NCBI RefSeq assembly: GCF_000235425.2
Contig: NZ_KI912266.1
Coordinates: 5,453,217 to 5,517,216 of the forward strand
DNA from: Pseudofrankia saprophytica
GTDB lineage: Bacteria; Actinomycetota; Actinomycetes; Frankiales; Frankiaceae
Reading direction: 5' to 3'
Length of the DNA: 64,000 bases
Shown here: one piece after another, positions 1 to 64,000 of the stretch
Numbering within the stretch: position 1 is the stretch's first letter
How the letters are laid out: each line of letters begins with the position of its first letter
Program-made: the position numbers and the translations under genes
The notes under the pieces: generated by a model
Told to the model about the DNA's origin: nothing
Seen by the model: only the letters and a program-made list of their open reading frames with translations
Databases searched by the model: none

Positions 1-365
1 AGCTCATCGCCTCCATCTCCGGCATCCGCGGTCTCGTCCAGGGGGTGAAGCGGCACCTCGGCGGCGGGAAGCTGACCCTGCGCACCCTCGCCAGCCACCG
101 GGCCTCCCTGCTGCAGGGCCCACGGTTCGTCGGCACCGGCGAGCAGATCGCCGACCAGATGCAGGAGTGGTTCGAGAGCCGCTCCTGCGACGGCTTCGTC
201 CTCGCCGCGACGCACTTCCCCGGCGCGTTCGAGGACTTCGTCCGGATGGTCGTGCCCGAGCTGCGCCGCCGCGGCCTGATGCGCTCCAGCTACACCGGCT
301 CGACGCTGCGGGAGAACCTGGGCCTCGCCCGGCCCGCCAGCAGTTTCGCGGCACCGGGAGCCTGA
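1..365 (+). CDS. LLM-class flavin-dependent monooxygenase, C-terminal fragment
   Basis: The reading frame is open from the left edge of the window to a TGA ending at 365, so only the last 120 or so residues are present. The visible part has the family's C-terminal signature: a segment reading FVGTGEQIADQMQEWF, then a CDGFVLAATHFPGAFEDF stretch and PELRRRGL near the end. This is typical of the nitrilotriacetate/alkanesulfonate/dibenzothiophene monooxygenase group, which use reduced flavin supplied by a separate reductase. A flavin reductase gene lies nearby on the other strand (1318-1881) and could be the partner, but this is inference. The substrate cannot be read from this fragment. A strong hairpin follows the stop codon. 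Confidence 0.85.
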   Translation, partial: LIASISGIRGLVQGVKRHLGGGKLTLRTLASHRASLLQGPRFVGTGEQIADQMQEWFESRSCDGFVLAATHFPGAFEDFVRMVVPELRRRGLMRSSYTGSTLRENLGLARPASSFAAPGA

Positions 366-382
366 CGGGAGGCTGATCAGCG

Positions 383-439
383 GGACCGTACTCGGATCCG
401 AACAGGCAACGGTTCGACGTTCGGATCCGAGTACGGTCC
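383..439. terminator. Perfect 21-bp inverted repeat, bidirectional terminator candidate
   Basis: The arms at 383-403 and 419-439 are exact reverse complements with a 15-nt loop. The site lies between the converging monooxygenase fragment and the GntR gene. There is no T-tract, as is common in high-GC actinobacteria. The inner arm sequence TCGGATCCGAAC resembles the hairpin at 14110-14160. Confidence 0.75.
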
Positions 440-486
440 TGGCGATTTCCGCGCCGGCGGTTCGGCGAACCCCGCCGGGAACCGTG

Positions 487-1293
487 CTAGCTGGCGACGC
501 TGGTGCCTGGCAGGGGAGCGGCGTCGCCTGCCGGCTGAGGGCCGAACATCCGGGCCACGAGCAGCCGGCCGGCGTTGATCACATGTTCTTCCGAGACCCG
601 GCGGGCGCGGGCGGCGTTGCGGGCGGAAAGCGCGTCGACGATGTCGTCGTGCTCCCGCAGGGCGCAGCCCGCCTGCTCGGGAACCATGTCGAAGAAGGAC
701 CACGGGATGATCCGCCCGGTCTGGCGGATCAGCGCGATGAGCCGCACCGAGTCGCTGGCCCGGTTGATCGCCCGGTGGAACAGGAAGTTCGGCATCTTCG
801 GGTCACCGCCGGCCTCGACGGCGACGCGGACGCCATCGGCGAGCCGCCGCACCTCGTCGAGGGCGGTCACCGAGATCCGCTCCGCGGCCCAGGCCGCCGC
901 GGAGCCCGCGAGCTGGGCGCTGAGGGCGAAGTTGTCCTCGACGTCGCGCTGGCGCAGGCCGATGACGGTGACCCCGCTGCGGGGAGCGACCTGGACGAGC
1001 CCCTCGAACTGCAGCGTCAGGCACGCCTCCCGCACCGGGGTCCGGCTCGTGCCCAGCCAGGCGGCGGTCTCGTCCAGGTCGATGCGCGTCCCCGGGCCGA
1101 ACCGGCCGCTCATGATCTGGTCGCGCAGAACGTCGGCCACCCGGTCCCTGGCGGTCGCCCCCAGCCGGAGCCGACGAAGGCCGGTCCCGTCGGCGTCACC
1201 CGCCGAAGCCGGGGCGTCTGTTGTCACCGCTCGCTCACCCTCGATGACTCCGCCAGCAGGCGGATGTAGGTGACTCGACGCTGACACGGCCAT
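487..1293 (-). CDS. GntR-family transcriptional regulator (FadR/FCD subfamily)
   Basis: This 268-residue protein has an N-terminal winged helix (about residues 45-110) with the GntR signature: RDQIMSGRFGPGTRIDLDE followed by LGTSRTPVREACLTLQFEGLV. A C-terminal all-helical FCD ligand-binding domain (about 120-255) follows, with the usual spaced His residues (LFHRAIN, EHDDIVDAL, EEHVINAGRL) that bind a metal or carboxylate effector. FadR-type members usually sense organic acids. It sits 24 nt downstream of the flavin reductase on the same strand, and that unit is divergent from prpDB, so control of one or both is plausible. No good ribosome binding site precedes ATG 1293. A GTG at 1227, preceded by a GAGGG stretch, is an alternative start. 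Confidence 0.9.
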   Translation of the reverse strand: MAVSASSHLHPPAGGVIEGERAVTTDAPASAGDADGTGLRRLRLGATARDRVADVLRDQIMSGRFGPGTRIDLDETAAWLGTSRTPVREACLTLQFEGLVQVAPRSGVTVIGLRQRDVEDNFALSAQLAGSAAAWAAERISVTALDEVRRLADGVRVAVEAGGDPKMPNFLFHRAINRASDSVRLIALIRQTGRIIPWSFFDMVPEQAGCALREHDDIVDALSARNAARARRVSEEHVINAGRLLVARMFGPQPAGDAAPLPGTSVAS

Positions 1294-1296
1294 CAG

Positions 1297-1306
1297 CGTA
1301 TATCAG
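1297..1306. promoter_or_regulatory. TATATCAG motif next to GntR start, possible operator
   Basis: CGTATATCAG lies just before the GntR start codon. The same TATATCAG core occurs in the palindrome at 1855-1864 near the start of the flavin reductase. Two copies of one motif near two starts of the same unit suggest autoregulation by the GntR protein. This is inference from position and sequence only. Confidence 0.3.
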
Positions 1307-1317
1307 AGAGGAATGTC

Positions 1318-1881
1318 TCAGGCGACGTCCCCGATGAGATGGAACCTGCGGCGGAAATAGACGGCGGGAAGATCGTCGCCGACCCAGGTCCGCTCGACCC
1401 GGCCCAGCAGGATCGAGTGGTCGCCCGCCGGCTGCACCGCGTGGGTGACGCAGTCGAACGTCGCGCTCGCCCGGTCGAGGACGGGCAGACCGTGCTCGTT
1501 CGAGCGGAAGCCGGCGTCCGAGAACTTGTCAGCACCCCTGGTCGCGAAGCGGACGGCGAGGTCCGCGTGCTCGGGATGCACCACGTGCACGACGAACCGC
1601 TCGGCCGCCGCGAACACCGGATGACACTCGGCCGTCGCCGCGAGGCAGACCAGTACGAGCGGCGGGTCCATGGAGACCGAGCAGAAGGAGCTGGCGGTGA
1701 AGCCCCACCAGCGCCCGGTGTGGTCGGCCGTCGTCACGATCGTCACGCCGCTGGGAAACAGCGACATGGCCTCGCGAAAGAGCCGCGGCGCGTCGTCCGC
1801 CAGATCCGTACGGGGGCTGTCTGCCGCACTTGTCACAAGAACAGCCTGCCGGATTGATATATCAGGTGTCAAGGAGTGCAT
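1318..1881 (-). CDS. Flavin reductase domain protein (FMN-binding split barrel)
   Basis: The reading frame carries the flavin reductase-like fold: [16 protein letters not shown] at the start of the domain, [21 protein letters not shown] (the flavin-contacting TAS-F-S-VS-DPPL motif), then [14 protein letters not shown] and a C-terminal [10 protein letters not shown]. Such proteins reduce FMN or FAD with NAD(P)H and feed two-component monooxygenases, so a role with the LLM-type monooxygenase at 1-365 is possible. The ATG at 1881 gives 187 residues. A GTG at 1836 is an alternative, and would place the palindrome at 1855-1864 outside the coding region. The gene is followed after 24 nt by the GntR regulator and is divergent from prpD. 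Confidence 0.82.
1855..1864. promoter_or_regulatory. TGATATATCA palindrome between flavin reductase and prpD
   Basis: This is a perfect 10-bp palindrome at the divergent boundary between flavin reductase-gntR and prpDB. Its right half, with the following G, repeats the TATATCAG at 1299-1306. It is AT-rich in a very GC-rich setting, so it is a reasonable operator or promoter element. Confidence 0.35.
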
Positions 1882-2008
1882 GGCTTCGGCCGGCCCCGGT
1901 CTCCAGCCGGCCAACTGTCCGATCGGACCATCGGTTGGGGCTCCCGACCCGTCCCAGGCCAAGATGCCGGACCGGAGAGAGACTCGCCCCGAGGAGAGGT
2001 GTGACCGC

Positions 2009-3520
2009 ATGATCGAGCACAAGGTGCGCGTCTACCGCAGCGAGGAGCGGCTGGCCCGGGACGAGCAGCTCGCCTGGAAGATCGCCGCCGTCGCGACCGA
2101 CCCGGTGGAGGTGACCGGCGAGGTCTCGGAGATGGTCATCAACCGGATGATCGACAACGCCGGCGTCGCGGCGGCGTCGCTGGCCCGCGGGCCGGTCGCC
2201 GCGGCCCGGGAGCAGGCGCTGCGGCACCCCGCGGCGGCCGGGCGGGCCGGCGCCACGGTGTTCGGCGTGGCGCCCGAGACCCGGGTCTCCCCCGAGTGGG
2301 CGGCCTGGGCGAACGGCGTCGCCGTGCGCGAGCTCGACTTCCACGACACCTTCCTCGCCGCCGACTACTCCCATCCCGGCGACAACATCCCGCCGATCCT
2401 GGCAACCGCCCAGCACGTCGGGCTCGGCGGGCGGGAGCTGCTGCGCGCCATCGCGACCGGCTACGAGATCCAGGTGGCGCTGGTCCGCGCGATCTGCCTG
2501 CACAAGCACAAGATCGACCACATCGCGCACCTCGGGCCGTCGGCCGCGGCCGGGATCGGCACGCTGCTCGGCCTGCCCACCGAGACCGTCTACCAGGCCG
2601 TCGGCCAGGCGCTGCACACCACGACGACGACCCGCCAGTCCCGCAAGGGTGAGATCTCCAGCTGGAAGGCCTACGCGCCAGCGTTCGCCGGGAAGATCGC
2701 CGTCGAGGCGGTCGACCGGGCGATGCGGGGCCAGGGCGCGCCGTCGCCGATCTACGAGGGCGAGGACGGGGTGATCGCCTGGCTGCTCGACGGCCCACAG
2801 GCGCGGTACGTCGTCGGCCTGCCCGGCCCCGGCGAGCCCAAGCTCGGCATCCTGGACACCTACACCAAGGAGCACTCGGCGGAGTACCAGAGCCAGGCGC
2901 TCATCGACCTGGCCCGCCGCCTCGGCCCCCGCCTCGGCCCCGAGCTGGCGACGGTGCGCCACGTCGTCATCCACACCAGCCACCACACCCACCACGTGAT
3001 CGGCTCGGGCGCGAACGACCCGCAGAAGTACGACCCGACGGCGAGCCGCGAGACCCTGGACCACTCGATCCCGTACATCTTCGCCGTCGCGCTGCAGGAC
3101 TCCGACTGGCATCACGAGCGCTCCTATGCACCCGAGCGCGCCGCCAGGCCCGACACCGTCGAGCTGTGGCGGAAGATCACCACGGTCGAGGACCCGGAGT
3201 GGACCCGCCGCTACCACGCGACCGACCCGGCCGAGAAGGCGTTCGGCGGCCGGGTCGTTGTCACCCTCGCGGACGGTTCGGTGGTCGAGGACGAGATCGC
3301 CGTCGCCGACGCGCACCCGCTCGGCGCCCGGCCGTTCGGGCGGTCCGAGTACGTGGCGAAGTTCCGCCGGCTGGCGGCGGGCGTCGTGCCGACCGGCGAG
3401 CAGGACCGCTTCCTCGACGCCGCGGTGCGGCTGCCGGAGCTACGCCCGGACGAGCTGGGCGAGCTGACCCTCGTACCCGACCGGCCCCTGCCCGCCAGCT
3501 GCGCAGGCGGGCTCTTCTAG
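2009..3520 (+). CDS. prpD: MmgE/PrpD family protein, probable 2-methylcitrate dehydratase
   Basis: The 503-residue protein matches PrpD in length and pattern: an all-helical first half with [28 protein letters not shown] and [11 protein letters not shown], the [19 protein letters not shown] stretch, and [15 protein letters not shown] before a smaller C-terminal domain. PrpD converts 2-methylcitrate to 2-methyl-cis-aconitate in the methylcitrate cycle of propionate breakdown. The start at ATG 2009 is chosen because GAGGAGAGG lies 10-18 nt upstream; the frame stays open further 5' without a better start. prpB follows after 34 nt, which favours the methylcitrate role over the related cis-aconitate decarboxylases. 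No methylcitrate synthase gene is in the window. Confidence 0.93.
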
Positions 3521-3554
3521 CCAGCAGGAAACCAGCGACCAGAAGGGAATCGCG

Positions 3555-4469
3555 ATGCTGCACGCCCAGACCTCGGCGGCGAGCCGGCGGGTAGCGCTGC
3601 GCGAGGCGCTGGTCGCCTCCCAGAGCGGAGGCCGGGGGCTGCTGCGTTTCCCCGGCGCGTTCAACCCGCTGTCCGCCCTGCTCATCCAACGGCTCGGGTT
3701 CGACGGGGTGTACGTCTCCGGCGCGGTGCTCTCCGCCGACCTGGGCCTGCCCGACATCGGGCTGACCACCCTCACCGAGGTCGCCGGGCGGTCCGGCGCG
3801 ATCGCCCGGGTGACCGACCTGCCGGCGATCGTCGACGCGGACACCGGCTTCGGCGAGCCGATGAACGTCGCCCGCACCGTCCAGGTCCTCGAGGACGCGG
3901 GCCTCGCCGGCTGCCATCTGGAGGACCAGGTCAACCCGAAGCGGTGCGGCCATCTCGACGGCAAGTCGGTGGTCGAGACCGCCGAGATGGCCCGGCGGAT
4001 CCGCGCGGCCGTCGCGGCCCGCCGCGACCCGAACTTCGTCATCTGCGCTCGGACCGACGCCCGCGCGGTCGAGGGCCTCGGCGCGGCGGCCGACCGGGCC
4101 AGGGCCTACGTCGAAGCCGGCGCGGACATGATCTTCCCGGAGGCGATGGCCAACCTGGGCGAGTTCGCGGCCATCCGCGAGGCCGTGGACGTGCCGCTCC
4201 TCGCGAACATGACCGAGTTCGGCAAGAGCGAGCTGTTCACCGCGACACAGCTCGAGTCGGTCGGCGTGAACCTCGTCATCTACCCGGTCACCCTGCTACG
4301 CCTCGCCATGGGCGCCGTCGAGGACGGCCTGCGCCGTCTCAAGGACGAAGGCACCCAGGCCGGCGTCGTCGACCGCATGCAGACCAGGGCCAGGCTCTAC
4401 GAACTGCTCGACTACGCCGACTACAACGTCTTCGACGACGAGATCTTCAACTTCCGCCTCCCCGGCTGA
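3555..4469 (+). CDS. prpB: 2-methylisocitrate lyase
   Basis: The 304-residue protein belongs to the isocitrate lyase/PEP mutase superfamily. It has FPGAFNPLSALLIQRLGFDGVYVSG near the N-terminus, the metal-binding VDADTGFGE (Asp94 and Asp96) and the catalytic KRCGH loop at residues 129-133 with Cys131. The length and this motif are those of PrpB, which splits 2-methylisocitrate to pyruvate and succinate. It is preceded by GAAGGGAATCGCG and lies 34 nt after prpD, so the two are surely co-transcribed. A 16-bp tandem repeat begins within its TGA stop codon. Confidence 0.94.
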   Translation: MLHAQTSAASRRVALREALVASQSGGRGLLRFPGAFNPLSALLIQRLGFDGVYVSGAVLSADLGLPDIGLTTLTEVAGRSGAIARVTDLPAIVDADTGFGEPMNVARTVQVLEDAGLAGCHLEDQVNPKRCGHLDGKSVVETAEMARRIRAAVAARRDPNFVICARTDARAVEGLGAAADRARAYVEAGADMIFPEAMANLGEFAAIREAVDVPLLANMTEFGKSELFTATQLESVGVNLVIYPVTLLRLAMGAVEDGLRRLKDEGTQAGVVDRMQTRARLYELLDYADYNVFDDEIFNFRLPG

Positions 4470-4528
4470 TCTCCGGGTGCGCTGATCTCCAAGCGCGCTG
4501 GTTTCCGCGTGCGCTGGTCTCCGCGTGC
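4465..4528. repeat. Four 16-bp tandem repeats beginning at the prpB stop codon
   Basis: Four contiguous units begin at 4465, 4481, 4497 and 4513, with consensus GCTGRTYTCCGCGTGC. The prpB stop TGA (4467-4469) is part of the first unit. Units 3 and 4 differ at one position; the first two are more diverged. Nothing in the units looks like a terminator stem. Confidence 0.85.
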
Positions 4529-4539
4529 ACCGACCGTGC

Positions 4540-5265
4540 TCAGATCGGGGGTTCGGACCATCGGACCGCGTAGCGCGCGGTGCCCTCGGCGACAGCCGCG
4601 TGGACGGCACGGGCCAGCCGTGCTCCCCACTGCGAGCGCGGGCCGCAGTACTCGGCCTGCGACCCTCGGTCGGCGGGTCCGTCCGGGCAGCACACCACGA
4701 TGGCGTCCGACGCGGTACCGGTGCCGGGCACGCCGGCCTCCAGCAGAGCCTGGCTCTTGGCCTCGGTGGCCGTGACGACCGCGTTGACCAGGGCGGCGTC
4801 GCTCAGCCGCACGGGCAGCAGGCAGACCAGGTTGACCGTTCCGGGATGCCACCTGGCCGCCCGCGTCGGCAGGTCACCCGACGCGGCGGCCCACGTCGGG
4901 TACGACAGCCCGACCGTGGCGTCGCATCGAACACCACCATCACTGGCGCCGCACATCTGCCGGACGTCCGCCGCGGTCATCAGCCCGGCACCGCCACCCT
5001 CCGGCAGACCGAGTTCGGCGGCGATCTCGCTGAGGTGGCCAGCGGGATCGTCCCGACGATAGTCCTGCGCCACTCCGGCATTGATGACCCACTCACCACG
5101 CGCGAGCCCGCCGCCGAGCACCGCGCTGGAGATCATCCGCACCGGCGCGGCGAACCGCCAGACCAGCGCCGCACGCGGCTGTCCGGTGCCGTCGTCCCGG
5201 TGCTCGAGCCGGTCGAGCTTCACCGTCAACGACGGGACAGCCGGCGACCCGGCGTCGCCCGCCAT
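4540..5265 (-). CDS. cbiZ: Adenosylcobinamide amidohydrolase
   Basis: CbiZ cleaves the aminopropanol side chain of adenosylcobinamide or pseudocobalamin to give cobyric acid, allowing salvage of corrinoids made by others. The evidence is the family pattern MISSAVLGGGLARGEWVINA, the central LMTAADVRQMC, NLVCLLPVRLSDAALVNAVVTATEAKSQAL, and the C-terminal GTGTASDAIVVCCP and SQWGARLARAV. The frame is open far upstream, but similarity begins close to ATG 5265 (a GTG two codons earlier is possible), giving 241 residues. It is the last gene of the cbtB-cbtA-cbiZ unit, 110 nt after cbtA, and probably under the cobalamin riboswitch upstream of cbtB. Confidence 0.9.
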   Translation of the reverse strand: MAGDAGSPAVPSLTVKLDRLEHRDDGTGQPRAALVWRFAAPVRMISSAVLGGGLARGEWVINAGVAQDYRRDDPAGHLSEIAAELGLPEGGGAGLMTAADVRQMCGASDGGVRCDATVGLSYPTWAAASGDLPTRAARWHPGTVNLVCLLPVRLSDAALVNAVVTATEAKSQALLEAGVPGTGTASDAIVVCCPDGPADRGSQAEYCGPRSQWGARLARAVHAAVAEGTARYAVRWSEPPI

Positions 5266-5375
5266 CGCCACTTCGGCGACGCCAGCCGCCGCACCGAAGG
5301 TGACCTCGGACGCGGGCCCGGCGGGCCGCCGAGGGCGACCCGCCGGGTTTTCGGTCGAGATGGGTACGTGGTCCG

Positions 5376-6251
5376 TCAGGATGCCGGCGACGCCGTGACG
5401 ACGCCTGCCGGACGGGTGGCCGGCGCGGGAGCCTTCGCCTTGGCGGTGACGCGCTCGGCGAGAGCGCCGAAGGCGAGACCGATCGTCGCCCACATGATCA
5501 TCTGGGCGATGAGCGAGTACAGCCGGAACTTGAACAGGACGTCGGCCGGAAAGCCCGGGTACACGATCTTCCCGTCCGGGTCCAGCAGCGGCTGGGGGGT
5601 TTCGGTGGCGTGCCTGCCGTACTGGGACTCGTTGAGCGGGAAGTGGCCCAGGGCGGGCAGCAGCGCCATCGCGACGGAGACGACGACCACGAAGCCGAGC
5701 GCCGCGAGCAGGCTGCCGTACCACGCGCCGAAGCGTCCGGCGAGGCGGTATCCGGCTACGACGGCGAGGATGAGCGCGACGGCGGAGATGCCGACCATGG
5801 CCAGGTAGACCGCGCTGCGGTCGCCGATCGTCTCACCGTGGCCGACCGCGGGCGGGTTCGCGGGGTACTTCACGAACGGCACGGCGTAGAAGCCGACGAA
5901 GCAGGCGGCGGCGAGGAGCGCCGCGAGCACCCGCGGCCGGATGTCGGGGAAGCGGCGGGAGACGACGAGGTAGGCCACGACGAACAGGCCAGCCATCGCC
6001 AGGCCGAACAGCACCATCCCGGTGGCGATTCCGAGGTTGCGCTGGAGCCCTCGGCTGAAGATCTCCGCCTCTTCCCCACCGACTGTCAGGCCGGCGGCCT
6101 TGTAAAGCTCCGCCTGGGCCGCGTCACGACCCGCTTCGTAGTCGATCGCGCTCTGGATAAACGGCTCGGCGAATATCCGGGCGAAGACGAACGCCAGCAG
6201 GCCGCCGAGAGCGCCGGCGCCGAGGGCGCGGAAAATGAAACGCGATTCCAT
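5376..6251 (-). CDS. cbtA: CbtA family cobalt transporter subunit
   Basis: This 291-residue integral membrane protein has five to seven hydrophobic segments. The first spans about residues 8-28 (FRALGAGALGGLLAFVFARIFAE), and further ones lie around GLAMAGLFVVAYLV, LLAAACFVGFYAVPF and VALILAVVAGYRLAG. The motifs YPANPPAVGHGETIG and the FPLNESQ region are characteristic of CbtA. CbtA and CbtB were defined as a predicted cobalt importer under vitamin B12 control. It starts 15 nt after the cbtB stop and is followed by cbiZ. Direct transport evidence for the family is limited, so cobalt specificity rests on context. Confidence 0.9.
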   Translation of the reverse strand: MESRFIFRALGAGALGGLLAFVFARIFAEPFIQSAIDYEAGRDAAQAELYKAAGLTVGGEEAEIFSRGLQRNLGIATGMVLFGLAMAGLFVVAYLVVSRRFPDIRPRVLAALLAAACFVGFYAVPFVKYPANPPAVGHGETIGDRSAVYLAMVGISAVALILAVVAGYRLAGRFGAWYGSLLAALGFVVVVSVAMALLPALGHFPLNESQYGRHATETPQPLLDPDGKIVYPGFPADVLFKFRLYSLIAQMIMWATIGLAFGALAERVTAKAKAPAPATRPAGVVTASPAS

Positions 6252-6266
6252 GACGACTCCGGCTGC

Positions 6267-6485
6267 TCAGTGGCAGGGGAAGCCGAGGAAGTGCCGCGCG
6301 TCGTGCACGAACTCATGGATGTGGCTGTCCTGACCGAACAGCGACGTCGCGCCCTGGTCGATACCGATGAAGTAGTACAGCAGGAGCGAAAGAATGAGGA
6401 CGCCCCCGAGCCATAGTGCTCGTGAGGTGACGGGCGAGGAGATAGCTCGGTCGTGTGCCTCGACCACAGGCGCGTTGGTACTCAC
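6267..6485 (-). CDS. cbtB: CbtB, small histidine-rich cobalt transporter subunit
   Basis: This is a 72-residue protein with one transmembrane helix (ALWLGGVLILSLLLYYFIGI) followed by a short metal-binding tail with HIHEFVHDARHFLGFPCH, five His and one Cys. That layout is diagnostic of CbtB, in which the histidine tail is proposed to capture Co2+. The GTG start at 6485 is chosen because AAGGGGG lies about 5 nt upstream; the longer open frame to 6614 would run into the riboswitch. First gene of the cbtB-cbtA-cbiZ unit. Confidence 0.9.
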   Translation of the reverse strand: MSTNAPVVEAHDRAISSPVTSRALWLGGVLILSLLLYYFIGIDQGATSLFGQDSHIHEFVHDARHFLGFPCH

Positions 6486-6534
6486 GGTAGCCCCCTTCGG
6501 GATCACGCGTCCCTGAACATTCGGACCGGACCCG

Positions 6535-6640
6535 CAGGTGGGTCTGACTCTCAAGCGACCGCCGGACGGGCGGGAAGGCTTGATCACAGTGGCGCGACCG
6601 TGCCGGACTCGCACCGGCTTCCACCTACAGATCGCGTTCG
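6535..6640 (-). ncRNA. Cobalamin riboswitch upstream of cbtB
   Basis: Read on the minus strand, 6622-6605 gives GGAAGCCGGTGCGAGTCC. It is followed by GGCACGGTCGCGCCACTGTG and, around 6555-6541, GAGAGTCAGACC, a B12-box variant. These are the conserved core elements of the cobalamin (AdoCbl) riboswitch in the right order and spacing. Its 3' end is about 50 nt before the cbtB GTG, whose Shine-Dalgarno run (GGGGG) could be masked in the bound state. The outer stem limits are approximate. Confidence 0.9.
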
Positions 6641-6641
6641 A

Positions 6642-6670
6642 AGTGTGCGGGGAGCACCAGAGCCTGTCAA
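6642..6670 (-). promoter_or_regulatory. Promoter for the cobalamin riboswitch / cbtBA-cbiZ
   Basis: A consensus -35 TTGACA (6670-6665) is followed after 17 nt by CACACT (6647-6642), and the riboswitch begins just downstream. The spacing and position fit a sigma-70-type promoter giving a leader that starts with the riboswitch. Confidence 0.6.
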
Positions 6671-6743
6671 TGGCCCATCAACCAGATCACACCACCGATA
6701 CCGGCCGCGGCCGCGCGTGGGAGCATGGCGGGCACCCCTCCGA

Positions 6744-7574
6744 TCAGACCCAGCTGGCGGCACGCAGGCGCGACCAGTTCTCGCGGGTCGCATCATCGCT
6801 GGGGAAGAACGACTCCAGCCGGAGCTCCTGCGCGGTGATGTCGATCGGCGTGCCGATCGTGGACACCACGGAGAACAGGTTGAGCGGTGTGCCGTCCACC
6901 TCGAACTGCACGTCGACCACGGGCGCCGCTTCCAGGCCCGACTCCGGGGCGGCGAGCAGCGAGGCGACGCCGGGCCTGGCCCGCAGCCCGCGCACCAGTT
7001 CGGCGGTTCGGTCATCCAGCACTCCGCCCACGGCCTCGCGACGCGCCCGTTCCAACAGGTGCGGGACGACGCTGTTCCAGTTTCGGATCGCCCGCCGGAC
7101 CGGGCCAGGTTCGATGACCAGTCGAAGCACGTTGGCCGGCTCCGGCACCGGTTCAGGCGCGCACAACCGCCCGAACAACAGCTGGGCACCCTGGTTGGCC
7201 CGCAGCACGTCCCAGCTCCGGTTCATGATCACAGCAGGCAGCGGATCGTGCTGGTCGAGCATCGCCGCCAGTGCCGCGCCGACCTGGCGCAGCCGCGGGC
7301 TGTCCAGCGGCTCATGGGCGTACGACGGCGCGTAGCCACCGGCCAGCAGCAGAAGATTGCGGTCGCGCAGCGGGATGTCGAGCGTACGAGCCAACCGCTC
7401 GATCATCTGGCGGCTTGGCCGGGCCCGGCCGCTCTCGACGAAGCTCACGTAGCGGGGCGTGCTCCCGGCGGCGGACGCCAGATCCAGCTGGCTGAACCGG
7501 CGGAGGCCCCGCCAGTGGCGCAGCTGATCGCCGAGCGCCGAACCGGGCAACGAGGCGGCATCCGGCGGCACCAT
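6744..7574 (-). CDS. XRE-family regulator with MmyB-like ligand-binding domain
   Basis: This 276-residue protein (ATG 7574) has an N-terminal helix-turn-helix: LGDQLRHWRGLRRFSQLDLA, then the recognition part STPRYVSFVESGRARPSRQMI. A C-terminal MmyB-like domain follows, with LPAVIMNRSWDVLRANQGAQLLF, the Trp/Asn pattern typical of this PAS-like fold, and a NLFSVVSTIGTPIDITAQELRLESFFP ending. Such regulators in actinobacteria usually repress an adjacent, divergently transcribed oxidoreductase or related enzyme; here that is the gene at 7701. A perfect palindrome at 7611-7625 lies between the two starts. The open frame extends to 7718, but family similarity begins at 7574. Confidence 0.9.
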   Translation of the reverse strand: MVPPDAASLPGSALGDQLRHWRGLRRFSQLDLASAAGSTPRYVSFVESGRARPSRQMIERLARTLDIPLRDRNLLLLAGGYAPSYAHEPLDSPRLRQVGAALAAMLDQHDPLPAVIMNRSWDVLRANQGAQLLFGRLCAPEPVPEPANVLRLVIEPGPVRRAIRNWNSVVPHLLERARREAVGGVLDDRTAELVRGLRARPGVASLLAAPESGLEAAPVVDVQFEVDGTPLNLFSVVSTIGTPIDITAQELRLESFFPSDDATRENWSRLRAASWV

Positions 7575-7610
7575 GCCACGGACGCTAGCCGGTCGCCGAC
7601 ATCGAATCCC

Positions 7611-7625
7611 TTCCCTGCCAGGGAA
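7611..7625. promoter_or_regulatory. Palindromic operator TTCCCTGCCAGGGAA
   Basis: Two 7-bp arms (7611-7617 and 7619-7625) flank a single central base, lying between the divergent starts at 7574 and 7701. The symmetric CCCTGCCAGGG core is what one expects for a dimeric XRE/MmyB regulator, so this is the likely shared operator. Confidence 0.7.
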
Positions 7626-7700
7626 TCGCGCCGCCACCTGCGGTTCGGGAGTCTGCTGGCAGCCGCCGGCCGTCGGCGGCATCGAGGAAAGGCGACGACG

Positions 7701-8291
7701 ATGAAGCTCACCGTCCACACCACCGAATCCGCTCCCGTCGACGCCGCGCCGCTGCTACGAGGCATCGCCGACGACCTCGGCATCGTCCCCCACCTGGCCG
7801 GCACGATGGCCAGCTCTCCGGCTCTGCTCGCCGGGTTCGACGGGATGCGCCGCGCCCTCGGGACGGCCCGGCTTCCGCTGCGGGAACGCGAGGTGGCCGG
7901 CCTCGCCGTGGGCGTCGCCGTCGACAACGCGTACGGCGTCGCCTTCCACTCGACGATGCTGGACCGGCTCGACATCGACGTCGCGGACATCGCCGCGATG
8001 CGCGACGGCCGCGAGCCGGCCGAGCCGCGCGACGCCGCGGTGTACGCGCTCGCCCGTTCCCTCGCTGTCGGCCGCGGCAGGGTCGATGACGCGGTCCTGG
8101 ACCGGGCAGCCGCGGCCGGCCTCGACGACGGCCTGATCCTCGACGTCGTCCTCGAAACCGCCTTCGCGGGCCTCGTCGGCCTCGTCGACAACCTCGCCGA
8201 CCGGGTCGAGCTGGACGGTTTCCTTCGCCGATGGGAGTCGGGCGACCAGCACGCCAGCTCCGCAAGTGGCTCCGGCATGGTCGAAATCTGA
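7701..8291 (+). CDS. Carboxymuconolactone decarboxylase / AhpD-like protein
   Basis: This 196-residue helical protein has the CMD pattern: LAGTMASSPALLAGFDGMRRAL, LPLREREVAGLAVGVAVDNAYGVAFHSTM, then AAAAGLDDGLILDVVLETAFAGLVGLVDNLA. In AhpD-like members a CxxC just before the helix with xxxHS provides the redox pair. Here that position reads NAYGVAFHS with no cysteines, so peroxidase-type chemistry is unlikely and the activity is unknown. The start at ATG 7701 is supported by GAGGAAAGG about 8 nt upstream. It is divergent from the XRE/MmyB regulator and probably its target. A strong hairpin terminator follows. Confidence 0.85.
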   Translation: MKLTVHTTESAPVDAAPLLRGIADDLGIVPHLAGTMASSPALLAGFDGMRRALGTARLPLREREVAGLAVGVAVDNAYGVAFHSTMLDRLDIDVADIAAMRDGREPAEPRDAAVYALARSLAVGRGRVDDAVLDRAAAAGLDDGLILDVVLETAFAGLVGLVDNLADRVELDGFLRRWESGDQHASSASGSGMVEI

Positions 8292-8353
8292 TCGCACATG
8301 ACGACGGCCGCCGTGCCAGGAGGTGGAGGACCACGTCCGCGGCGCGGGCGGCG

Positions 8354-8397
8354 CCGCTGGCGGGGCGCGCCGGGTCAGTCGCGCGCCCCGCCAGCGG
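8354..8397. terminator. 17-bp perfect stem between convergent genes
   Basis: The arms 8354-8370 and 8381-8397 pair perfectly around a 10-nt loop. The site is placed between the CMD-like gene (+) and the permease (-) and can serve both strands. Confidence 0.8.
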
Positions 8398-8414
8398 GAT
8401 TGGGGGTACAGGGG

Positions 8415-10070
8415 TCAGCCCGCGGCGGCCGACGCCTCCGGTGCCGGCGCGGTCCCGCTGTCCTTGTCCTTCTTGCTGGGCTGCTGGGGCACGCCGTGGA
8501 CGCGCTCCAGCTCGATCTCGTCGGCGTCCGGTTCCCGTGGCGCCGGCTTGGTCAGGGCGAAGACGACGCAGATGGCGGCCAGGAGCAGGTAGCCCAGCGC
8601 GACCTGGCCGTTGGCGTCCCACTCGACCTTCTCGCCATGAATCAGGCCGATGAACGAGAGCACCGCGCCGATGGCCGAGAAGATCGCCGCCGAAATGAAT
8701 CGTTTGTCGATGATGAAGGCGACGATCGAGCCCAGCACGAGGCCGGCCAGGATCGCCCCCTCACCGAAGATCATCAATCCCTTGTAGATGACTCCCGCCT
8801 GGTTGATCTTGTCGTAGCCCACCTGGGTCGCGCTGGTGCCGGCGGCCGACAGCACGTTGTCCATCAGGCCGACCGCCCACGAGGCGATGTTGGGCAAGAG
8901 GGCCGCGACCACCGCCGGCGCGTGTGCCCGGGGCGAGACCTGGAAGGCCTGGGCGCCGATGAGCAGGCCGATGTAGAGCAGGATCGGCACGATCGCCGGC
9001 AACGGGAGAATCGAGCCGAGGAGACTGAACAGGCTGAAGAAGCACAGGACCGCGATCATCACGCCGGTGGCCAGCGAATAGCCGGTGCGGCCGCCGGCGC
9101 CCTTCCAGCCGGGGTGGCCGATGTAGACGGCGGGCGGGAACGGCGAGCCCAGGCAGGAGCCGATCACGGCGCCGAAGCCGTCGGCCAGCAGGACCGCGCG
9201 CAGGTTGTAGTTGTCACCGGCCGAGGCGGCGCTCTCCACGTTGGTCATCGCCTCGGTGAAGTTGTAGACGCCCAGGGGAATGGCGGTCGCCAGCAGCGGC
9301 GAGAGGTCCTTCAACCCGGAGAACAGCATGTCGAACCGGAAGTCGGGCACGGCCAGCGCGATGTCCTTGGCCGCCGAGGTCACGTCCGGGGTGTCCATGA
9401 AGCCGCCGATCCAGCCGATCGCCGTGCCCACCAGCAGCGCGACAGCCCCGATCGGCAGGTTCCAGGGCAGCTTGATGTCGGTGAGCAGCCCGACGATGAG
9501 CAGGGCGAAGACGGGCAGCGCGATCCAGGCCGCCTCCCACATCTGCCCGACCGGCCGCATCGAGATGAACGCGACCGAGATACCGGCCAGGGTGCCGAGC
9601 ATTGCCGCCCGAGGCGCGTAGCGGCGGATCGTCGGGCCGACGAACGCGCCGAGCATGACGATCACGCCGATGATGAAGGCCCACGCCATGCCGGCTTCCC
9701 AGGCCTTGAACGGGTCCTTCGTCTTCAGGTAGATCGGCAGCATGATGACGAACGTGACGATGAACATGTGCGGCACGCTGGGCCCGTACGGCATCGCCGT
9801 GACGTCCGACCGGTTTTCTTTGATCGCGAGCCGGCGGGCCAGATAGGTGTAGTACAGATTTCCGAGGATCAGTGCGATCCCGAGTGCGGGCAGAATCGTG
9901 CCGAGCACATCACCCTTGGGAATCGCGATTACGCCGATGCACAGCCCCGTCAGTACCAGGACGTTGACCAGGACGTTGATACCGAGACCGAAGAAGGCGT
10001 TGAGGTCCCCCCGGACCCACAGCGGCGGACCGGCGGTGGCTGTGCCGCCCGTCCCTGGAAACTTCACCAT
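8415..10070 (-). CDS. NCS2-type (xanthine/uracil) permease-like membrane protein
   Basis: This 551-residue protein has about 12-14 hydrophobic helices. It begins WVRGDLNAFFGLGINVLVNVLVLTG and has NRSDVTAMPYGPSVPHMFIVTFVIMLPIYL, TNVESAASAGDNYNLRAVLLADGFGAVIGSCLGSPFPPAVYIGHPGWKGAGGRTGYSLATG, and a charged C-terminal tail. The ESA-AG-NY plus GS..P layout matches the NCS2/azaguanine-like transporter superfamily, which moves nucleobases or related compounds with protons. The start is supported by GAGGAG 8-13 nt upstream of ATG 10070. It follows the cysteine hydrolase (10195-10896) on the same strand, so the pair probably imports and hydrolyses a nitrogen compound. Substrate not determinable. Confidence 0.85.
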   Translation of the reverse strand: MVKFPGTGGTATAGPPLWVRGDLNAFFGLGINVLVNVLVLTGLCIGVIAIPKGDVLGTILPALGIALILGNLYYTYLARRLAIKENRSDVTAMPYGPSVPHMFIVTFVIMLPIYLKTKDPFKAWEAGMAWAFIIGVIVMLGAFVGPTIRRYAPRAAMLGTLAGISVAFISMRPVGQMWEAAWIALPVFALLIVGLLTDIKLPWNLPIGAVALLVGTAIGWIGGFMDTPDVTSAAKDIALAVPDFRFDMLFSGLKDLSPLLATAIPLGVYNFTEAMTNVESAASAGDNYNLRAVLLADGFGAVIGSCLGSPFPPAVYIGHPGWKGAGGRTGYSLATGVMIAVLCFFSLFSLLGSILPLPAIVPILLYIGLLIGAQAFQVSPRAHAPAVVAALLPNIASWAVGLMDNVLSAAGTSATQVGYDKINQAGVIYKGLMIFGEGAILAGLVLGSIVAFIIDKRFISAAIFSAIGAVLSFIGLIHGEKVEWDANGQVALGYLLLAAICVVFALTKPAPREPDADEIELERVHGVPQQPSKKDKDSGTAPAPEASAAAG

Positions 10071-10194
10071 GGCAGACTCCTCAATGACGGGTGGGCACAG
10101 CCGCGGCGCGGCTGCCCGGGTGCTGGCCGCGGACGCGGCCGGTCATAATCCGCCCGGCGCGCGGCGGCCGGATTCCTGAACTACCGGCCGGTGG

Positions 10195-10896
10195 TCACTG
10201 GGCCGCGGACGCCGCCGAGAGGGGCGCGAGCGCGTCGATGAACGCGGCCGACGGCGCGACCCAGCCGAAGATTCCGCCCTGCGCGGCGATCATCTCGAGG
10301 GCGACCCGCTGGAACTCCGGGAAGTAGCTGCCGACGCAGTCGGACAGGACCAGGCACTCGTACCCGCGGTCGTTGGCCTCCCGGACCGTCGTGTGCACGC
10401 ACACCTCGGTCGTGACCCCGGTGACGACGAGGCTCTTTATGCCCTTCTCGGCCAGGATCTCGCCGAACGACGTGGCGTAGAAGGCACCCTTGCCGGGCTT
10501 GTCGATGACGATCTCACCCTCGATCGGCGCGAGTTCGTCGATGATGTCCTGGCCGTACTCGCCGCGAATGAGAATTCGCCCCTTCGGGCCGACGTCGCCG
10601 ATTTTCAGGGCCGCGTTCCCCCGGTTCAGCTTGGCCGGGGGCAGGTCCGAGAGATCCGGCTTGTGGCCTTCCCGGGTGTGTATGACGGTCAGGCCGGCGG
10701 CACGGGCGGCGGCGAAGACCGCCGTCAGTGGCTCGATGGTGCTCCGCAGCTGGGACACGTCGTTGCCGAGGCTTTCACCGAAGCCGCCCGGCTCCATGAA
10801 GTCACGCTGCATGTCGATGACGACGAGGGCCGTCGTGGCTGGATCAAAGGTGAAGTCGTATGGACGGGCCGAAACGGTGAGTGGTGCGCTCGTCAT
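10195..10896 (-). CDS. Isochorismatase-family cysteine hydrolase
   Basis: This 233-residue protein has the catalytic triad of the family: Asp28 in [11 protein letters not shown], a Lys in the [14 protein letters not shown] segment, and Cys166 in [18 protein letters not shown] with the cis-peptide GVTTE just before it. Family members hydrolyse amides such as biuret, N-carbamoylsarcosine, ureidoacrylate or nicotinamide. The neighbouring NCS2-type permease points to a nitrogen-rich heterocycle or urea derivative rather than isochorismate. ATG 10896 is chosen because family similarity starts there and AGGA lies 9-12 nt upstream. The long leader upstream carries two GTATAC boxes. Confidence 0.88.
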
Positions 10897-11414
10897 GCCA
10901 GAGTCCTGTCGTCGGCGGAGACGGGGACGGTATGCGGTGACCGGGAAAACCAAACCGGTTGGTGTGGTCGTCGGAGCACCTCGCGGATCACCGCGCAGGA
11001 CGGGAGCGGCCCCAGGGCTGGGGGGCGAGCCGGCCGGGATGCCCGGATCCGGAGGCCTGCACGTGCGATTCGGTCGGGATTTTGGTCTTGATACCGCGGG
11101 CGCTAGCTGCCTTCGACGACTGTCGGGCCGTTCGGTTTCGGGGCGCGTGTCGCTGTGTAACGCAGCGGTAAATGACGTATACAATCGCGTATCCGGCGTC
11201 GTATACAGATCTCCTTGCTGGCGACGCTAGCGACACCAAGTAGTCGGTTCATCACCATCAGCCAGACCGTCGACTCGTTCGCCAGTGAACGGCGCGATCG
11301 TTGCGGGCCGGCCGACCAAGATCCGGTACGGTTACTCGCCTGGGCCGCTTTGCCGCTTTCAACCCCTATGACGCCCCTTGCTACGTTGAGGGCCCCCTGG
11401 GGAGAGGTTGAGGC
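10897..11414. promoter_or_regulatory. 518-bp divergent intergenic region with paired GTATAC boxes
   Basis: This gap lies between the cysteine hydrolase (-) and the sulfotransferase (+). GTATAC occurs at 11177-11182 and 11201-11206, each preceded by CG or AC and 24 bp apart, in a locally AT-rich stretch. These palindromic hexamers resemble TetR-type half-sites or -10 elements. A small minus-strand frame at 10988-11239 shows no family features and is not called. Nothing else is recognisable in the gap. Confidence 0.4.
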
Positions 11415-12596
11415 GTGCACGCAAACGAGCTGCTCACAGCGGCTGTAGACAGCACCGGGCTGTCCGACTTCGGCGACGACGAGATCTTCGGCGGGGACGG
11501 GTGGCGGGACGGCCTTGCCCGGCTGATCGACGATCTTCCCGGAGCACGGTTCAACGAGCTGGGGCACCTGGCCCTGGGGATCGAGATGGGCGCCTACCTC
11601 AGCCGCCGGCTGCGGATCGTGGACTACCACCGCGCCAACCCACAGATCCGGGACCGCGACATCACCCCGCCGGTGATCATCGTGGGACAGGCCCGCACCG
11701 GCACCACGCTGCTGCATGACGCCCTCGCCCAGGACAGCGCGCATCGGGTGCCGATGACCTGGGAGGTCGAGCAGCCGGTGCCGCCGCCGCGGACCGAGAC
11801 CTACGAGACCGACCCCCGCATCACCGAGGCCGAAGAGCTCTACGCCGTCACCGACACGCTCATCCCGGGCTTCCGCACGATCCACCAGATCGGCGGACGG
11901 CTCGCGCAGGAATGCGGCCGGATCATGGGTACCGCGTTCATCAGCACGATCTTCCCCTACCAGTACCACGTGCCCGGATACATGCACTGGTGGCTGCACG
12001 ACGCCGTCAGGGACGGCCACATCGCCGGCGCGTACGTCTGGCACCGGCGTTTTCTCGAGGTGCTGCAGAGCGAGCACCGCGGCCAGCGCTGGCTGATCAA
12101 ATGGCCGTCGCACATCTGGACGCTGCCGCAGCTGATGGCGCAGTACCCGAACGCGCTGCTCGTGCAGACCCACCGCGACGTGGCGAGGCTGGTCGCCTCC
12201 AACACCAGCCTGTCCGCCGCGCTGCGCAGCCTGCACTCCGACCAGGTCGACCGGGAGGAGACCGCGGCGCTGTTCGCCGAACTGCTCGTCGACGGGGTGG
12301 AACGCTCCCTGGACGCCCGGCTCGACGGGACCGTGCCGGCCGACCAGGTCATCGACATCCAGTTCGCCGACCTCATGGCCGACCCGATGGCGACCGTGCG
12401 GGCGATCTACGACCGCTTCGGCTTCGAGCTGAGCCCCCAGACCGAGGCCCGGATGGCCACATTCATCCAGGGCAACAAGCGGGAGACGAGCGGGCACCGT
12501 TACGCCTTCGCCGACACCGGCCTGGACCTCGCTGACGTCCGGGCCCGCACAGCCCGGTACACCAAGTACTTCAAGGTCGCCGAGGAGGACGTGTAG
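11415..12596 (+). CDS. Sulfotransferase family protein
   Basis: This 393-residue protein transfers, by family, sulfuryl groups from PAPS to a hydroxyl of a small molecule or lipid. The 5'-phosphosulfate-binding loop is GQARTGTTLLHDALAQD (about residues 95-111), and the 3'-phosphate-binding part is the later QTHRDVARLVASNTSL. WLIKWPSHIWTLPQL precedes it, as in the large actinobacterial group with an N-terminal helical segment (LTAAVDSTGLSDFGDD). The GTG start at 11415 has GAGAGG 7-12 nt upstream. A second family member with the same N-terminal layout is at 49737-50879. Acceptor unknown. Confidence 0.9.
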   Translation: MHANELLTAAVDSTGLSDFGDDEIFGGDGWRDGLARLIDDLPGARFNELGHLALGIEMGAYLSRRLRIVDYHRANPQIRDRDITPPVIIVGQARTGTTLLHDALAQDSAHRVPMTWEVEQPVPPPRTETYETDPRITEAEELYAVTDTLIPGFRTIHQIGGRLAQECGRIMGTAFISTIFPYQYHVPGYMHWWLHDAVRDGHIAGAYVWHRRFLEVLQSEHRGQRWLIKWPSHIWTLPQLMAQYPNALLVQTHRDVARLVASNTSLSAALRSLHSDQVDREETAALFAELLVDGVERSLDARLDGTVPADQVIDIQFADLMADPMATVRAIYDRFGFELSPQTEARMATFIQGNKRETSGHRYAFADTGLDLADVRARTARYTKYFKVAEEDV

Positions 12597-12637
12597 CCGA
12601 CGGAGTTAGCTGGACCCCTCCGCATCATTGGCCAGAG

Positions 12638-12667
12638 GATCACGCCAGATCACGCCAGATCACGCGA
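12638..12667. repeat. Three 10-bp direct repeats upstream of the serine hydrolase
   Basis: GATCACGCCA occurs at 12638 and 12648, with GATCACGCGA at 12658. The array sits 23-52 nt before the start of the gene at 12690, so it could be a spaced operator or simply a slippage product. Confidence 0.6.
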
Positions 12668-12689
12668 GACCGGGCTAGAGGAAGGGGCG

Positions 12690-14069
12690 ATGGCCTTGCC
12701 GTCCGAGGAGCTGTTGCCGAGTACACGCCGCGCGCTGCTGCACCGGCTGGCCGTCGGGCAGGCGGAGGGGCGCACGCCCTCGCTGGTCGGCGCGGTCGTG
12801 CGCGGCGGCCGACTCGTCTGGACCGACGGCCGGAGCATGATCGACGGGCACAGCCCGGACGCCGACGTCCAGTACCGGATCGGCTCGATCACGAAGACCT
12901 TCGTCGCGGTGCAGGTCATGCGCTTGCGTGACGAGGGCGTGCTGGACCTGGCGGACCCGCTGGACCGTCACCTTCCCGGCACCACGGCCGGGTCGCTGAC
13001 GATCGCCCAGCTGCTCGGCCACACCTCTGGCCTCGCGTCCGAGACCCCGGGCCCCTGGTGGGAACGCACCCCGGGATCGCTGCGGCCACAGCTTGGTGAC
13101 GTGCTCGGCCAGCCGGCGGTACGCCACCCGGCGGGCCGCCGGTTCCACTACTCGAACCCCGGGTTCGCACTGCTCGGCGCGCTGGTCAGCCGGCTGCGCG
13201 GACAGCCGTGGGGCGAGGCGCTGCGCCAGGAGGTGCTGGCGCCTCTCGACCTCACCCGGACCGCACCGTCACCTCAGGCCCCGCACGCCGGCGGCTTCGC
13301 GGTGCACCCGTGGGCCGACGTGATGCTGCCCGAGCCGTTGGAGGACACCGGGGTGATGGCGCCCGCGGGTCAGCTCTGGTCGACCGCCGCCGACCTCTCC
13401 CGCTGGGCGGCGTTCCTGGCCCGGGGGGCCGGCGGTGTCCTGGGCGCCGGCACCCTCGCCGAGATGCGCCGGCCCGCGTCGGAACCGGACGAGGCCGACG
13501 ACTGGACCGGCTCGTACGGGCTCGGCCTGGAACTGCGACGGCAGGACGGCCAGGTGCTCTACGGCCACACCGGCTCGATGCCGGGATTCCTCGCGGCGCT
13601 CTGGGTGAGCGAACGAGACGACGTCGCCGCCGTCGTCCTGGCGAACGCCACCTCCGGACCGGCGGTCCCGCTGATCGCCGCCGACCTGATCCAGATCGTG
13701 GCCGAGCACGAACCGCGCATCCCGGACCCGTGGCGCCCGCTGCCGACCCCCGATCCAGAGCTGCTGGCGCTCACCGGCCTGTGGCACTGGGGACCGGCAC
13801 CGCACCTGCTGCACCTGCGCGCCGACCGCGGGCTGGAACTCGTCCCGTATGGCGCGACCGGCCGCGGTGCCCGCTTCCGGGCTGAGGCGAACGGCACCTG
13901 GACCGGCCTCGACGGCTACTACGCGGGCGAGACGCTGCGTGTCGTCCGGGCGCCCGACGGCACCGCCAGACACCTGGACATCGGCAGCTTCGTGTTCACC
14001 CGCACGCCGTACGACCCGACCACCGACCTCCCCGGCGGCCTCGCCCCACAAGGCTGGCAGACCTACTGA
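12690..14069 (+). CDS. Serine hydrolase, beta-lactamase/penicillin-binding-protein class C fold
   Basis: This 459-residue protein has the three motifs of the class C beta-lactamase/DD-peptidase family: Ser66-x-x-Lys69 in GSITKTF, Tyr154-Ser-Asn156 in FHYSNPGFALLGALV, and His293-Thr-Gly in YGHTGSMPGF. A C-terminal extension of about 130 residues after the catalytic domain resembles the DUF3471-like beta domains on esterase-type members. There is no signal peptide, so a cytoplasmic esterase or peptidase is as likely as a cell-wall enzyme. The start has GAGGAAGGGGCG upstream. It is co-directional with the sulfotransferase 93 nt before it. Confidence 0.88.
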   Translation: MALPSEELLPSTRRALLHRLAVGQAEGRTPSLVGAVVRGGRLVWTDGRSMIDGHSPDADVQYRIGSITKTFVAVQVMRLRDEGVLDLADPLDRHLPGTTAGSLTIAQLLGHTSGLASETPGPWWERTPGSLRPQLGDVLGQPAVRHPAGRRFHYSNPGFALLGALVSRLRGQPWGEALRQEVLAPLDLTRTAPSPQAPHAGGFAVHPWADVMLPEPLEDTGVMAPAGQLWSTAADLSRWAAFLARGAGGVLGAGTLAEMRRPASEPDEADDWTGSYGLGLELRRQDGQVLYGHTGSMPGFLAALWVSERDDVAAVVLANATSGPAVPLIAADLIQIVAEHEPRIPDPWRPLPTPDPELLALTGLWHWGPAPHLLHLRADRGLELVPYGATGRGARFRAEANGTWTGLDGYYAGETLRVVRAPDGTARHLDIGSFVFTRTPYDPTTDLPGGLAPQGWQTY

Positions 14070-14073
14070 CCCG

Positions 14074-14093
14074 CGCCGAGGCGCACCTCGGCG
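14074..14093. terminator. 8-bp stem, 4-nt loop terminator after serine hydrolase
   Basis: CGCCGAGG and CCTCGGCG pair perfectly around CGCA, 5 nt after the stop codon of the serine hydrolase. Confidence 0.7.
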
Positions 14094-14109
14094 TGGAAGA
14101 TCGCCAGCT

Positions 14110-14160
14110 CTGTACCGCGATCCGAACCTCGAGCCCGCCCCAGTTCGGATCCGGATACAG
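14110..14160. repeat. Imperfect long inverted repeat with GATCCGAAC core
   Basis: The arms 14110-14127 and 14143-14160 match except for three positions, one of which can form a G-U pair. It lies between the converging serine hydrolase and HIT genes. The core GATCCGAAC...GTTCGGATC is shared with the perfect 21-bp hairpin at 383-439, suggesting a dispersed hairpin family rather than chance. Confidence 0.65.
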
Positions 14161-14256
14161 AACCGCTGATCAGGCCCACGGTGCGACGATCTTGCCGGGC
14201 CAGCCTTCGCCGAGGCGGCGCCAGATCGTCGAGCCGCCGCTTCCGACCTCTGGGCG

Positions 14257-14730
14257 TCAGGAATCCGGGAGGTGGCCGGCCAGCAGGGTGGCGAGGCGGT
14301 CCATCTCGGCGGCGGGGACCCAGCGTCGCTCGGGTGCACGCAGCTGGGCGAACACGGCCGGACCGCGCTCGTCCGGGGAAAGGTCCGGGGCCCGCGGGAT
14401 GACGTGGACGTGCAGATGCTCGAAGCCCACCGCCTCGGAGAAGCAGGCGACGTAGATCTTCTGACAGTCGAGGGCCGCGGTGAGCGCGACGCTCAGCCGC
14501 CGGGTCACCAGTCCGAGCTCCGCCGCCTCCGCGGCGGTGAGGTCCGCCAGCGACAGGACGTGGCGACGGGCGACGACCACCAGCCAGCCGGGTATGGCCG
14601 ACGTGAACGCGTGTGCCACCCGCCAACCGTCACCGACAAGGATCCGCTCCCTGGGTGGGAGCGTCGCCGGCTCGGCCGCGTTCTGCGTGCAGGAAAAACA
14701 GCCGGCTCCGGGCGGCTTCCCGTCATCCAC
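14257..14730 (-). CDS. HIT-family nucleotide-binding hydrolase
   Basis: This 157-residue protein carries the histidine triad motif in GFEHLHVHVIPR near residues 110-120 and a typical HIT core before it (VGDGWRVAHAFTSAIPGWLVVVARRHVLSLADLT). Such proteins hydrolyse nucleoside phosphoramidates or dinucleoside polyphosphates. The N-terminus has Cys pairs (GCFSC) that in related HIT proteins bind zinc with a downstream His. The start codon is GTG at 14730. It is convergent with the serine hydrolase and not linked to an operon. Confidence 0.92.
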   Translation of the reverse strand: MDDGKPPGAGCFSCTQNAAEPATLPPRERILVGDGWRVAHAFTSAIPGWLVVVARRHVLSLADLTAAEAAELGLVTRRLSVALTAALDCQKIYVACFSEAVGFEHLHVHVIPRAPDLSPDERGPAVFAQLRAPERRWVPAAEMDRLATLLAGHLPDS

Positions 14731-14955
14731 AAGATCTACGCTAACGGGGCGGGCCGGACCGCAGCCGCGCGCTCAGCCTGTGCGACGTCACGGGGAATCC
14801 TGTCAGGCGTCAGGGGCGCGAAACGCTGCTGGTCGTGGCCGTGAGGTCTGACAGGACGTCCGGGATCCCCTGGCGCCTGCCACGGCGCGGGAGCGGAGTG
14901 ATCGGGGCGGCGTTCCGCGCGGCCGTTGCCCCGGGCAGACATTGCCTGAGGCAGC

Positions 14956-15946
14956 ACTAGACGAGTAATTCCGATCTCTGGTCAGTGGTCGTAGGCGATC
15001 AGGGAGCGGGTGACGGGCGCGGCGGTCTTGTTGTTGTGCCAGATCGCCGCGGCCATCGCCAGTAGGCGCTGGGCGACGCGGACCGCGACGCCCTCGAAGG
15101 TCCGCCCGCCGTGTTGTTCCAGGTCGAGTTGGCCCTTGAGGGTGTCGTTGACCGACTCGATGAGCTGGCGGACCTTCTTGAGCATCGGCTCGCCGTTGCG
15201 CGCCGTCTCGTCCTTGCGGTGCGGACGGAGCAGGTCGATGCGCTGCTCGGACAGTGCCGCCTCGAGGTCGTTCGAGGCGAACCCCTTGTCCGCGATCAGC
15301 AGGATCCGGTCTCGTTCGGCGATCAGGGCGGCGTCGTGGTCGAGCATCGCGGCGAGCACCTCCCGTTCGCCGATCTTCGGGTTGGCCAGTGCCCACAGGA
15401 CGGGCATGCCGGTCGGGGTGCAGACCAGGTAGAGCTTGAGGCCCCAGTAGAACCGGGAGTGCGACGCGCAGTAGCCGTAGCCGGCCCAGCCGGCCATCTC
15501 GGAGCGCTTCACGGTCGGCCGGGACATCCCGCACGGGACGGGGGTGGCGTCGGTGATCCAGTGGTTGTCGAACCAGAAGTCGCTGTCGACCGCGACCGCC
15601 CTGATCGCCTCCTTGACCAGCGGCAGCGCCGTCTTCAGACGCCGGTTGTAGCCGGACTGGCCCGGCAGATACGGGAACATCCCGGTCAGATGCCTGCGGG
15701 CGTAGCGCAGCCAGCGGGCCTCGGAGTGGTGGCCGAGCAGGGCCTGGGCGACCGCGAGGCAGACGAGTTCGGAGTCGCTCAGCGTGGGTGGCCGTCCGGT
15801 CCGTCGTCTCCCTCCGATCCGGTCGTCGATCTTCACATAGAGTGCGGTCAGGAGGGTTTCCAGGTCTTGCGTCACAACTCGATCTTGGAAACCCTCTCTC
15901 CATGCCCGACCACCGGTCACCCAGACTTCGGACTTACTCGTCTAGT
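14956..15946 (-). mobile_element. IS982-family insertion sequence, apparently complete
   Basis: The 991-bp element is bounded by inverted repeats starting ACTAGACGAGTAA (14956) and ending TTACTCGTCTAGT (15946). The match continues with TCCGA after one mismatch. It holds a single full-length transposase gene on the minus strand. No target-site duplication is visible in the flanks (GGCAGC on the left, CGGCCG on the right). The right end lies 28 bp from the stop codon of the MFS gene. It appears potentially mobile because the transposase is uninterrupted. Confidence 0.88.
14982..15875 (-). CDS. IS982-type transposase
   Basis: This transposase of 297 residues from GTG 15875 (similarity starts at TQDLETLLTALYVKIDD) has the IS982 pattern: the N-terminal helical LSDSELVCLAVAQALLGHHSEARWLRYARRHLTGMFPYLPGQSGYNRR, then WITDATPVPCG with the first catalytic Asp, LIADKGFAS with the second, and the later part with GEPMLKKVRQLIESVNDTLKGQLDLE holding the Glu. 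The frame is open to 15920 without frameshifts. The terminal repeats enclose only this gene. Confidence 0.92.
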   Translation of the reverse strand: MTQDLETLLTALYVKIDDRIGGRRRTGRPPTLSDSELVCLAVAQALLGHHSEARWLRYARRHLTGMFPYLPGQSGYNRRLKTALPLVKEAIRAVAVDSDFWFDNHWITDATPVPCGMSRPTVKRSEMAGWAGYGYCASHSRFYWGLKLYLVCTPTGMPVLWALANPKIGEREVLAAMLDHDAALIAERDRILLIADKGFASNDLEAALSEQRIDLLRPHRKDETARNGEPMLKKVRQLIESVNDTLKGQLDLEQHGGRTFEGVAVRVAQRLLAMAAAIWHNNKTAAPVTRSLIAYDH

Positions 15947-15974
15947 CGGCCGCCCTCGCCGGCGCTGGCCTGGC

Positions 15975-17276
15975 TCAGCCGGTGCCGCCGGCCAGGGCTG
16001 GGCGGATGGTCGCGCTTCGACGTGCACGTGCGGCGGCCGTCATGGCCGCGGCGACCAGCGCGAGCGCGACCCACGGCAGGGTCCCCGCCCCGGACCGCTC
16101 GAGCACGATGCCGCCGGTCAGCGAGCCGCCCGCGATACCGAGGTTGAACACGGTGGCCTGCACGGAGGTGGCGACGTCGGCCTTCTCGGCGCCGCAGGCG
16201 TTGACCACCGCCGCCTGCAGCAGCGTCGGCGCCGCGCCGTACGCCGCGCCCCAGACGGCGATGGAGACGAGCAGGACCGCCGGCGCGCGCCCGAACACTC
16301 CGAGCACGAGCATCGCGGCCGCGATGAGACCGAGTGCGACCAGCAGCATCGCGCTCGGGTGCCGGTCCACCAGCAGGCCGGCGGCCCACACTCCGAGGAC
16401 GGTCGCGCCGCCGAAGACGAACAGGGCCAGGCCGGTGTCGCCGAATCGCGACCACTCGGCCAGAGGCGCGATGTACGTGTACACCGCCTGGTGGCCCAGC
16501 AGCAGGAACAGGGTCACCGCGAACACGGGACGCAGGCCAGGAGTGACGAGGACCCGCCGCAACGGGAGGCGCGCTGTGGCCGGCTCCCCCGGGAAGTCAG
16601 GAACGCGCCGCAGCACCCAGACCACGAGAACCAGCGCCAGCGCGGCGAGCACGGCGAAGCTGGCACGCCAGCCGAGGATCGCGGCGAGTGCCGCGCCAGC
16701 CGGAATGCCCACCGCGGTCGCGACCGTGATGCCGGCGAGGACGACGGCGATCGCCCGGCCCTGGCGTTCGGCCGGAACCATCCTGGCGGCGTAGCCGGCG
16801 AGCATTCCCCAGCTCACGCCGCCCGCCGCGCCGGCCAGCAGCCGAGCGACGAAGGTGAGCGGATAGCTGCCAGACAGCGCGATGACAGCGTTGGAGAGCG
16901 CGAACGCAGCGAGCGCGCCAACCAGCACCGGACGGCGGCGAAAGCCCCGCAGGAGGGCGGCAAGCGGCACGGCCGCCAGGCACGAGGCGGCCGCATAGCC
17001 GCTGACCAGGAACCCGACGCTGGATCGGGACACGTGCAGGTCCGCGCTCACGCTGGTCAGCAGCCCGGCCGGCAGCAGCTCGGTCACCACGGCGGTGAAG
17101 GCCGTCGCCGTGAGCGCGAGCAGCCCGGACCAGGGAAGCCCGGCCGGCCGGGGCGCCAGCTCCCCCGGCCGGACCGGCAGCTCCCCCGGCCGTGGCGTCT
17201 GTCTGGCCTCAGGCCCGCCGCCGGCCGGCGACGTCCCACTCGCCGGCAGGGCCTCAGATGCCTCGAACATGGACAT
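15975..17276 (-). CDS. MFS transporter, drug/sugar efflux type (AraJ-like)
   Basis: This 433-residue protein has 12 predicted helices after a proline-rich cytoplasmic N-terminus of about 45 residues. MFS features are visible: the loop after helix 2 (LAALLRGFRRRPVLVGA), RLLAGAAGGVSWGMLAGYAARMVPAERQGRA between helices 4 and 5, and the sixth helix GIPAGAALAAILGWRASF. This is the DHA1 arabinose-efflux/chloramphenicol-export type. It is divergent from a MerR-family regulator (17410), a common arrangement for an inducible efflux pump. An IS982 element sits just after its stop codon but does not disturb the gene. Confidence 0.9.
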   Translation of the reverse strand: MSMFEASEALPASGTSPAGGGPEARQTPRPGELPVRPGELAPRPAGLPWSGLLALTATAFTAVVTELLPAGLLTSVSADLHVSRSSVGFLVSGYAAASCLAAVPLAALLRGFRRRPVLVGALAAFALSNAVIALSGSYPLTFVARLLAGAAGGVSWGMLAGYAARMVPAERQGRAIAVVLAGITVATAVGIPAGAALAAILGWRASFAVLAALALVLVVWVLRRVPDFPGEPATARLPLRRVLVTPGLRPVFAVTLFLLLGHQAVYTYIAPLAEWSRFGDTGLALFVFGGATVLGVWAAGLLVDRHPSAMLLVALGLIAAAMLVLGVFGRAPAVLLVSIAVWGAAYGAAPTLLQAAVVNACGAEKADVATSVQATVFNLGIAGGSLTGGIVLERSGAGTLPWVALALVAAAMTAAARARRSATIRPALAGGTG

Positions 17277-17294
17277 GCAACGATGCTCAAACGT

Positions 17295-17308
17295 TCACAT
17301 CAATGTGA
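17295..17308. promoter_or_regulatory. TCACATCAATGTGA dyad in MFS/MerR intergenic region
   Basis: Perfect 6-bp arms (TCACAT and ATGTGA) flank two central bases, 19 nt upstream of the MFS start. MerR proteins bind such dyads between spaced promoter elements, so this is a candidate operator for the MerR gene product. Confidence 0.45.
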
Positions 17309-17354
17309 TAGCAAATGTGGTGCTGATCACCCAGTCATCGGTCGAGTCAAGTCT

Positions 17355-17402
17355 GGCCCCAAGGCAGGACGGGCCCAAGGCAGGACGGGCCCAAGGCAGT
17401 GA
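17355..17402. repeat. Three 16-bp tandem repeats in the MerR leader
   Basis: Units at 17355, 17371 and 17387 share GGGCCCAAGGCAGGAC; the first has one change and the last ends GCAGTGA. The array reaches to within 8 nt of the MerR start codon, covering the place where a ribosome binding site would be. Confidence 0.75.
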
Positions 17403-17409
17403 GACAACC

Positions 17410-17856
17410 ATGAGAATCGGCGAAGTCTCGCGGCGCACCGGCGTCCCAGCCAGGATGCTCCGCTACTACGAGGAACAGGGGCTGCTGAGCCCGGAGCGGG
17501 CCGGCAACGGATACCGCGCCTACTCCGAGTCGACGGTCGAACGTGTCAGGCAGATCCGCGGCCTGCTCGACTGCGGCCTGACGACCGAGATCATCCGCAT
17601 CATCCTGCCGTGCCTGGACGGACCCGACCACATCTACCTGCTGCCGGAGAACCTCAGCCCACGGACCGCCGAACTCCTCCGCGACGAGATCGCCCGCATC
17701 CAGCAGCGGATCGACTGCCTGACGCGCAACCGCGACGCCGTCCTCGCCTATCTGGCGGCCGCGCAGTCGGGCATCGCGCCGTGCGCTGGAAGCCGGCGCA
17801 CGGCCGAGCGGTCCCCCGAGCCCGATCGACCCGCTCAGGACTGCCGCGAGAGCTGA
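17410..17856 (+). CDS. MerR-family transcriptional regulator
   Basis: This 148-residue protein has a winged helix at the N-terminus reading IGEVSRRTGVPARMLRYYEEQGLL followed by the second wing SPERAGNGYRAYSESTVERVRQIRGLLDCG. A helical dimerisation segment (RTAELLRDEIARIQQRIDCLTRNRDAVLAYL) and a polar tail follow. Its Cys residues (Cys59, Cys68 region, Cys106 and tail) do not form a clear metal site; most likely it senses a small organic molecule and controls the divergent MFS pump. The ATG at 17410 lacks a good Shine-Dalgarno sequence, because a 16-bp repeat fills the leader. Confidence 0.92.
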   Translation: MRIGEVSRRTGVPARMLRYYEEQGLLSPERAGNGYRAYSESTVERVRQIRGLLDCGLTTEIIRIILPCLDGPDHIYLLPENLSPRTAELLRDEIARIQQRIDCLTRNRDAVLAYLAAAQSGIAPCAGSRRTAERSPEPDRPAQDCRES

Positions 17857-17980
17857 GGTCCTGGCCGTCCGCGAGGACGGCGACCCAGTTGAGTGCGCTG
17901 ACAGCAGCATCCAGCGCGGCCCCATGAGCAGCCCGGTGAGCCATCGGGGCAGCCGCACGGTGCGGCGTGGCAGGGGCGCG

Positions 17981-18370
17981 TCACCTCGCCGAGGCGTCCG
18001 CCGGGTACCAGCGAAGCTCGACGGTGTTGCCGTCGGGATCGCGGATGTAGAGCGAAACCGCCTCACCGCGCGCACCGAAGCGGGTGTCCGGGCCGTCCAC
18101 GACCGTGACGATGCCCGCGTCGATGACCTCCTGCCAGTCGAGCGGATCCACGACGAGGCAGAAATGATCCACATTTGCCGAGCCGCGTGGCATCGCGACC
18201 AGGTCGATGATGGTCTCGCCGCTGACCCGGACGGATGGGAACGGAGCCTCACCCGCCCGCCACTGCTCGACGCGGACGGGCTCCAGACCAAGAACACCGC
18301 AGTAGAAGGCAAGCGAACGCTCGACGTCGCCCACGTTGAGAACGAGGTGGTCGAATCCGGTGACCCGCAT
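17981..18370 (-). CDS. VOC (glyoxalase/dioxygenase) family protein
   Basis: This 129-residue single VOC module shows GFDHLVLNVGDVERSLAFYCGVLGLEP, SANVDHFCLVV and the ending YIRDPDGNTVELRWYP. Metal ligands of the fold are present: His8 of the first strand, the His in VDHF, and Glu in NTVELR. The family includes glyoxalase I-like, fosfomycin-resistance-like and ring-cleaving enzymes. The short length and absence of partners leave the substrate open. ATG 18370 is the natural start, since the extra upstream frame is unlike the family. Confidence 0.9.
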   Translation of the reverse strand: MRVTGFDHLVLNVGDVERSLAFYCGVLGLEPVRVEQWRAGEAPFPSVRVSGETIIDLVAMPRGSANVDHFCLVVDPLDWQEVIDAGIVTVVDGPDTRFGARGEAVSLYIRDPDGNTVELRWYPADASAR

Positions 18371-18441
18371 TGCGATCAATCCTTCCCCATCGGCCCCCGG
18401 CACTCCACGGTCACCCGCGTTTCACCGTCCCGTGGAGCGTC

Positions 18442-19362
18442 TCACGGGGTGTAGATCTCGGCGATCGTGGTCAACGCGCCCGACTCAACCTTGATGAAGC
18501 ACTTGAGCCGCCCATCCGGCCCGAACTGGCCCAGTTTCGCGGCCAGCGCGGACAGCGTGGTCGGGACGTCTCCTCCGGCCGGGTCGTCCAGGCTGACCCC
18601 GTCCGCGGGACCGTTCTCGTCCACGTATTTCAGCTGGGCCTTTGGCGCGACGGGCAGAGTGCGCGGCACCGCGTTGCTGTTGCGTAGGTAGTAGTCGTTG
18701 CACCGCTCCGCGGGCCACGGTCCCGGGTCGCCGTCCTCGGTGCAGGCCTGCTGGGCGGCGGTGCCGGTGAACCATTCGACGACGTCGAACGTCACGGTGG
18801 CCTTCACCGGGTCGACAGCCGTGACGTAGGCGGCGTATTCACCCCGCAGCGGGGTGGCGGTGGGGCCGTCCCCGTCGTCGGCCGTCGGCGTGCTCGGGCC
18901 AGCTTGGGCGGACGGCGCCGCCGTCGGGCCGCCTCCGGCCACGGTCGGCGCGGTGGTCGGGCCAGCGGTCGGGCCAGTTCCGGCGGCCGGCGCCGCGGCC
19001 GGGCCTTCTCCGGCGGCCGACTCCGTGGTCGGGCCGCCTCCGGCGGCGGCCGGCGCGGCGCTCGGCGAGGCAGCCGTGGTCCGAACCGCGCCCAACGGCA
19101 GATCGACAAGATCGATCGACGGCGGCGCCGAACCGGCGCCGACCGATTCAGCGGCGACGGTCACCCGATCGTCCGCCGGGCGCGCGGCCCCATTCCCGGC
19201 GGCCCCCGCGGAGCTCGTGGGGGCCCAGGTCAGCGCGCAACAGGCCACCGCGGCCAGCAGCGCGACCCGCACCGAAACAGCGGCCGCCGAGCCGCGACCA
19301 CCGAGCCCGAACCGTCCGGCCGGGCCCGCGACATTCCGTTCCCGCACGAGTCCCCCACGCAC
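18442..19362 (-). CDS. Secreted protein with Pro/Ala/Gly/Thr-rich linker
   Basis: No family is recognised. The 306-residue product has a basic N-terminus and a hydrophobic stretch VRVALLAAVACCALTWAPTSSAGA (about 32-55) consistent with a signal peptide. A low-complexity region of about 100 residues follows, built from imperfect repeats of the type GPTxxPTxAGGG (about 85-185). A compact C-terminal domain of about 120 residues has a Cys pair (QQACTEDGD, AERCNDYY) and ends ALTTIAEIYTP. The layout suggests an exported or cell-wall-spanning protein whose C-terminal domain faces outside. GTG start. It is divergent from phoD. Confidence 0.6.
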   Translation of the reverse strand: MRGGLVRERNVAGPAGRFGLGGRGSAAAVSVRVALLAAVACCALTWAPTSSAGAAGNGAARPADDRVTVAAESVGAGSAPPSIDLVDLPLGAVRTTAASPSAAPAAAGGGPTTESAAGEGPAAAPAAGTGPTAGPTTAPTVAGGGPTAAPSAQAGPSTPTADDGDGPTATPLRGEYAAYVTAVDPVKATVTFDVVEWFTGTAAQQACTEDGDPGPWPAERCNDYYLRNSNAVPRTLPVAPKAQLKYVDENGPADGVSLDDPAGGDVPTTLSALAAKLGQFGPDGRLKCFIKVESGALTTIAEIYTP

Positions 19363-19478
19363 TACGTCGTGGTGACCGGCGAAAGCCGATCACCAACCAA
19401 ATCGTAGTCAGCCACTAAACGTCGCTGCTTTAGGGAGCAGGATCGCACACGCCAAGTTTCGTCTAGTCTGCTGGATCT

Positions 19479-21236
19479 GTGACCCGCGATGGCGCCGTTG
19501 AACGCCCATGCCCGGATCGTTCCGACGCGAGCCGCGGACCGGCGCCCGGAGCCGACACCAGCACCGGCACCGGTACCGCCCGCCCCCATCGGCGTTCCCT
19601 CCTGCTCGGCGGACTGGGCCTCGGGGGCGCCGCGCTGGCCGCGGCGGGCCTGGCCGCCTGCGGCGGCTCCGATGGCGCCACGCCGACCCCGGCTCCCACC
19701 CTGCGCGCGCCCACGCCCGTTCCCGGGGTGGCGGACGGGGTCTTCGGCCTCGGCGTCGCGAGCGGCGATCCGCTGCCCGACGGCGTGATCCTCTGGACCC
19801 GGCTCGCGCCGAAACCCACCGAAGGTGGCGGGATGCCAGCCCGGGACGTCCCCGTCGACTGGCAGGTCGCCACCGACGAGGGCTTCCGCTCGGTGGTGCG
19901 CGCCGGTACGCAGACCGCGTCGGCGGCGTTGGCGCACTCCGTCCACGTCGACGTCCGTGGCCTCGAACCGGGGCGGGACTACTACTACCGGTTCCGCGCC
20001 GGCACCGTGCTCAGCCCGGTCGGCCGCACCCGGACGGCGGCCGCGCCGGGGGCCGGCCCGGACGCGGCCGGCGGGTCGCTGGCGTTCGCGCTCGTGTCCT
20101 GCCAGGACTTCCAGAACGGCTACTGGCCGGCGTACGACGCGGTCGCCGCCGACCGGCCGGATCTCGTCGTGCACGTCGGCGACTACATCTACGAGTACGA
20201 CCCGGACAGCAAGTTCGCGGACCGGCGGCACACCACCCCGCAGACCCCCGGCCTCGACCAGCTCCAGACCCTGGCGGACTACCGCAACCGCTACGGCCAG
20301 TACAAGTCGGACCCGGCACTGCAGGCCGCCCACCTGGCCGCGCCCTGGGTGGTCACCTGGGACGACCACGAGGTCGAGAACAACTACGCCAGCCTCGTCG
20401 ACGAGCTCGGCGACAGCGGGCCACGACACCAGGACCCCACGGCGTTCGCCCGCCAGCGCGCGGCCGCCTACCAGGCCTATTACGAGCACATGCCGATCCG
20501 CGTCAAGCTGAACCCGGGCTCCCCCGACCTGCAGATCTACCGTCGGCTCACGTTCGGCAGCCTGGCGACGCTCAACGTCCTGGACACCCGGCAATACCGG
20601 ACACCCGTGCCGGGCGACTCCTCGACGGCCATCGGCGCCGCCGCGCTGGGCGGCGCCAACGCCGGCGGCACGATGGCCGGCGCCGGGCAGGAGCGGTGGC
20701 TGCGCGCGGGGCTGGACGCCTCCCGTACCCGGTGGAACCTCATCGCGCAGCAGACGATGATGGCGCAGCTCGACGGCCAGCTGCCGGGCGGGGACGGGCA
20801 GACGCTGACGAACCTGGACCAGAACGACGGCTACCGCCCCTACCGGCGGCGCGTGCTGACCGGCGTGCGGGACAGCAAGGCCCGCAACCCGGTCGTGCTG
20901 TCCGGGGACCTGCACTGCGCGTGGGTCAACGACCTGCGGGTCGACTTCGACCAGCCGGAGACGCCGGCCGTCGCCACCGAGTTCGTCTGCACCTCGATCA
21001 GCTCGGCGTTCTTCCTCATCAGCGACGACTTCGTCCGCGACAACAACGCCCGCTTCAACCCGCACGTGCGGTACTTCCGGGGCGACCGACGCGGCTACAC
21101 CCGCATCCGGCTGACACCCGCGGAATGCCGCGCCGATTTGCGGATCGTCGCCGACAGCTCCCGCCGTGACTCCCCGGTCACCACCGACGCCACCTGGGTC
21201 GTCGAGGACGGCCACCCCGGCGCCCAACCGGCCTGA
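19479..21236 (+). CDS. phoD: PhoD-family alkaline phosphatase/phosphodiesterase
   Basis: PhoD enzymes hydrolyse phosphomono- and diesters outside the cell and need Ca and Fe ions. The 585-residue protein has a Tat-type signal with twin arginines (residues 38-39 in HRRSLLLGGLGLGG) and a lipobox ending at Cys61 (GLAAC), so it is probably a Tat-exported lipoprotein. The catalytic core has GVASGDPLPDGVILWTRLAP, HVGDYIYEY, VVTWDDHEVENNY, and near the C-terminus VVLSGDLHCAWVNDL. The GTG start is at 19479. Its stop codon lies inside a 14-bp tandem duplication. No Pho-box was identified. Confidence 0.93.
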   Translation: MTRDGAVERPCPDRSDASRGPAPGADTSTGTGTARPHRRSLLLGGLGLGGAALAAAGLAACGGSDGATPTPAPTLRAPTPVPGVADGVFGLGVASGDPLPDGVILWTRLAPKPTEGGGMPARDVPVDWQVATDEGFRSVVRAGTQTASAALAHSVHVDVRGLEPGRDYYYRFRAGTVLSPVGRTRTAAAPGAGPDAAGGSLAFALVSCQDFQNGYWPAYDAVAADRPDLVVHVGDYIYEYDPDSKFADRRHTTPQTPGLDQLQTLADYRNRYGQYKSDPALQAAHLAAPWVVTWDDHEVENNYASLVDELGDSGPRHQDPTAFARQRAAAYQAYYEHMPIRVKLNPGSPDLQIYRRLTFGSLATLNVLDTRQYRTPVPGDSSTAIGAAALGGANAGGTMAGAGQERWLRAGLDASRTRWNLIAQQTMMAQLDGQLPGGDGQTLTNLDQNDGYRPYRRRVLTGVRDSKARNPVVLSGDLHCAWVNDLRVDFDQPETPAVATEFVCTSISSAFFLISDDFVRDNNARFNPHVRYFRGDRRGYTRIRLTPAECRADLRIVADSSRRDSPVTTDATWVVEDGHPGAQPA

Positions 21237-21277
21237 CCCAACCGGCCTGACCCGCCCGACCCGCCCGACCCGCCTGA
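21223..21277. repeat. Tandem repeats duplicating the phoD stop codon region
   Basis: Two identical 14-bp units (CCCAACCGGCCTGA) at 21223 and 21237 are followed by three 9-bp units of CCCGCCCGA type from 21251. The phoD TGA is the last part of the first unit, so the gene end itself has been duplicated. Confidence 0.75.
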
Positions 21278-21640
21278 CCGCCAGCAAGGCAAGATCGAAG
21301 ACCGCCGGCGGCGCGCTTCGCCTGCGCCGGGACGCGCCACAGGCCATACGCTGAACTGCGGAGGCGGGCGCGATGGCGGGAACGGTCGGCGTGGGCCGAG
21401 GGGCAGGCGCGATGGTGAACCGGTCGGAGTCAACGGGCCCAGACGCTCTGAGCACTGGCACGCTCTGAGCACCGGCACGCTCTGAGTACTCGGCGGCGGC
21501 TCACGTCACCGCACCCCCGGCCGGGACTCCTGATGGCGATGGATGGCATGGTCTTCCTGGCCCGCTGTCGGCGGCCTGCCCGCCGGGCGCCACTGGATCG
21601 GCGCCGCCTGCCGGGCGCGGGCAGGAGGAGGCGGATCGGG
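21237..21640. other. 404-bp intergenic region with two repeat arrays
   Basis: The gap between phoD and the CobW-type GTPase holds the tail of the 14/9-bp repeats (to 21277) and a 17-bp array at 21444-21494. The plus-strand frame runs through from 21533 but family similarity begins only at 21641. No other gene, RNA or clear promoter is visible. Confidence 0.6.
21444..21494. repeat. Three 17-bp tandem repeats (CGCTCTGAGCACTGGCA type)
   Basis: Units begin at 21444, 21461 and 21478. The first two differ by one base; the third is more diverged. Located about 150 nt upstream of the CobW-type gene. Confidence 0.7.
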
Positions 21641-22663
21641 ATGAGCACGCGGGTGCCTGTGATCGCACTCACCGGGTACCTGGGCGCGGGCAAGACGACG
21701 GTGCTCAACCGTCTGCTCCAGACGCCGGGGGCACGGCTCGGGGTAGTGGTCAACGACTTCGGAGCGATCAACGTCGATGCCGCGCTCGTCACCGGTCAGG
21801 TGGACCAGCCGGCCTCGATCGCGGGCGGCTGCCTGTGCTGCCTGCCGGACACGGACGGCCTGGACCAGGCCCTGGAGAAGCTGACCCATCCCCGCTTGCG
21901 GCTGGACGCGGTGATCGTGGAGGCCAGCGGCGTGGCCGACCCGCCGGCCCTGGCGAGGCTCATCCGGTTCAGCGCCGTGGACCGCGTCCGACCCGGCGGC
22001 CTCGTCGACGTGGTCGACGCCGCCTCGTACTTCGACACCGTCGACCGCGGTGGGCTGCCGCCAGCCCGGTTCGCGTCGGCCACCCTCGTTCTGATCAACA
22101 AGACGGACCGGATTCCGCCGGAACACCGGGCCGAGACGGTGGCGCGGATCTCCAGCCGGGTACGCGAGAGCAACCCGCGGGCGCACCTCGTCGAGACGAC
22201 GCACGGCCGCATCGACCCGGTACTCGTGTTCGACGCCGCCAGCCCGCACGACCCGGTCGACGAGCTTCCCCTCGCGGCCCTGTCCAGGCACGAGCATGAC
22301 CACGATGACGAGCCGCACCCGCGCGTCGACGCGGTCACCGTTCCCGCCACCGGCCCGGTCGATCCCGGCCTGCTGGTCGACCTGATCGAGGACCCGCCCG
22401 CGAACGTCTACCGCCTCAAGGGCACCGTGACCGTGAACACGGGGCCAAGTACGCGCGGTTATGTGGTCAACATCGTCGGCCGGCAGGTCCACGTCGCGAC
22501 GAGGCCCGTGACGGAAGGTCCCGACGGTCTGGTCGCCATCGGCATGCATCTCGACGTGCCCACCGTCCGCGCCCGGCTCGAGGCGGCGCTCCAGCCTCGC
22601 TTCGAGCGTCCCGCCGCGGACGGGATACGCCGCCTCGCCAGGCTCCGACGCCTGAGCCCCTGA
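21641..22663 (+). CDS. CobW/G3E-family GTPase (COG0523)
   Basis: This 340-residue protein has the G3E layout: a P-loop at residues 9-17 (GYLGAGKTT), VVVNDFGAINVDA, the metal-binding CxCC in GGCLCCLPDTDGL, VIVEASGVADPPAL (Walker B region with the G3E Glu), and NKTD for guanine. A histidine/acid linker (RHEHDHDDEPHPR) precedes the C-terminal CobW_C domain. These proteins insert or deliver metal ions (zinc, cobalt or iron). Despite the cobalt genes at 4540-6485, nothing links it directly to B12. It neighbours the metalloenzyme PhoD. A GGAGGAGG run lies 10-17 nt before ATG 21641. Confidence 0.93.
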   Translation: MSTRVPVIALTGYLGAGKTTVLNRLLQTPGARLGVVVNDFGAINVDAALVTGQVDQPASIAGGCLCCLPDTDGLDQALEKLTHPRLRLDAVIVEASGVADPPALARLIRFSAVDRVRPGGLVDVVDAASYFDTVDRGGLPPARFASATLVLINKTDRIPPEHRAETVARISSRVRESNPRAHLVETTHGRIDPVLVFDAASPHDPVDELPLAALSRHEHDHDDEPHPRVDAVTVPATGPVDPGLLVDLIEDPPANVYRLKGTVTVNTGPSTRGYVVNIVGRQVHVATRPVTEGPDGLVAIGMHLDVPTVRARLEAALQPRFERPAADGIRRLARLRRLSP

Positions 22664-22680
22664 GCACGCCTGAGCCCTGA

Positions 22681-22732
22681 GGGGCGGGTCCCGCCCCCGG
22701 AGCGGGTCCTCCCCTGGGGCGGAACCCGCTCC
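22681..22732. terminator. Two successive hairpins, bidirectional terminator
   Basis: GGGGCGGG/CCCGCCCC (22681-22697) is followed by a 9-bp perfect stem GGAGCGGGT/ACCCGCTCC (22699-22707 with 22724-22732). They lie between the converging GTPase and PspC-protein genes. Confidence 0.75.
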
Positions 22733-22754
22733 CGTGGAGGCGAGGCGGCGGCGG

Positions 22755-24008
22755 TCAGCCGTGGTCGACGGTGATGTTGCCGTCGGCGACGTCGACGTCG
22801 ATCGTGACCGCCGGGCCCGTGGCGCCGGTCGGCGGCAGGATCGTCTGGCCGGTTCCGACGCCGCGCCGCCGCTCGCCCCAGCCACGATCGTCGTCGGTGA
22901 AGGAGCCGGCACCGTCGACCGTGACGTCGCCCAGGCGCACGTCGGCCCTGACGGTCGCGTTCATCGTCGCCGGCAGGAGCACCCGGACCTGCCCCGCGCC
23001 GAGGGTGACGTGGATGTCCTGGGCCACCTCCGGGGTGAGGCGGCGCAGGTCGAGCACGCTCTGGCCGAAGGCGAGCCGGTAGTCGCCGCGCAGGTCGGCG
23101 GCCGTGGCCGGCGTCCAGACCCGCTGCCCGACCCCGTCGTTCAGGCTCGCGTGCGTGCCGCCGAACGCCGCGGTGCCGAGCGCCGCGACCAGCAGCAGCG
23201 GGAGCAGCGACCACGGGGTGCGGCGCAGCACCGCCCCGAGCAGCAACGCGACCAGGGCGATCCCGCCGATGACCCAGAAGTAGACCGGCAGCCAGATCCC
23301 CACCAGGGCGTCGGTCACGCCGAGGACGGTCAGCGTCGCCGCCAGCGTCGTGAACGCGGCCACCCGCAGCGGCCAGGATCGCCGCCGCCGTGCGCGCGCC
23401 GCCTGCCGGGCCTCCCCCAGCCAGGCCCGCGCCTCGGTGGCCCAGGCGGGCGGCGCCGCCGTCGGACCCTTGTCGAGGCGCACCGCCGGTGCCTCGGCCG
23501 AGCCCGACGCCTCGCCCGCGGCCGAGGACCCGGACGGCGCCGTCGGCACGGGACGGCGCCAGCCGCCGTCCCTCGACCCGAACAGCAGCAACGGCACGAG
23601 GACCAGCGCGAGCAGCGGCCACGGCGGGTGCGGCGACCACCAGCTGAAGGCGACAGCCCACAGCAGGAGGCAACCGACCGCGGCCACCAGCCACGGCGGG
23701 ATGTGGTGCCGGCGCAGGCCGTCGACCCAGCCGTCGACGGGCGCGTGCTCGGTGCCCTCGACCGGGATGACCGCCCACGCGACCGCGTAGGCCAGCGCGC
23801 CGGCGCCGCCGAAGAACGCGGCCACGGCGAACAGGACTCGGAACAGCACCGGGTCGACGCCGGCGTACTCGCCAAGCCCACCGGCGACGCCGGCGCCGAC
23901 CCGGTCGGTGGCGCTGCGGCGCAGCCGGCGCGGGGGTGCGGGTGGGGGTGGGGATGGGGCGGGCGGTGCGGCGGGCGGGGCCGCCGGGGTCTCGGGATCT
24001 GTGCTCAT
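22755..24008 (-). CDS. PspC-domain membrane protein with C-terminal adhesin-like (DUF4097/LiaF-like) domain
   Basis: This 417-residue protein has a Pro/Ala-rich head, then a PspC domain (LRRSATDRVGAGVAGGLGEYAGVDPVLFRVLFAVAAFFGGAGALAYAVAWAVIP, about 27-80). Several membrane segments follow (LVAAVGCLLLWAVAF, LLALVLVPLLLFG, and a group around VYFWVIGGIALVALLLGAVL). The C-terminal beta-rich part (DLRGDYRLAFGQSVLDLRRL, IHVTLGAGQVRVLLPA, GNITVDHG) resembles the LiaF/DUF4097 toast-rack fold. It is divergent from a PspC-containing histidine kinase, matching cell-envelope stress modules in which the membrane protein tunes the kinase. ATG 24008 is chosen for similarity; the upstream frame overlaps the kinase promoter. 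Confidence 0.88.
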   Translation of the reverse strand: MSTDPETPAAPPAAPPAPSPPPPAPPRRLRRSATDRVGAGVAGGLGEYAGVDPVLFRVLFAVAAFFGGAGALAYAVAWAVIPVEGTEHAPVDGWVDGLRRHHIPPWLVAAVGCLLLWAVAFSWWSPHPPWPLLALVLVPLLLFGSRDGGWRRPVPTAPSGSSAAGEASGSAEAPAVRLDKGPTAAPPAWATEARAWLGEARQAARARRRRSWPLRVAAFTTLAATLTVLGVTDALVGIWLPVYFWVIGGIALVALLLGAVLRRTPWSLLPLLLVAALGTAAFGGTHASLNDGVGQRVWTPATAADLRGDYRLAFGQSVLDLRRLTPEVAQDIHVTLGAGQVRVLLPATMNATVRADVRLGDVTVDGAGSFTDDDRGWGERRRGVGTGQTILPPTGATGPAVTIDVDVADGNITVDHG

Positions 24009-24133
24009 AGTGGCTATACGGTGCTGGCGGCGCGGCGCCAGCGCATCCGGCGAACCCCTGATTTCGACCCTGAGCCCACGGCTCAGGGTAGCTCCCGATA
24101 CCGGATGGCGGCCGGAACCGGAATCATGGCCCT

Positions 24134-25309
24134 GTGACCCGGACCGTGCCCGCCACCCGCGTTCTCTACCGGCGTCCGGATGTGGGCTGGGCCGGCGGGG
24201 TCGTCGCGGGGATCGCCCTGCATACGGGTCTGCGGCGCCGGATGGTGGCGCTGGCGTTCCTCGTGCTGGCGGCCAGCGGCGGCCTCGGCATCGCGCTCTA
24301 CGCGGCCTACTGGATCGTGTTGCCGACGCCCGAGGGCATCCGGCGCTCGCGCCTGCCGCGTCCCGTCGAGTTCGCGCTGCTCGCCGTGGTCGTGCTCGCG
24401 GCGACCGGTCTGGTCGCCACCAGGGTCGCCGGCGGCACACTGTTCGTGCCGACCCTGCTCGCCTGCCTCGGCGGCGCGACGATCTGGCGTCAGGCGGCCG
24501 GACCGGACCGCGAACGCTGGCTGCGGGCCTCGCGCAGCACGGTGGGCGCGCCGTTCGCCGACCGGATGGGCCGGCTGCGCCTCGTCGTCGGGGCCGCCCT
24601 GGTGGTCGCCGGGGGTGTCCTCGTGCTGCACCGGGCGAACGTGAACACCCTGCGGGACGGGCTGTGGGCGATGGGCGTCACGGCGGTCGGCCTGGCGCTC
24701 GTCGGCGGGCCCTGGTGGATCCGGCTGACGTCCCAGCTCGGCGCGGAGCGCGCCGAACGGATCCGCGGCCAGGAGCGCGCCGACATCGCGGCCCATCTGC
24801 ACGACTCCGTCCTGCAGACCCTCGCCCTCATCCAGCGCAACGCGGAATCGCCGCGCGAGGTGACCCGCCTGGCGCGCGGGCAGGAGCGCGAGCTGCGCGG
24901 CCTGCTCTACGGGACACGCGCCGCGGGCGGCCAGCTCAGCGCGGAGCTGCGCACCGCCGCCGCCGAGGTCGAGGACGCGTACGCCGTCAAGGTGGACGTC
25001 GTCGTGGTCGGTGACCTCGTCCTGGACGACGCGCTCGCGGCGGCCTGCGCCGCGGCCCGCGAGGCGATGGTCAACGCGGCTCGGCATTCCGGAGCCACGG
25101 ACGTCTCGCTCTACGCCGAGGTCGAGGCCGACGCGGTCAGCGTCTTCGTCCGGGACCGCGGGATCGGCTTCGAGCCGGACGCGGTCGCCGAGGACCGCCA
25201 GGGGGTGCGCGGCTCGATCATCGGCCGCGTCGAGCGCCACGGCGGGACGGTCTCGATCCGCAGCAGCCCTGGCGGCGGTACCGAGGTAGCGATAAGGATG
25301 CGGCGATGA
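24134..25309 (+). CDS. PspC-type sensor histidine kinase (NarL-type HisKA_3)
   Basis: This 391-residue kinase begins with a PspC domain (YRRPDVGWAGGVVAGIALHTGLRRRMVALAFLVLAASGGLGIALYAAYWIVLP, about 13-65). Three further transmembrane stretches lead to the dimerisation helix with the phosphoacceptor in AHLHDSVLQTLALIQ (His223). The ATPase domain has REAMVNAARHSG (N box) and VFVRDRGIGFEP (G1), ending SSPGGGTEVAIRMRR. GTG start. It overlaps the response regulator by four bases (ATGA), so the two form a two-component system. The extracytoplasmic signal is unknown; cell-envelope stress is inferred from PspC. Confidence 0.93.
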   Translation: MTRTVPATRVLYRRPDVGWAGGVVAGIALHTGLRRRMVALAFLVLAASGGLGIALYAAYWIVLPTPEGIRRSRLPRPVEFALLAVVVLAATGLVATRVAGGTLFVPTLLACLGGATIWRQAAGPDRERWLRASRSTVGAPFADRMGRLRLVVGAALVVAGGVLVLHRANVNTLRDGLWAMGVTAVGLALVGGPWWIRLTSQLGAERAERIRGQERADIAAHLHDSVLQTLALIQRNAESPREVTRLARGQERELRGLLYGTRAAGGQLSAELRTAAAEVEDAYAVKVDVVVVGDLVLDDALAAACAAAREAMVNAARHSGATDVSLYAEVEADAVSVFVRDRGIGFEPDAVAEDRQGVRGSIIGRVERHGGTVSIRSSPGGGTEVAIRMRR

Positions 25310-25965
25310 CGACGGTCTTCCTGGTCGACGACCACGCCATGTTCCGGGCCGGCGTCCGCGCGGAGCTCGGCGGGCGGGTGGAGGTCGTCGGCGAGGCTGC
25401 GACGCCGGCCGAGGCCGTCGCCGGCATCGTGGCGAGCAGGCCGCAGGTCGTCCTGCTCGACGTGCACATGCCGGACGGAGGAGGCCTCGCCGTCCTGCGG
25501 CAGGTGGGCGAGAGCCTGCCGGCCACGCGTTTCCTGGTGCTCTCCGTGTCGGACGCGGCCGAGGACGTCATCGCGCTGATCCGCGCGGGTGCCCGTGGCT
25601 ACGTCACCAAGACGATCTCCGCCGACGATCTCGCCGACGCCGTCGAGCGGGTGGCGGGCGGGGACGTCGTGTTCAGCCCCCGGCTGGCGGGCTTCGTCCT
25701 GGACGCCTTCCGGGACGCCACCCCCGCGCCGCCCGTCCCTACGGCCGCCGCCACTGGCACCGACGCGGACTTCGACCAGCTCACGCCGCGCGAACGTGAG
25801 GTGCTGCGGCTGCTGGCCCGCGGATACGCCTACAAGGAGATCGCGGCCGAGCTGTTCATCTCGGTCAAGACCGTGGAGACGCACGCGTCCAACGTCCTGC
25901 GCAAGCTGCGGCTGTCCAGCCGCCACCAGCTCACCCGGTGGGCGGCCGACCGCCGGATCACCTAG
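25306..25965 (+). CDS. NarL/LuxR-family response regulator
   Basis: This 219-residue protein has a receiver domain with acidic pocket Asp8-Asp9, phosphorylation site Asp52 (VVLLDVHMPDGG) and switch residues VLSVSD and TKTISA. A C-terminal LuxR-type HTH follows (LTPREREVLRLLARGYAYKEIAAELFISVKTVETHASNVLRKL). A linker of about 25 residues rich in Pro/Ala/Thr joins them. It is translated with the histidine kinase through an ATGA overlap. The divergent PspC membrane protein is a likely target. Confidence 0.95.
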   Translation: MTTVFLVDDHAMFRAGVRAELGGRVEVVGEAATPAEAVAGIVASRPQVVLLDVHMPDGGGLAVLRQVGESLPATRFLVLSVSDAAEDVIALIRAGARGYVTKTISADDLADAVERVAGGDVVFSPRLAGFVLDAFRDATPAPPVPTAAATGTDADFDQLTPREREVLRLLARGYAYKEIAAELFISVKTVETHASNVLRKLRLSSRHQLTRWAADRRIT

Positions 25966-26012
25966 CGCGCCGGCGGACGCCGGCGTCGGCGGTCCTCACC
26001 ATCTCTCCACGA

Positions 26013-26067
26013 CCTGGGCGCCCTGTCCGACCCGCACGCGGCGTGCGGGTCGGACAGGGCGCCCAGG
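26013..26067. terminator. 27-bp perfect inverted repeat, bidirectional terminator
   Basis: The arms 26013-26039 and 26041-26067 are exact reverse complements with a one-base centre, one of the longest perfect stems in the window. It lies between the converging response regulator and GlsB-like genes. Confidence 0.85.
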
Positions 26068-26107
26068 GTCTTCTCCAGGTGTCGCGGCTCAGCCGCGCCA
26101 GCCGCGC

Positions 26108-26428
26108 CTAACGCAGGGCGCGGCGACGGCTGCTGCTGCGGCGACGGCTGGTGTGGCTACGGCCACGGCGACGGCTGGTGGGCCGGTAGATCAGCAGAAG
26201 GATGATCGCACCGACGATGGACCCGATGACGCCGGACGGCTGCAGCGCGCCCTCGCTGAGGTCCTTGTGGAAAAGAACGTAACCCAGGAATCCGCCGATG
26301 AACGAGCCGACGACGCCCAACATAATCGTGGTCGGAACACTCATCGGGTCGGGGCCGGGCACGAGAAGACGCGCGACCGCGCCGGCGATGAGACCGAGCA
26401 CGATCCAGGAGATGATGGTCACGAGCAC
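26108..26428 (-). CDS. GlsB/YeaQ/YmgE-type stress membrane protein
   Basis: This small protein of 106 residues has three transmembrane helices (IISWIVLGLIAGAVARLLVP, MLGVVGSFIGGFLGYVLF, VIGSIVGAIILLLIY), the standard transglycosylase-associated/GlsB pattern. The C-terminus is unusual, with an Arg/Ser-rich tail (RRRGRSHTSRRRSSSRRR) of about 25 residues that most family members lack and that could bind nucleic acid or membrane phosphates. The start is GTG 26428 with GGAGG 6-10 nt upstream. Function unknown; the family is linked to envelope or acid stress. Confidence 0.9.
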   Translation of the reverse strand: MLVTIISWIVLGLIAGAVARLLVPGPDPMSVPTTIMLGVVGSFIGGFLGYVLFHKDLSEGALQPSGVIGSIVGAIILLLIYRPTSRRRGRSHTSRRRSSSRRRALR

Positions 26429-26690
26429 GGGATCCTCCAGGGAAAACCATTTTCGACGATCATCCGCCGTGTTGTGGGGAGCTTTACCCCACCAACCCCG
26501 CGACCCAAACAAAGCAGTTTGCGCATGCCACCGTCAGCACTGTGGCATGCGCCTGCCGGAGCTTGCGCCCTCGCATTGACGTCAAACCGAAATCGAACCA
26601 TCACCACGTGTAGTCGATTGGATCACCAAGGGAACACCGGCTACACCCCGTGTTCGGCAACGCCCTCCGGACTTTCGGCGATCGTGGAGG

Positions 26691-27734
26691 TCAGGACTGC
26701 GCGGCCTGGCCGGCGACGGCCCGGCCGGCCTCGCCCGCCCCGGCGACGAGCTCGTGGACGAGACGCATCTTGTCCAGCGCGGGGGGCGGGAGGACGAACG
26801 GATACAGGTCCGGGTGGCCCATGGACCTGTTGATCATATTGAGTGACCAGGCCAGCGGCAGCCACAGCTCGATGATGCGCCTGAACCCGACGTCGCCGAC
26901 GAGTGGAGTCGCCAGGGTGGCACCAGCGGGGGCGAATCCGAACGCGGCGGCGGTATCGAGGGTGTCGCGAACATGAAGGTAGTGCGCGAAGGTCTCGGCC
27001 CAGTCCTCGGCCGGGTGCATGGTGGCGTAGGCGGAGACATACGTCTCCTGCCATCCACTCGGCGGGCCCTTTTGGTAGTGCCGGTCCAGGGCGGCCTGAT
27101 AGTCGGCGTCGGGGTCGCCGAACAGCGATGTGAACCGCTCCCTGGCGTCGCCGCCGTCGGTGAGGACCGTGAAGTAGTAATGACCGACCTCGTGCCGGAA
27201 GTGGCCGAGCAGGGTGCGGTAGGGCTCGGCCATCGACACGCGCAGCTGCTCGCGGTGCACATCGTCGCCCTCGGCCAGGTCCAGGGTGATCACCCCGTTG
27301 GCGTGGCCGGTGATGACGCGCTCCTGGCCGCTGGAGAGCAGGTCGAAACACAGTCCGGCCTCGGGGTCGACGTCGCGTCCACGCAGCGGCAGGCCCAGCT
27401 CGGTCAGCTCGAACACCAGCCGGCGCTTGGCCGCCTCGGCCTCGGCGAAGGCCGGTAGCGCGTCCAGATCCGTGTCCGCGGGACGGGTGCGGGTGAGCGC
27501 GCAGGACCTGCACAGCCCGGACGGGTGCTCGGGCGGAGCCAGCCAGTTGCAGGCGGCGATGTCGACGTTCGCGCACCTGGACGCTCGGGCGCCCTCGGCG
27601 TGGACTCCCTCGTCGGGCACGACGGCGAACGAGCCCGCGTCGGGATCGAAGCCGACGCCGCTGTGGCAGGCCAGGCAACGCGAGTTCTCGAACGTCAGCT
27701 GCTGCCCGCACCTCGGGCAGGCGAAATCACGCAT
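26691..27734 (-). CDS. Zinc-binding metallopeptidase family protein (Peptidase_Mx / COG4307)
   Basis: This 347-residue protein starts with a zinc ribbon (Cys6, Cys9, Cys20, Cys23) and a second Cys set (ASRCANVDIAACNW, LCRSC). The gluzincin motif HEVGH (His181-Glu182, His185) is followed by AEDWAETFAHYLH, which supplies the third ligand (Glu) downstream. This is the pattern of the putative zinc-binding metallopeptidases found singly in many actinobacteria and proteobacteria. No signal peptide, so cytoplasmic. Stand-alone gene with a divergent lipase gene upstream. Substrate unknown. Confidence 0.9.
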   Translation of the reverse strand: MRDFACPRCGQQLTFENSRCLACHSGVGFDPDAGSFAVVPDEGVHAEGARASRCANVDIAACNWLAPPEHPSGLCRSCALTRTRPADTDLDALPAFAEAEAAKRRLVFELTELGLPLRGRDVDPEAGLCFDLLSSGQERVITGHANGVITLDLAEGDDVHREQLRVSMAEPYRTLLGHFRHEVGHYYFTVLTDGGDARERFTSLFGDPDADYQAALDRHYQKGPPSGWQETYVSAYATMHPAEDWAETFAHYLHVRDTLDTAAAFGFAPAGATLATPLVGDVGFRRIIELWLPLAWSLNMINRSMGHPDLYPFVLPPPALDKMRLVHELVAGAGEAGRAVAGQAAQS

Positions 27735-28067
27735 CGCCGATATCCCTTGGCGACGAAGAACGTCGTGTTGCCCGGGTCATGGCCCCAGTTCGCGGTGTTG
27801 CGCCAGATCTCACCTGGCCAGTGTGGCCCACGATGCGGCGCGCCAACCCTGGAAACCTTTCCCGCCCGCGACCGCGCTGGCGAGTGAACCCGCCGCGGGC
27901 TCACCGCCCAGCCGCCGGCTCCCGGCGGCCAGCGCCACGCGATGATGGCTAGGGCCGGCCGCGGCGGCGGGGCCGGCGGGATGACAGGCACGTGGGAGGC
28001 GGGTCAGATGGCTGCTGGCGGGCGCGGCGCGCCGCCAGAATGGCGCGGGAAGAAGCCAGGCACGGGA
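27735..28067. other. 333-bp divergent intergenic region
   Basis: This lies between the metallopeptidase (-) and the lipase-like gene (+). The plus frame is open from 27942, so the lipase could begin up to 126 nt earlier. No inverted repeat or conserved leader was recognised. Confidence 0.4.
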
Positions 28068-28943
28068 ATGGAGCCCCTGCCGTCGGCCGCCAGGCCCTTC
28101 GAGCTGGTCCCCCGCCCCGCCGGTGGGGACAGCCCAGCCGGCGTGCTGGTCCTGCACGGGCTCACGGGCACACCGCACAGTGTGCGGTCCTGGGGGGAGT
28201 ATCTCGGCGCCGCCGGGCTGGCGGTGTCCTGCCCGCTGCTGCCCGGGCACGGTACCCACTGGCGCGACCTGGCCACGACAGGGTGGGGCGACTGGTACCG
28301 GGCGGTCGACGACGCCTTCGCCGAACTCGCCGCCCGCCGCGCACCGGTGTTCGTGATGGGCCTGTCCATGGGTGGCACCCTCGCGCTCCGCCTCGCCGAG
28401 GAACGCGGCGGCGAGCTCGCCGGGGTGGTCACGGTCAACCCCGCGCTCGACACCAGCCGACGGGGAGCCCGCCTCGTCCCGTACGCGGCGCGCGTGCTGC
28501 CGTCGGTGCGCGCGTCTCCGCTCGGTGGCCGGCTGTGGGGACCGAAGTACAGCGACATCAAGGCGCCCGGGGTCCAGGACGTCGGCTACGAGCGGCTCTC
28601 CCTGCGCGCGTTCGCCTCGATGGGCGAGCTGTGCGCCGTCACCCTGCCCGACCTGCACCGCGTCGCGTGCCCCGTGCTGACCTTCCGCAGCGTGACCGAC
28701 CACGTCGTCGGGCCCAGCTCCGGGCGCCTCCTGCTCGCCGGGGTCACGGGCGCGCCCGTGACCGAGCAGCTCCTGCTCGACAGCTACCACGTGGCCACCC
28801 TCGACAACGACAAGGAACGCGTCTTCGCTGGCAGCCTCGACTTCGTCCGGCGGCACACCACCGCACAGCACCTGTCTCCGACACGACACGTGTGCGGAAG
28901 GTCGGCGGAAGGCACGGTTCCTATCGTGGCGAGGATCGACTGA
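28068..28943 (+). CDS. Alpha/beta hydrolase, carboxylesterase/monoacylglycerol-lipase type
   Basis: This 291-residue alpha/beta hydrolase has an oxyanion loop LVLHGLTGTPHSVRSWGEYL, a GHGTHWRDLATTGWGDW segment, nucleophile elbow GLSMGG, and a late acid (SVTDHVVGPSSG) and His (LDSYHVATLDNDKERV). The short cap and these motifs match Est30/monoacylglycerol lipase-like enzymes acting on short-chain esters or monoacylglycerols. ATG 28068 is chosen from similarity; starts at 27942 or 27981 are possible. It is co-directional with the glycosyltransferase and acyltransferase that follow. Confidence 0.85.
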   Translation: MEPLPSAARPFELVPRPAGGDSPAGVLVLHGLTGTPHSVRSWGEYLGAAGLAVSCPLLPGHGTHWRDLATTGWGDWYRAVDDAFAELAARRAPVFVMGLSMGGTLALRLAEERGGELAGVVTVNPALDTSRRGARLVPYAARVLPSVRASPLGGRLWGPKYSDIKAPGVQDVGYERLSLRAFASMGELCAVTLPDLHRVACPVLTFRSVTDHVVGPSSGRLLLAGVTGAPVTEQLLLDSYHVATLDNDKERVFAGSLDFVRRHTTAQHLSPTRHVCGRSAEGTVPIVARID

Positions 28944-29079
28944 AATCGGTCGGGCCGTGCCAGCCGGCGCTTCCGTCCATGGCCACCCGACCCGCGCCGC
29001 TCACGACGCGGCCGTTTGACGGCCGCCCACGGCGCACCCGCGCAACCCGCGTGACCCAGAAAAAGGAGTCGCCACCATC

Positions 29080-30309
29080 ATGGGTCAGATCGTGGTCGTC
29101 ACCTGGAATGGCGGGGGGAACGTGCCGCCCGCCCTGGGCATCGCCGACACGCTGCGCCGGCGTGGCCACGACGTCCGGGTCCTGGGCCAGATCGACCAGC
29201 GCGCCGCCGTCGAGAAGCTCGGCCTGCGCTTCGAGGCATACCGGCTCGCCGTGCCGCACCAGCCCCTGGAACGCACGGGCTTCGCCGGCTGGGCGGCGGA
29301 GAACCTGCGGCTGTTCACCGATCCCGGGGTGGGCGCCGACCTGGCGGCATCCCTGGACCGCGAGGGGGCCGACCTCGTCGTCGTCGACGCGATGCTGCTC
29401 ACGGCGCTGCGGACGCTGCAGCTCCGTCGGACCCGCCACGCCGTCCTGCACCACACGCTGCACAGCCACATGACGGGCCACTGGGCGTTCTGGATCGGCA
29501 CGGTCACGAGGTTCCGAGGCCTGGCGCCGGGCGCGCTGTGGACGCGGGCGGACCGGGTGCTCGTCCCGGGGATCGCCGCGCTCGAGCGGCGCGCCGTCCG
29601 GCAGCGCAACGTGTGCCTGACCGGCCCGATCTGGCCCGTGGGGATGTCACCCGCCCCGCACACCGGAACCAACCGGGTCCTGGTCAGCCTCAGCTCGATC
29701 TTCTACGGCGGACAGGCCGCGACCCTGCGCGGCGTCATGGCGGCGGTGGCCGACCTGCCGGTTCCGGTGGTGCTGACCACCGGCCGCGCCCACGGTCCCG
29801 CCGAGCTCGACGTGCCGGCCAACGTCGAGGCGCACGGGTACGTCCCCCACCGCGACGTCCTGCCGACGGTGAGCATGGTCGTCGGCCATGGCGGTTACAG
29901 CACGACGACCCAGGCGCTCGGCCACGACCTGCCGATGGTCGTGCTGCCGGTGTCCGCCGCCGGCGACCAGCCGGCCGTCGGCGCCGCCGTGGCGCGCGCC
30001 GGCGCCGGAGTCGTGGTGCGACGCACAGCGCCGGCCACGGTGATCCGGGACGCGATCTCCCGGATGCTCGACGACGGGCCGCACCGGGCGGCGGCCGCCC
30101 GCCTCGGCGCGCAGCTGCGCGCCGCGAACGGCGCCGCCACCGCCGCTTGCGAGATCGAACGCCTTCTTCCCAGCCCGCGCGTCGTCGCGTTCAGCGGCGG
30201 GCACCAACGAGTCAGACCGGCCGGGCCCATCAGGCCGGCAAGGCCAGCCGACCCTCGGCCGGTTCCCGGCCGCCGGACCAACATTCTCGGTGACGGAGAA
30301 GCACAGTAA
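29080..30309 (+). CDS. UDP-glycosyltransferase/MGT-like glycosyltransferase (GT1)
   Basis: This 409-residue GT-B protein has an N-terminal Rossmann half (VVTWNGGGNVPPALGIADTLRRRGHDVRVLG) and a C-terminal half with VEAHGYVPHRDVLPTVSMVVGHGGYSTTTQALGHDLPMVVLPVSAAGDQPAVGAAV. The last part is the GT1 donor-binding signature (HGG...T...DQ). The motifs resemble MGT enzymes that glycosylate lipids, macrolides or terpenoids. AAAAAGGAG lies upstream of ATG 29080. The stop codon abuts the ATG of the acyltransferase (30310), so translation is probably coupled. The C-terminus carries an extra Pro/Arg-rich tail. Confidence 0.9.
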   Translation: MGQIVVVTWNGGGNVPPALGIADTLRRRGHDVRVLGQIDQRAAVEKLGLRFEAYRLAVPHQPLERTGFAGWAAENLRLFTDPGVGADLAASLDREGADLVVVDAMLLTALRTLQLRRTRHAVLHHTLHSHMTGHWAFWIGTVTRFRGLAPGALWTRADRVLVPGIAALERRAVRQRNVCLTGPIWPVGMSPAPHTGTNRVLVSLSSIFYGGQAATLRGVMAAVADLPVPVVLTTGRAHGPAELDVPANVEAHGYVPHRDVLPTVSMVVGHGGYSTTTQALGHDLPMVVLPVSAAGDQPAVGAAVARAGAGVVVRRTAPATVIRDAISRMLDDGPHRAAAARLGAQLRAANGAATAACEIERLLPSPRVVAFSGGHQRVRPAGPIRPARPADPRPVPGRRTNILGDGEAQ

Positions 30310-31668
30310 ATGCTCAAGGCAGTGCAGCACGGTGTCTACGAGCGTCCGCTCAGCCTCCTGGATCTGGCGCTCCTGGGATACCAGCGGCGCAATCCCGGCA
30401 CGCAGATCGCCCTCGGCTACCTCCTGCGGGTCGCGGGGGAATGCGATCTCGACGCCGTGCGGGCCGCCGCGGCCGACCGGCTGCGCCGGTTCCCGGCGCT
30501 CACCGAGCGGCTGGCCCACCCGCGGGGAGCGTCCGGGCCGCCGGTGTGGGCGGCGCGGCCCGACGTCGACGTGTCCGCGCACATCCGGGAGCACCTGCTG
30601 CCGGCCGGGGCCGGCGACGCCGGCGTCGCGGCCTTCGTCGAGCAGGAGTACCAGGCGCCGGTCCGCCTCGACGCCCCGCCGTGGCAGGTCTGGCTGCTGC
30701 GGGAGCCCGGCGCGGGCGAGACCACGGTCCTCTTCCGCGCCAGCCACGTCTGGCTGGACGGGGGCGCGCTGCACCGGGCGATGGTCCTGCTGTTCGGCGC
30801 CCGCGACGACGCCGACGACGACCAGCCGCAGTGGCGGCGCACCGGGCGGACCACCCCACTGGCCCGCGCCTCGGCCGTCCTGAACTCGGTCACCTGGGCG
30901 ACGCCGTCCACCAGCCTGCGCGCGCTGACCCGGCCGCTCGCCGGTGAGGTGCGCCTGGGCTGGGCGACGACGAGCACCGACCGGCTGCGGGACATCGGCC
31001 ACGCCTTCGGCACCACCGTCAACGACGTCTTCCTGGTGGCGCTGTCCGAGGCGCTCGACACCTGGACCGGGCCGGCGGGCCGGCGCCACGCTCCCCTGGC
31101 CCTGATGCCGATGAGCACCCGGCGGCCGGAGGAGCACGACCTTCTCAGCAACTTCATGGTCGGTGCCCGCATCCGGTTGCCCTGCGGGTTGGAGTCGCCC
31201 CAGCGCCGGTTCGAGGCGATCCAGGGGCAGACCGTTCGGTTCCGCGGTGGCTCCCGGTCGGGCGCCGGCCTGCGCTGGTGCTTCGAGAAGGTACCGGCCG
31301 GCTTCCGCCCGGCGGCGCTGTCGATGGCCATGCGGCCCCTGCAGACCATGGTGTCGACGTCCAACCTCGGCACCTTCGCCGCCCCGATGGACGTCGCCGG
31401 CCACCCGGTCACCACCGCGATCCCGGTCCCCGTCCGGCTGCCCGGCCAGCGGGTGTTCCTCGTCCTGGGCAGCTTGGCGCCCACGGACACCCAGCCCCGG
31501 ACGACCTCCCTCGGCATCGTGACGGACCGCAACGTCCCGAACGGCCGGGCCCTGGCCGACCTGTGGCTCGCCGCGCTCGACCGCCTGGAACGGGCCGCCG
31601 GCTTCCCCGCCTCCCCCTACCGGCGCGCCGCCGATCCCAAGCCCGTCGCCGCGTCGGTCGGGGACTAG
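30310..31668 (+). CDS. WS/DGAT (wax ester synthase/diacylglycerol acyltransferase)-family protein
   Basis: This 452-residue protein matches the WS/DGAT superfamily: LSLLDLALLGYQ near the start, the condensation-type active site in RASHVWLDGGALHRAMVLLFG, and TVNDVFLVALSEAL and STSNLGTFAAPMDVAGHPV in the second half. The canonical motif is HHxxxDG. Here the first His is Ser (SHVWLDG), the second and the DG remain, so catalysis may still occur. Known members make wax esters and triacylglycerols; actinobacterial relatives also acylate sugars and polyketides. It starts at the base after the glycosyltransferase stop. Its stop overlaps the convergent oligopeptidase gene. Confidence 0.88.
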   Translation: MLKAVQHGVYERPLSLLDLALLGYQRRNPGTQIALGYLLRVAGECDLDAVRAAAADRLRRFPALTERLAHPRGASGPPVWAARPDVDVSAHIREHLLPAGAGDAGVAAFVEQEYQAPVRLDAPPWQVWLLREPGAGETTVLFRASHVWLDGGALHRAMVLLFGARDDADDDQPQWRRTGRTTPLARASAVLNSVTWATPSTSLRALTRPLAGEVRLGWATTSTDRLRDIGHAFGTTVNDVFLVALSEALDTWTGPAGRRHAPLALMPMSTRRPEEHDLLSNFMVGARIRLPCGLESPQRRFEAIQGQTVRFRGGSRSGAGLRWCFEKVPAGFRPAALSMAMRPLQTMVSTSNLGTFAAPMDVAGHPVTTAIPVPVRLPGQRVFLVLGSLAPTDTQPRTTSLGIVTDRNVPNGRALADLWLAALDRLERAAGFPASPYRRAADPKPVAASVGD

Positions 31669-33758
31669 TCCTCGCGGCGGGTCGCGGGCCCGGGTGGGCC
31701 CGCGGAGGTGACGGCGGTGCCGAGGGTCCGCCAGAGGAACTCGTAGGTCAGGGCCGACTTGTGGGCCAGCTGCTCGTTGTCGGCGGCGCCGCCGTGACCG
31801 CCCTCGATGTTCTCGTAGTAGCGGACGTCGTGGCCGAGCTCGCGCAGGAGGGCGACCATCTTGCGGGCATGCCCGGGGTGGACGCGGTCGTCCCGGGTCG
31901 ATGTGGTGATGAGAGTCGGCGGGTAGCGAAGGTCGGGGCGGACGTTCTGGTACGGCGAGTACTCCTTGATGAACGCCCAGTCGGCGGGATCGTCGGGGTC
32001 GCCGTACTCGGCCTGCCACGACGCTCCGGCGAGCAGCTGGTGGTAGCGGCGCATGTCGAGCAGCGGGACCGAGCAGACTATCGCTCCGAACAGCTCCGGA
32101 TAGCGGGTCAGCATGACGCCCATGAGCAGGCCGCCGTTCGAGCCGCCCTCGATGCCGAGCTGGGCCGGCGCAGTGACTCCCGTGGCGACGAGGTCCCTGG
32201 CCACGGCGGCGAAATCCTCGTAGACGCGCATCCGGTTCTCCCGGACGACCGACTGATGCCAGTCCGGCCCGTATTCTCCGCCGCCGCGTATGTTGGCGAC
32301 GACGTACGTGCCGCCGCGTGCCAGCCAGGCGCGGCCGATCGTGCCGCTGTAGCCGGGGGTGAGCGAGACCTCGAAGCCGCCGTACCCGTAGAGCAGCGTC
32401 GGCCCGGGTTTTCCGGTGCCGACGACGAAATACGGGATACGGGTACCGTCGTCGGACACGGCGAAATGTTGACTGACGGTGCTGCCCTCGGTCGGGAAGA
32501 ACGCCGGAGCCTGCTTTATGATCTCAGGCTCCGTGCCAATGTGGCCGCGGTACAGGGTCGCCGGCTGGGTGTAGCCGCTAACATTGAGGTAGTACTCGTC
32601 GTCGACATCGGGATTGGTGTCGTTGATGTGGGCCGAGCCGGTTTCCGGGAGGTCGGCCAGCGGCGCCGTCGTCCAGCCCGCCGGCGTCGGGGTGAGGACC
32701 GTGAGCTGGCTCTTCACATCCCGCAGCGTGGCGACGATCAGATGGTTGCGAGTCCACACCTGGTAGTCGAGCGAGGTGTGCTCGTCCGGCTCGAAGAGCG
32801 TCTCGAGCTCTCGCCGTCCGGCGAGGAAGGCGTGGAAGTCGGCGGCGAGCAACGCGCCCGCCGGATAGGCGTTCTCGCCGACGACCCATTCCGACCGGGG
32901 GGTTATGAGCAGCCACTCCCGGTGGATCGAGGTGTGCGCGTCGTCCGGAACGTCGACGCGGACCAGCCCTTCCGGGGTACGCAGGTACAGCTCGGTGCGG
33001 TAGAAGTCGACGCTTCGGTAGACGAAGTCGCGCACGAAACCCTCGGTGGGATCGTGATATGCGCCGGCCGAGACGTCATCCGGCTCGCCCTCGAAGACCG
33101 TGACCGCCTCGTCGAGCGGCGTGCCGCGCCGCCATTCCTTGGCCACCCGCGGGTAGCCGGACGAGGTCAGCGAGCCTTCGCCGAAGTCGGTACCGACGTA
33201 GACCCGGTCCTCGTCGATCCAGCCCACCGAGCTCTTGGCTTCGGGCAGGAAGAAGCCGTCGTCCACGAAGGCCTTGGCGACCAGGTCGAACTCACGGACG
33301 ACGGACGCGTCCGCGCCGCCGCGGGACAGCTGGACCAGAGCCAGCCGATGGTCGGGCCGCAGCACCCGGGCGCCATGCCACACCCAGTTCTCGCCCTCGC
33401 TGTCGGCGAGTTTGTCGACGTCGAGCACGACCTCCCAGTCCGGGGCGGTCTCGCGATAGGACGCGAGCGAGGTGCGCCGCCACAGGCCGCGCGGATGAGC
33501 CGCGTCGCGCCAGAAGTTGTAGAGGTACTCGCCCCGCGTGACCGGATAGGGAATCCGGTCGTCCGCGTCGAGTACCTCGCGGATCTGGGCGCGCAGCGCG
33601 GCGAACCTGGCGGACTGGGTGAGCTCGGCGAACGTCTCGGCGTTGCGTTCCCGCACCCAGGTGAGCGCGGCTTCCCCGACGACGTCCTCGAGCCAACGGT
33701 ACGGATCATCGTCGGCCACCCCCCAAGTCTGCCCGATGTCGGCCGCCGATTCCGACAT
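31665..33758 (-). CDS. Prolyl oligopeptidase family serine peptidase (S9A)
   Basis: This 697-residue protein starts with the S9 N-terminal segment DDDPYRWLEDVVGEAALTWVRERNAET, continues with a seven-bladed propeller region, and ends with the alpha/beta hydrolase domain. The nucleophile is Ser540 (GGSNGGLLMG), the acid lies in STRDDRVHPGHARKM near residue 620, and His655 sits in EGGHGG. No signal peptide, so a cytoplasmic peptidase for short proline-containing peptides. Start could be GTG at 33719 instead of ATG 33758. The stop CTAG is shared with the convergent acyltransferase gene. Confidence 0.93.
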   Translation of the reverse strand: MSESAADIGQTWGVADDDPYRWLEDVVGEAALTWVRERNAETFAELTQSARFAALRAQIREVLDADDRIPYPVTRGEYLYNFWRDAAHPRGLWRRTSLASYRETAPDWEVVLDVDKLADSEGENWVWHGARVLRPDHRLALVQLSRGGADASVVREFDLVAKAFVDDGFFLPEAKSSVGWIDEDRVYVGTDFGEGSLTSSGYPRVAKEWRRGTPLDEAVTVFEGEPDDVSAGAYHDPTEGFVRDFVYRSVDFYRTELYLRTPEGLVRVDVPDDAHTSIHREWLLITPRSEWVVGENAYPAGALLAADFHAFLAGRRELETLFEPDEHTSLDYQVWTRNHLIVATLRDVKSQLTVLTPTPAGWTTAPLADLPETGSAHINDTNPDVDDEYYLNVSGYTQPATLYRGHIGTEPEIIKQAPAFFPTEGSTVSQHFAVSDDGTRIPYFVVGTGKPGPTLLYGYGGFEVSLTPGYSGTIGRAWLARGGTYVVANIRGGGEYGPDWHQSVVRENRMRVYEDFAAVARDLVATGVTAPAQLGIEGGSNGGLLMGVMLTRYPELFGAIVCSVPLLDMRRYHQLLAGASWQAEYGDPDDPADWAFIKEYSPYQNVRPDLRYPPTLITTSTRDDRVHPGHARKMVALLRELGHDVRYYENIEGGHGGAADNEQLAHKSALTYEFLWRTLGTAVTSAGPPGPATRRED

Positions 33759-33846
33759 GTCCGGTCCGCGGACGGGGCCCGGCGCTCCGCCCAGTGTTCG
33801 GACTGCGGTCAGGTACGGTTCACCCGACAGCGGGTAGCGCGGCTAC

Positions 33847-34440
33847 ATGGACCTGACGAAGGTTTCGCTGGTCGGACCGGTCGCCGCTGGATCCGCTGGG
33901 GCCGCTGGCCCTGGGGCTGGCGCCGCGCGGCCTGTCGACGTCGAGCCGGCGCCGAGTCGGAGCCACACCTTGCTGATCGTCCGCCACGCCCGGGCCATCC
34001 CGAAGGACGGGTGGACCGGCTCCGACGCCGATCGCCCGCTGACCGCCGCGGGTGTCCGCCAGGCCGCGACCTTCGCCGACGTGGTGACCAGAGACCTACC
34101 GATCCGACGCGTGCTCACCAGTCCGACGCTGCGCTGCGAGCAGACCGTCGCCCCGCTCGTCGCCGCCCGCCAGCTCCCGCTGCTACGGCACACGGCGCTG
34201 GGCGTCGACGGATCCGTGCGGGCTCTGCTCGAGCTGCTGGCCTCCGACGAGGCCGACGGCGCCGTCCTGTGTACGCACGGAGAGCGCCTGCGCGACCTGT
34301 TCGAGGTCTGGCACGCGCGTGGACGGCGTGGCCTGCCGAGTACGGACGGACGCACCCGAAAGGGCGACGCGTGGCTGCTGCGCGGCTACCCCGCCGACGA
34401 CGCGACGGTCGAGTACCTGGCGACGCCTGACCGCCACTGA
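33847..34440 (+). CDS. Histidine phosphatase family protein (SixA-like)
   Basis: This protein of 197 residues has the phosphohistidine motif RHARAIPKDGW (RHA variant typical of SixA) after an Ala/Pro-rich N-terminal region, DRPLTAAGVRQA, ILTSPTLRCEQT-type sequence RVLTSPTLRCEQTVAPL, and the second catalytic His in VLCTHGERLRDL. SixA-type enzymes dephosphorylate phosphohistidine or small phosphoesters. The first 40 residues (Gly/Ala/Pro) are unlike the family; internal similarity begins at SRSHTLLIVRHA, so a later start is possible. Stand-alone, divergent from the oligopeptidase. Confidence 0.88.
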   Translation: MDLTKVSLVGPVAAGSAGAAGPGAGAARPVDVEPAPSRSHTLLIVRHARAIPKDGWTGSDADRPLTAAGVRQAATFADVVTRDLPIRRVLTSPTLRCEQTVAPLVAARQLPLLRHTALGVDGSVRALLELLASDEADGAVLCTHGERLRDLFEVWHARGRRGLPSTDGRTRKGDAWLLRGYPADDATVEYLATPDRH

Positions 34441-34482
34441 TCACCGACAGCCGGCGCGGGTGACTTCGATGAGGGCGGTCGA

Positions 34483-35148
34483 CTAACCGCCGTCCGGGTG
34501 GCCGATACCGCGCAGGACGACGGCCGCTCGATCACGGAGCGTCTCGGCCAACCAGGACGCGGAGCGGTCCCCCGCGCCCCAGCGAATGATCGCTTCCATT
34601 GTCACGGCGGTCAACATCGCGGCGCCCTCTTCCACATCGAGCTTTGCGTTCAGCTCGCCGCGGTCCTTGCCGTAGTTGAGAAGGGATTCAAAGGCGACGC
34701 TCAGGCGAGGGCTCGCCGGGGTTGGCCCATCCGCCCGTCCCGCGAAGCCAAGGGTGCCCGCCCGCAGCGCGGCCGCCTTCGGCGTGCGAACGACGCGCCG
34801 AGCCATCGAGGTCATCACCTGCTCGCTCAACGGGCGCAGGGGGACATCCTGCACGGTACCGGCCTCGACCTGGTCGATCATCGCCTGGATCGTCGCCGAG
34901 CTCATCTCGAGGAGGATCGCCTCTTTGTTGGCGAAATGGAAATAGAAGGTTCCCCTGGTGACTCCGGCGGCGTTGGCGATATCAGTGACGGTGCTCGCTT
35001 CGTACGCCTCGTCGAAGTCACCCTCACTCCAAAGGCGAAGGGCCGCGCGAGTGAGCGCCAGCCGAGTCTCCCGTGACCTCGTGTTGACAAGCGTCGCCCG
35101 CTGGCGGGGCGGGGTACGCGTTCGGCCGGGTTCCATCACGGAAATCAT
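34483..35148 (-). CDS. TetR-family transcriptional regulator
   Basis: This 221-residue protein has a TetR HTH (residues about 27-75): RSRETRLALTRAALRLW, then EASTVTDIANAAGVTRGTFYFHFANKEAILLEM, with the conserved FYxHF. The C-terminal ligand domain is typical in length. It is divergent from the SDR pair at 35483-37157, and a perfect 8-bp inverted repeat lies before the first SDR gene, so it is the likely repressor of those genes. ATG 35148 or 35136 may be the true start. Confidence 0.93.
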   Translation of the reverse strand: MISVMEPGRTRTPPRQRATLVNTRSRETRLALTRAALRLWSEGDFDEAYEASTVTDIANAAGVTRGTFYFHFANKEAILLEMSSATIQAMIDQVEAGTVQDVPLRPLSEQVMTSMARRVVRTPKAAALRAGTLGFAGRADGPTPASPRLSVAFESLLNYGKDRGELNAKLDVEEGAAMLTAVTMEAIIRWGAGDRSASWLAETLRDRAAVVLRGIGHPDGG

Positions 35149-35482
35149 ACGCAGCGCTCACCACCACCGTTCCGATCTTGTAGAACACCGTTCGCCGGGT
35201 TGGCGGCCGACGAGATCGCGAGATCGTTCTCAGACGCGTCGGGCGGAGCCGGGGAGAACGATCGGACGGGCGGCCTCCCGGGCGGCCCGGAGGGCCCGAG
35301 GGCCCACGCCCGCCGGGGCTCCTGGGGCTCCACCGGGCGGACCCGAAGATCCGCGCGCGCCTGCACCGCGGCACCTCGCTGTTGGGCCCCAGCCTGGCGC
35401 TTTGGTCGCGATGCCCGGGGATGGGAGCTGTGTTACGGTCCATTTGAACACTGGTCAAATGGAGAGCGGAGGTCGTATCACC
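35149..35482. other. 334-bp divergent TetR/SDR intergenic region
   Basis: The only clear element is the 23-bp palindrome at 35440-35462. The rest is GC-rich sequence with no recognisable gene; small frames here lack family features. Confidence 0.5.
35440..35462. promoter_or_regulatory. TetR operator candidate CCATTTGA-N7-TCAAATGG
   Basis: Two perfect 8-bp arms (35440-35447 and 35455-35462) are separated by 7 bp, 20 nt before ATG 35483 and overlapping the start of its ribosome binding site region. It is AT-rich against the background, and the geometry suits a TetR dimer. Confidence 0.75.
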
Positions 35483-36343
35483 ATGCAGCGACAGGAGGAG
35501 CTGGACCTCACCGGCAAGGTCGTGATCATCACGGGAGCCAGCCGGGGGGTCGGCGCCCGGGCGGCCCAGACGTTCGCCCGTCGCGGCGCCAAGGTGGTGC
35601 TGGCCGCCCGGACGGTCGAGCCGGACAGGAAGCTGCCCGGCACCCTGAACGAGACGCTGGCGGAGCTCGAGAAGCTGGGAGCCGGCGCGATCGCCGTGCA
35701 GACCGACCTGGCCAGCGAGGCGGATCTCCAGCACCTGGTCGATGCCGCTGTCGAGCGGTTCGGGGGCGTCGACGTGCTCGTCAACAACGCGGCGGCCACC
35801 ACCGGTGACATCTGGAACAAGCGATTTCTGGAGCTGACGCGCGAGGACTGGCTGTACCAGTTCGACGTCAACCTCCATGCGCCCTTCACCCTCATGCAGC
35901 TGGTGACGCCCATCATGGAGAGCCGCGGCGGCGGGCGCATCATCAACCTCAGCACTGGCAGCGGCGAGGTCTTCCGCCAGCCGGAGGAGCTCCCCAAGCT
36001 CGAGGCCGTCGGTAAGTTCAGCCTCGCCGTGCCCGGCTACTACTCCAGCAAGCGGGCGCTCGACCGGCTCGGCAACGCCCTCGCGCCCGAGCTGGCCCGG
36101 AAGAACATCTTCGTGATCGGCCTGCACCCGGGCCTGGTGGCCACCGAGCTTGTCGCCATCCGCGTCAAAGAGGCCGGCCTCGACGACTCGGTAGCCGTGC
36201 CGATGGAGGTCCCCGCGCGCATGATTGCCTATTTCGCCTCGTGCGCCGATCCCAAGGAGTACACGGGCCGCCTGTTCTGGGCCGAGCGCGAGCTCAAGGA
36301 GTTCGGGCTCGACCTGGACGACCAGCCCGCGGTCACCGCCTGA
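35483..36343 (+). CDS. SDR-family oxidoreductase
   Basis: This 286-residue classical SDR shows NAD(P) motif GASRGVGARAA (about 16-26), NNAA, and an active site with GYYSSKRALDRLGNALAPELA (Tyr/Lys) before the LHPGLVATELV segment. The sequence resembles the actinobacterial group acting on lipid or steroid hydroxyls, but the substrate cannot be read. The start has GAGAGCGGAGG 13-23 nt upstream of ATG 35483, with the operator palindrome immediately before that. It is followed after 43 nt by a second SDR, and both are likely repressed by the divergent TetR protein. Confidence 0.9.
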   Translation: MQRQEELDLTGKVVIITGASRGVGARAAQTFARRGAKVVLAARTVEPDRKLPGTLNETLAELEKLGAGAIAVQTDLASEADLQHLVDAAVERFGGVDVLVNNAAATTGDIWNKRFLELTREDWLYQFDVNLHAPFTLMQLVTPIMESRGGGRIINLSTGSGEVFRQPEELPKLEAVGKFSLAVPGYYSSKRALDRLGNALAPELARKNIFVIGLHPGLVATELVAIRVKEAGLDDSVAVPMEVPARMIAYFASCADPKEYTGRLFWAERELKEFGLDLDDQPAVTA

Positions 36344-36386
36344 ACCCCAGAGGATCGACGGGGCCGCCGACGAACGAAAGGAAATC

Positions 36387-37157
36387 ATGGATCTGGAGAA
36401 GTACGGGCCATGGGCTCTGGTCGTCGGCGGCTCGGAGGGCATCGGCGAGAGCTACGCCCGAAAGCTTGCGGCGCAGGGGTTCAACCTGGTCCTCACGGCC
36501 CGGAAGACCGGTCCCTTACAGGCGTTGGCCGAAGACCTGAGCACGGGGGGCGCACAGGTCCGCACCCTGTCCGTCGACCTGAGCGAGCCGGACGCGCTGG
36601 AGCGGACCCGGACCGCGACCGACGACATCGAGGTCGGCCTGCTCATCTACAACGCCGGCGCCAACAGCGTGCGCGGTGATTTCGTCGAGCTGGACCCGGC
36701 CGTCTACCGGTCGGTCATCGCCGTCAATGTGCTCGGTCAGGCCGAGTTTGCCCGGCACTACGGCGCCCTGATGTGCGCGCGCGGACGCGGGGGAATCATT
36801 CTGTCCGGCTCGGGTGCCAGCTTCATGGGCGCACCGTCCCTGGCCGCCTACTGCGGGTCGAAGGCTTTCAGCCGGGTTTTCAGCGAAGCCCTGTGGATCG
36901 AGTGCGAAAAGTACGGCGTCGACGTGCTGCACCTCAGCGTCGGCTTCACGGCCACTCCGGCGATGGCTCGGCTGGGATATCCCCTCGACGCCGCCCAGCC
37001 GCCCGACGAGACCGCCCAGGAAGCCCTGGACAACATCGCCAACGGTCCGCTGTGGATCGCGGGCGGAAAGTCGTCCTTCGAGACGGCGATAAACCGGTCC
37101 ACGGTCCCGGGTCGGGCCGAGGCCGTACGGACGTTCGCCACTCCGGGACGGTTCTGA
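36387..37157 (+). CDS. SDR-family oxidoreductase (classical-type)
   Basis: This 256-residue SDR has GGSEGIGESYARKLAAQG at the nucleotide-binding turn, a YNAGAN segment replacing the usual NNAG, GSGASFMG, and an active site SLAAYCGSKAFSRVFSEAL (Tyr-Cys-Gly-Ser-Lys). The ECEKYGVDVLHLSVGFTATPAM segment fits the subgroup that reduces keto groups on long or polycyclic substrates. GAAAGGAA is 9 nt upstream of ATG 36387. It is the second gene of a two-SDR operon. A 15-bp repeat array follows. Confidence 0.9.
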   Translation: MDLEKYGPWALVVGGSEGIGESYARKLAAQGFNLVLTARKTGPLQALAEDLSTGGAQVRTLSVDLSEPDALERTRTATDDIEVGLLIYNAGANSVRGDFVELDPAVYRSVIAVNVLGQAEFARHYGALMCARGRGGIILSGSGASFMGAPSLAAYCGSKAFSRVFSEALWIECEKYGVDVLHLSVGFTATPAMARLGYPLDAAQPPDETAQEALDNIANGPLWIAGGKSSFETAINRSTVPGRAEAVRTFATPGRF

Positions 37158-37170
37158 CGCCACCCTGAGC

Positions 37171-37215
37171 CCGGCGGGCATGACTCCGGCGGGCATGACT
37201 CCGGCGGGTAGAAGC
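37171..37215. repeat. Three 15-bp tandem repeats (CCGGCGGGCATGACT)
   Basis: Identical units occur at 37171 and 37186, with a degenerate third at 37201. Lies 14 nt downstream of the second SDR stop. Confidence 0.7.
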
Positions 37216-37239
37216 CCGGTGCCCGTCAGGGCGAGCCGG

Positions 37240-37610
37240 CCACGGGAACGTCCGGTCGATCGCCCGCGCTGGTAGTCCAGCCCGCGGCGCCGCGATCCGC
37301 GGGCACTCGGCGGCCCCCGCGTTCACGACCCGGACGGCCCCCTCCGCGTCGAGCCCCTCCGCGTCGAGGCAGATGCCGACGGGCCGGACGTCTAGCGTCG
37401 AGCGTCGCCCACACCCGCCGCCCGAACAGGTCGCCACCGGCGGAACGCTCGAACGCCGTCAGCCGCCTCGGTCACCGTCCAGACCGTGCCGGTGGTCTGA
37501 TCGGAGCCCCAGAGACGGCCGTCGTGCCAACGCGGGCCTTCCGGGAAGGTGATCCCGGCGCACAGCGCCGTCGCGGACCGGCCACCATCGCGTTCCTCCC
37601 GCCAGGCCGT
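37240..37610 (-). pseudogene. Decayed SMP-30/gluconolactonase-like gene
   Basis: Minus-strand reading gives pieces of an SMP-30/gluconolactonase protein in three frames. TALCAGITFPEGPRWHDGRLWGSDQTTGTVWTV (about 37580-37470) matches the family N-terminus (FPEGPRWHDGRLW). A different frame gives GDLFGRRVWATLDA (about 37430-37390), and a third gives RPVGICLDAEG followed by a repeated LDAEGAVRVVNAGA (about 37385-37310). At least two frameshifts and a 12- to 15-bp duplication separate them, and the C-terminal half is missing. This is a pseudogene remnant, not a functional hydrolase. Confidence 0.75.
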
Positions 37611-37697
37611 CGGCCTTGCCGCGCCATGCCGACGCGCCGAAAGGTCGGCTCGGCACCTCTCCGTCAGGTTGACACCGCGGCGCGCCCCGACAAGGAT

Positions 37698-37717
37698 GAA
37701 TAAAGTATCCAATATTC
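37698..37717. promoter_or_regulatory. AT-rich dyad upstream of ABC binding protein
   Basis: GAATA and TATTC flank a 10-bp centre in an AT-rich 20-bp stretch 48 nt before ATG 37765. Such local AT richness often marks a promoter or operator in this kind of genome. Confidence 0.35.
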
Positions 37718-37764
37718 AACTGACCGGCGTCGCTCGTCGTGCGGCCTCGGCAGAAGGAGACAGT

Positions 37765-39111
37765 ATGTGGCGCCCCAGTCGGGTTGCTCTGGTCTTATCC
37801 GTGGCCTGCGCGGTCGGCATCGCCGGCTGCGGCGGCAACGGTGACGGCGGCGGCTCCGCCCCGGTCACGGTCAACCCGTCGCTGAGCAAGCTCGGCCCGG
37901 ACCACGGCTGGGACCAGACGAACGTCACCGTCGATCCCGCCTCGCTCGACTGCAACACCAAGGCGCCCGACCCGAACCGCGGCGTCACCCCCACCTCTGT
38001 GAAGATCGGCGGGCTGGTATCCCTCACCAGCCCCGCGGGTGCCGCGTTCGGTGACGTTCCCGCGGGTGCCAAGGCCCGGTTCGCGCGGGCGAACGCGCAG
38101 GGCGGCGTCAACGGACGCCAGATCGACTTCCTCGACACACGCGACGACGGCAGCGACGCGGCCCGCACCGCCGACCAGGCCCGCGCCCTCGTCGAGAAGG
38201 ACCAGCCCTTCGCCTCGATCGTGACCACCACCGGTGGCAACTACATCGACTCGTTCTGCTCCGAGGTCATGCCGTTCTTCGGCTGGGGTACCAACCCCGG
38301 CTTCTGCGGCAACGCCATCGGCTTCGGCATCACCGGCTGCCAGGCACCGACCTCCGGCAGCCAGCGGTCCGTCGACACCGGCGGCGCGCTGACCGTCGCG
38401 AACGCGCTGCCCGCGGGGGCCTCGAAGACCCTCGCGCTGATCGGACTCGACAACGACTCCGCCCGGCAGGGCATCATCACGGTCCGCCAGGGCTTCGAGA
38501 CGGCCGGGTTCAAGGCCGTATACGAGAAGACGCCGATCCCGGTGTCCGGGCTCACCGACCCGACGCCCATCGTCAGCGCGGTCATGCAGGCCGACGCGGG
38601 CAAGCCTCCCGCTGTCGTCTTCTTCGTCGCCCAGTTCGGTGACGCGACCAAGCTCTCCGGCGCTCTCAAGGCGGCCGGCTACAAGGGACTGGTCGTCTCC
38701 CCCATCTACGACCCGCGCGTGTCCGGCATCCCCGAGCTCGACGGCACCTACGCCCTGCTGCAGTGGCAGGGCGGGTTCAACACCGACGTCCCCGGCGTCG
38801 CCCAGATGGCCACCGACATCGAGAAGTACTCGTCCGGCACGGCGCTGAGCCTGACCGCGATGGCCGGCTACTGGGCCGCCGACATGCTGGTCACGGCCCT
38901 GCAGAAAACCGGCAAGGACCTGACCGTCGACTCGTTCCTGAAGACGCTCAACGGCGCCAGCTACACCAACTACGTCGCCGGAGCCCTGCCCGAGACCCGC
39001 TGGCCCGTCAACCACCTCGCGCCCGCCCCCTGCGAGACGCTGGCTCACCTGACAAACGGGAAGTGGGCCGCTCCCCCGCTGCAGTGCGGAGCCATCACCA
39101 AGGTGTCCTGA
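37765..39111 (+). CDS. ABC transporter substrate-binding lipoprotein (branched-chain amino acid type)
   Basis: This 448-residue protein begins with a signal and lipobox (VALVLSVACAVGIAGC, Cys20), so it is a membrane-anchored extracellular lipoprotein. The body resembles the peripla_BP_6/LivK fold: KIGGLVSLTSPAGAAFGDVPAGAKARFARANAQGGVNGRQIDFLDTRDDGSDAARTADQARALVE, SIVTTTGG, and GYWAADMLVTALQKTGKDLT. LivK-like domains in actinobacteria also bind aromatics and other carboxylates. AGAAGGAGACAGT precedes ATG 37765. No transporter permease genes are adjacent in the window, so the partner system is elsewhere. A long hairpin follows. Confidence 0.92.
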   Translation: MWRPSRVALVLSVACAVGIAGCGGNGDGGGSAPVTVNPSLSKLGPDHGWDQTNVTVDPASLDCNTKAPDPNRGVTPTSVKIGGLVSLTSPAGAAFGDVPAGAKARFARANAQGGVNGRQIDFLDTRDDGSDAARTADQARALVEKDQPFASIVTTTGGNYIDSFCSEVMPFFGWGTNPGFCGNAIGFGITGCQAPTSGSQRSVDTGGALTVANALPAGASKTLALIGLDNDSARQGIITVRQGFETAGFKAVYEKTPIPVSGLTDPTPIVSAVMQADAGKPPAVVFFVAQFGDATKLSGALKAAGYKGLVVSPIYDPRVSGIPELDGTYALLQWQGGFNTDVPGVAQMATDIEKYSSGTALSLTAMAGYWAADMLVTALQKTGKDLTVDSFLKTLNGASYTNYVAGALPETRWPVNHLAPAPCETLAHLTNGKWAAPPLQCGAITKVS

Positions 39112-39147
39112 CAGCCGGTTCACGACTGGCGGGGTGTCGTCGGAGAC

Positions 39148-39193
39148 GCGGCACCGCCAGCACGGCCGGCGCCGGCCGTGCTGGCGGTGCCGC
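39148..39193. terminator. 23-bp perfect stem terminator
   Basis: A fully complementary stem runs from 39148 to 39193 with no free central bases (the hairpin would open to a 4-nt loop). It lies 37 nt after the stop of the binding-protein gene. Confidence 0.85.
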
Positions 39194-39414
39194 ACGTGTC
39201 TGCCAGTTCGGGGCCGACAGCCGGCCCCACCTTTCCGATCGGCCCGCAGCCGGACCGCTCCCCCGCCAGGGCCAGGCCCGCGCGCCGCGAGCGGTCGGCT
39301 CACCACATCGTTTCGTACAGATTTCGGCGCGATGACGAAGTCGGGACTTTTGGGCCCGCGACCGGCTAGAGTCCTCCTGTTCCTGATCGGCCGATGTCAG
39401 GCACCGGGGGCACC

Positions 39415-40140
39415 ATGAACAGCAGGCACGACATCGCGGGTGGGCGGTTTTCAGGCCGCGAGGCCATGACGGCGACCGTCGCCCGGGCGGCGGGCTCGCC
39501 GCCCACCACCCGGACACCCGTCACCCGGACGACGGCCCCGCCGTCGCCCTGGAGCGCCCAGAGCGCGACCACCGAATGGTTCGTCCCGACGCCGCCGCCC
39601 AAGCCGGCAGGCTCGGACGGCCCGCCGACGCCGCCAGCGGCGTCGGCGGCCCGCTGGCGAGGGCGACGAACGCTGGCCGCCGCGGCGAGCGTCGCGACCC
39701 TGGCGGCCGCGGTGACCATCAGCGCACTGCTGGTTCCCGGTGACCGGCCCACCAGGTCACCGGACGCGTCGTCCCAGCTGGCGGCCCGGGCCGCGGGCTC
39801 CTGGGTGAACCACTACGCGCTGGCGGGAAGCCACGCCGACTACCAGCTGACGATCGACGGCAGGCGATGGCATCTCACCGGTGAGGACTATGTCGTCGCG
39901 GGAGCTCGTCACGACGGGATCCGGCAGACCTGCTCGGGAACCGTCACGGCGGATGACTATCAGCTGACCTTCGCCACCGCGACCCGCACGGCGGAGCCCA
40001 TCGGTTCCGGCCTGCCCGGCCGACAGACCGGCGGCTCGTTCTGCGCCGGTACCTTCAACGCGGTCCTCTACCCGGCGGGCCAGGCACTCGACCTCATCGA
40101 CCCGAAGTCGGTGCGGACCTACCAGCTGCGCCGCCCCTGA
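39415..40140 (+). CDS. Hypothetical membrane-anchored protein
   Basis: Not recognised. The 241-residue product has a Thr/Pro-rich, positively charged N-terminal region, one transmembrane segment (RRTLAAAASVATLAAAVTISALLVP, about 84-108), and an outside C-terminal domain of about 130 residues. That domain is regular in hydrophobic spacing (HYALAGSHADYQLTIDGRRWHLTGEDYVVAGARHDG, QTCSGTVTADDYQLTF, and a Cys pair). It may be a small beta-rich sensor or lipocalin-like domain. ATG 39415 is chosen because GGGGG lies 6 nt upstream; ATG 39394 is possible. Confidence 0.55.
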   Translation: MNSRHDIAGGRFSGREAMTATVARAAGSPPTTRTPVTRTTAPPSPWSAQSATTEWFVPTPPPKPAGSDGPPTPPAASAARWRGRRTLAAAASVATLAAAVTISALLVPGDRPTRSPDASSQLAARAAGSWVNHYALAGSHADYQLTIDGRRWHLTGEDYVVAGARHDGIRQTCSGTVTADDYQLTFATATRTAEPIGSGLPGRQTGGSFCAGTFNAVLYPAGQALDLIDPKSVRTYQLRRP

Positions 40141-40300
40141 CGCCACCCCCACAGCGACCGCTCTTGAAAACCGCGCCCGGCCACGACGAGGAGCTGCGCA
40201 GCTCGGTGTTCTTCGAACGTGATCTGCGTGCGACGTCCCTCCGCGGCGCGGTCGACGCCGCGCTGCTGGCCTCGGTGGGGGAGCGCCGAGGTCGAGGCAG

Positions 40301-40921
40301 TTACCGTTTCTGGACGGTGTAGGTCAGGTGGGTCACCCGCCGCGTCGGCTCCGCGCGGATCGGTTCCAGGGCGACGTGGCCTGCGTCCACGCCCTCGAAC
40401 AGGCGGATTCCGGAGCCGAACAGTACGGGTGAGAGCGCGATCGTGAACTCGTCGATCAGGCCGGCGTTGACGTACTCCAGGATCGTCGCGCCGCCGCCCG
40501 CGATGCGGACGTCCCGGTCGCCGGCGGCGTCGCGGGCCTGGTCGAGCGCGGTTTCGATGCCGTCGTTGACGAAGTGGAAGGTGGTCCCGCCCGGCCGCTC
40601 CCAGGGGTCACGCTTCTCGTGCGTCACGACGAAGACCGGCGTGTGGAACGGCGCCTCCTGCGGCCACGCGTGCTCGCCGGCGTCGAACATGCGCTTGCCC
40701 ATGACGCTCGCGCCGGTGCGCTCGAACGTCTCCCGCGCGATGTCGTTGTCGCGCCCTTCCTCGCCGCCCTCGCCGAGCTTCAGGTTCTCCCGGAAGAACC
40801 GCAGCGGGAATATCCACTGCTGCAGCTCCATCCACTGCTGCCCCATCAGTTCCTCGGGGGACTCGGGCGCGATGAAACCGTCCAGCGACATCGACACGCT
40901 GAAGAACACCTTCCCGGCCAT
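40301..40921 (-). CDS. Dihydrofolate reductase-like (RibD C-terminal) family protein
   Basis: This protein of 206 residues has the RibD_C/DHFR-like fold: VFFSVSMSLDGFIAPESPEELMGQQW, GASVMGKRMFDAGE, and later RDVRIAGGGATILEYVNAGLIDEFTIALSPVLFGSGIRLFEG. These stand-alone proteins are common beside ArsR-type regulators and are thought to reduce small carbonyl or flavin-type substrates, not folate. Its ATG overlaps the TGA of the ArsR chimera by one base, so the two are co-translated. Confidence 0.9.
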   Translation of the reverse strand: MAGKVFFSVSMSLDGFIAPESPEELMGQQWMELQQWIFPLRFFRENLKLGEGGEEGRDNDIARETFERTGASVMGKRMFDAGEHAWPQEAPFHTPVFVVTHEKRDPWERPGGTTFHFVNDGIETALDQARDAAGDRDVRIAGGGATILEYVNAGLIDEFTIALSPVLFGSGIRLFEGVDAGHVALEPIRAEPTRRVTHLTYTVQKR

Positions 40922-41334
40922 CAGTCCTCGGCTCCCGTCCGAATGATCTCGGTGACGTAGGCAGCCAGGTTGTTCAGGGTCTGCTGGCCGCCCTCGATCG
41001 CGTGGTACTTCTCGACCGCCTCGTCGCGCAGCTCCCTGGTGGGGAACACCGTGCGCATCTCGATCCGGGTCGCCGCGCCGTCGGGCGCGAACGTCAGGAC
41101 CGACTCGAAGGCGTCAAGGCCGTACAGGCGTTGCTTGCCTGCCCTGCGGTCCCGCACCAGCCCGACCTCCCGCAGCACCCGCAGGTGTTTGGACGCCCCC
41201 GGCTGGGTCATCCCCAGCTCCTGGGCCAGCTCGGTCACCGGCCGCTCACCCGCCCGCAGCAGCACCAGGATCTCCCGACGCTGCGGCTCGGCGATCGCGT
41301 TGAAGACGTCCGACGTCGTCGCTGCTCGTGCCAT
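40921..41334 (-). CDS. ArsR-family regulator fused to an AHSA1/SRPBCC remnant
   Basis: Residues 1-62 or so form a complete ArsR winged helix (SDVFNAIAEPQRREILVLLRAGERPVTELAQELGMTQPGASKHLRVLREVGLVRDRRAGKQRLYGLDA). The remainder (FESVLTFAPDGAATRIEMRTVFPTRELRDEAVEKYHAIEGGQQTLNNLAAYVTEI) is the C-terminal strand-helix part of an AHSA1-type SRPBCC protein. The usual arrangement is ArsR gene, SRPBCC gene, then DHFR-like gene, so an in-frame deletion appears to have removed the ArsR tail and most of the SRPBCC protein. The junction lies near 41105-41120. The 137-residue product is far shorter than natural full ArsR-SRPBCC fusions. Confidence 0.85.
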   Translation of the reverse strand: MARAATTSDVFNAIAEPQRREILVLLRAGERPVTELAQELGMTQPGASKHLRVLREVGLVRDRRAGKQRLYGLDAFESVLTFAPDGAATRIEMRTVFPTRELRDEAVEKYHAIEGGQQTLNNLAAYVTEIIRTGAED

Positions 41335-41584
41335 GACCGCAACCATATTCCGATATCGGCATACGTCAAGCCTGGAGGAATCAGGCGAGTCCTGACAGTC
41401 GACGATCATGTTCTGATCATTGCTCGCGGGAACAGCGGCGACCGCCGGCACACACCGCGTGGCCCGGCCCGGCCTTGTCCTCAGGGACTGGTGCGCTGGC
41501 CACATTCGTGCGCGTCTACCGACCGGGCGGGACGAGAATCGGCTCGTTCTGACTACTGCACGGGGTGGACGGGTCGGAGGCGGG

Positions 41585-42547
41585 ATGAGCCCGGTCGAGA
41601 CCGGCGTGTCCGGTGGCACGGCGGTGCCAGCACAGGCAGGGCCAGCACGGGCGGAGCCGCCCGCGCGGCCGGGGCCGCCCGCGCCCGCGCCCGCGCCCGC
41701 GCTGCCGAACGAGGTGCTGGTGGACGGCGTGCCGATCCGCTACGCCGTGTCCGGGGCGGGCAGCCGCGACCTGCTGCTCGTGCATGGCTACCGGGCGCAC
41801 CACCTGTGGTGGTACCGGATGCTGCCGGCGCTGGAGGAGCGCTGGCGGGTGATCAGACTCGACCTCAGCGGCCACGGCGACAGCGGGCACCGCGAACACT
41901 ACGGCGTGGACATGTGGACCGCCGAGCTGATCGCGGTGCTCGACGCGGTCGGGTCCCGCCAGGCGCTGGTGATCGGTCACAGCATGGGCGGCCGGGTCGC
42001 GGCGGTCGCCGCGGCCAGCCACCCGGACCGGTTCGGCGGTGTCATCATGCTCGACTCGATGCTGCGGCCGGCCGGCTCGCCACCGCCACGGGTGGCGTCG
42101 CTCCCACCCGGGCGCGAGATCGTCTACACCTCGCGGGAGACCGCGACCGCGCGGTTCCGGCTGCAGCCACCGCAGCCGGAACCGTCGGCGGACCTGGTCC
42201 ACCCGGTCGCCGAGTACGCCGTGCGACCGACCACGAGCACGGGCGCCGAGGGCTGGACCTGGAAGTTCGACCAGCACGGACTCGCGCCGACCGACAACGA
42301 CCGGGTAGTGGACAGCCTGGCGCGGCTACGGATGCCGGTGTGGTACGTCCGCGCCGGACTCAGCCTGATCGTCACCGACGAGATCGCCGCGTACGCGCGC
42401 GGCGCGCTGCCCGCCGCAGCGACCTTCGTGACGCTGCCGGACGCCCACCATCACATGATTCTCGACGCCGCGGACGAGTGCGTCCGGCTGCTGGCGGACC
42501 TGCACGGCGACCTGGCCGCCGCCGTCCGCCCGCGTTACTCCTCCTGA
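41585..42547 (+). CDS. Alpha/beta hydrolase
   Basis: This 320-residue protein starts with a Pro/Ala-rich segment of about 40 residues, then the hydrolase fold with LLLVHGYRAHHLWWYRMLPAL, LDLSGHGDSGHR, nucleophile elbow GHSMGG and HHHMILD near the C-terminus supplying the His. The general pattern is that of 2-hydroxymuconic semialdehyde hydrolase-like or epoxide hydrolase-like enzymes. ATG 41585 follows GGAGG by 4 nt, so the start is secure. It is divergent from the ArsR chimera gene. Confidence 0.88.
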   Translation: MSPVETGVSGGTAVPAQAGPARAEPPARPGPPAPAPAPALPNEVLVDGVPIRYAVSGAGSRDLLLVHGYRAHHLWWYRMLPALEERWRVIRLDLSGHGDSGHREHYGVDMWTAELIAVLDAVGSRQALVIGHSMGGRVAAVAAASHPDRFGGVIMLDSMLRPAGSPPPRVASLPPGREIVYTSRETATARFRLQPPQPEPSADLVHPVAEYAVRPTTSTGAEGWTWKFDQHGLAPTDNDRVVDSLARLRMPVWYVRAGLSLIVTDEIAAYARGALPAAATFVTLPDAHHHMILDAADECVRLLADLHGDLAAAVRPRYSS

Positions 42548-42604
42548 TTCTGGAGAGTTTCGCCGCAGGGTCGAAGGCGGCGGCCCCATCCCGGTGGAGG
42601 TCGT

Positions 42605-43708
42605 TCAGGCCGCGGTGGGACCGAACTGGTCGGTGAAACGGCCGGTGAACAGGTCGACGCCCTTGTACTGGGAGACCGTCGTGGCCGAGACGACGGCCGG
42701 GCCCTCGGGGGTGGGCATCTGCCCGACGCCGCCGCGCGGTCCGAGCGGCAGCAGGATGATCGGATGTGGCAGCGGCTGGTAGGTGGTCGTGGGCCGCTCG
42801 CCCCGCAGCTGCGCGGTGATGTTCGTCGCCACGACCTCCGCATGCCGCAGGGCATACGCGGCCAGCTTGTCCTCGGCGACATCGGTGAGGTCGCCGACCG
42901 CGTAGACATGGTCGTGCCCCGCGACGTTCAGGGTGTCGGTCACGGCGACCTCGCCGCGCGCGGTGAGCGTGGTGAGCCGGCCGTCGGCAAGGTAGTCGTT
43001 GTTGAGACGCACCCCGTGGGCCTGGAACCAGATGTCGGCGGTGACCTCGGCGCCGTCGGCCGTGGCGACGGTGAACGTCCCGGCCCGGCCGGCCTCTGTC
43101 GGCGGCGGCGCCGTCAGGCTGACTCCCAGGCGCAGCTGGATGTCCAGGTCCTCGAGCTGGCGGTGCAGGTCGTCGCGCATATCCGGCTCGAAGCCCGCCA
43201 GCAGCGTCTCGGCGGGGTCGACGACGGTCACGGACTTGTTCGGCCAGGCATCCTTGATCTCACCGGCAAACTCCAGGCCGACCGGACCCGCGCCGACGAT
43301 CAGCACACGCTCGGCGTCGGCCAGCTCCTTGTGAGTGTCGCGCAGGTCCGCCAGCGCGTCCTCGGTCGCGTCAGCCTTCGACTTGGCCGGGTAGGCGTAG
43401 CTGGAGCCGGTGGCGAGCACCAGGTAGTCCGCCCGCACATGCCGCCCCGAGGAAAGGGTGACACCGCCGGAATCCACCGAGACCGCTCGCTCTCGAATCA
43501 CCGTGCCCCGGGTGAGCAGCGTGGCGAAAGGAAAAAACATCCTGGGAGCCCAGGCCGGTTGAACCAGCGCCCGCAGCGACCCGGCCGCGTTGACGAAGGC
43601 GTCCCGTGGATCGATCAGAACGACATCGGCCTCGGCTTCGGCCTCGAGGGCCTTGGCGACCGCCGCGCCGCCATAACCCCCGCCAATGACCACAACCGTA
43701 CCGCTCAT
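42605..43708 (-). CDS. NAD(P)/FAD-dependent oxidoreductase (NDH-2/AIF-like)
   Basis: This 367-residue protein has an N-terminal FAD dinucleotide fold (VVVIGGGYGGAAVAKAL), LVLATGSSYAYP, a second GAGPVGLEFAGEI for NAD(P), and VYAVGDLTDVAEDKLA near the FAD contact. The length and motifs match the pyridine nucleotide-disulfide family without active-site Cys pairs, that is NDH-2, AIF and ferredoxin reductase-like enzymes. No membrane anchor is evident. It is divergent from an XRE/MmyB regulator (43862), a frequent pairing that suggests redox-linked control. Confidence 0.9.
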   Translation of the reverse strand: MSGTVVVIGGGYGGAAVAKALEAEAEADVVLIDPRDAFVNAAGSLRALVQPAWAPRMFFPFATLLTRGTVIRERAVSVDSGGVTLSSGRHVRADYLVLATGSSYAYPAKSKADATEDALADLRDTHKELADAERVLIVGAGPVGLEFAGEIKDAWPNKSVTVVDPAETLLAGFEPDMRDDLHRQLEDLDIQLRLGVSLTAPPPTEAGRAGTFTVATADGAEVTADIWFQAHGVRLNNDYLADGRLTTLTARGEVAVTDTLNVAGHDHVYAVGDLTDVAEDKLAAYALRHAEVVATNITAQLRGERPTTTYQPLPHPIILLPLGPRGGVGQMPTPEGPAVVSATTVSQYKGVDLFTGRFTDQFGPTAA

Positions 43709-43861
43709 GATTCTCAGCTCCCGCGGACGCAGAGTCGGGCTCGACGTCGCCGAGCCCCTTTTTGGCGACTCTCGCCAGCGGGCGGGCGTTCAGGAAGGCC
43801 GCGCGGAGGGTGGTAGTGACGGGGACACCAACAACGGTGGGGACGCTGTTACGGTCGGACC

Positions 43862-44716
43862 GTGAGCGACAACGAGCTCGGGCTGTTCCTGCGTACACAC
43901 CGCGAGAAGGTCAGCCCGGCCGAGGTCGGCCTGCCTACCGGACCGCGCCGCCGTGCCCCTGGGCTACGCCGCTCCGAGGTGGCGGCCCTCGCCGACGTCA
44001 GCGTCGAGTACGTGATCAGGCTCGAGCAGGGGCGCGACCGCCGACCGTCCCCGCAGGTGCTCTCGGCCCTCGCCGACGCGCTCCGGCTGACCATGGGCGA
44101 ACGCGTCCACCTGCACCGACTGACGAAGGCCGCGGACCCCGCGTTCAACTGCCGGGGCCTCGGCAGCCTGTCGCGCGTCGTCCGCCCGACCGTCCAGGCC
44201 CTGCTCGACCGCCTCGAGCCCACACCCGCGGTGCTGCTCGACCCGCTCACCGACATCCTCGCGCACACCGCCGGCTACGAACGGCTCGCCGGACCCACGG
44301 GGCTGTTGGACACCGCGCAGCCCAACCTCGCCCGGTACGTCTTCACCGACAGCCGCGCCCGCGCCGCCTACCCGGACTGGGCCCACGTGGCCGACGAACA
44401 GGTCGCGGCGCTCAAACAGGGCCCCTTCCGGGCGCGTCCCGACATGGCGGCGTTCGTGGACGAACTGACGGTCACCGCCGGGGAGGCCTTCACCCACCGG
44501 GTCGACGCGGTTCCCAGCCTGGCGAAGAGCAGCGGCGTCCTGCGCCTGGCCCACCCCGATGCCGGCGCGCTTCGCCTCGCCTACGAAACCCTCGAGCTCC
44601 CCGTCGACGACGAACAACGTCTGGTCGTCTACCTGCCCGCCGACGCGGCGACGGCCGCGGCGCTCGACCAGCTCAACCGCGACCGGACGCAGCCACTACG
44701 CCTCGTCGTCCACTGA
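43862..44716 (+). CDS. XRE-family regulator with MmyB-like domain
   Basis: This 284-residue protein has an HTH in LGLFLRTHREKVSPAEVGL...RRAPGLRRSEVAALADVSVEYVIRLEQGRDRRPSPQVLSALADAL. The PAS-like MmyB domain has VLLDPLTDILAHTAGYERL, DWAHVADEQVAAL, and a late HPDAGALRLAYETLELPVDDEQRLVVYLP. It is closely related in layout to the regulator at 6744-7574 but a different subgroup (RRxPGLRREEVA type). The GTG start is at 43862. It probably controls the divergent flavoprotein. Confidence 0.93.
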   Translation: MSDNELGLFLRTHREKVSPAEVGLPTGPRRRAPGLRRSEVAALADVSVEYVIRLEQGRDRRPSPQVLSALADALRLTMGERVHLHRLTKAADPAFNCRGLGSLSRVVRPTVQALLDRLEPTPAVLLDPLTDILAHTAGYERLAGPTGLLDTAQPNLARYVFTDSRARAAYPDWAHVADEQVAALKQGPFRARPDMAAFVDELTVTAGEAFTHRVDAVPSLAKSSGVLRLAHPDAGALRLAYETLELPVDDEQRLVVYLPADAATAAALDQLNRDRTQPLRLVVH

Positions 44717-44726
44717 CGCGGGCCAC

Positions 44727-44745
44727 GGCCCGGTCCAGCCGGGCC
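44727..44745. terminator. 7-bp stem, 5-nt loop between convergent genes
   Basis: GGCCCGG and CCGGGCC pair around TCCAG, 10 nt after the XRE regulator stop and before the end of the aldo/keto reductase gene. Confidence 0.6.
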
Positions 44746-44764
44746 GGGCCGGGCGCACCTGACC

Positions 44765-45811
44765 TCAGGACCGCGCGACCGGCCGGCGGCGTAGCTCGGG
44801 GCGCAGCGACGGGTCTCCGGTCATGTGGAAGACGCCGGCGAGGTCGGTGCCAGGGCGCACGACCTGGTCGATGGCGTCGAGGGTGGCGTCGTCGAGCACG
44901 ACGTCGACGGCGGCGAGCACGTCGTCGAGCTGCTCGACGGTCTTGGGGCCGATGATCGTCGAGCTGATGGCCGGATGGCGGTCGACGAACGCGAGCGCCA
45001 GGTGGGTGAGCGAGAGGCCGGCCGCCGCCGCGATCTTGGACAGCTCCTCCACCGCGTCGAACCTGGCCTCGGAGTCCGGATCGCCGGAGATCGTGCGGCC
45101 CCGGGCGAACACGCTGCCGGCGGCGTACCGCGAGCTGGCCGGCTCGTCCTGGCCACGCCGGTACTTGCCGGTGAGCCAGCCGCCGGACAGCGGGCTCCAC
45201 GGGATCACCCCGATGCCGTGGCGCAGGCAGGCCGGCAGCACGGCCTGCTCCACCGACCGCGCGAAGATCGAGTACTGCGGCTGCTCGCTGACGAATCGTT
45301 CGCTGTTACGACGCTGGGCGGCCCACTGCGCCTCGACGATCCAGTCCGCCGGGAAGGTCGACGAGCCGATGTACCGCACCTTGCCCTGGCGGACCAGGTC
45401 GGTGAGCGCGCCGAGAGTCTCCTCGAGATCGGTGTCCCAGTCGTGCCGGTGGACCTGGTACAGGTCGATGTAGTCGGTCCCGAGCCGGCGCAGGCTGTCC
45501 TCGGCGGCCTTCATGATCCATCGCCGGGACCCGCCGCGCTGGTTGCGGTCGGTCCCCATCGGGTTGAAGCACTTGGTCGCGATGACCACGTCGTCGCGCC
45601 GTGCCCCGACCGCCTTGCCGACGATCTCCTCGCTCTCGCCGCGGGAGTAGATGTCGGCGGTGTCGATGAAGTTGATCCCGGCGTCGAGCGCCCGGCCGAT
45701 CATGCGCTCGCACTCGTCGTGGTCAGGGTTGCCGATGACCCCGAACATCATCGCGCCCAGGCACTGACTGCTGACCTCGACGCCGGTTCGACCGAACTTG
45801 CGGTACTTCAT
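44765..45811 (-). CDS. Aldo/keto reductase
   Basis: This 348-residue TIM-barrel AKR has LGAMMFG near the start, the catalytic Asp/Tyr pair in NFIDTADIYSRGESEEIVGKAV, the Lys in DVVIATKCF, YIDLYQVHRHDWDTDLEETLGAL, SEQPQYSIFARSVE, PWSPLSGGWLTGKYRRG and an ISSTIIGPKTVEQL cofactor-binding end. The sequence belongs to the YajO/AKR11-like NADP-dependent group acting on aldehydes or ketones. GGGGAG lies before ATG 45811; a GTG six bases earlier is possible. Confidence 0.93.
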   Translation of the reverse strand: MKYRKFGRTGVEVSSQCLGAMMFGVIGNPDHDECERMIGRALDAGINFIDTADIYSRGESEEIVGKAVGARRDDVVIATKCFNPMGTDRNQRGGSRRWIMKAAEDSLRRLGTDYIDLYQVHRHDWDTDLEETLGALTDLVRQGKVRYIGSSTFPADWIVEAQWAAQRRNSERFVSEQPQYSIFARSVEQAVLPACLRHGIGVIPWSPLSGGWLTGKYRRGQDEPASSRYAAGSVFARGRTISGDPDSEARFDAVEELSKIAAAAGLSLTHLALAFVDRHPAISSTIIGPKTVEQLDDVLAAVDVVLDDATLDAIDQVVRPGTDLAGVFHMTGDPSLRPELRRRPVARS

Positions 45812-45953
45812 CCACACTCCCCAGGTCAGCCGGCACACTATCGCGGCGGGCTCTCGGGCCCGGCCGCCCGGACGTGGCCCACCCGGCAAAGACGTCCGGC
45901 GTGCCGGGCCAGCAGGCAGGCCGGCCGGCCGGCCGGTCAGCGGAGCCGGACGG

Positions 45954-46682
45954 TCAGACGGGGTCGACCGCCGTCGCGCCGCCGTCGACGACCAGGCAGG
46001 CACCGGTGATGAACGCGGCCTTGGGGCTCAGCAGAAAAGCCGCGGCGTTGGCGACGTCAGCCGGCTGGCCGAGCCGTCCGAGCGGAGATCTCTTCTCGAA
46101 CTTCTCCCGCAGGCCGGGAACGTCGAGCGCCGTGGCGATCATGGGGGTTTCGATGTAGCCGGGGCAGATGGCGTTGACGCGGATGCCGTCGGCGGCGAGC
46201 TGGTGCGCCATCGAGCGGGTGAGCCCGAGCAGGCCGGCCTTCGACGCGCAGTAGGCCGGAATCGCGCCGTTGCCCTGGAGCGCCTCGATCGAGCTGATCC
46301 CGACGATGGCGGCACCCGGGGCCGCGCGCAGCGACGGCAGGAGCGCCTGGCTGACGAGCGCGTGGGCGCGCAGATTGACGTCGAGAACCTTGTCCCAGAG
46401 ATCCGCGCTGAGCGCACCGATCGGATCGATGCTCACGACTCCGGCCGCGTGGACCAGCCCGTCGACTCCCCCGAGCGTCGCCACCGACGCCTCGACCGCG
46501 GCCGCCACCGCCGCCGCGTCGGTGACGTCGAGGACGACGGCGCTCATCCCCAACGAGGCGGCCACGTCGACGACCGACTGGTTCAGGTCCCAGAGCACGA
46601 CGGGCCGGCCCTCGTCGACCAGCGCCCGCGCGCAGGCCTCACCGATACCCGAGGCGCCGCCGGTGACGACCACGCCGGTCAC
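45954..46682 (-). CDS. SDR-family oxidoreductase
   Basis: This 242-residue classical SDR has VVVTGGASGIGEACARALVDEG at the NAD(P) site, VLDVTDAA, VHAAGVV for NNAG, and catalytic Ser/Tyr/Lys in VGISSIEALQGNGAIPAYCASKAGLLGLTRSM. It ends AFITGACLVVDGGATAVDPV, the typical SDR C-terminus. It resembles 3-oxoacyl-ACP reductase-like and hydroxysteroid-dehydrogenase-like enzymes. The GTG start at 46682 is inferred; the frame is open upstream but becomes unlike the family. It is divergent from the Baeyer-Villiger monooxygenase. Confidence 0.9.
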   Translation of the reverse strand: MTGVVVTGGASGIGEACARALVDEGRPVVLWDLNQSVVDVAASLGMSAVVLDVTDAAAVAAAVEASVATLGGVDGLVHAAGVVSIDPIGALSADLWDKVLDVNLRAHALVSQALLPSLRAAPGAAIVGISSIEALQGNGAIPAYCASKAGLLGLTRSMAHQLAADGIRVNAICPGYIETPMIATALDVPGLREKFEKRSPLGRLGQPADVANAAAFLLSPKAAFITGACLVVDGGATAVDPV

Positions 46683-46803
46683 GGCCGCGTCAACGCCTCG
46701 ACGCGTTCGCCGGCCCGGACCGCGACCCGTGGCACCCGAGCCCTCACGGCACCCGTCACGACGATCTGTCGCATCACGACGACCTGGCGCACGGTTCTCC
46801 CTC

Positions 46804-46923
46804 GCACCCGTCGACCTCGCACCGGCCGACCGTGGACACGGCGTCCGTCGGCACGATGTCCATGGACACCAGATCCATAGACCTGAGGTCCGTGGACGAA
46901 GCGTCCGTAGACACAATATCGAT
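46804..46923. repeat. 15-bp tandem array of about eight units upstream of the BVMO
   Basis: Contiguous 15-bp units run from 46804 to 46923. The clearest six begin at 46834, 46849, 46864, 46879, 46894 and 46909, with consensus GGACACNNNGTCCGT. Each unit contains a small dyad (GGAC...GTCC). Because 15 is a multiple of three, the array reads as pentapeptide repeats in every frame, so the frames there are not evidence of coding. It ends 22 nt before the BVMO start. Confidence 0.85.
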
Positions 46924-46926
46924 CTT

Positions 46927-46942
46927 GTGTACTACTGTATAC
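46927..46942. promoter_or_regulatory. GTGTAC-N4-GTATAC dyad next to BVMO start
   Basis: A near-perfect inverted repeat (one mismatch) lies 3 nt before ATG 46946. It overlaps a possible -10 TACTGT at 46933, 7 nt before the ATG. No Shine-Dalgarno is present, so a leaderless mRNA repressed by the downstream TetR protein is plausible. Confidence 0.5.
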
Positions 46943-46945
46943 CTT

Positions 46946-48874
46946 ATGCGGAACCGTCACGCAGGCGAAACCTTCACCACCTCTGACGACGAGATCGCCG
47001 CGGCCCTGCTCGACGTGAGCATCCCGACGCTGATGATGTCGATGGTTCACATGGCCGGGGATCTGGAGTTGATTCGCGGCCGGCTGAAGCCGGCGGGCCT
47101 GTTCCTCAACGAGGTCCAGGGCTTCATGTCCGAGGAGGACAAGGCCGAGGTCCGGGCACTCGCGCTCGACGTCATCCGGGACTACCGCGACGCCGGGTGC
47201 CCGGACCCGAGGTCCCTGTCCGGCGACGAGCTCCACGAGATGATGGAGTGGCTGGTCTGCGGCGAGGTCGCGCCGGAATACGTGCCGATGCTGCTCGAGG
47301 AGATGGAGCTCGCCGGCACGGATGACCGCAGGATCGAGGCGACGTCGTCGCCGGCCGGCCGGGCCGCGTTCCCCGTCGTGGTCATCGGCTGCGGCCAGTC
47401 CGGCCTGCTCGCGGGTATCCGGCTGAAGGAAGCCGGTATTCCGTTCACGATCGTCGAGAAGAACGCCGGTGTCGGCGGAACCTGGTGGGAGAACTCCTAC
47501 CCGGGCGCGCGGGTCGACGTCGGCAACCATTTCTACTGCTACAGCTTCGAGCCAAGCGACCACTGGACCGAGTTCTTCGCCCAGCAGCCGGAGCTCCAGC
47601 GCTACTTCGAGGACGTCATGAACGCCCGCGGCGTAGCCCCGCACGTCCGCTGGCGGACCGAGGTGCTCGGCGCCGACTGGAACGACGACGATGGCACGTG
47701 GTCGGTCCGCTGCCTCGGGCCCGACGGCACCGAGAGCGTCCTGACCGCCCGCGCGGTGATCTCGGCGGTCGGTCAGCTCAACCGGCCGAAGATGCCGGAC
47801 ATCCCCGGCCGCGACGACTTCGCCGGCCCCGCGTTCCACACCGCGCGCTGGGATCACGACGTCGACCTGGCCGGCCGGCGGGTGGCGATGATCGGAGCCG
47901 GGGCCAGCGGCTTCCAGATCGCGCCGGCCATCGCGCCCGACGTCCGGCACCTCACCGTCTTCCAGCGCACCGCGCAGTGGATGTTCGCCAACCCGAACTA
48001 CCACGCCAAGGTCGGCCCCGGTGTCCGCTGGGCGCTGCGACACCTGCCGTTCTACGGCCGCTGGTACCGCTTCCTGATCCTCTGGCCAGGCTGCGACGCC
48101 GGGCTGGCGGGCGCGCGCGTCGATCCGGCCTATCCCGACCAGCAGGTCGCGATCAGTGCGCACAACGAGCTCATCCGCCAGATGTTCACCAACCTGATCA
48201 CCAGCCAGTGCGGCGGTGACGAGGAACTGATCGCGAAGGTGGTTCCGGACTATCCGGCGACCGGCAAACGCACCCTGCAGGACGACGGCAGCTGGCTGCG
48301 GACCCTGCGGCGCGACAACGTCGACCTCGTCCGGACCAGCATCGACCACATCGAGTCGGACGCCGTCGTGACCGTCGACGGGCGGCGCCACCCCGCCGAC
48401 GTGCTCGTGTTCGCCACCGGCTTCCGGATGACCGAGGTGCTGGCGCCGATGCGGATCACCGGCCGCGACGGGCGGGACCTGCTGGAGCTCTGGGGCGAGC
48501 GGCCGGCGGCCTACCTCGGCATCACCGTGCCGGGATTCCCAAACCTGTTCCTGATGTACGGGCCGGGCACACACCTGGCGCACGGCGCGAGCCTGATCTT
48601 CCATTCCGAGTGCCAGATGCGCTACATCTCGCGGTGCCTCGACGAGCTCATCGGCGGCGGCCACGTGTCGATGGAGCCGAACCAGGAGCGCTATGACGAC
48701 TGGCACGAACGCACCCAGCGGGAGATCAGGACGCTGGTGTGGTCGCAGCCGTCGATCAGGCACTCCTACTTCAAGAACTCCCGCGGCGAGATCCACGGCG
48801 TCAGCCCCTGGCGCGTCGTCGACTACTGGACGTGGACGGCCGAGCCAGACCTCAAGGACTTCGTGATCCGATGA
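46946..48874 (+). CDS. Baeyer-Villiger monooxygenase, 4-hydroxyacetophenone monooxygenase-like
   Basis: This 642-residue flavin monooxygenase inserts, by family, an oxygen atom next to a ketone using FAD and NADPH. The FAD fold is at about residues 145-160 (VVVIGCGQSGLLAG), the BVMO fingerprint at about 292 (FAGPAFHTARWDHDVD), and the NADPH fold at about 315 (VAMIGAGASGFQIAP). An N-terminal extension of about 140 helical residues (DEIAAALLDVSIPTLMMSMVHMAGDLELIRG and on) matches the extra domain of 4-hydroxyacetophenone monooxygenase and its steroid/ketone relatives. Its stop overlaps the TetR start (ATGA). The start ATG 46946 follows a dyad and no Shine-Dalgarno. Confidence 0.93.
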   Translation: MRNRHAGETFTTSDDEIAAALLDVSIPTLMMSMVHMAGDLELIRGRLKPAGLFLNEVQGFMSEEDKAEVRALALDVIRDYRDAGCPDPRSLSGDELHEMMEWLVCGEVAPEYVPMLLEEMELAGTDDRRIEATSSPAGRAAFPVVVIGCGQSGLLAGIRLKEAGIPFTIVEKNAGVGGTWWENSYPGARVDVGNHFYCYSFEPSDHWTEFFAQQPELQRYFEDVMNARGVAPHVRWRTEVLGADWNDDDGTWSVRCLGPDGTESVLTARAVISAVGQLNRPKMPDIPGRDDFAGPAFHTARWDHDVDLAGRRVAMIGAGASGFQIAPAIAPDVRHLTVFQRTAQWMFANPNYHAKVGPGVRWALRHLPFYGRWYRFLILWPGCDAGLAGARVDPAYPDQQVAISAHNELIRQMFTNLITSQCGGDEELIAKVVPDYPATGKRTLQDDGSWLRTLRRDNVDLVRTSIDHIESDAVVTVDGRRHPADVLVFATGFRMTEVLAPMRITGRDGRDLLELWGERPAAYLGITVPGFPNLFLMYGPGTHLAHGASLIFHSECQMRYISRCLDELIGGGHVSMEPNQERYDDWHERTQREIRTLVWSQPSIRHSYFKNSRGEIHGVSPWRVVDYWTWTAEPDLKDFVIR

Positions 48875-49470
48875 TCGGCTTCACCCCGGCGGCCGCGGAC
48901 CCGCCGGACTCGGTGCGGACCATCTTCCTCGACGCCGCCGTCCGCTGCCTGCGCGACGTCGGGATCCGGCGCACGACGATGGTGCGGGTCGCCGACGAGG
49001 CCGGCCTCTCGCGGGCCTGGCTCTACCGCCACTACCCCGACAAGGCCTCACTGCTCGGCGCGGCCCTGATCCGGCAGGACGAACAGTTCTGGGCCGGAGC
49101 CCGCGCGCTCGTCTCGAAAAGGAAAGGACTGGCCGCCCAGGTCGCCGAGGCGGTGTGCTATTCGCGGCGGCAGGAGCCGGACGCGCTGGTCCTGCGGCTG
49201 CGAGCCAGTGAACCGGAGGCGTGCGCCGCGGTTCTGGGAGCCGGGCTGCGCCAGGCGGTCCCCGGCATGGCCGTGTTCTGGCGCCCCTATCTCGAGACGG
49301 CCCGCGCGCGCGGCGAGGTACGCGCCGACCTCGATATCGCGCGCGCGGCCGAATGGGTCATCCGCGTGGTCATGTCCCTGGTCACGACGCCGGGCGACGC
49401 GGTCGACCCCGACGACTCCGCGTCGGTCCGCCGTTTCGTCGAGGAGTTCCTCGTCCCAGGCCTTTCCTAG
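48871..49470 (+). CDS. TetR-family transcriptional regulator
   Basis: This 199-residue protein has a TetR HTH: AAVRCLRDVGIRRTTMVRVADEAGLSRAWLYRHYPDKASLLGAAL. A short ligand domain of about 130 residues follows. It shares four bases with the BVMO gene (ATGA), so it is translated with it and probably represses it, perhaps through the dyad at 46927-46942. It is unusual for a repressor to sit downstream in the same operon rather than divergent. Confidence 0.92.
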   Translation: MIGFTPAAADPPDSVRTIFLDAAVRCLRDVGIRRTTMVRVADEAGLSRAWLYRHYPDKASLLGAALIRQDEQFWAGARALVSKRKGLAAQVAEAVCYSRRQEPDALVLRLRASEPEACAAVLGAGLRQAVPGMAVFWRPYLETARARGEVRADLDIARAAEWVIRVVMSLVTTPGDAVDPDDSASVRRFVEEFLVPGLS

Positions 49471-49497
49471 GACCGAGACGGGACGGGGCGGAAGCCC

Positions 49498-49544
49498 GCT
49501 GCGCCGCGGCGCAGCTTGACGCGACTCCCATATTCGGGGGAGTC
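49498..49544. terminator. Two hairpins after BVMO-tetR operon
   Basis: An 18-bp palindrome at 49498-49515 (GCTGCGCCGCGGCGCAGC) is followed by a 7-bp stem GACTCCC/GGGAGTC at 49523-49529 with 49538-49544. They lie 28-74 nt after the TetR stop and 193 nt before the sulfotransferase. Confidence 0.65.
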
Positions 49545-49736
49545 TGCTGCCACCAATTTTCGCGCGAATCCGCTCCCGCGAATCCGGCGCGCCGCAGCCC
49601 TGGCCAGGCCAGCTCGGTGTCCGCCTTCCGCTCGCCGAGGCCCGACCGGCCGTCGCCGTCCCGCCTCTGGACACACCCGCCGCCAGCGCCACGCCCGGTG
49701 CCAGCCCGGGCACCCAGCCATCCCGGGAGCAAACGC

Positions 49737-50879
49737 ATGGATGACGTCGACGACCTGCTCGCCGCGGCCCGCGCCGAGACCAGCCTGACGGACTTCGGCG
49801 AGGACACGTTCAGAGAGGGCCTCGACCTGCTGGTCGACTCCTTACGCAAGGAGGCGAGACTGACCGCCGTCGGCGAGTTCGCCCTGCGCGACATCATCGT
49901 CCGGCTGCTGAGGAACCGCCTCCAGGTCGAGGACTGGTACCACCGTCATCCCGAGATCGACGGCGAGGTCATCGAACGCCCGCTGATCGGTCTGGGCCTC
50001 CCCCGCACGGGTTCCACGGCGCTGGCCGCGCTGCTGGGTGAGGATCCGGGGGCGCGTTCGCTGGTGCAGTGGCAGGCCGAGGAGCCATGCCCGCCGCCCT
50101 CCACCGTGCCCGCCCCGGATCCGCGGATCGCCCGTTCCCAGGCCAAGTCGGCCATGACGCGCCAGCTGTCGCCGAAGCTGGCCACGATGCAGCCGTCATC
50201 GCCGACCGGGCCCTTCGAGGACCACGACCTCATGGGACTCGACTTCAAGTCCCAGGTGTTCCAGGCATTCGCGCAGATCCCGTCGTACTCGTCCTGGCTG
50301 CTCGACGCCGACCTGACGTCGACCTACCGTTACGAACGCCGCGTGCTGAAACTGCTCCAGTGGGGCGCCGAGCGCCGGCCGTGGCGGCTGAAATGCCCGA
50401 CCCACCTGGTCTACCTCGGCCATCTCGACCAGGCGTTCCCGGACGCACGTTTCGTGATGACGCACCGGGACCCGACGGAGGTCCTCGTCTCCGTCGCCGA
50501 CGTGTACGCCACGGCGGCCGCGATGTTCAGCGACGAGGTCGACCCCCACTACCTCGCGGCCCTCAACGTCGAGCAGTGGTCCGTCGGTATGCGACGCGCG
50601 TTGGAGTTCCGCGACGCGGGCCACGACGAGCGGTTCTTCGACCTGGACTTCCGCGCCGTGCAACGCGACCCCGTCGGCGAGGTCCGGCGGCTCTACGCCT
50701 GGCTCGGCGAGCCCGTCACCGGACCGTTCGAGGCCGGGATGCGGCGCTGGTGGCACGAGAACGCCGAGAACCGCGAGGAGAACGTCCATCCGGACCCGGC
50801 CGACTTCGGCCTCGACCTGGACGAGGTGCGGCCGCTCTTCGCCGACTACGTGACGCGGTCCGCGCGGTGGACCGCATGA
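49737..50879 (+). CDS. Sulfotransferase family protein
   Basis: This 380-residue protein has the PAPS-binding 5' motif GLPRTGSTALAALLGEDPGARSLVQWQ, RRPWRLKCPTHLVYLGHLDQAFPDARFVMTHRDPTEVLVSVADVYA with the 3'-phosphate Arg/Ser, and a late FDLDFRAVQRDPVGEVRRLYAWLG. It is of the same actinobacterial group as the protein at 11415-12596, with an N-terminal LLAAARAETSLTDFGEDTFREGL. GGGAG precedes ATG 49737. The DUF7064/7065-type gene that follows starts 15 nt after the stop. Acceptor unknown. Confidence 0.92.
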   Translation: MDDVDDLLAAARAETSLTDFGEDTFREGLDLLVDSLRKEARLTAVGEFALRDIIVRLLRNRLQVEDWYHRHPEIDGEVIERPLIGLGLPRTGSTALAALLGEDPGARSLVQWQAEEPCPPPSTVPAPDPRIARSQAKSAMTRQLSPKLATMQPSSPTGPFEDHDLMGLDFKSQVFQAFAQIPSYSSWLLDADLTSTYRYERRVLKLLQWGAERRPWRLKCPTHLVYLGHLDQAFPDARFVMTHRDPTEVLVSVADVYATAAAMFSDEVDPHYLAALNVEQWSVGMRRALEFRDAGHDERFFDLDFRAVQRDPVGEVRRLYAWLGEPVTGPFEAGMRRWWHENAENREENVHPDPADFGLDLDEVRPLFADYVTRSARWTA

Positions 50880-50893
50880 AAGGGGACCACCCC

Positions 50894-51928
50894 ATGGCCA
50901 TGGACCTGACCGGCGGCCTCGACGAGGAACGGGAGTTCGTCTTCGCCAGGCAGCCCGACGACCCGGAGGCGCGCGAGTCGGTCAACGCGTGGATCTGGGA
51001 CGACAGCGGGACCTTCGGCATTCCACGCATCGGCGTCGAGGCCGTCGCCGACCAGTGGGACACGCACGACGTCCAGGTCAACATCGGGTTCGCGGACGGG
51101 CGCGTGTACAACGTGTTCGGCACGGGACCGGTACACGACCCGGCCGGGCCGGACGGCCGGCCACGGGTCCTGGGTGCTGGTCCGCTGTCGTTCGAGCTGG
51201 TCGAGCCGTACCGCCACCTGCGCGTCCGGCTCGACGGCACGGCGCTCACGACCACCTCGGGAGCGCAGATCGACGGCTGGACGCCGTGGGGCGGCGGCGA
51301 GCAGGTGCCCGTCAAAGCCGAGATCGACATCTACCCGGCCGCGCCGCCCTGGGAGAACGGTTCGACCAGCGAGGACGCCCGCCGCATCCTGGCGACCCAG
51401 GAGGAGGGCTACCTCATCGGCTATCCCTGGCGGTTCGAGCAGCTGTGCCGGGCCACCGGGACTTTCACCATCGGCGACGAGGTCCACCATCTGAGCGGCG
51501 GCGCCGACCGCATCCGCCGGCAGGGAATCCGCCGCCTGGCCAAGTTCTGGGGCCATGTGTGGCAGGCGGCGCTGTTCCCCAGCGGCCGAGGTTTCGGCTT
51601 CCAGGTCTATCCCCCGCGCGCCGACGGAAAGCCCACGTACAACGAGGGCTACGTGGTCGACGGCGGCGAGCTGATTCCCGCCCGCGTCGCGCGCGCCCCC
51701 TGGCTGCGGACCCTGGAGGCCAGCGGCCAGGACGTCTCGGTCACGCTGGAGACGGCGAAGGGCACGGTCGAGATCGGCGGCGAGACGGTGCTCTCGACGT
51801 TCATGGTGATGCCGCCCGAGGTCGGCGGCGGCATGCAGCTCCAGCAGGGCCTGGCCCGCTACACCTGGGAGGACGAGTCCGCCATCGGCATGATCGAACG
51901 GTCCAGCACGCCCGACCAGATGGCCTGA
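50894..51928 (+). CDS. DUF7064/DUF7065-like (lipocalin-like) protein
   Basis: This 344-residue protein of unknown function has two halves. The first runs WIWDDSGTFGIPRIGVEAVADQWDTHDVQVNIGFADGRVYNVF and on to EPYRHLRVRLDG. The second has YRLxx-type beta strands with WGHVWQAALFPSGRGFGFQVYPPRADGKPTYNEGYVVDGG. The pattern resembles tocopherol-cyclase/lipocalin-like proteins annotated as DUF7064 and DUF7065 in actinobacteria. It follows the sulfotransferase, so a linked lipid or sterol substrate is possible. ATG 50894 is chosen for AAAGGGG 8 nt upstream; ATG 50876 overlaps the previous stop. Confidence 0.7.
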   Translation: MAMDLTGGLDEEREFVFARQPDDPEARESVNAWIWDDSGTFGIPRIGVEAVADQWDTHDVQVNIGFADGRVYNVFGTGPVHDPAGPDGRPRVLGAGPLSFELVEPYRHLRVRLDGTALTTTSGAQIDGWTPWGGGEQVPVKAEIDIYPAAPPWENGSTSEDARRILATQEEGYLIGYPWRFEQLCRATGTFTIGDEVHHLSGGADRIRRQGIRRLAKFWGHVWQAALFPSGRGFGFQVYPPRADGKPTYNEGYVVDGGELIPARVARAPWLRTLEASGQDVSVTLETAKGTVEIGGETVLSTFMVMPPEVGGGMQLQQGLARYTWEDESAIGMIERSSTPDQMA

Positions 51929-51977
51929 CGTCGCGATCGCCACCCGGCCGACCCCGGGCGGGGCCTCATGGGTTTGG

Positions 51978-53606
51978 ATGGAACCGATGAGCCACGTCGA
52001 GGTCGCGCATGTCGAGTACCACCTGCCGGACGGGCAGGTGCTGCTCGACGACGCCTCGTTCCGGGTCGGGGATGGCGCCATCGCCGCGCTGGTCGGGGCC
52101 AACGGCGCGGGCAAGACGACGCTGCTGCGGATCATCACCGGCGAGCTGGCGCCGCACGCCGGCACGGTGACCGTCAGCGGGGGCCTGGGCGTCATGCCGC
52201 AGTTCGTCGGCTCGGTCCGCGACGACCGGACCGTGCGCGACCTGTTGGTCTCGGTCGCGGTTCCGCTCATCCGGCGGGCCGCGCGCGCCGTCGACGAGGC
52301 CGAGGTCGCGCTCGTCGAACGCGACGACGAGGCGGCGCAGATGAGCTACGCGCAGGCCCTCGCCGACTGGGCGGACGCCCGCGGCTACGAGGCCGAGACC
52401 CTCTGGGACATGTGCACGATGTCCGCGCTCGGCATGCCCTACGAGAAGGCGCAGTGGCGGGCCGTGCGGACGCTGTCCGGCGGTGAGCAGAAACGGCTGG
52501 TCCTGGAGGCCCTGCTGCGCGGCCCCGACGGGGTCCTGCTGCTCGACGAGCCGGACAACTACCTGGACGTGCCGGGCAAGCAGTGGCTCGAGGAGCAGCT
52601 GCGCGCCACCCGCAAGACCGTGCTGTTCGTCTCCCACGACCGCGAGCTGCTCGTGCGGGCGGCGCAGCGGATCGTCAGCGTCGAGCCGGGGCCGGCGGGA
52701 AGCGTCGTGTGGGTGCACGGTGGCGGCTTCGCCACCTACCACCAGGCGCGCGCCGAACGGTTCGAGCGGTTCGAGGAGCTGCGTCGGCGCTGGGACGAGA
52801 AGCACGCGCAGCTGAAGAAGCTCGTGGTGGACATGCGGCAGTACGCGTCGCGCAGCGACGAGATGGCCTCGCGCTACCAGGCCGCCCAGACGCGGCTGCG
52901 CAAGTTCGAGGAGATCGGCCCGCCGCCGGAACCGCCGCGCGAGCAGAAGATCACCATGCGGCTGCGGGGCGGGCGCACGGGCGTGCGGGCCCTCACCTGC
53001 AAGGGGCTGGAACTGACCGGTCTCATGCAGCCGTTCGACCTGGAGGTCTTCTACGGCGAACGGGTCGCCGTGCTCGGCTCGAACGGCTCGGGCAAGTCCC
53101 ATTTCCTGCGGCTGCTCGCGGGCGGCGACGTCGCCCACGAGGGCGAGTGGAAGCTCGGGGCCCGCGTCGTGCCGGGGCATTTCGCGCAGACGCACACCAG
53201 GCCGGAGTTGCAGGGGCGCACCCTGGTCGACATCCTCTGGGCCGACCACGCGAAGAGCCGGGGAGCGGCGATGAACGCGCTGCGCCGCTACGAGCTCGAC
53301 GGCCACGGCGACAAGCCGTTCGACCGGCTGTCGGGCGGCCAGCAGGCCCGCTTCCAGATCCTCCTGCTCGAGATCGGCGGCGCGACGGCGCTGCTGTTGG
53401 ACGAGCCGACCGACAACCTCGACCTGGCCTCCGCCGAGGCCCTGCAGAAGGGTCTGGAGTCATACGAGGGAACGACCCTGGCGGTCACCCACGACCGCTG
53501 GTTCGCCCGGTCGTTCGACCGTTTCCTGGTGTTCGGAACCGACGGCAAGGTTCGCGAGACTGCCAAGCCGGTCTGGGACGAACGACGGGTGCAGCGCGCC
53601 CGCTAG
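51978..53606 (+). CDS. ABC-F family ATPase (ribosome-associated type)
   Basis: This 542-residue soluble protein has two ATPase domains and no membrane part. First: Walker A GANGAGKTT, signature LSGGEQKRL, Walker B LLLDEPDN. Second: GSNGSGKSH, LSGGQQARF, LLLDEPTDN. The linker between them (RRRWDEKHAQLKKLVVDMRQYASRSDEMASRYQAAQTRLRKFEEIGPPPEPP) is the charged P-site tip-like segment of ABC-F proteins, which act on the ribosome in translation or antibiotic protection. The second Walker A has His after Ser, not Thr, but remains usable. ATG 51987 is an alternative start. Confidence 0.93.
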   Translation: MEPMSHVEVAHVEYHLPDGQVLLDDASFRVGDGAIAALVGANGAGKTTLLRIITGELAPHAGTVTVSGGLGVMPQFVGSVRDDRTVRDLLVSVAVPLIRRAARAVDEAEVALVERDDEAAQMSYAQALADWADARGYEAETLWDMCTMSALGMPYEKAQWRAVRTLSGGEQKRLVLEALLRGPDGVLLLDEPDNYLDVPGKQWLEEQLRATRKTVLFVSHDRELLVRAAQRIVSVEPGPAGSVVWVHGGGFATYHQARAERFERFEELRRRWDEKHAQLKKLVVDMRQYASRSDEMASRYQAAQTRLRKFEEIGPPPEPPREQKITMRLRGGRTGVRALTCKGLELTGLMQPFDLEVFYGERVAVLGSNGSGKSHFLRLLAGGDVAHEGEWKLGARVVPGHFAQTHTRPELQGRTLVDILWADHAKSRGAAMNALRRYELDGHGDKPFDRLSGGQQARFQILLLEIGGATALLLDEPTDNLDLASAEALQKGLESYEGTTLAVTHDRWFARSFDRFLVFGTDGKVRETAKPVWDERRVQRAR

Positions 53607-53807
53607 GCCAAAGGGCACGCGGCAATGGCGGAGCCTCGCGTGACCGGAGGCCGTCAGACACGGCCTAAGCCCCGCCGGGTCGGGGAGGCGACAGCGCCGG
53701 CGGATTGCCCCGCGTTGGCGAACATGCGACGTTTCGGACATGGCCTCGGATCTTGATGCCGATCTCGAGAGGGATTCCCGCGCGGAACTCGCCGACGGGG
53801 CGCCACC

Positions 53808-55601
53808 GTGGTGGCCTCCCGTGGTGCCGACCCGATGATCGTGCTGGGCGCCGAACTCGTGTGGGTGGACGTCGCGACCGCGGTGACGTTGCTGACCTGG
53901 GCGGCGGTGACGGCCGCGGTGGCACTGACCCGGCTGGGGATCAGGCGGGAGCTGCTGCACGAGGGACGGCCGGCCGAGGCGGGGCCGGAACCGGCGCTGG
54001 CCGCCGCCGTGGCCGCCTCCCCGACCCTGGCGGCGTCGACGGCGGTGGCGACCATCGTTCTCGACCTGGCGCGGCGCGGGCTCGTCGACATCTGGCGCGA
54101 CGACCGGTTCGGCGTGCTGGTCCAGTACACCGACGCCGGGTCCGGCCGCGGCGCGGACGATCCGCCGCTCGCCATGCACGAGACCGCCGTGCTGCGCCTC
54201 ATCGCGGTCCGCACCGCGCGGGGGCCACTGCCGGCCGGGGCGCTGTTCCAGGAGGCGGTGCCGTCGCCGTCGCGGTGGCGGGACGAGCTAGTGGCCGAGG
54301 CCGAACGCGCCGCCGCCCGGTTCCAGACCTCGCGGCGGCGCCGAGTCCGCCGCCTCACCACCGTCAGCGTCTTCCTGGTCCTCGCCGTCTCGACGTTCGC
54401 CGGGCTCGCCGCCGCGCGCCGTTTCGTGGAGCCGGAGGTCGAGACCGAGGACACCATCAACAGCCCCGCCGCGCAGTGGTTCCTCGTCTTCGTCCTCGTG
54501 CTGCTCGCCACCGCCACGATCTCGATGATCGTGATCGGCGGTGCGCGCAACGAGGACGACGGGCGCCGGCGCAGGCGCTGGCGACGGGTCGGCTCGGGCC
54601 TGGCCGCGGATCCCGACCTGGCGGCGGCCGGGCCGGAGGCGATCGGCGCCCTCGGTCACCGGCTGGTGTACGCCGCCGCGCTGGGGCACGCGCCCGCGGC
54701 GGTGAAGCCGTTCGAGTCCGACGAGTCGCCCGAGGCGGCGGCCTGGACCGCCCGCGGCGGCACGCCACGCCAGATCACCATCCGGTTCGAGACCGGGATC
54801 GACACCCGCGGTCTCGGCGCCTCCCGAGGTAACGACACCCATGGCGAAGCGCGCGAACGCTACGGGCCTGGCCGCCTCAGGTACCACACCGACGTCGACG
54901 ATCCGGCCGGCGGGACGGGCGCGGAGACGCTGGCCGCCGGGGAGGTGGTGCGCGTCTGGCACGCGCCGTCCGGCGCCTGGTGGCTGGCGGTGCACGACGG
55001 TGCCTCCGGCCACGCGGTCGCGCGCCGGCTCGGCCTGGACGCCGCGGTGTGCCCACCCGGCGTCGGATCGGTCGTGCGGCTGTCCCGGGACGTCGGCGCG
55101 CGTACCTGGTCGGTCGACGTCCTGGAGCTGGCGCCGGCACAGCTGGGCGTCGCCGCCAGGCCGGATCCGACGGCGCTGCTCGACGTCGCCGACCTGCGGC
55201 CGCTGTTTCCGGGCCGCCAGATCGAGGCCCTACCACTGGCCCTCGGGAATGTCAGCAGCTTCCGGGCCCGCGGGGCGGGCGGCCCCGCGGTGACCATCCA
55301 GTGCCTGGTGTTCACGGCTGGCCCGCTGCGGACATTGCTGATGGCCGGTTCGCGTCGGCGGCGGCTGCCCGTGCCGGGCCAGGTCTACCTGCGCGGCCGC
55401 GTCCGAGCGGTGGTCCTAGTCGGCGATCTCACCGTGGCCGTCGACATCACCGGGCGCCGCGTCGAGGATCGGCGGGCCCTGCTCACCACGCTGGCCTGGA
55501 CCGTGTCGGCCCGGCTCGGCGTTCCCGTCGGCGATCCCCCCGGCTCACCCACAGGGTCCGCGCACGAGCGTGTGACGCCTCAGGTGCGACGCGGCGGCTG
55601 A
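53808..55601 (+). CDS. Membrane protein with DUF2207-like organisation
   Basis: This 597-residue protein has a first membrane segment (DVATAVTLLTWAAVTAAVALTRLG), a cytosolic part with VATIVLDLARRGLVDIWRDDRFGVLVQYT and ETAVLRLIAVRTARGPLPAGALFQE, and two more membrane segments (VSVFLVLAVSTFAGLAAARR, WFLVFVLVLLATATISMIVIGG). A long C-terminal region of about 300 residues carries small beta motifs. The central layout resembles DUF2207 membrane proteins, but the long tail is not familiar. ATG 53835 is an alternative start. No operon partner is evident. Confidence 0.65.
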   Translation: MVASRGADPMIVLGAELVWVDVATAVTLLTWAAVTAAVALTRLGIRRELLHEGRPAEAGPEPALAAAVAASPTLAASTAVATIVLDLARRGLVDIWRDDRFGVLVQYTDAGSGRGADDPPLAMHETAVLRLIAVRTARGPLPAGALFQEAVPSPSRWRDELVAEAERAAARFQTSRRRRVRRLTTVSVFLVLAVSTFAGLAAARRFVEPEVETEDTINSPAAQWFLVFVLVLLATATISMIVIGGARNEDDGRRRRRWRRVGSGLAADPDLAAAGPEAIGALGHRLVYAAALGHAPAAVKPFESDESPEAAAWTARGGTPRQITIRFETGIDTRGLGASRGNDTHGEARERYGPGRLRYHTDVDDPAGGTGAETLAAGEVVRVWHAPSGAWWLAVHDGASGHAVARRLGLDAAVCPPGVGSVVRLSRDVGARTWSVDVLELAPAQLGVAARPDPTALLDVADLRPLFPGRQIEALPLALGNVSSFRARGAGGPAVTIQCLVFTAGPLRTLLMAGSRRRRLPVPGQVYLRGRVRAVVLVGDLTVAVDITGRRVEDRRALLTTLAWTVSARLGVPVGDPPGSPTGSAHERVTPQVRRGG

Positions 55602-55636
55602 TGGAGGCAGTGTCCGATCTCGGGCTCTGAGGCGGC

Positions 55637-57235
55637 CTAGTGGACGACGACGGCGGCGCCGTCGCTGTTGGCTCCTCGTCGGACCAGGAGGGCCAGCGCC
55701 GCGGCGACGAGGGTGGCGACGCCAGCGACGACGAGTGACGTGTGCAGACCGGTCATGAAGGCCGAGTGGCTGCCCGCCGTCACGGCGGCCTGCACCGATT
55801 CCGGCGCACCGGTGACCCTGGGCGCGACTCCCTGGCTGATGAGCTCGTTCGAGCCGGTCAGGCGGTTCGCGACGTCGGCGGGAGCGCCGGCGCCGGTCAG
55901 TTTGTCGATCAGAACCGAGCCCACCCGGCTGCTGAGGATGGAGCCCAGCACAGCGGTGCCGATGACGCCACCCAGCTGCAGTGCCGTCGTCTGCAGGCCA
56001 CCGGCGACCCCGGCGTCGTCCACCGGCGCGTTGCCGATGATCGCCTCCGCGCTCGCGGTGATGACCAGGCCCATCCCGATGCCGAGCATGAGAAGCGACG
56101 GCCACAGCGCGCCGAAACCGGAGCCGATCTCGAGCCTGGTCAGGAGGAGCAACGCGACCCCGGACAGGACGAGCCCGGCCACCATCGGCGGCCGGGGCCC
56201 GAAGCGCTCGGTGACGTGGCCGGAGATCGGCCCCATGATCATCATTACCAGAGACAGCGGCAGGATGTGCACGCCGGTCCCGATGGGCGAGACACCCTGG
56301 ACGTTCTGCAGGAACAGCGTGACGAAGAACAGCACGCCGAACAACGCGAAGAAGTTGATGACGAGGACCGCGCTGCTCACCGAGATCGACCGGTTGGTGA
56401 ACAGCCGCATCGGCAGCAGCGGAGCAGGCACCCGGGTTTCGATCACTACGAACAGAGCCAGCACGGCCAGGCCGGCGATGACGAAGGCGAGCGTCTTCAC
56501 ATCCGTCCACCCCCAGCTGGACGCCTTGATCAGGCCAAAAATGACGCCGAACAGGCCGCCGGACAGGGTGACGATGCCGGGAATGTCATGGCGCTGGCCC
56601 ACGCTCTCGCTCTGGGACTCGCGCAGCACTGCCAGGCCCACGCCCAGCGCGAGCGCGCCCATCGGCACGTTGATGTAGAAGACCGACTCCCAGCTCACGT
56701 GCTCGACCAGCAGGCCCCCGATGATCGGCCCGCCGGCGATCGAGACGGACGACGCGCCGCTCCAGATCCCGATCGCCCGGTTCAGCTCTCTGGGCGAGAA
56801 CGCGCCGCGCAGGATGGCGAGCGTGTTCGGCAGCAGCAGGGCTCCGAACGCGCCCTGGACCGCCCGGAACGCGATGATCCCGACGATGTTGCCGACCAGG
56901 CCGATCGCCAGCGATGAGAGACCGAACCCCACCACACCGATAAGGAAGATCCGCTTACGGCCGTAGCGGTCGCCGAGGTTTCCGCCGAAGATCAGCAGCG
57001 CCGCCAGGGCCAGCAGATAGGAGTTGGTGATCCACTGCAGGTCGGTCAGCGAGGCGTTGAGGTCCTCGGCGATCCGCGGGTTCGCGATCGACACGACGGT
57101 CCCGTCCAGGCCGACCATGATGACGCCGAGGGCAACGCTCACCAGGGCCCACCAGGGATTACCCCGCCGGCCAGTCGCGCCCGCCACCGAGGCGGAGCCC
57201 GTCCGATGATCATCGGCGACGACGTGCTGTGACAT
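55637..57235 (-). CDS. MFS drug exporter, DHA2 (EmrB/QacA) family
   Basis: This 532-residue transporter with 14 hydrophobic helices has the DHA2 signatures: MVGLDGTVVSIANPRIAEDLNASLTDLQWITNSYLLALAALLIFGGNLGDRYGRKRIFLIGVV (motifs D1 and A), GAFGALLLPNTLAILRGAF, and GAASSVSIAGGPIIGGLLVEHVSWESVFYINVPMG (motif C). This is a proton-driven multidrug or metabolite exporter. The start is ATG 57235 with AAGGGA upstream. It is divergent from a TetR regulator with three small dyads between, the usual arrangement for inducible efflux. Confidence 0.94.
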   Translation of the reverse strand: MSQHVVADDHRTGSASVAGATGRRGNPWWALVSVALGVIMVGLDGTVVSIANPRIAEDLNASLTDLQWITNSYLLALAALLIFGGNLGDRYGRKRIFLIGVVGFGLSSLAIGLVGNIVGIIAFRAVQGAFGALLLPNTLAILRGAFSPRELNRAIGIWSGASSVSIAGGPIIGGLLVEHVSWESVFYINVPMGALALGVGLAVLRESQSESVGQRHDIPGIVTLSGGLFGVIFGLIKASSWGWTDVKTLAFVIAGLAVLALFVVIETRVPAPLLPMRLFTNRSISVSSAVLVINFFALFGVLFFVTLFLQNVQGVSPIGTGVHILPLSLVMMIMGPISGHVTERFGPRPPMVAGLVLSGVALLLLTRLEIGSGFGALWPSLLMLGIGMGLVITASAEAIIGNAPVDDAGVAGGLQTTALQLGGVIGTAVLGSILSSRVGSVLIDKLTGAGAPADVANRLTGSNELISQGVAPRVTGAPESVQAAVTAGSHSAFMTGLHTSLVVAGVATLVAAALALLVRRGANSDGAAVVVH

Positions 57236-57285
57236 GGCGCCATCCCTTCGTCGAGCACGCGGCGGTCGTCGGAAGCGATACAAGT

Positions 57286-57335
57286 GGAGGAGATCTTCCG
57301 GATAACCCTAGCAGGGTAAACGGAGGATCGCCTCC
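57286..57335. promoter_or_regulatory. Three dyads between DHA2 exporter and TetR
   Basis: GGAGG-N4-CTTCC (57286-57299), ACCCT-AGC-AGGGT (57305-57317) and GGAGG-N4-CCTCC (57322-57335) stand in a row at nearly regular spacing. The outer two share half-sites, so the TetR product may bind both as a pair with the middle dyad as core promoter. Confidence 0.6.
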
Positions 57336-57358
57336 AGATAGGAAGGTAGGCTCGTCAC

Positions 57359-58093
57359 ATGGACGGTCCGCGACTCGGCGGGAACGAGGTGATGGCCGCC
57401 GGGTCGACCAGGCGGTCAGGCCCCGCGCTGCGGGTCGACGCCGAGCGCAACCGCGAGCGCATTCTGCGGGCCGCACGGGAGGTGTTCTCCGAGCGCGGCA
57501 TCGAGGTCGGCCTGGAGGAGATCGCGCGGCGCGCCGGGGTCGGCATCGCCACGCTCTACCGCCGGTTCCCGACCAGGGCCGACCTGCTCGAGGCGAGCAT
57601 CGAGGAGAACATCCGCGACTACCGGGCCGCCGTCGGCCGGGCGTTGGAGAACCCCATCCCCTGGGCGGGCTTCCGAGAGCTCATCGAGTACCTCTGCGGC
57701 GCGCAGGCGGCGGACGCGGGCCTGCGTGACCTGATCACCCTGCGGTTTCCCTCGTCCAGCGCGGTCGAGGAGCTCAAGGCGGAAGCACACGCGGAGCTGG
57801 AGGAGCTCGTCGCCCGGGCCCAGCGGAACGGCTCCCTGCGGCCCGACTTCGTCGCCGCCGACATCGGCCTCCTGCTGCTCGCCAACGCCGGACTGGCCGC
57901 CGCGACCCACGAGGCCGCGCCCGACGCCTGGCGCCGCTTCACCGCCTACCTCCTCGACGCCTTCCGGGCCGAGGGATCGACGCGGACCGATCCGATACCG
58001 GCCGCGCCCACCGCGGACCAGATCGAACGTTCCGTGCAGAGCATGGTCACCACGGTCCACCGAGGCCGCCCCCCGGTCCATCAGGATCTGTAG
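57359..58093 (+). CDS. TetR-family transcriptional regulator
   Basis: This 244-residue protein has an HTH: RNRERILRAAREVFSERGIEVGLEEIARRAGVGIATLYRRFPTRADLLEA. The C-terminal domain is longer than average with a Thr/Pro tail. It is divergent from the DHA2 exporter and is its probable repressor. ATG 57359 and a later ATG at 57392 are both possible starts; similarity begins near residue 25. Confidence 0.93.
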   Translation: MDGPRLGGNEVMAAGSTRRSGPALRVDAERNRERILRAAREVFSERGIEVGLEEIARRAGVGIATLYRRFPTRADLLEASIEENIRDYRAAVGRALENPIPWAGFRELIEYLCGAQAADAGLRDLITLRFPSSSAVEELKAEAHAELEELVARAQRNGSLRPDFVAADIGLLLLANAGLAAATHEAAPDAWRRFTAYLLDAFRAEGSTRTDPIPAAPTADQIERSVQSMVTTVHRGRPPVHQDL

Positions 58094-58257
58094 ACCGGCG
58101 ACCGCGACGCCCGTTCCCTCGATTCGGAAGGTCGGTTCGGAAGGCCGACGTCACAGGCCGCTTCAGGACACGTCCGAGCTCCGGTCACGGCCCGGGCGAG
58201 GCGTGGCTGCCGCCGGCCGGGTGGGTCGGCGTGCCGAGGCTCTGGCCTTTCTGACGA

Positions 58258-59103
58258 CTACCCGCGCTGATCGGGCAGGCCACGCCGAAGGGCGGTCGTC
58301 GCCAGGGTGGTGTAGCGCATCGTGAAGTAGCCGCCCAGGGAGTCGATGGCGTCCCCGACCGCGGCCAGTATCTCGGCCAGCTGGTCGGAGCGGAGCTGGG
58401 TGAGGCCGCCGGTGGTGGGGAGCAGGGCCAGCCACTGGTCGCGCGTGTAGGACTGCTCCCAGTCGAATCGCCATTGTTCCGGGTCGTCGAACCGTTCGGT
58501 CTCGCGGATCCTGTCGGCGATCATCGCGTACCCCGCCTGGTATATCTCCAAGGGGCGTCGAGCCGGCTGACCACGCAGCGGCGAATCGGGCGCCACCCGC
58601 CGGTAGGCGGCCGCGAACGGCTCGGCCACCTCGGCTGGCGGCTCGAACACGTGCCCGAAGATCGCCAGTCGCCCGTCCGGACGCAGCACCCGGGCCGCCT
58701 TTTCGGCACCGGTGACCGGATCCACCCAGTGCCACGACTGGGCGGCAACCACCGCGTCGAACGTCCGGCCCGCCGGCTGCCACGCCTCCAGGGTCGCGAC
58801 CTCGACCCGCACACCGCGGGATCGCGCGAAGTCGGCCATCCTCGCGTCCGGCTCGACGCCAAGCACGACGCAGCCGGCGGCCTTGAACTGCCGAGCCGCG
58901 ATGCCGGTCCCGCAGCCGACGTCGAGCACGTCACGCCCCGGGCTCCCCGCGACGATCCGCGCCACCAGCGCATCGGGGTAGCCGGGCCTGGCCTGGTCAT
59001 AGCGTCGCGCGTTCGTGCCGAACGACTCGGCCATCCGCCGGGCCTTGTGCAGCTCCGCTGGCGGTTCTCCCGTCTCACGCGGTTCTCGCGGCAAAGTGGG
59101 CAT
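58258..59103 (-). CDS. Class I SAM-dependent methyltransferase
   Basis: This 281-residue protein has SFGTNARRYDQARPGYPDALVARIV, motif I VLDVGCGTGIAARQF, VEPDARMADFARSRG, and AQSWHWVDPVTGAEKAARVLRPDGRLAIFGH, the pattern of the UbiE/Methyltransferase_11 group closest to trans-aconitate/biotin-type methyltransferases. The substrate is not evident. The start codon lies inside the left arm of a 16-bp palindrome, so expression is probably tightly controlled by the divergent TetR protein. Confidence 0.92.
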   Translation of the reverse strand: MPTLPREPRETGEPPAELHKARRMAESFGTNARRYDQARPGYPDALVARIVAGSPGRDVLDVGCGTGIAARQFKAAGCVVLGVEPDARMADFARSRGVRVEVATLEAWQPAGRTFDAVVAAQSWHWVDPVTGAEKAARVLRPDGRLAIFGHVFEPPAEVAEPFAAAYRRVAPDSPLRGQPARRPLEIYQAGYAMIADRIRETERFDDPEQWRFDWEQSYTRDQWLALLPTTGGLTQLRSDQLAEILAAVGDAIDSLGGYFTMRYTTLATTALRRGLPDQRG

Positions 59104-59132
59104 GCGCCCACTTTAATGGGCGCATGCCCACT
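59095..59132. promoter_or_regulatory. 16-bp-arm palindrome overlapping methyltransferase start
   Basis: The arms 59095-59110 and 59117-59132 are exact reverse complements around CTTTAA. Each half is itself a dyad (TGGGC-N4-GCCCA). The site includes the methyltransferase ATG (59101-59103) and lies 44 nt before the TetR GTG. Two adjacent TetR operators, or one high-affinity site, are likely. Confidence 0.85.
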
Positions 59133-59175
59133 GGGCTACGGAGGCCACCGGGCGGATCGATGGGAGGATCTGTGC

Positions 59176-59778
59176 GTGCCGACTGGGGTGCATCTTCGCG
59201 ACGCGCGGCAGCAGCTGTTCGACGCCGCCGAACGCGTACTGCTGCGGGCCGGGCCGCATGGCCTGACCAGCCGGGCCGTCACCGACGAGGCGGGCTGCGC
59301 CAAGGGCGTCCTGCACCGGCACTTCACCGACTTCGACGCCTTCCTCACCGAACTCGTGCTCGATCGGGCCGCGCAGCTCGAGACACGGGCCAGCGAGCTG
59401 CGCGAGTCCGCCGGCGCCGGCACGGTGGCCGACAACCTCACCAGCGCGCTGACCACGCTGTTCGGGCCGGTTCCGGTGGCGATCATCCCGCTCGTCACCT
59501 TCCGGGACGAGCTACGCGCTCGGCTGCGGCAAGCCCGGCCGGGAGGCGGCATCACGATCCTCGCCCAGGCCACGGCCGCGATCTCCGCCTACCTGGCCGA
59601 CGAGCGTGATCTCGGCCGTATCGCCGCCGATGCCGACATTGACTCGCTCACCCTCTCCCTGGTCGGTGGCGGGCATCTGCTGTTCGCGGACCGCGACCTG
59701 GGTGCGCCGGCCCCGGCAATCGTCAACAAGCTGGTGACAACGGTGCTCGCCGACGTCGTGCAACGGCGGCCACGCTGA
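59176..59778 (+). CDS. TetR-family transcriptional regulator
   Basis: This 200-residue protein has the TetR HTH: ARQQLFDAAERVLLRAGPHGLTSRAVTDEAGCAKGVLHRHFTDFDAFLTEL. The ligand domain contains a Gly-rich stretch (RQARPGGGITILAQATAAIS). The GTG start at 59176 is supported by GGAGG 9 nt upstream. It is divergent from a methyltransferase gene across the long palindrome at 59095-59132, which it probably binds. Confidence 0.93.
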   Translation: MPTGVHLRDARQQLFDAAERVLLRAGPHGLTSRAVTDEAGCAKGVLHRHFTDFDAFLTELVLDRAAQLETRASELRESAGAGTVADNLTSALTTLFGPVPVAIIPLVTFRDELRARLRQARPGGGITILAQATAAISAYLADERDLGRIAADADIDSLTLSLVGGGHLLFADRDLGAPAPAIVNKLVTTVLADVVQRRPR

Positions 59779-59848
59779 CGGCCGAGAATGTCGGAGGCTT
59801 GCCAGGTAAATGTCAGGATTCTTGTCTGGTCAGTGCCCGGTCCGTACC

Positions 59849-60583
59849 ATGAGCCGCGTGGCCAGTGAATCCGAACGCGTCAGCCGACTGCTCGACGCAC
59901 AGACTAAGGCGTCCGAGCTTCTTCGCGAGGTCGAACGTCGTGGCCTCATTTCCGCGGGCCGGAGCGAGCAACGTGTCAGTAACGACATCCGCGACCTCGC
60001 CACGCAGCTGTTCGGCGTGCGCCAGCACTGGCACAAACGCATCGTCCGGGCGGGTCCGAACACCCTCCAGCCATACGACGAGAATCCTCCCGACCGGGTG
60101 ATCGGCGATGACGACATCGTGTTCTGCGATTTCGGCCCCGTTTTCGACGGATGGGAGGGCGACTACGGGCGGACCTTCGTCCTGGGCGACGACCCGGTCA
60201 AACATCGCCTGCGTAACGACCTGTCACTGGTGTTCGAGGCCGGGCGCCGCCACTTCGAGGATCACCCGGACATCACCGGGGAGCAGCTGTTCGCCGCGGT
60301 CGAGAAGCTCGCGGCCGACGCCGGCTGGGAATACGGGAGCCCACTCGCCGGCCACCTCGTGGGCGAGTTCCCGCACGACCGTATCCCCGGCAACCGCGTC
60401 GAGTACTACATCACGCCGGGAAGCCAGCACCCGATGCGCCGGACGGACTCCGCCGGGCGGCCGTGCCACTGGATCCTCGAGATCCACCTCGTCGACCGGG
60501 AGCGGGGGTTCGGCGGGTTCTACGAGACCCTGCTCGACCTCGGCCACACCGCTTCGCCCGGCCTCACCGACGCGATTCGATAA
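59849..60583 (+). CDS. M24-family metallopeptidase
   Basis: This 244-residue pita-bread fold protein has IVFCDFGPVFDGWEGDYGRTFVLGDDP with two metal-binding Asp, GHLVGEFPHDRIPG with the His, and ILEIHLVDRERGFGGFYETLLDLG with the Glu ligands. It lacks the long N-terminal domain of Xaa-Pro dipeptidases, so it is a compact aminopeptidase or methionine-aminopeptidase-like enzyme. Start may be ATG 59849 or GTG 59858; the open frame reaches 59810. Stand-alone gene, specificity unknown. Confidence 0.88.
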   Translation: MSRVASESERVSRLLDAQTKASELLREVERRGLISAGRSEQRVSNDIRDLATQLFGVRQHWHKRIVRAGPNTLQPYDENPPDRVIGDDDIVFCDFGPVFDGWEGDYGRTFVLGDDPVKHRLRNDLSLVFEAGRRHFEDHPDITGEQLFAAVEKLAADAGWEYGSPLAGHLVGEFPHDRIPGNRVEYYITPGSQHPMRRTDSAGRPCHWILEIHLVDRERGFGGFYETLLDLGHTASPGLTDAIR

Positions 60584-60658
60584 GCCGACGCCATTCGGCA
60601 AGCCGGCGCGATCCGATCCCGGCGACGTCCTGTCATCTCCCGGCCAGGCGGTCGTCGC

Positions 60659-61840
60659 TCAGCCCGGCGCTCCCGTGGTCGCGTTTCCCGCCGTGTAGGA
60701 ATGAGCGCCGACGCCGGCGAGCGCGCCGCCCTGGACTATCAGGTACTCGTCGCGGATCGGCCGGTTCTCGAGCCAGCATTCGAGGATCTCGCGGGTGCCG
60801 GCGGCGTAGCGGGCCTGGGCGGACAGGGACGAGCCGGAGATGTGCGGTGTCATCCCGTGATGAGGCATCGTCCGCCACGGATGATCGGCGGCCGGCGGCT
60901 GGGGGAACCACACGTCGCCGGCGTAGCCCGCGAGTTGGCCGCTTTCCAGAGCCCGCACCACCGCGTCCCGGTCGCAGATCTTGGCACGGGCGGTGTTGAT
61001 CAGATAGGCGCCACGCTTCATCGTGGCGATGAGCGCGTCGTCGAACAGACCCTCCGTCTCCGGGTGCAGCGGCGCGTTGATGGTGACGACGTCGCAGACC
61101 GGCACCAGGTCCCGCGTGGTCGGATGGAAGGTGAGCCCGAGGTCCCGCTCGACGTCCGTCGGCAGCCGGTGCCGGTCGGTGTAGTGCAGCTTCACGCCGA
61201 AGGGCGCCAGCCGGCGCAGCACGCCCAGCCCGATCCGGCCGGCGGCGACCGTCCCGACAGCCATGCCCTCCAGGTCGTAGGAGCGTTCCACGCAGTCGGC
61301 GATGTTCCATCCGCCGGACCGCACCCACTGGTGGGACGGCAGGTAGTTCCGCACCAGCGAGAGAATCATCATCACCACGTGCTCGGCGACGCTGACGCTG
61401 TTGCAGTAGGTGACCTCGGCGACGGTGATTCCGTGCGCGATAGCCGCGTCCAGGTCCACGTGGTCGGAGCCGATCCCGGCGGTGATCGCGAGTTTCAGCT
61501 TCGGCGCCTTCGCGATCCGCTCGGCGGTCAGGTACGCCGGCCAGAAGGGCTGGGAAATCACGACATCGGTGTCAGGTAGCTCGCGGTCAAAGACGGACTC
61601 CGCGCCGTCCTTGTCCGAGGTGACGACCAGTGAATGCCCGCCGCTTTCCAGGAAGCCACGCAGGCCGAGCTCTCCCGACACACTTCCCAGCAGCGTCCCC
61701 GGGGTGAAGTCGACCGCCCGCGGCGTGGGTAGCCGCTGCCCGTCGGGATAGGCTTCGAGAACCGGAAGGTCCGGCCGGGCGTACAAGCTGGGATATCCAC
61801 CCACCGGATCGTCATAAAGAACGCAAAGAACCTTCACCAT
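60659..61840 (-). CDS. fdh: NAD-dependent formate dehydrogenase
   Basis: This enzyme oxidises formate to CO2 with NAD+. The 393-residue protein has VKVLCVLYDDPVGGYPSLYARPDLPVLEAYPDGQ at the start, TAGIGSDHVDLDAAI (catalytic loop), the NAD fold GMAVGTVAAGRIGLGVLRRLAPF, LINTARAKICDRDAVV, and MTPHISGSSLSAQARYAAGTREIL with the catalytic His. All match the metal-independent FDH of the D-2-hydroxyacid dehydrogenase superfamily. GAGGGGATGTC precedes ATG 61840. In a heterotroph it may detoxify formate from one-carbon metabolism or feed NADH. Confidence 0.95.
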   Translation of the reverse strand: MVKVLCVLYDDPVGGYPSLYARPDLPVLEAYPDGQRLPTPRAVDFTPGTLLGSVSGELGLRGFLESGGHSLVVTSDKDGAESVFDRELPDTDVVISQPFWPAYLTAERIAKAPKLKLAITAGIGSDHVDLDAAIAHGITVAEVTYCNSVSVAEHVVMMILSLVRNYLPSHQWVRSGGWNIADCVERSYDLEGMAVGTVAAGRIGLGVLRRLAPFGVKLHYTDRHRLPTDVERDLGLTFHPTTRDLVPVCDVVTINAPLHPETEGLFDDALIATMKRGAYLINTARAKICDRDAVVRALESGQLAGYAGDVWFPQPPAADHPWRTMPHHGMTPHISGSSLSAQARYAAGTREILECWLENRPIRDEYLIVQGGALAGVGAHSYTAGNATTGAPG

Positions 61841-62272
61841 GACATCCCCTCGCCTGGGCTCGCGGCAGGACGCCATCATCGGTTCCCCGCCACGGCACAG
61901 TCAAAGTGATGTCTTATATCGCGATGTAATTGACAGGCATCGCGCGGGAGGACGCTCAGCCGGTGGACGGGTGCTGAAGGCGCTTCCTGACCCGCACCAT
62001 CCCGTCGACGTCCGCCAGCGTCACCCCGGCGCCGACCACTCCCCACACGTCGACGGGACCCGCCGCCGGCGACGCCTCAGCCGGCTCAGCCGGCTCAGCG
62101 GGCTCAGCGCCGACGAAGGCCGGTGGGGCGGCGCCCGCGACGTCGCGCTCCGCGGTGCCCGGGTAGAGAGTGAACGTGTACTTTCCCCGTGGGAAGGTGG
62201 CCGGTGGAGTCCGTGCTCAGCGGGGAGGTCGGCTCCGGTCTACGGCGCGCGCACACGCGAGAGAGGTCGTGC
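61841..62272. other. 432-bp divergent region between fdh and SnoaL gene
   Basis: An AT-rich stretch near 61911-61932 with an ATCGCGAT palindrome (61918-61925) is the best promoter candidate. Four 9-bp repeats lie at 62076-62111. No gene, RNA or terminator is otherwise visible. Confidence 0.5.
62076..62111. repeat. Four 9-bp tandem repeats (CTCAGCCGG)
   Basis: Units begin at 62076, 62085, 62094 and 62103; the first two are identical and the others differ at one to three positions. Located in the fdh/SnoaL intergenic region. Confidence 0.6.
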
Positions 62273-62743
62273 ATGGACAGGATCGACCGGCTGGAGGCGA
62301 TCGAGGAGATCCGCAGCCTCAAGGCCCGCTACTTCCGTTACATGGACTCCAAGCTCTGGGACGAGCTGGCGTCAGTGTTCACGGAGGACATGAAGGTCAT
62401 CACCCCGCGCGGTGACGTGTGGATGGAAGGTGGCGCGAACTACGCCGCGAGCCTCCGATCCAGTCTCACGACCGCCGTGTCGTGCCACCAGGGTCTGACG
62501 GGAGAGATCGAGATCCTCGACGAGGGGCACGCCACCGGCATCTGGGCGATGCAGGACGTCATCGAGTGGGCAGACCGGCACCCACGCGAGGGCTGGAAAA
62601 GCATTCTGGGTCGCGGTCATTACCACGAGACGTACCGCAAGGAGGGGGGCAGCTGGCGGATCGCCACGCTGACCCTGACCCGGCTGCGGCTGGACATCGA
62701 GTGGCCGCGGGACACGACCGTTGGAGCGATCAGTGGGGCTTGA
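62273..62743 (+). CDS. SnoaL/NTF2-like protein
   Basis: This protein of 156 residues has the SnoaL-type cone fold: IEEIRSLKARYFRYMDSKLWDELASVFTEDMKV, HQGLTGEIEILDEGHATGIWAMQDVIEW, and RGHYHETYRKEGGSWRIATLTLTRLRLDI. The Tyr and His at the pocket entrance resemble SnoaL-4 dehydratase or isomerase-like members. GAGAGG lies 9 nt upstream of ATG 62273. It overlaps the following gene and is the first of an operon with a DUF7064/7065-like gene and a FAS1-like dehydratase. Confidence 0.85.
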   Translation: MDRIDRLEAIEEIRSLKARYFRYMDSKLWDELASVFTEDMKVITPRGDVWMEGGANYAASLRSSLTTAVSCHQGLTGEIEILDEGHATGIWAMQDVIEWADRHPREGWKSILGRGHYHETYRKEGGSWRIATLTLTRLRLDIEWPRDTTVGAISGA

Positions 62744-63668
62744 TGCCGGCGACGAGGTCTTCCATCACGGCGAGGACCCCTACTGGCGCGAAAGCGTCTG
62801 GTTCCATTTCTCGGTTCCGGCGCGGAACCTGATCGGGTTCGTCTACTTCTTCTACGATCCGCGCACCGGCGTCCCGGGCGGTGGCCCAGCGATCTGGGAT
62901 CCCAGCGGCGAGGAGACCTACGACTGCCTCTTCTACGACTGGCGCTGGCTGCAACCGACGGCCGAGCACCTCGACTTCGCCCATGTCGAACTGCCGAACA
63001 GCCTCCGCCACGAGGTCCTCGACCCGATGCGGCACTACCGGCTGTCGTACTCGAACCTCGGCCTCGAGCTCGACCTCGAGTGGACGGCGCTCATGGAACC
63101 ACACGAGATCCGCAACGATCCGATGTCGATCGTGAGCGGGGCCCGTCACTTCGACCAGCCAGGTCGGTGCACCGGCTCGTTGGTCCTGCACGGTGAGCGC
63201 ATCGCCGTCGACTCCTTCTCGCTGCGCGACCGGACCTGGGGGCCGCACCGTCCGGGCGCCACCCGCGCAGGCGACTACCTCTGGGCCATCGCGTCGCCCG
63301 ACTCGCACTGGCACGCGATCACCCTCGGCACCGACGAGCCCGGGGTCGAGACCGTCCGCAACGGCTACCTTTTCCGCGACGGAGTCCTGGGCGATCTCGT
63401 CAGCGGAAGCCGACGCGTGCTCGAACGACGGGGGGACGTACCGGCCCGGGTCGCGCTGGACGCCGTCGACGAACACGGACGCGAGCTGCGGGCGGTCGGG
63501 GAGATCCGGACGGCCCTGCGCTGGTTCGGCTGGCCGGGTCGACTCGCCTACTGGACCCTCACCGACTGGCAGTGGGACGGCCAACAGGGCTGGGGTGAGA
63601 ACCAGGAGTTCCACCCGCTCGCCCACGTCCGGGCGCTGCGAGCCGCGAGCAAGAAGGCACCAGCATGA
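62733..63668 (+). CDS. DUF7064/DUF7065-like (lipocalin-like) protein
   Basis: This 311-residue protein has ESVWFHFSVPARNLIGFVYFFYDPRTGV, MRHYRLSYSNLGLELDLEWTALMEPHEI, and RDRTWGPHRPGATRAGDYLWAIASPD, all beta-rich and characteristic of the DUF7064/7065 (tocopherol-cyclase-like) group. The RDRTWGP turn is the most conserved motif. The start is GTG 62733 with GGAG 9 nt upstream, overlapping the SnoaL stop. The gene at 50894-51928 is a more distant member. The operon context with dehydratase-type genes suggests a catabolic enzyme, but no reaction is known to me. Confidence 0.7.
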   Translation: MGLDAGDEVFHHGEDPYWRESVWFHFSVPARNLIGFVYFFYDPRTGVPGGGPAIWDPSGEETYDCLFYDWRWLQPTAEHLDFAHVELPNSLRHEVLDPMRHYRLSYSNLGLELDLEWTALMEPHEIRNDPMSIVSGARHFDQPGRCTGSLVLHGERIAVDSFSLRDRTWGPHRPGATRAGDYLWAIASPDSHWHAITLGTDEPGVETVRNGYLFRDGVLGDLVSGSRRVLERRGDVPARVALDAVDEHGRELRAVGEIRTALRWFGWPGRLAYWTLTDWQWDGQQGWGENQEFHPLAHVRALRAASKKAPA

Positions 63669-64000
63669 GGCACCCAACGCACCTCGAAGACATCGAACAC
63701 ATCGAAACGCTGGTCACGCCCGAACTCGAGGCCCAGCGTGGCGTATGGACCGACGAGCGGGTTTCATATCCGGTGTCGGCGTCCGACATCCGCAGGTGGG
63801 CCATCGCGGTGTACTGGGGCGAGACGCCGCCGCGAATCTACTGGGACGAGGAGTACGCCAAGTCGACCCGCTGGGGCGGGATCATCGCCCCAGACGACTT
63901 CAACCCCTTCGCCTGGGCCGTCCCGGTGAACGACCCGCGACCAGCGGGAGCCGTCCCGGACCGGCAGGCGAAGAAGGGCGAGAACATCCTCAACGGCGGT
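63665..64000 (+). CDS. FAS1-like (MaoC N-terminal type) dehydratase, partial
   Basis: The gene begins at ATG 63665, overlapping the previous stop (ATGA), and runs off the right end of the window after 112 codons. The visible part, ASDIRRWAIAVYWGETPPRIYWDEEYAKSTRWGGIIAPDDFNPFAW, is the typical N-terminal half of FAS1-like dehydratase domains. These pair with a MaoC-like half to hydrate 2-enoyl-CoA thioesters, for instance in steroid side-chain or fatty-acid breakdown. Third gene of the SnoaL - DUF7064/7065-like - dehydratase operon. Confidence 0.82.
   Translation, partial: MRHPTHLEDIEHIETLVTPELEAQRGVWTDERVSYPVSASDIRRWAIAVYWGETPPRIYWDEEYAKSTRWGGIIAPDDFNPFAWAVPVNDPRPAGAVPDRQAKKGENILNGG

Follow-up and report, generated by a model that had tools for sequence, protein, structure and literature searches.

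Paired operator sites predicted for a TetR-family repressor include the start codon of a probably leaderless methyltransferase gene in Pseudofrankia saprophytica

Several described systems resemble a divergently arranged TetR-family gene and methyltransferase gene of Pseudofrankia saprophytica. According to the sections of PMC3511530 concerned with the '200 bp' rule, a TetR-family regulator encoded divergently from an enzyme is expected to repress its neighbour, and the pair analyzed here has the same layout with 72 bp between the genes. That text nowhere mentions a methyltransferase, and those sections do not describe a start codon inside an operator. The same source, in its treatment of TetR/tetA, presents tandem operators, where two palindromic operators are situated between divergent genes, as they are here. 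Unlike in TetR/tetA, the operator centres in the present arrangement are 20-21 bp apart, and one of the operators contains a start codon. A second close system is acuR-acuI-dddL of Rhodobacter sphaeroides, in which the TetR-family protein AcuR has an inverted-repeat operator over the promoter of a leaderless mRNA starting with AUG (PMC3017554, sections on this operon). In contrast to the present locus, the regulator itself is the first leaderless gene there, and all genes form one operon. The AcuR operator is a single inverted repeat (TAATAGAC/n6/GTCTATTA) over the promoter, and those sections mention no start codon within it. They also report that tetR of Tn1721 is leaderless, whereas here the enzyme gene, not the repressor gene, is predicted to be leaderless. 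The 28-bp operator of QacR (PMC4482099, section on this operator) is likewise a long palindrome for more than one dimer, but the present palindrome holds two separate, non-overlapping 18-bp dyads. The arrangement is a variant of the known divergent TetR-target pair, for which the AcuR leaderless operon and the tandem tet operators are the closest of these counterparts. Among the matches listed from the open-access literature, no paper on a TetR gene with a divergent methyltransferase and operator was found, and none contained a 14- or 16-mer of the palindrome.

The window, which is the whole stretch of 64,000 nucleotides analyzed, contains the following features at this locus:

58258-59103, minus strand: class I SAM-dependent methyltransferase (Methyltransf_11/25) of 281 aa; model m12626d913845, mean pLDDT 91.2
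59095-59132: inverted repeat with arms 59095-59110 and 59117-59132 (16 nt, 100% complementary) and a 6-nt centre
59095-59112: methyltransferase-proximal putative operator, AGTGGGC-ATGC-GCCCACT; core 59097-59110, outer dyad reaching 59093-59114
59101-59103, minus strand: methyltransferase ATG inside the proximal operator (left arm); predicted transcription start of a putatively leaderless mRNA
59110-59115, minus strand: predicted -10 hexamer TAAAGT between the operators and 6 nt ahead of the ATG; its final T also belongs to the proximal operator
59115-59132: distal (TetR-side) putative operator, AATGGGC-GCAT-GCCCACT; core 59117-59130 conserved in relatives
59133-59138, minus strand: predicted, degenerate -35 slot TAGCCC just upstream of the distal operator
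59162-59168, plus strand: Shine-Dalgarno-like GGGAGGA of the TetR gene, by direct reading
59176-59778, plus strand: TetR-family regulator (PF00440) of 200 aa with a GTG start; model m7c451695f705, mean pLDDT 90.9

The regulator matched PF00440 with an E-value of 7.1e-08 (32.5 bits against a cut-off of 24). Its model is all-helical, and the top Foldseek match is the TetR-family protein FadR (3whc_A, TM 0.65). The N-terminal TetR_N helix-turn-helix (HTH) and the all-helical body that characterize the TetR family are both present. Across 53 relatives, the HTH is 66-96% identical, as against 33-86% for the C-terminal part. The divergent starts at 59103 and 59176 lie well within the 200 bp that marks a divergent TetR-target pair. 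Fold matches of the methyltransferase include HvrF (pantaphos) and trans-aconitate methyltransferases, which serve as a lead only; the sequence and fold searches gave only general TetR and class I methyltransferase matches, none of which pointed to a substrate. The first 20 residues of the methyltransferase model have low confidence (block means 52 and 63). In the neighbourhood, a DHA2-type MFS efflux pump is divergent from another TetR-family gene (55637-57283 and 57359-58093, 75 bp apart by the listed open reading frames), forming a second divergent TetR-target pair that adjoins the TetR-methyltransferase pair. The top NCBIfam match of this pump is the TcmA model, below its cut-off, while the EmrB subfamily is above its cut-off. 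An NAD-dependent formate dehydrogenase is encoded at 60659-61879 (NF005750, 698 bits, cut-off 329).

The first-pass annotation described a very strong palindrome with 16-bp perfect arms and six central bases, each half of which is itself a dyad and which includes the methyltransferase ATG. This geometry was borne out in every part. The left half has perfect 9-bp arms at 59093-59101 and 59106-59114 with 4 nt between them, and the right half reads TGGGC-GCAT-GCCCA at 59117-59130. The palindrome consists of two operators of the form AGTGGGC-NNNN-GCCCACT with a centre-to-centre distance of 20 bp. The 16-nt arm is above chance, because the longest perfect arms in 20 first-order simulations of the 64-kb window (loop up to 12) were only 10 to 14 nt. 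The palindrome is strong by this measure, but it is not the strongest in the window, where three inverted repeats have longer arms: 26013-26067 (27 nt), 39148-39193 (23), and 8354-8397 (17). These three longer repeats are possibly terminators.

The 9.98-Mb genome has 27 occurrences of the core TGGGCNNNNGCCCA, and the sole mismatch-free match of the 18-mer RGTGGGCNNNNGCCCAYT is the palindrome locus; with one mismatch, further matches of the 18-mer are located elsewhere in the genome. Within the window, single cores with two or fewer mismatches show no enrichment, with 14 observed against 12.9 expected. There was also no sign of a wider regulon in this genome, since the 18-mer pattern with up to two mismatches was rarer than its backward control (188/189 versus 512/531).

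To extend the comparison to other genomes, the pattern TGGGCNNNNGCCCA-N4-8-TGGGCNNNNGCCCA was scanned in genome contigs, and at least 119 stretches matched. Among the 119 listed stretches, TetR or a methyltransferase adjoins the pair in 111 and neither does in 8. TetR and a methyltransferase are both beside the pair in 104; TetR with an orthologous methyltransferase within 400 bp accounts for 83 stretches and TetR with a different methyltransferase for 21. The orthologous methyltransferase occurs without a TetR match there in 5 stretches, and TetR occurs alone in 2. The eight stretches with neither gene come from a Mesorhizobium (L065), Kiloniellales (L085 and L109), a cyanobacterium (L086), a myxococcote (L124), a Treponema (L145), and actinobacteria (L061 and L153); the first six of these matches are probably due to chance. 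A check for the palindrome at other loci in relatives had been proposed, with absence of conservation named as one half of the case against the site, and it found the arms conserved. The overall symmetry of the palindrome is less well kept in relatives than the two operators themselves.

Some further variants were noted. In L153 (Actinomadura litoris), an operator pair at 7886-7919 lies about 7 kb from a TetR gene of the same family and overlaps the start of an open reading frame with a secreted-protein-like N-terminus, possibly another target. In L134 (Nocardia seriolae), the pair adjoins a 41% identical TetR, and the nearest 400 bp contain no methyltransferase match. Rows of three or more operators occur in L058, L088, L142, L187, L188, and genome G241; in L187 and L188, the third operator is 22 bp from the second, centre to centre. 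Two stretches from viral contigs match the pattern.

The tie between the operators and TetR was examined in 393 genomes of the class, with the own genome included. A TetR match was defined by E<=1e-30, and such matches take in the window TetR subfamily as well as a sister subfamily at 42-48% identity. A TetR match was present in 45 of 46 genomes with the pair but in 12 of 347 genomes without it (Fisher p 9e-47, relatedness ignored). In total, 57 of the 393 genomes have a TetR match of the window type or the sister type, and 12 of these 57 lack an exact pair. As many as 52 of 53 operator places are located within 300 bp upstream of a TetR match, the exception being in G001. The backward-read control pattern matched in 1 of the 393 genomes (G016).

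The converse approach used loci picked by the TetR protein and not by the operator. This TetR-found set comprised the 36 best-scoring loci (L012-L027 and L170-L189), and the distant or partial TetR matches L028-L040 were left out; TetR matches with no locus of their own are covered only by the pattern comparison of the 393 genomes. Both exact cores were present in 30 of the 36 loci. In the remaining six, the distal operator of L018 has a spacer of 3 nt; in L170, L172, and L173, the half with ATGCCCACT is kept, while the other half-site of that operator is altered; L185 has a single operator and no methyltransferase match; and L027 has no operators, a TetR match in two pieces, and a retained methyltransferase match. 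L027 may be a decayed copy or reflect an error in the draft. Counted over 31 loci (the 30 exact ones and L018), the operator centres are 20 bp apart in 21 and 21 bp apart in 10. By comparison, two conserved palindromic operators recur beside homologous regulators. The co-occurrence and the conserved dyads support the earlier suggestion that two repressor dimers would bind side by side at sites belonging to the adjacent TetR gene.

ATG CCC ACT, with which the window methyltransferase gene opens, makes up half of the proximal operator. The conservation of this start was followed in 103 rows with both exact cores; L018 and L027, which have no exact pair, were left out. Removal of the window itself (L011), two duplicates (L090 and L125), and one incomplete row (L132) left 99 distinct relatives. 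All of these rows were chosen for both exact cores, and they are interrelated. The choice of exact cores fixes the final G of the start codon, the CCC codon, and the A that follows CCC, so the start-codon test rests on the two bases before the G. At this place, the proximal operator has 92 ATG, 7 GTG, and 0 TTG codons in the 99 relatives, as against 7 ATG, 29 GTG, and 11 TTG in the distal operator read on the same strand. The proximal codon is ATG in 25 and GTG in 6 of the 31 TetR-found loci. In 102 of 103 rows, this codon shares the reading frame of the methyltransferase match, L020 being the exception. The methyltransferase motif was reached in frame in 100 of 112 distinct loci by script and in 11 more by eye, L020 again excepted. 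In the 100 scripted loci, the codon lies 8-44 codons from the motif with no intervening stop. Of the 67 genes with ACN as codon 3, 60 have ACT, whereas only 24 of 1163 ACN codons are ACT from codon 11 on (73 genes); the C and T of this ACT lie outside the search pattern. A DNA constraint appears likelier than a protein constraint as the origin of this bias, because the protein start is predicted with low confidence. In mycobacteria, a 5' ATG or GTG suffices for translation, while TTG and CTG are poor (PMC4633059, sections on this rule), and the proximal codons of the 99 relatives follow this preference for ATG or GTG over TTG and CTG. Comparison of relatives thus places a conserved start codon inside the operator.

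Leaderless actinobacterial genes have a -10 motif, TANNNT, about 6-7 nt ahead of the start codon. TAAAGT occupies this position in the window, and the slot (the hexamer whose last base is the first T of the proximal operator) reads TANNNT in 75 of 99 relatives, against 8 of 99 for the slot mirrored towards tetR. Position 2 of the -10 is A in 96 relatives against 21 at the mirrored slot. TTG fills the -35 slot in 59 of the 99 relatives; the mirrored slot, which has TTG in 0 of 99, falls in coding sequence and is no neutral control. With spacers of 16-19 nt allowed, 68 of 99 relatives have a -35 hexamer that agrees with TTGACA at 4 or 5 positions. The window slot matches TTGACA at 3 of 6 positions, and a promoter scan of the window called no sigma-70-type site. 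These comparisons give the -10 and -35 signals a direction, which is towards the methyltransferase; a tetR promoter mirroring it was sought in the 99 relatives and not seen. As the ATG is situated 6 nt past the -10, the ATG itself or an adjacent base is the most likely start of methyltransferase transcription, and the mRNA is probably leaderless. In S. coelicolor, 21% of primary starts are leaderless and the -10 motif is TANNNT (PMC4895711, part on transcription starts). In two Kutzneria loci (L089 and L149), inspection by eye puts the tetR start about 20 bp from the operator with TANNNT shortly before it, and tetR may be leaderless there.

In the sister TetR subfamily, comparable twin operators adjoin the gene of a different methyltransferase, and that gene has a Shine-Dalgarno-like leader. 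Three of its regulators (L047, L071, and L134) are 41-44% identical overall to the window TetR and 66-68% identical in the HTH. In the 21 listed loci with the other methyltransferase, the gap between the operators is 7 nt in 19 and 8 nt in 2, and it reads TACTGTT in 12 (either strand) and TACTATT in 4; AACAGTA in L106 is an opposite-strand reading. In the contexts inspected by eye, the first operator usually has a TTG-led hexamer ahead of it, and the genes start about 30-55 nt past the second operator, behind a GGAGG-like site. Two of the sister methyltransferases fall under Methyltransf_25/11 in Pfam. This group shows no excess of start-like spacers (7 to 9 of the 21 loci, depending on the reading), which serves as an internal control for the start codon in the window group.

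Other explanations for the palindrome were weighed. The first-pass annotation had suggested start-codon control through an RNA hairpin, in which the palindrome would be transcribed and fold over the methyltransferase start codon, limiting translation. The proposed folding check did yield a stable structure for the 111-nt minus-strand RNA (-62.4 kcal/mol against a shuffled mean of -41.9, z -5.5), but every palindrome folds in this way. The two 4-nt spacers can pair completely in 20 of the 99 relatives; shuffling gave a mean of 12.9, and 3 in 1000 shuffles reached the observed count (p 0.003, relatedness ignored). There may be a weak tendency to inter-spacer pairing, yet this pairing is incomplete in 79 of 99. 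The hairpin reading is weakened because the -10 and -35 signals put the transcription start at or near the ATG and make the upstream arm promoter DNA, which a leaderless mRNA would leave untranscribed. The spacing of 20 or 21 bp in 31 of 31 two-operator TetR-found loci fits a DNA-bound protein, although the intervening promoter may also fix it, and Rfam gave no gathering-threshold match in 57000-61000. A hairpin may form in the tetR mRNA, while for the methyltransferase mRNA this kind of control is unsupported and appears quite improbable. Equally doubtful is a later in-frame ATG with its own leader as the site of translation initiation, which would leave the codon in the operator idle and the operators acting on transcription alone. 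The window protein has such an ATG before the AESFG motif, the first 20 residues are modelled with low confidence, and the invariance of M1 and P2 in the 45-sequence alignment arises partly by construction, as the loci were found by a GCCCA-bearing pattern and taken from that start. However, this later Met lies outside the invariant or nearly invariant columns, and the two non-fixed bases still give ATG or GTG in all 99 relatives and all 31 TetR-found loci. In addition, the frame is kept and free of stops in the 100 scripted loci although the linkers differ in length, and TTG is absent from the proximal operator but present in 11 of 99 distal ones.

It could also be proposed that another regulator binds these sites and that TetR is a mere neighbour. 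This is very improbable, as operator and TetR co-occur both by genome and by place, and the sister group of TetRs has the core too, mostly beside a different methyltransferase. A chance palindrome or an intrinsic terminator is scarcely credible. The other long inverted repeats of the window speak in its favour, but this palindrome sits between divergent starts, no terminator-like site was called in 58900-59400, and the pair recurs beside TetR or a methyltransferase in nearly all of the listed stretches.

The palindrome is most likely a set of twin landing sites for the neighbouring TetR repressor that has been kept in many related bacteria. On the basis of sequence comparison, the full model can be held with considerable confidence: two adjacent 18-bp TetR operators would overlie the promoter of a leaderless methyltransferase gene, and two dimers would block polymerase until a ligand releases them. 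The divergently encoded TetR would place one dimer on each 18-bp operator, side by side and about two helical turns apart. The promoter would lie on the operators, with its -35 slot upstream of the distal one, TAAAGT between them, and the transcription start on or beside the ATG in the proximal one. The bound repressor should cover promoter and start codon together, so that RNA polymerase would be blocked and the methyltransferase repressed. The same binding would probably repress tetR too, and a ligand would free TetR from the operators; we infer these steps, from TetR binding to ligand release, from the conserved arrangement. The ligand may be a molecule that is removed by methylation, because the core recurs with the sister TetR, whose neighbour is a different methyltransferase gene with a leader.

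A broader claim is somewhat less certain but still rather likely. The locus would represent a conserved actinobacterial arrangement in which one element is both the operator and the place where translation of the leaderless target begins. The repressor would occupy transcription start and start codon alike, and operator DNA would set the first three codons (Met-Pro-Thr, with ACT, which is rare elsewhere in these genes). The analysis assigns a predicted regulator, operator, promoter, and start codon to a TetR-methyltransferase pair that had not been characterised. The pair offers a natural sensor, the ligand of which could be sought among methyltransferase substrates. These findings suggest that an operator may dictate the first codons of the gene under its control.
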